Shown piece after piece: positions 1 to 9,500 of a DNA stretch of 9,500 bases. Each line of letters opens with the position of its first letter. Within the stretch, counting starts at the first letter, position 1. The position numbers and the translations under genes were made by a program. The notes under the pieces are model-generated. The model was not told the DNA's origin. It worked only from the letters and a program-made list of their open reading frames with translations, and made no database searches. Location of the stretch: NCBI GenBank assembly GCA_009903905.1, contig WYEI01000206.1, forward strand, positions 1 to 9,500, in the 5' to 3' direction. Source of the DNA: Pyrobaculum sp. (GTDB taxonomy: Archaea > Thermoproteota > Thermoprotei > Thermoproteales > Thermoproteaceae).

Positions 1-463
1 TGGGATGCGTCATCTTAGTCTCCGCCCTAAACACGCTGACGATTTGATACAGCCTAAGCGGGAGGTCCTTGTAGTCTTGTATCCACAGCTTCACCATAGG
101 CATAATGGCTGTTTCTGACGTGGGCCTCAGCACAAGCCTCTCGCCGGCCTCGCCGCCTTTAGAGACCCAAAACACCTCCTTCTCGAAACCCCGTATGTGT
201 TGCGACTCCTTACCGAAAAACTCGTAGGGGATAAACACGGGAAACAACACCTCCTCGTGGCCGGTCTCGTCGTGGAGACGACGGATTAAATTCTCTACAT
301 TTCGCCGAAGCTTCATGCCGTAAGGCCGCCACACGTACGCGCCCTTTACGGGGTAACGCACGTCGTAGAGCTCCGCCTCGCGCAGAAGCCAGTGAAACCA
401 CTCTATTAAGTTCTCCCTAAGCTTCTCCCTGCGGTGAGGCCTTGCCTCTCTGATAAGCTCCAT
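1..463 (-). CDS. proS: Prolyl-tRNA synthetase, N-terminal part (runs off the window)
   Basis: Class II aminoacyl-tRNA synthetase that charges tRNA-Pro with proline in the cytoplasm. The first 154 residues are present, starting [15 protein letters not shown] at an ATG; the rest lies beyond position 1. Visible family signatures are YVWRPYGMK (about 43-51), the catalytic-core motif RPTSET (113-118) and the motif 2 stretch [10 protein letters not shown] (145-154), typical of the archaeal/eukaryotic-type ProRS. An A/T-rich element (taaataaaaa, about 483-492) lies about 22-25 nt before the ATG and overlaps the stop codon of the methyltransferase gene, so the mRNA is probably leaderless. The assignment comes from recognition of the conserved sequence and is near certain. 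Confidence 0.96.
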
Positions 464-492
464 GCCGCTGCCTTAAGAAATCTAAATAAAAA

Positions 493-1257
493 TTATCCCC
501 GCCTAGCCGACAGTATCCAGCCGGTGTGCACCACGTCGAAAGTTTCAGGTCGTAGCTCGCCGACCACCGGCTTCCAGCGGCGCAGAAACACCTCATAAAT
601 AGAGACGTCGTAGAAACCAGCCCTTTTCAGCCCCTCTACGCTCTTGCTCATGTGTTCAACTGTGGTGGAGAAAATCACGACGGTGCCCCCCGGCTTCAAC
701 GCCTCCACGGCGTGGTCCAGAGCGTTCCAGGGGTCGCCCATGTCCAGGACAACTGCGTCAACCCGCACCGAGCCGAAGCCAAACTTCACAACATCTCTCA
801 ACTGAAGATCTACGTAGTCCATAAGGCCAATGTTTTTGAGGTTCCTCACGGCGATGCGCAGATGATCGACCCTCTTTTCAAAACTGTAGACAAGCCCCCA
901 AGGCCTCACGTACCAGGCCAAAACGGCTGTTAAGAACCCCGAGCCCGTCCCCGCCTCAGCCACCACCGAGCCGGGGCCCACCGCCGCGGCCTTGACTATG
1001 TAAACGGCGTCTTTAGGGTATATGGCCTGGGCACCTAGACGAAATTTATGTTCAATCACGTCGAAAACCGTGGCCGGCACAGCCCTAAACCTCACTCCAA
1101 TGGACGAAACCACCGAGAAGCCATGAGGCGCCCCCACCAAGACGTCAGTATCGACATACCCCCTGATCGTCTGCACCTCCCCGCCTCCCGCCCTCACCAC
1201 AGTCCTAAACCCCCCACGCTCCTCAACCAACAAGACCCAATCACCCCGTCTAAACAC
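493..1257 (-). CDS. trmI: tRNA (adenine-N1)-methyltransferase, TrmI family
   Basis: Predicted SAM-dependent enzyme making m1A at position 58 (and 57 in some archaeal tRNAs) of the T loop; the family acts as a homotetramer. I chose the GTG at 1255-1257, giving 254 residues, close to the length I recall for archaeal TrmI. Visible features: N-terminal small domain with FRRGDWVLLVE (2-12), IYPKDA (79-84) matching the family's 'HPKDA' signature, SAM-binding motif I EAGTGSG (101-107), an acidic residue after the next strand (E127), the LDMGDP loop (171-176) equivalent to the catalytic LDLPxP, and the C-terminal RPETFDVVHTG. The frame stays open upstream to a GTG at 1374, but those 39 residues fit no part of the family. 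The tttaaaaa box at 1276-1283 lies 22 nt before the chosen start. Confidence 0.88.
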   Translation of the reverse strand: MFRRGDWVLLVEERGGFRTVVRAGGGEVQTIRGYVDTDVLVGAPHGFSVVSSIGVRFRAVPATVFDVIEHKFRLGAQAIYPKDAVYIVKAAAVGPGSVVAEAGTGSGFLTAVLAWYVRPWGLVYSFEKRVDHLRIAVRNLKNIGLMDYVDLQLRDVVKFGFGSVRVDAVVLDMGDPWNALDHAVEALKPGGTVVIFSTTVEHMSKSVEGLKRAGFYDVSIYEVFLRRWKPVVGELRPETFDVVHTGWILSARRG

Positions 1258-1275
1258 AGAGAAGACTCCCCCTTG

Positions 1276-1283
1276 TTTAAAAA
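1276..1283 (-). promoter_or_regulatory. TATA box of the TrmI-type methyltransferase gene
   Basis: The sequence tttaaaaa (TTTTTAAA on the minus strand) is centred about 22 nt upstream of the GTG at 1257. That spacing matches the other promoters in this window and supports the 254-residue start. The rest of the 138-nt gap up to the neighbouring stop at 1396 contains a 10-bp palindrome, GCCTCGAGGC, but no other feature I can support. Confidence 0.6.
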
Positions 1284-1395
1284 CTAGTGCTACGCTACGT
1301 TCAGCACCGCCGTTGCGTTTTAGATGTGCGCCAACACCTGTTTTGAAGAGCGCCTCGAGGCATCGGCAACTCACAACGGTCTCCAGCCGTAAGCC

Positions 1396-2091
1396 TCAGA
1401 ACTTGACGACGAGATACCACTTTCTGAAGTACCTCATCGCGGCGGCGACGTCTGTATTCCTCCTTGTAGCGGCTGCTCTATAGCTAGTCAGCAACACGTC
1501 GCCCTCCTCAAACCCCGCGGCCGAGGCGGAGATCGCCAACGGCACAACCACATCCGGCAACACCCTATACAGAGGCTCCCCTCCCCTGCTCCTCAAGACT
1601 AGGCACAGCTTATGAAGCTCCGGCAACACCTCCATAAGCAAGTCACATTTAGGAACGCCGCCGAGCCTTATCCCCAACATAGAGTTAGTCAAAACATCGA
1701 GCTCATCCCCTCCAATCCTCATGGACAGGTAAGAAACCACCTCAGGAGTAACTACTCTAGAAAGCCGGAATCTAAGAAGGCTCCGCGGCGGCAAGATCGA
1801 AGTGCCGACAACGGCTAAGTAGGTCAACTCCGCGGCAAGCCCCCGCAACACCCGCCTCACTCTATCGTCTAAAAGAGACAACACGACGAAGAGAGACAAA
1901 CCCCATAAATAGCCGACATACAACGCAGTGGCCGTAAACGCCGGCTCACGGCGCCTCGCGGGTAAGACAACGGCCATGAAAACCCAGAAAGCCGCCTCCC
2001 CAAGACTTGAGAAACACTTGAAAAATAAAGAAGACAGAAACAGACCTCCAACAAATACGAGCTCTAGACACGCTGTAAAACTTAAAAACAC
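1396..2091 (-). CDS. Hypothetical membrane protein
   Basis: I do not recognise this protein. The longest reading, from the GTG at 2091, gives 231 residues. It has hydrophobic segments at about 8-24, 33-45 and 55-73 and a further one near 87-103. A mostly soluble second half follows, ending in a basic/aromatic tail (RYFRKWYLVVKF). The start is uncertain: the GTG overlaps the TATA box of the divergent tRNA gene and cannot be a leaderless start from it. The next in-frame start is the ATG at 1975-1977 (193 residues), with a GGGGAGG sequence roughly 15 nt upstream. The gene lies on the same strand as the downstream methyltransferase, 138 nt away, with a separate promoter between them. Codon use and length suggest a real gene, but the first 38 residues are doubtful. 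Confidence 0.6.
   Translation of the reverse strand: MFLSFTACLELVFVGGLFLSSLFFKCFSSLGEAAFWVFMAVVLPARRREPAFTATALYVGYLWGLSLFVVLSLLDDRVRRVLRGLAAELTYLAVVGTSILPPRSLLRFRLSRVVTPEVVSYLSMRIGGDELDVLTNSMLGIRLGGVPKCDLLMEVLPELHKLCLVLRSRGGEPLYRVLPDVVVPLAISASAAGFEEGDVLLTSYRAAATRRNTDVAAAMRYFRKWYLVVKF
2082..2088 (+). promoter_or_regulatory. TATA box of the tRNA-Arg gene
   Basis: The sequence ttaaaaa is centred 24 nt upstream of the first base of the mature tRNA (2109), the expected TATA spacing for an archaeal tRNA gene. It is A/T-only and nearly symmetric, so it could also recruit transcription towards the minus-strand membrane-protein gene. No start codon sits at the matching distance on that side. Confidence 0.6.
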
Positions 2092-2140
2092 GAGACATGT
2101 GGAAAACGGGGCCCGTAGCTCAGTCAGGATAGAGCGGCGG

Positions 2141-2165
2141 AGGACCCAGCCTCCGGTCCGCCGTG
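2141..2165 (+). other. tRNA intron 1 (anticodon stem, position 30/31)
   Basis: This 25-nt intron fits the splicing endonuclease substrate. The central 4-bp helix is CGGC (2135-2138) with GCCG (2160-2163). The two 3-nt bulges are GGA (2139-2141) and TGC (2164-2166), cut after the second base. The inner stem is GGACC/GGTCC (2142-2146/2155-2159) with an 8-nt loop, and the outer exon helix is GAG/CTC (2132-2134/2167-2169). Removal restores an anticodon stem with four standard pairs and one G-U. Confidence 0.9.
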
Positions 2166-2191
2166 CCTCCTAAGCCGTAGGTCGTGGGTTC

Positions 2192-2210
2192 ACGGCGAGA
2201 GCCGGCCTAC
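2192..2210 (+). other. tRNA intron 2 (T loop, position 56/57)
   Basis: This 19-nt intron interrupts the T loop. It is almost entirely a CGGC-GAGA-GCCG tetraloop hairpin (2193-2204). The central helix is GGGT (2186-2189) with GCCT (2205-2208), containing two G-U pairs. The bulges are TCA (2190-2192) and ACG (2209-2211), cut after the second base. The outer helix is weak (one good pair), so this is a relaxed motif. Removal leaves the standard T loop TTCGAAT. Confidence 0.85.
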
Positions 2211-2267
2211 GAATCCCACCGGGCCCGCCATCTTCTTGACACACAGAGCCCCCACAGCGTACTTCGG

Positions 2268-2978
2268 TTACGTGGCCGCTGGCTTTTCGTGTCGCCTCTT
2301 GAGGCGGGGGTATGTCTTTAGGAGGATGTAGTGGGCTAGTAGCGCCGTCGACACGGCAACGAGGACTCCGGTCCAGAGGGTTGTATCCACCGACATGTAG
2401 GAGCTACTTACGGTTACTGGCCTGGAGTATAAGTTTTCTATTGGGTAGGTGACTGTGTCTGGTGATATGGCGTAGCTAATCGTGTCCGCTTCTGTTGCGG
2501 CGTCGTTCTTAGGCGGACTTCTCGGCGGGTTTACGAACTTCCTGCGGTAGGGGGTCTTGGGCGGCTTGTCGCCTAGCGCGTACCAAGTGACGAGCGTGAA
2601 GTTTCCTTTGGTGATGGGTGTTCTGCCCACCGCCAGCTCCACCACCGCCTTACTTGTCCCGTTTTGCACCTCCAGCGTCCATTTCTCTAGGCCGGGGGGC
2701 GCACCCGGCGGGCTGTGTGTAAGGGCTTCGCTGGGTATGTGCAGTATGTACCTAGACATGTTGTAGTATGGCATCGGCGTCCACTGCCCAGCGGCGGCTA
2801 TGTAGGTGTCGATGTACTCCGGGACGTAGGTCACGTGGACTGGCACCCACTCTTCCCCGTCCCACGCATATATGTGTAGGCCGTCTAGGTCGGGGCCGCC
2901 TTCTACGTAAACCTCCACATAGCCAGCAACCACGGCTACGGACAGCGACAACACCACCAGCGGAATGTCCTTCAACAT
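2268..2978 (-). CDS. Predicted secreted, C-terminally membrane-anchored protein
   Basis: I do not recognise the family. The 236-residue product has a hydrophobic signal-like N-terminus (about 5-18, PLVVLSLSVAVVAG), an extracellular region rich in Tyr, Pro and Thr, and one C-terminal transmembrane segment (about 201-220). A short basic tail, KTYPRLKRRHEK, follows, the layout of a type I surface protein. Three N-glycosylation sequons are visible: N73-M-S, N106-G-T and N126-F-T. A Pro-rich segment (139-156) could be a linker, and a Ser/Thr/Tyr-rich stalk precedes the anchor. The ATG at 2976-2978 lies 22 nt after a TATA box (2997-3003), implying a leaderless mRNA. Its 3' end converges on the tRNA gene, 37 nt away. 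It may be a cell-envelope protein; no catalytic motif is seen. Confidence 0.75.
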   Translation of the reverse strand: MLKDIPLVVLSLSVAVVAGYVEVYVEGGPDLDGLHIYAWDGEEWVPVHVTYVPEYIDTYIAAAGQWTPMPYYNMSRYILHIPSEALTHSPPGAPPGLEKWTLEVQNGTSKAVVELAVGRTPITKGNFTLVTWYALGDKPPKTPYRRKFVNPPRSPPKNDAATEADTISYAISPDTVTYPIENLYSRPVTVSSSYMSVDTTLWTGVLVAVSTALLAHYILLKTYPRLKRRHEKPAAT

Positions 2979-2996
2979 GTCTCAAAAGAAAGCGGC

Positions 2997-3003
2997 TTAT
3001 AAA
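2997..3003 (-). promoter_or_regulatory. TATA box of the surface-protein gene
   Basis: The sequence ttataaa (TTTATAA on the minus strand) is centred 22 nt before the ATG at 2978, consistent with a leaderless transcript. Confidence 0.6.
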
Positions 3004-3082
3004 CATGCCTTCCGTGCCGGCGCGGTTGTTGCGCCGACGGAGGCGGCGGTGGATGTGTGGATTACGTATTTGCTGGCTGGGG

Positions 3083-3712
3083 CTATGTTCGTTCTGCGTA
3101 GCGGCCTGATGCTCTTATTTTCGCCACTTCTTTTTCCACGGCGTTTGCCCTTTGGCCCATTTCTTCTCTGTAGCCTGTCCAGAAGAGGTCTCTTAGCTTC
3201 TCGGCTTTGTCCCCGTAGAGGTCCAGCGTCCTCAGCAAGACGTTTACGTCTCTTGCCATCAATATGGCTGTCCTGCGCGTCCACCCCCGCCGTATGTCGC
3301 CCAGTCCGAAGTCTATGAAGTAGAGGTCTCCCCGCGACAGTATGATGTTTGTGGGGGCTAGGTCTCCGTGTATCAGCCCGGCGCGGTGCATCCTGCCCAC
3401 TAACACGCCTACGTCTCTCAGGTGGCTGTAGTCGCCGCGGTTGAGCAACTCGCGTAGGTTTTCTCCAGCTACGTACTCCATTATTATTACAGTTTCTTCG
3501 GGGTCGAAGAAATACACCGGGGGCACCTTGACGCCTATTGTATGGGCCATGTACATGTTCCGCACCTCGTTTATGGTCCTCCGCCTCCTTATCTGGTAGT
3601 CCAGGTTGGGGTCTCGGTATCTCTTCGGCTTGCGCCACTTCAAAACTGCCCTCATCCCGAACCAATCTACGACGTATATCTCGGCCTCTGCGCCCTTGGC
3701 TAGGAGGTCCAC
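3083..3712 (-). CDS. bud32: KEOPS complex protein kinase/ATPase Bud32
   Basis: Small atypical kinase of the KEOPS complex, which with Kae1, Cgi121 and Pcc1 makes N6-threonylcarbamoyladenosine (t6A) at A37 of tRNAs reading ANN codons; in archaea Bud32 acts mainly as an ATPase. It is 209 residues, the normal length for the stand-alone form. Motifs: glycine-poor loop KGAEAEIY (6-13), ATP-binding lysine in VLKW (K25), helix-C glutamate in TINEVRN (E49), catalytic loop HGDLAPTN (115-122, usually HGDLTTSN) and metal-binding DFGLG (134-138). The basic C-terminal tail is typical. The start is the GTG at 3710-3712, with AGGAGG four bases upstream and the shared TATA box 22 nt upstream. Kae1 is not adjacent. 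The downstream surface-protein gene has its own promoter. Confidence 0.95.
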   Translation of the reverse strand: MDLLAKGAEAEIYVVDWFGMRAVLKWRKPKRYRDPNLDYQIRRRRTINEVRNMYMAHTIGVKVPPVYFFDPEETVIIMEYVAGENLRELLNRGDYSHLRDVGVLVGRMHRAGLIHGDLAPTNIILSRGDLYFIDFGLGDIRRGWTRRTAILMARDVNVLLRTLDLYGDKAEKLRDLFWTGYREEMGQRANAVEKEVAKIRASGRYAERT

Positions 3713-3727
3713 GGCGCCTCCTAAAAT

Positions 3728-3740
3728 GTATTAAAAATAC
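3728..3740. promoter_or_regulatory. Shared palindromic TATA box between bud32 and the radical SAM gene
   Basis: The sequence gtatt-aaa-aatac is a perfect 5+5 bp inverted repeat around AAA, centred at 3734. The bud32 GTG (3712) is 22 nt to the left and the radical SAM GTG (3754) is 20 nt to the right. An AGGAGG also occurs 3-4 nt before each GTG (3717-3722 on the minus strand, 3745-3750 on the plus strand), making the intergenic region nearly mirror-symmetric. Confidence 0.65.
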
Positions 3741-3753
3741 GTATAGGAGGTAC

Positions 3754-4906
<1,153 letters not shown>

Positions 4907-4918
4907 GATTATTTGTAA

Positions 4919-5809
4919 TTATCTAAGGGTGTATATCCTGATCCCCATCTCGTGCCTTACGTCTATCTTTCCCGTCAGCATGAGGATCGCGGGTATATAC
5001 GGCGAGTCCTCGATCCGTCTCCTCGTCTGAGGCTCCTTGAGGGCGGCGCGCCACTCCTCGTGGATCTTCGCCGGTGGGGCAAGCCTAAGCGCTCTTTCTA
5101 GTAGCTTCGCAGTGGTCTTAATGCATCTCCCCTGGGGGCAGTCTTGTCCGCCTGCCACGACCTTTACCCCGTAGTAGACCATTGGTATCGTTATGCCGAG
5201 CCCCGTGTGGGGTTCTCTAAACAGAACCGCGGATCTGTTCCTCCGCCGCGACGCCAGCCGCCAGAGCTGTTGCGAAATTGTGTCAAGGTCGTCAATGCCG
5301 AAGACGCCGCTACGGATTATCCTGTCGGCGACCTCCTCCTCGTCCTCCCCCTTCACCTTTAAGGACCTGAGCTGAACCGCTAGGTCGAAGTCGTTGCCGT
5401 CTCCGCCGCCGCCGCCGAGGATCTTGGAGCTTAGGGTCTCTATAGGCTTCCCGTTGGTTAGTAGCTTCTCAACTCCTTCTACCTTCGTGCATGTATACAC
5501 CGAGAGAGAGGTGGAGTTCCCCGCGACGACGGACCTCACCAGGGGAGGTCCCGCGACCCAGCACTCCTTCTCCCCCACCAGTTTGTATATAGACGTGTGG
5601 AGGCGCGGGGCGTATTTCACCTCCGCTCCGTAGTTGTCCACAGCCTCCAACACCGCGATTTTGTTGAAGACGGGACCTGAGGTGAGGACCGACAGCTTGG
5701 TCTGCCTAGCCAGGCTGAGTACCCCGAGCCCTCCCAGCGGCGACGAGATCGCCAATATGTGGCGGGGCTTTAAGGTCTCTAGGCACTCTGGAAGAGATGT
5801 GCAGAGCAT
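4919..5809 (-). CDS. Hypothetical protein, possible degenerate PLD-like (HKD) domain
   Basis: The 296-residue protein is not recognised as a named family. Its N-terminal third (about 15-106) follows the pattern of a single phospholipase-D-like nuclease domain: an 'ISSPLGG' strand-turn, 'KLSVLT', then LHTSIYKL (70-77) where a catalytic L-H-x-K would sit. WVAGPPLVRSVVAGN (84-98) follows where 'VGSxNLT...N' would sit. The catalytic Lys is Ser73 and the usual Ser/Asn residues are Pro, so it would be inactive; this is inference. A glycine run (GGGGGDGND, from a ccg repeat at 5403-5417) separates it from a charged region resembling winged-helix or coiled segments, then an unassigned C-terminal half. 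The ATG at 5807-5809 lies 25 nt after the TATA box at 5830-5838. It converges with the radical SAM gene. Confidence 0.65.
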   Translation of the reverse strand: MLCTSLPECLETLKPRHILAISSPLGGLGVLSLARQTKLSVLTSGPVFNKIAVLEAVDNYGAEVKYAPRLHTSIYKLVGEKECWVAGPPLVRSVVAGNSTSLSVYTCTKVEGVEKLLTNGKPIETLSSKILGGGGGDGNDFDLAVQLRSLKVKGEDEEEVADRIIRSGVFGIDDLDTISQQLWRLASRRRNRSAVLFREPHTGLGITIPMVYYGVKVVAGGQDCPQGRCIKTTAKLLERALRLAPPAKIHEEWRAALKEPQTRRRIEDSPYIPAILMLTGKIDVRHEMGIRIYTLR

Positions 5810-5829
5810 GTCGGTTCCGTACTGGCTGG

Positions 5830-5838
5830 TATAAAAAT
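5830..5838 (-). promoter_or_regulatory. TATA box of the 296-residue protein gene
   Basis: The sequence tataaaaat (ATTTTTATA on the minus strand) is centred 25 nt before the ATG at 5809 and ends 14 nt downstream of the neighbouring small gene's stop codon. This gene therefore has its own promoter. Confidence 0.6.
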
Positions 5839-5851
5839 AATGCGCGGCGCC

Positions 5852-6004
5852 TTACTTCGCCCCCTTCTTTGCCAGATACTGCGCATATATGGGGCAACCG
5901 CTACCGCCGTTGTTGCAGTACTTCTCCAGCTGTTGCCTCCTCATGCGCCACTCCTCCGGGGGCATCAACACGCATCTAAGGCCGTCTGCGGTCGGGCGGA
6001 ACAT
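5852..6004 (-). CDS. Small 50-residue cysteine-containing protein
   Basis: Short ORF running from the ATG at 6002-6004 to the TAA at 5852-5854. The product begins MFRPTADGLRCVLMPPEEW and ends CPIYAQYLAKKGAK. Three cysteines are present (C11, C30, C37). The central part is a basic/amphipathic stretch, RMRRQQLEKYC. The function is unknown; the cysteine pattern could bind a metal if paired with another residue or as a dimer. Support for coding comes from clean Pyrobaculum-like codon use, its own space between two promoters, and a second, broken copy at 9040-9121 whose changes reveal the same reading frame in patches. The divergent TATA at 6036-6043 lies 35 nt upstream, so a short leader is possible. 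Confidence 0.7.
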   Translation of the reverse strand: MFRPTADGLRCVLMPPEEWRMRRQQLEKYCNNGGSGCPIYAQYLAKKGAK

Positions 6005-6035
6005 TAGACAGCGCACTGGACCACTTCTCTAAGTG

Positions 6036-6043
6036 TTTTTATA
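6036..6043 (+). promoter_or_regulatory. TATA box of the zinc-ribbon protein gene, possibly bidirectional
   Basis: The sequence tttttata is centred about 23 nt before the GTG at 6063, as at the other leaderless promoters here, and this decides the start of that gene. The only A/T-rich element between the two divergent genes is this one, so it may also serve the 50-residue gene on the minus strand. Confidence 0.6.
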
Positions 6044-6062
6044 CTTTGGCGTTCCGGTTGCC

Positions 6063-6605
6063 GTGGAGTGCGACGCCGTTGCGGGGTACCTCAAGGAACG
6101 CGGTCTAGAGGCCAAGCGTAGAGAGCTCGATTTTTTAGTCGCCTCCGTGGGGTCCCTGAGGCTGGGCTTCTGGTGCCCACGGGAGGAGTTCCCCGGTTTC
6201 GACGACGTGGAGGACCTCAAGAAGGTCTTGGGGCTTGATGCGCTGGATGTGTTGGTCGTCGTCTCATACAGGCCGTATGTCTTGGTGGACTACATAAACT
6301 CGCTCCTAGAAAGGGCACACAGGTGGTACGGCGTCAAGCTGGACATAAAGCTCCTAGGCGTAAGCTCAGTCGAGCTGGAGACGGGTCTAGAGGAGGCGCT
6401 CGGCCGCGCCTTGGTGGAGAAGCCTCAAAAGCTTGGCCCAGGCGTCGAGACCGAGTACCGCTGTCCTCAATGTGGAAAAGACGTGCTACGTCTATATAGG
6501 CAGGAGAGGTTCTTCTCCAAGAAATACCGGGGGAGAGTCATTGAGAGCATATACGCGTGCCCCGCCTGTAGCTTCAAAGCCAGGAGGATTGACTTACTCG
6601 ACTAG
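6063..6605 (+). CDS. Uncharacterised protein with C-terminal zinc ribbon
   Basis: The family is not recognised. The 180-residue product has a C-terminal zinc-ribbon pattern, CPQC (134-137) and CPAC (166-169), separated by a basic stretch, RLYRQERFFSKKYRGR. The N-terminal 120 residues look like an alpha/beta domain: repeated strand-like VLVVVSYRPYVLVDYI (about 65-80), helices with Glu/Lys, then KLDIKLLGVSS. A nucleic-acid or protein-binding role is possible but not shown. The frame is open from a GTG at 6033, but that codon lies inside the promoter's TATA element, so I prefer the GTG at 6063-6065. Divergent from the 50-residue gene. Confidence 0.75.
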   Translation: MECDAVAGYLKERGLEAKRRELDFLVASVGSLRLGFWCPREEFPGFDDVEDLKKVLGLDALDVLVVVSYRPYVLVDYINSLLERAHRWYGVKLDIKLLGVSSVELETGLEEALGRALVEKPQKLGPGVETEYRCPQCGKDVLRLYRQERFFSKKYRGRVIESIYACPACSFKARRIDLLD

Positions 6606-6678
6606 CTCTCAAACATAACAAATAATGTAAAGCAGGTAACCCTCTATAAAGCGTCTATCTACGACCCGCAACGCCCAG

Positions 6679-6879
6679 CTAGAGTATCCTCACGTATTCT
6701 CTCGCCGTCGTGGTGAATGCCAATAGCCCCTTGGGCCTGTATACTTCTCTAATCTTGTCTTCGTATGACTCGTACCGGCTGAAGACAAGCACCAGCTTTG
6801 CCTCCTTCGCCGAGCCGTCCCGCGCACCGAAAGCCTTCGACGGGGTGAGCGAGAGGCAAGTCTCAGAGCCGTCCCACAT
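6679..6879 (-). pseudogene. Short ORF, probably a fragment of an unrecognised gene
   Basis: The 66-codon frame encodes a protein-like sequence, with AKLVLVFSRYESYEDKIREV near the middle and a TTTAREYVRIL end. Codon use resembles the neighbouring genes. The nominal ATG at 6877-6879 overlaps another frame reading DILHPYMIEVYVG. A one-base shift would join that to DGSETCLSLTP of this ORF, suggesting a frameshifted, longer gene that reached at least 6905. No promoter at the usual distance is evident. Function unknown. It lies head-to-head with the permease remnant and overlaps its degraded start. Confidence 0.35.
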
Positions 6880-6890
6880 ATACCTCTATC

Positions 6891-7429
6891 ATGTACGGAT
6901 GGAGGATGTCCACCCGTCTCTGCCTCGCCACCCCACCATCCACGGAAGCCTTCGTCGCGTGCGGCCTTGGCCCTTCCCTCAACGCGCTCGGGATCAAGAT
7001 TGTGGACGCGTTGCCAAGTGCGCTGATTGCCGTCTCCTACCTATCGGCGACGTATGCGGTTAGGGCCGTCGAGAGCGCCATAAGGTCACTCAACCTAGAG
7101 CTCGAAAACGCCGCAAGGATCCTCGGGACCGGGCCCTTCAGGGCATTGATCTCTATAGCATTGTCCAAAGTAAATAGTGCCGTGATCAACAGAGCGGCCC
7201 TATTTAGCCAGATCCGCCTCGGAGGCTGGCGCCCCGCAAGTCGTGGCGTACCACATCGTGGTGGGCAATACGTCCGTATATCCAGCTTCTATATACATGT
7301 TATCAAGTGTATATAGATTTGGGCCACGACGGGGCGGTCATGTTTTCGGCGGCCCTCGTCCTTTTCGTGTTCGGGGTGCTCCTCGCCTACTGTCTCGCCG
7401 TTAGTCATGCTGGAGCTGAGAAGAGTTAA
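6891..7429 (+). pseudogene. Remnant of a molybdate/tungstate-type ABC transporter permease
   Basis: The pieces match the C-terminal half of ModB/WtpB-like membrane permeases, which would import oxyanions. Frame 1 (about 6950-7220) reads LGIKIVDALPSALIAVSYLS, then AVRAVESAIRSLNLELENAARILGT, the family's cytoplasmic 'EAA' loop region. Frame 2 (from about 7225) continues GAPQVVAYHIVVGNTSVYPASIYMLSSVYRF. Frame 3 (from about 7322) ends GHDGAVMFSAALVLFVFGVLLAY...EKS-stop at 7427-7429, the last membrane helix. Two shifts of +1 are thus needed, near 7220 and 7320, and a third is likely before 6950 (another frame reads PRHPTIHG there). The N-terminal half is missing and no substrate-binding or ATPase gene is adjacent. 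I judge it a decayed gene. Confidence 0.75.
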
Positions 7430-7432
7430 GCC

Positions 7433-7676
7433 CAAACTTGGCGGAAAAGTTTTAGTATAACGCCCCACGACATGTGCCCCGAGACCCCGCGGCCAGAGGA
7501 AAGGGAGGCAGAGGGAAAATGGGTCTTAATCCCGGCAGAGCCTGAAGCGCCTGGCCCTCTCGACGGCCTTCCTCCTCGCGGTCTCGTCCATGGACGAGAG
7601 CCCATCCCTCAGTCCGCGGCCTCTAATTCAATGATATCAAAAATTTAAGATAATGCTGGCGATTGTTATAATAAAT
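7433..7676. other. Gene-poor stretch between the permease remnant and the PaREP-like gene
   Basis: No convincing gene. On the minus strand a short frame (ATG at 7590-7592, stop TAA at 7527-7529) encodes 21 residues, MDETARRKAVERARRFRLCRD. It is open upstream (GLRDGLSS before the Met) and may be the tail of a lost gene. From 7624 on, the sequence turns A/T-rich, a change of base composition that leads into the promoter of the next gene. Confidence 0.4.
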
Positions 7677-7694
7677 ACGCCATCTTAATGGCGT
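7677..7694 (+). promoter_or_regulatory. Operator-like inverted repeat upstream of the PaREP-like gene
   Basis: A perfect 7-bp inverted repeat, ACGCCAT-CTTA-ATGGCGT, sits just upstream of the TATA box (7699-7709). The position would suit a site for a dimeric DNA-binding regulator acting on this promoter. No regulator gene is adjacent. Confidence 0.45.
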
Positions 7695-7698
7695 CAAG

Positions 7699-7709
7699 AT
7701 TTATAAAAT
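7699..7709 (+). promoter_or_regulatory. TATA box of the PaREP-like gene
   Basis: The sequence atttataaaat is centred 23-24 nt before the ATG at 7728, matching the leaderless spacing seen elsewhere in the window. Confidence 0.65.
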
Positions 7710-7727
7710 CGGCTGACGCTGTAGAGT

Positions 7728-8909
7728 ATGCGGGATGCCGCAAAGGGGGATCACAGCAGTGTAGATGACGTTGTGTTCTACCTGTCCGTACCCAGAGAGG
7801 AGGATGACCGCATAGTTGCCGAGAGTAAATGGGTGAGGTCTCTCCTTGGCCGCCCCGTCAAAAGCTGGCGGGAGCTTGTAGACGCTATAGACTGGAGCTG
7901 GGTTTTGGGGAGGGCAAAGGAACTGGCCGACGCGGTGAGGCCTTGGATAGTAGGCCACGAGGAGGCAGACGAGGTGGAGAGGATAAAACTCCTCGAAAAG
8001 ATGCTGGAGGAGCTCGCGCTTTTCGTCCGCTTTATCAAGGCTAGGAAGGGGCTAGACGACGGCAGGTGGCGGGAGGAAAGAGCCAGAAGGCTGGCCAAAG
8101 CCGTGGAGACCCTAAGCGGGAGGAAGATAACCGGTAAATACGCAGATGAGTTTGCAGAGCTGATTATAGAGAGCGCAGAGAGATGTAGCGGCGAATTCAC
8201 AGAGGATCTTGAGTTGCGTATCGATTGTCCGGAGGAGTATGGGAGACGTCTAAAAAAGCGTCTTGACAAGCTGGCCAGAAAGCTCGCCAGCGACCTCAAG
8301 GAAGATGTAAAGAAGATTATGTCAGAGTTTTGGATCATCGGGGTCGGCCTCAGCGATAGGGATGGCGTTGAGAGGGTCAAGAGATGGTTTTGGGACATCC
8401 TCGAAATTGTTCCGCGTGCGACGAATGTTTGGGAGATCATCGCCGTCCTTGACGACGCGTACTGCCTCGCTAAGGACTGCGCGAAAGATGATGTGGCCAA
8501 GAGGTTTATCGCCCCCGCCCTGAAGCTGATTATGTTAGACAAGACTCTCAGAGGCAAATATCCCAAGGATGAGGCCTTGTTGTACTCCAGAGAGATGATC
8601 GGCGCAGCGATAAAGGACTCTATGGGGCCGGATGAGGTCGCGCTGACTATCGGAGGTGAGCTGGGAGGCGGCGCCGCGTTTCTGAACCTCGCCGCGCTAC
8701 GGTTGTTGAACGAACTTCTGCCCAACGAGATGAAGTTTAAAGTGCAGTTGTATGCGTACAGGGGCATATATTATGTGACAAGCGAAATTCTGCCCAACGA
8801 GGTGAGAATCTACCTAAAGCCATATCCAAAGAAGGGCACATACTACCGCATAATTGCCACCGGCGAAGATGCGGCGAGGTTTATGCGCCTATTGGTAGGG
8901 AGCACCTAG
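7728..8909 (+). CDS. Large charged hypothetical protein, PaREP2b-like, C-terminus frameshifted
   Basis: The 393-residue product is very rich in Lys, Arg, Glu and Asp and mostly helical in appearance. It includes WRELVDAIDWSWVLGRAKEL (about 46-65), a coiled-coil-like middle (KRLDKLARKLASDLKEDVKKI) and a C-terminal region with LLPNEMKFKVQLYAYRGIYY partly repeated as ILPNEVRIYLKPYPKKGTYY. This style and the genomic setting suggest the PaREP2b family, a multi-copy Pyrobaculum family known for frequent frameshifts. I recall it only in outline, so the assignment is tentative. The frame stops at 8907-8909, but the adjoining frame continues as EHLDGFKRYAELADAVERW to a TGA at 8972-8974. One missing G in the ggg at 8898-8900 explains the break. 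It has a good promoter, so it may still be expressed in shortened form. No catalytic motif seen. Confidence 0.65.
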   Translation: MRDAAKGDHSSVDDVVFYLSVPREEDDRIVAESKWVRSLLGRPVKSWRELVDAIDWSWVLGRAKELADAVRPWIVGHEEADEVERIKLLEKMLEELALFVRFIKARKGLDDGRWREERARRLAKAVETLSGRKITGKYADEFAELIIESAERCSGEFTEDLELRIDCPEEYGRRLKKRLDKLARKLASDLKEDVKKIMSEFWIIGVGLSDRDGVERVKRWFWDILEIVPRATNVWEIIAVLDDAYCLAKDCAKDDVAKRFIAPALKLIMLDKTLRGKYPKDEALLYSREMIGAAIKDSMGPDEVALTIGGELGGGAAFLNLAALRLLNELLPNEMKFKVQLYAYRGIYYVTSEILPNEVRIYLKPYPKKGTYYRIIATGEDAARFMRLLVGST

Positions 8910-8974
8910 ACGGCTTCAAGCGCTACGCCGAACTCGCAGACGCCGTCGAGAGGTGGCTAGAGGAGATGGGCTGA
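8900..8974 (+). pseudogene. Detached C-terminal tail of the PaREP-like gene
   Basis: The frame shifted by one base from the 393-codon ORF reads EHLDGFKRYAELADAVERW, then LEEMG and TGA. It joins naturally to ARFMRLLVG of the main ORF if ggg (8898-8900) was once gggg. It is a plausible amphipathic helix and has no start codon of its own. Confidence 0.6.
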
Positions 8975-9039
8975 TGAGTCCCACCCATGGGCCGCCTGAA
9001 AGGGGGACACCGCATCTCTCGCACGAGACCGAGCTCAGC

Positions 9040-9121
9040 CTACCTCGTGCTCCTCTTCGCCAGATATTGCGCATATATTTGACGGCCGTTGCCGCAACTT
9101 CTCCAGCTGAGTCCTCCTCAT
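9040..9121 (-). pseudogene. Decayed second copy of the 50-residue cysteine protein gene
   Basis: The minus strand matches the C-terminal 30 codons of the gene at 5852-6004. The shared pieces are ATGAGGAGG, CAGCTGGAGAAGT and ATATGCGCA followed by ATCTGGC. The part equal to residues 1-20 of the intact protein is missing. A two-base gap after the LEK codons and a seven-base gap before TATATGCGCA break the frame; near the end the original frame returns as YAQYLAKR and a TAG stop at 9040-9042. It lies between the PaREP-like gene and the DHH gene, in the same orientation as the intact copy. Confidence 0.75.
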
Positions 9122-9150
9122 TAAGCGCTTTGGCGTTGCAACTTTAGGGT

Positions 9151-9167
9151 AATAAGAAGTACTTATT
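9151..9167 (-). terminator. Weak hairpin over the stop codon of the DHH gene
   Basis: The inverted repeat AATAAG-AAGTA-CTTATT overlaps the TAA at 9163-9165. On the minus strand the sequence after the stop is T-rich (acttcttatt). It may help transcription end, but A/T-only stems are weak at high temperature. Confidence 0.25.
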
Positions 9168-9500
9168 GTGTTAACGGCTCGGCGTTTGCGTCTATCTGCT
9201 TAACGATCCTCCTAAGTAAACGGGGCAGTCGTGTCTTAGCGACGTCTTCGCGTATTATGGCCACGGCCGCCTCTTTGTGGCCGCCGCCGGCGCCCAACGA
9301 TTTCGCCAACGTCGCGACGTCGAAGCCGCGGGACCTCATCACAACGTGTACGCCGTCTTCCTTCCGCGAAGCCACCAGTGCGATGCTACACCCGATGGAC
9401 AACAGAAGCGACGCCACGTCGGCCTCGTAGGCGCCCACGTGCGATGTACATATCACGCCGAGGGAGGACCTATAAGCCTCTAGCCTCTTCATCCCTTTCA
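9163..9500 (-). CDS. DHH/DHHA1-domain phosphoesterase, C-terminal part (runs off the window)
   Basis: The last 112 codons of a gene that begins beyond 9500. The sequence fits the DHHA1 domain of archaeal RecJ/NrnA-like phosphoesterases, which hydrolyse phosphodiester bonds in single-stranded nucleic acids or small nucleotides. Signs are YEADVASLLLSIGCSIALVAS, the strand VHVVMRSRG, and the substrate-binding glycine motif GAGGGHKEAA near the C-terminus. The catalytic DHH Asp/His motifs would be in the missing N-terminal part, so activity cannot be judged here. An internal ATG exists at 9490-9492, but the frame is open to the window edge and the domain is clearly incomplete. The exact subfamily is open. 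Confidence 0.85.
   Translation of the reverse strand, partial: KGMKRLEAYRSSLGVICTSHVGAYEADVASLLLSIGCSIALVASRKEDGVHVVMRSRGFDVATLAKSLGAGGGHKEAAVAIIREDVAKTRLPRLLRRIVKQIDANAEPLTQ

Follow-up and report, generated by a model that had tools for sequence, protein, structure and literature searches.

How can a tRNA-Arg(CCU) gene that is broken twice, the second time inside the T loop, yield a normal tRNA, and where do its two introns come from? The gene occupies positions 2109-2230 on the plus strand of the window, by which we mean the whole stretch of 9,500 nucleotides that was analysed. Exon 1 (2109-2140; tRNA positions 1-30), as delimited by sequence and cloverleaf, is followed by intron 1 (2141-2165; 25 nt, position 30/31), exon 2 (2166-2191; tRNA positions 31-56, with the anticodon CCU at 2169-2171), intron 2 (2192-2210; 19 nt, position 56/57, in the T loop) and exon 3 (2211-2230; tRNA positions 57-73 plus the CCA, which is encoded at 2228-2230), all in plus orientation. 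Removal of both introns restores a normal tRNA: the minimum-energy fold of the spliced 78 nt is an exact cloverleaf (-35.1 kcal/mol) with the anticodon CCU, and the orthologue in genome G003 (locus L239) is naturally free of introns.

The central claim of an earlier note on this DNA, a tRNA-Arg(CCU) gene with two non-canonical introns of 25 and 19 nt at 30/31 and 56/57 and none at the usual site 37/38, is confirmed by this parse. Its remark that standard tools miss such genes also holds here, as ARAGORN reported 0 tRNAs in the window and the Rfam search of the window no tRNA. Non-canonical bulge-helix-bulge (BHB) introns of Thermoproteales tRNAs were reportedly described by Marck and Grosjean in 2003 and by Sugahara in 2007 and 2008, as relayed by a review. 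Excerpts of a review list both 30/31 and 56/57 among the published tRNA intron positions, with intron lengths of 11-129 nt, in agreement with the note's statement that such introns are known from the order, and describe a tRNA-Pro(UGG) gene of P. islandicum that carries introns at 25/26, 37/38 and 56/57 (PMC4090602). The window gene is one more multi-intron Thermoproteales tRNA gene of a known type, both of whose intron positions are published; it resembles the genes in those excerpts in the positions and in the presence of several introns per gene and differs in the particular pair found in Arg(CCU), a pair that may already stand in the primary intron lists.

A BRE/TATA-like promoter box (TAAAACTTAAAAAC; 2076-2089, plus strand) lies 33 nt upstream of nucleotide 1 and matches 13 of the 14 positions of the box found upstream of the G001 tRNA genes, the 14-nt consensus being derived from the same genes that were tested. 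None of 113 control 70-mers scored 11/14 or more, and four of the 113 reached 10/14. A gene for a TrmI/GCD14-type tRNA methyltransferase (493-1374, minus strand; Pfam GCD14, E 3.8e-31; TrmI-like_N, 1.4e-07) lies close to tRNA-Arg(CCU) in the window and, by coordinates, in G001, G005, G010 and G011 among others. Archaeal relatives of this enzyme presumably methylate A57/A58, which adjoin the 56/57 intron site. As a separate observation, the window contains an HgcC-like RNA match at 4859-4988 on the minus strand (33 bits; 30.8 bits for its counterpart at 2129-2258 of L001, both below the Rfam gathering cut-off of 50), which overlaps an open frame without Pfam hit.

The genome nearest to the window is G001 (Pyrobaculum sp. 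WP30). All 122 nt of the gene are identical in the window, in G001 (L001) and in G009, the introns being kept as strictly as the exons, while the flanks differ: window positions 1415-1948 are 79.8% identical in L001, and positions 1132-3754 are 92.5% identical in L016. Arg(CCU) was identified in 17 of 19 genomes of the family and was not among the loci examined for G014 and G015. Twelve of the 17 carry the 30/31 intron (G001, G004, G005, G006, G008, G009, G010, G013, G016, G017, G018 and G019), which is absent from Arg(CCU) of G002, G003, G007, G011 and G012; the 56/57 intron occurs in three (G001, G009 and G011). Five genes carry the 30/31 intron only (G004, G005, G008, G010 and G013), and that of G011 (L110) the 56/57 intron only. 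Other combinations add 37/38 (G017), 37/38 and 45/46 (G016), a V/T-region insert (G006), 58/59 (G018), or 45/46 and 59/60 (G019) to the 30/31 intron; the genes that have neither window intron show a D-arm insert (G002), a 37/38 intron (G007), a V-region insert (G012) or, in G003, no intron at all. Since natural empty sites exist for each of the two, the introns are independent insertions and their pair is one combination of many. The comparison of Arg(CCU) genes across relatives that the earlier note had proposed places the pair as rare but not unique, in two of 17 genes (G001 and G009) plus the window.

Some further features of the parsed loci are recorded in their own right. Arg genes with the anticodons UCG, GCG and CCG in G001 (L104, L105 and L204) and G009 (L108) carry a mismatch of position 1 (C or U) with C72 that was seen in none of the parsed genes of the other genomes. 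The 30/31 intron of G009 Arg(GCG) (L108) includes two GACCCAGCC units as well as a stretch that resembles the Arg(CCU) intron, which gives the impression of a recombination between the two. G003 L236 contains a 5' fragment of about 35 nt resembling tRNA-Lys, with no 3' part in the stretch examined.

By sequence likeness, both window introns are members of short-intron families common to several tRNA genes of one genome. In G001, 56/57 introns of the window type occur in Arg(GCG), Arg(UCG), Arg(CCG) and Lys(CUU), with 95-97% identity over 58-60 nt, and G011 carries a 16-nt version in Arg(CCU), Arg(UCU), Arg(CCG), Arg(UCG), Arg(GCG), Lys(UUU) and Lys(CUU). The 30/31 intron, with relatives (GGACCC[AG]G...) in Lys and Arg genes of several genomes, is the more widespread of the two in Arg(CCU). 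For the 56/57 introns (29 introns in 10 genomes, with the window counted as G001, and G001 and G009 not treated as mutual orthologues), 17 of the 18 that could be tested resemble a paralogue in the same genome more than any orthologue elsewhere, the exception being that of G016 Trp(CCA); the mean identity is 0.82 within genomes (64 pairs) and 0.71 between orthologues (34 pairs), in a sample retrieved by a search with the 3' portion of the window gene, which favours similar introns. Five T-loop introns of G016, G018 and G019 were placed at 58/59 or 59/60 by the register search and left out of this test. In an earlier sample that included them the count was 21 of 22 and none of 2000 label shuffles reached the observed difference, a shuffle that applies to that sample and not to the 17 of 18. 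The 56/57 intron was probably gained in the WP30-like lineage from sibling Arg and Lys tRNA genes.

Among the alternatives, one that deserves to be kept in mind as possible is that the 56/57 introns of one genome owe their likeness to gene conversion among tRNA genes whose 3' halves are almost the same, and not to transposition. In its favour, the Arg and Lys carriers of G001 have the V region, T arm and 3' strand of the acceptor stem around the intron in common. On the other hand, the base 57 next to the intron is G in Arg(CCU) and Lys but A in Arg(GCG), Arg(UCG) and Arg(CCG), in G001 as well as in G011, and related 56/57 introns are found under other T stems, in G001 Asn, Cys and the tRNA of L206 and in Pro(UGG) of G005 (L127), which has a window-type 56/57 intron plus further inserts. 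As base 57 keeps its isoacceptor identity, movement of the intron is somewhat favoured over conversion, though not decisively. Excerpts of two papers attribute tRNA intron transposition in Thermoproteales to Fujishima 2010 (PMC4033280, PMC4090602); as far as these go, very similar introns in different tRNA genes were likewise the sign there, and the G011 family differs in covering all five Arg genes and both Lys genes that were read.

How the two introns might be recognised was examined by motif and by energy folding. Intron 1 consists of A, GGACC, CAGCCTCC, GGTCC, GCCG and TG, with GGACC and GGTCC forming a hairpin; its BHB central helix pairs C25-G26-G27-C28 (2135-2138) with GCCG (2160-2163) between 3-nt bulges, and the outer helix is GAG/CTC. 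Intron 2 consists of A, the hairpin CGGC-GAGA-GCCG, GCCT and AC; here the central helix pairs G51-G52-G53-U54 (2186-2189) with GCCT (2205-2208), i.e. GGGU with GCCU including two G-U pairs, and there is almost no outer helix. From the letters alone each junction has a one-nucleotide ambiguity, 29/30 or 30/31 for intron 1 and 55/56 or 56/57 for intron 2. A 4-bp central helix with two 3-nt bulges is present by sequence in both introns and in a single register each, namely at 30/31 and at 56/57; the alternative junction registers from -4 to +4 have no BHB core for either intron and were ruled out. When the introns were shuffled, a BHB core arose in 120 of 200,000 trials for intron 1 and in 53 of 200,000 for intron 2. 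Both structural descriptions in the earlier note are borne out at this level: a full bulge-helix-bulge with flanking stems for intron 1, as a sequence pattern with its core in one register, and a minimal GAGA-tetraloop hairpin with two G-U pairs and a weak outer helix for intron 2.

Energy folding gives another picture. For intron 1 the BHB is not the minimum-energy pairing: a fold constrained to contain its core is less stable by 3.7 kcal/mol at 37°C (-55.8 vs -59.5) and by 2.8 kcal/mol at 85°C (-13.3 vs -16.1), since the exon bases concerned prefer competing pairings with the intron; in the local fold at 37°C exon positions 27-30 pair with CCGU of the intron. The core has a pair probability of 0.02 or less in all ten Arg(CCU) 30/31 introns folded locally at 37°C, i.e. 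the window intron and nine orthologues, all placed in the window's exon context. As all nine orthologues share the low probability, the energy model may be limited in its treatment of BHB motifs, and the disfavoured core may be a trait of the group or of the model and not of the window gene. For intron 2 the minimum-energy fold includes the central helix without the 3' bulge, which is lost where the helix is prolonged by four pairs (U50-A, G49-C, C48-G57 and U47-A58).

These folds leave room for a reading in which the introns are real and one or both splice sites are recognised in a non-textbook structure, a near-continuous helix for intron 1 and a single-bulge helix for intron 2. We regard this as rather unlikely, even if energy folding prefers both alternatives and relaxed motifs are known among archaeal tRNA introns according to review excerpts (PMC4090602). 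At intron 2, siblings with AA before A57 cannot form all four extra pairs, and all four central pairs are present in 26 of the 28 parsed 56/57 introns; at intron 1, the window keeps the BHB core by sequence.

With the bulge-helix-bulge reading retained for both introns, we consider it very likely that a Pyrobaculum relative has at this locus a working gene for tRNA-Arg(CCU), which is transcribed from its own promoter as a single precursor, in which each intron forms a BHB-type hairpin of its own, both introns are predicted to be cleaved and may be removed in either order, and the introns stem from families of the same genome. Each intron would fold together with the neighbouring exon nucleotides into its own splice-site hairpin, the crenarchaeal tRNA splicing endonuclease would cleave both introns, and the exons would be ligated. 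A splicing-endonuclease gene (PF01974, 96.7 bits) is present in G001; a second subunit was not found in that genome with the PF01974 model, which matched one gene only. As the hairpins occupy separate exon nucleotides (22-34 and about 47-60), they could fold simultaneously, and both BHB cores and a closed acceptor stem are compatible in one fold (-55.8 kcal/mol at 37°C, -13.3 at 85°C). Because the two hairpins share no exon nucleotide, no splicing order would be forced by the modelled structure. In this the window gene differs from cases given in excerpts by the authors of tRNAscan-SE 2.0, in which one intron must leave first (PMC8450103).

Each intron would hold back a part of the mature fold. 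Before splicing, intron 1 would block formation of the anticodon stem because its GCCGU copies the exon strand 39-43, so that the 5' strand of this stem would have the intron as partner before splicing and the exon afterwards. Intron 2 would hold the T loop open until it is excised, and modification of the T loop (e.g. by TrmI at 57/58) should therefore await its removal.

The relatives add a second aspect to position 30/31. Outside the window, G001 contains five tRNAs as apparent halves broken at this site: Lys(CUU), Arg(CCG), Asn(GUU), Trp(CCA) and Thr(GGU) (L203, L204, L307, L308 and L309). For Lys(CUU) and Arg(CCG) there is no 5' half beside the 3' part; their 5' half ends at G30 and runs on into a trailer and TTTTTT. 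Asn(GUU), Trp(CCA) and Thr(GGU) are built alike. The 3' halves of all five tRNAs lie downstream, each preceded by a promoter box and by a leader that is complementary to the trailer of its 5' half. The trailers are 21-24 nt long and directly followed by a T-run (five T in Thr), and the distance from the end of the 5' half to position 31 is 541 (Lys), 735 (Arg), 3754 (Asn), 939 (Trp) and 749 nt (Thr). The promoter box precedes each of the five 3' halves by 55-56 nt and matches there at 13-14 of 14 positions. In the seven intact genes tested, that of the window among them, and in the five 5' halves it is found 30-36 nt ahead of nucleotide 1 and scores 10-14 of 14; the regions upstream of Arg(UCU) and of the Lys 5' half have only 10/14, a score also reached by 4 of the 113 controls.

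When the trailers were paired with the leaders, the cognate leader is the best partner in four of five rows and the cognate trailer in five of five columns, the Lys trailer binding the Trp leader (-30.7) slightly better than its own (-29.4). Of 5000 shuffled pairs per tRNA, the cognate energy was reached by 28 for Lys, 46 for Arg, 9 for Asn and none for Trp or Thr. Unconstrained folds of the joined halves are cloverleaf-like for Arg only and of other shape for Lys, Asn, Trp and Thr. The anticodon arms of Lys(CUU), Arg(CCG), Asn, Trp and Thr were found once each in G001, by a pattern that genes with a 37/38 intron would escape. G001 Thr(GGU) (L309) has C33 in place of U33, and the same anticodon-arm pattern was unmatched in the 10 other genomes searched.

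For Trp(CCA) the related genome G009 has an intact gene with a cis 30/31 intron (L320). Its left part (1-486) is 92.8% and its right part (522-859) 93.8% identical to L308 of G001, and between these matching flanks 937 nt in G001 replace 35 nt of G009. Both flanks of the Arg(CCG) and Lys(CUU) halves match around intact genes in G005, though the downstream match of Lys consists of tRNA sequence; for Asn, loci of G003 and G010 each match one flank, and for Thr no clear flank match to the surroundings of an intact gene was found. G001 Arg(UCU) (L205) has a cis 30/31 intron, 45 nt by parse, the ends of which resemble the trailers and leaders; Arg(UCU) of G009 (L243) is without it. To the eye the L205 intron looks as if a trailer and a leader had been connected through a short linker. 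Aligned over 574 positions, the right-hand portions of the Lys and Arg spacers, taken together with the 3' halves, are 77% identical, and a spacer piece of about 250-310 nt recurs in at least 16 further places of G001 (40 of 80 candidates scored). A 100-aa open frame of this inter-half repeat had no Pfam hit. We take the repeat to be reminiscent of the PaREP1 family, a name that Pfam does not support. From these likenesses we infer that a cassette spread inside a 30/31 intron family in G001.

A second, different set is seen in G007, where 5' and 3' halves were read for Lys(CUU), Lys(UUU), Trp, Asn and Arg(UCU) (L335, L336, L340, L342, L343, L344, L345 and L355), with promoters read by eye. For Trp, Asn and Arg(UCU) the two halves are found on separate contigs, although in an assembly of about 130 contigs breaks could hide their linkage; those of Lys(UUU) diverge on opposite strands from inverted-repeat promoters, and those of Lys(CUU) are separated by only some 0.2 kb, so that they could belong to a single gene with a long intron. 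Cognate pairing is best in five of five rows and five of five columns; in an earlier run on four trailers, with the Lys(CUU) leader misplaced, the figure was three of four rows. The split tRNAs of G001 and G007 are predictions from sequence for loci outside the window.

That the five G001 tRNAs are ordinary genes with very long 30/31 introns that are transcribed through is improbable. The arrangement of both halves on one strand, 541-3754 nt apart, would permit it, but a T-run directly follows each trailer of 21-24 nt, a promoter box precedes every 3' half by 55-56 nt, and in G007 the halves of Trp, Asn and Arg(UCU) are on different contigs while those of Lys(UUU) diverge on opposite strands. 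More probably, 30/31 is a site at which introns become gene breaks: Lys(CUU), Arg(CCG), Asn(GUU), Trp(CCA) and Thr(GGU) of WP30 are likely to be trans-spliced from halves because one cassette of terminator, repeat remnant and promoter spread in a 30/31 intron family, with Arg(UCU) keeping what appears to be the same intron without the cassette, Trp showing the states before and after in sister genomes, and the different set of G007 suggesting more than one occurrence.

Split tRNAs of this kind have precedents elsewhere. Excerpts of Chan 2011 describe a tRNA-Lys(CUU) split at 30/31 in Staphylothermus and Nanoarchaeum, state that no trans-spliced tRNAs were seen in five sequenced Pyrobaculum species, and note that the age of split tRNAs is under debate (PMC3218864). 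To the extent of these excerpts, the G001 and G007 genes, though not the window gene, resemble the split Lys(CUU) in the site, in the pairing of leader and trailer and in having apparent promoters of their own; they differ in that each of two genomes of the Pyrobaculum group has five apparent cases, that the G001 loci have a spacer-promoter cassette in common, and that an intact sister of Trp exists in G009. The open-licence literature, searched mostly by title and beginning of the abstract, yielded no report of split tRNAs in Pyrobaculum. For Caldiarchaeum, excerpts of Sugahara 2012 describe heterogeneity of tRNA-Thr(GGU) at one locus, with a proposed integrase element (PMC3293823). The likeness lies, as far as the excerpts go, in close relatives with intact and disrupted versions of a locus; G001 differs in having several loci with one repeated cassette.

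As for the window gene itself, the idea of a decaying pseudogene, with the insertions as damage and tRNA-Arg(CCU) supplied by another gene, is scarcely credible and was rejected on the identity of 122 of 122 nt in three genomes despite changed flanks and on the perfect cloverleaf, with the promoter box in place and a CCU anticodon arm found only once in G001 (by a pattern blind to copies with a 37/38 intron), even though ARAGORN and Rfam missed the gene and the search for a second gene covered the related genome G001.

The very probably functional tRNA-Arg(CCU) gene of the window is an entry point, at which two independent intron families meet in one gene. Its siblings in WP30 bear on the debate, set out in the excerpts of PMC3218864, whether split tRNAs are ancestral or are recently broken intron-bearing genes. 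As one strain has an unbroken gene with a 30/31 intron where its sister has the gene apparently split within the same flanks, with a cassette common to several loci, a late origin would be directly testable in this group.
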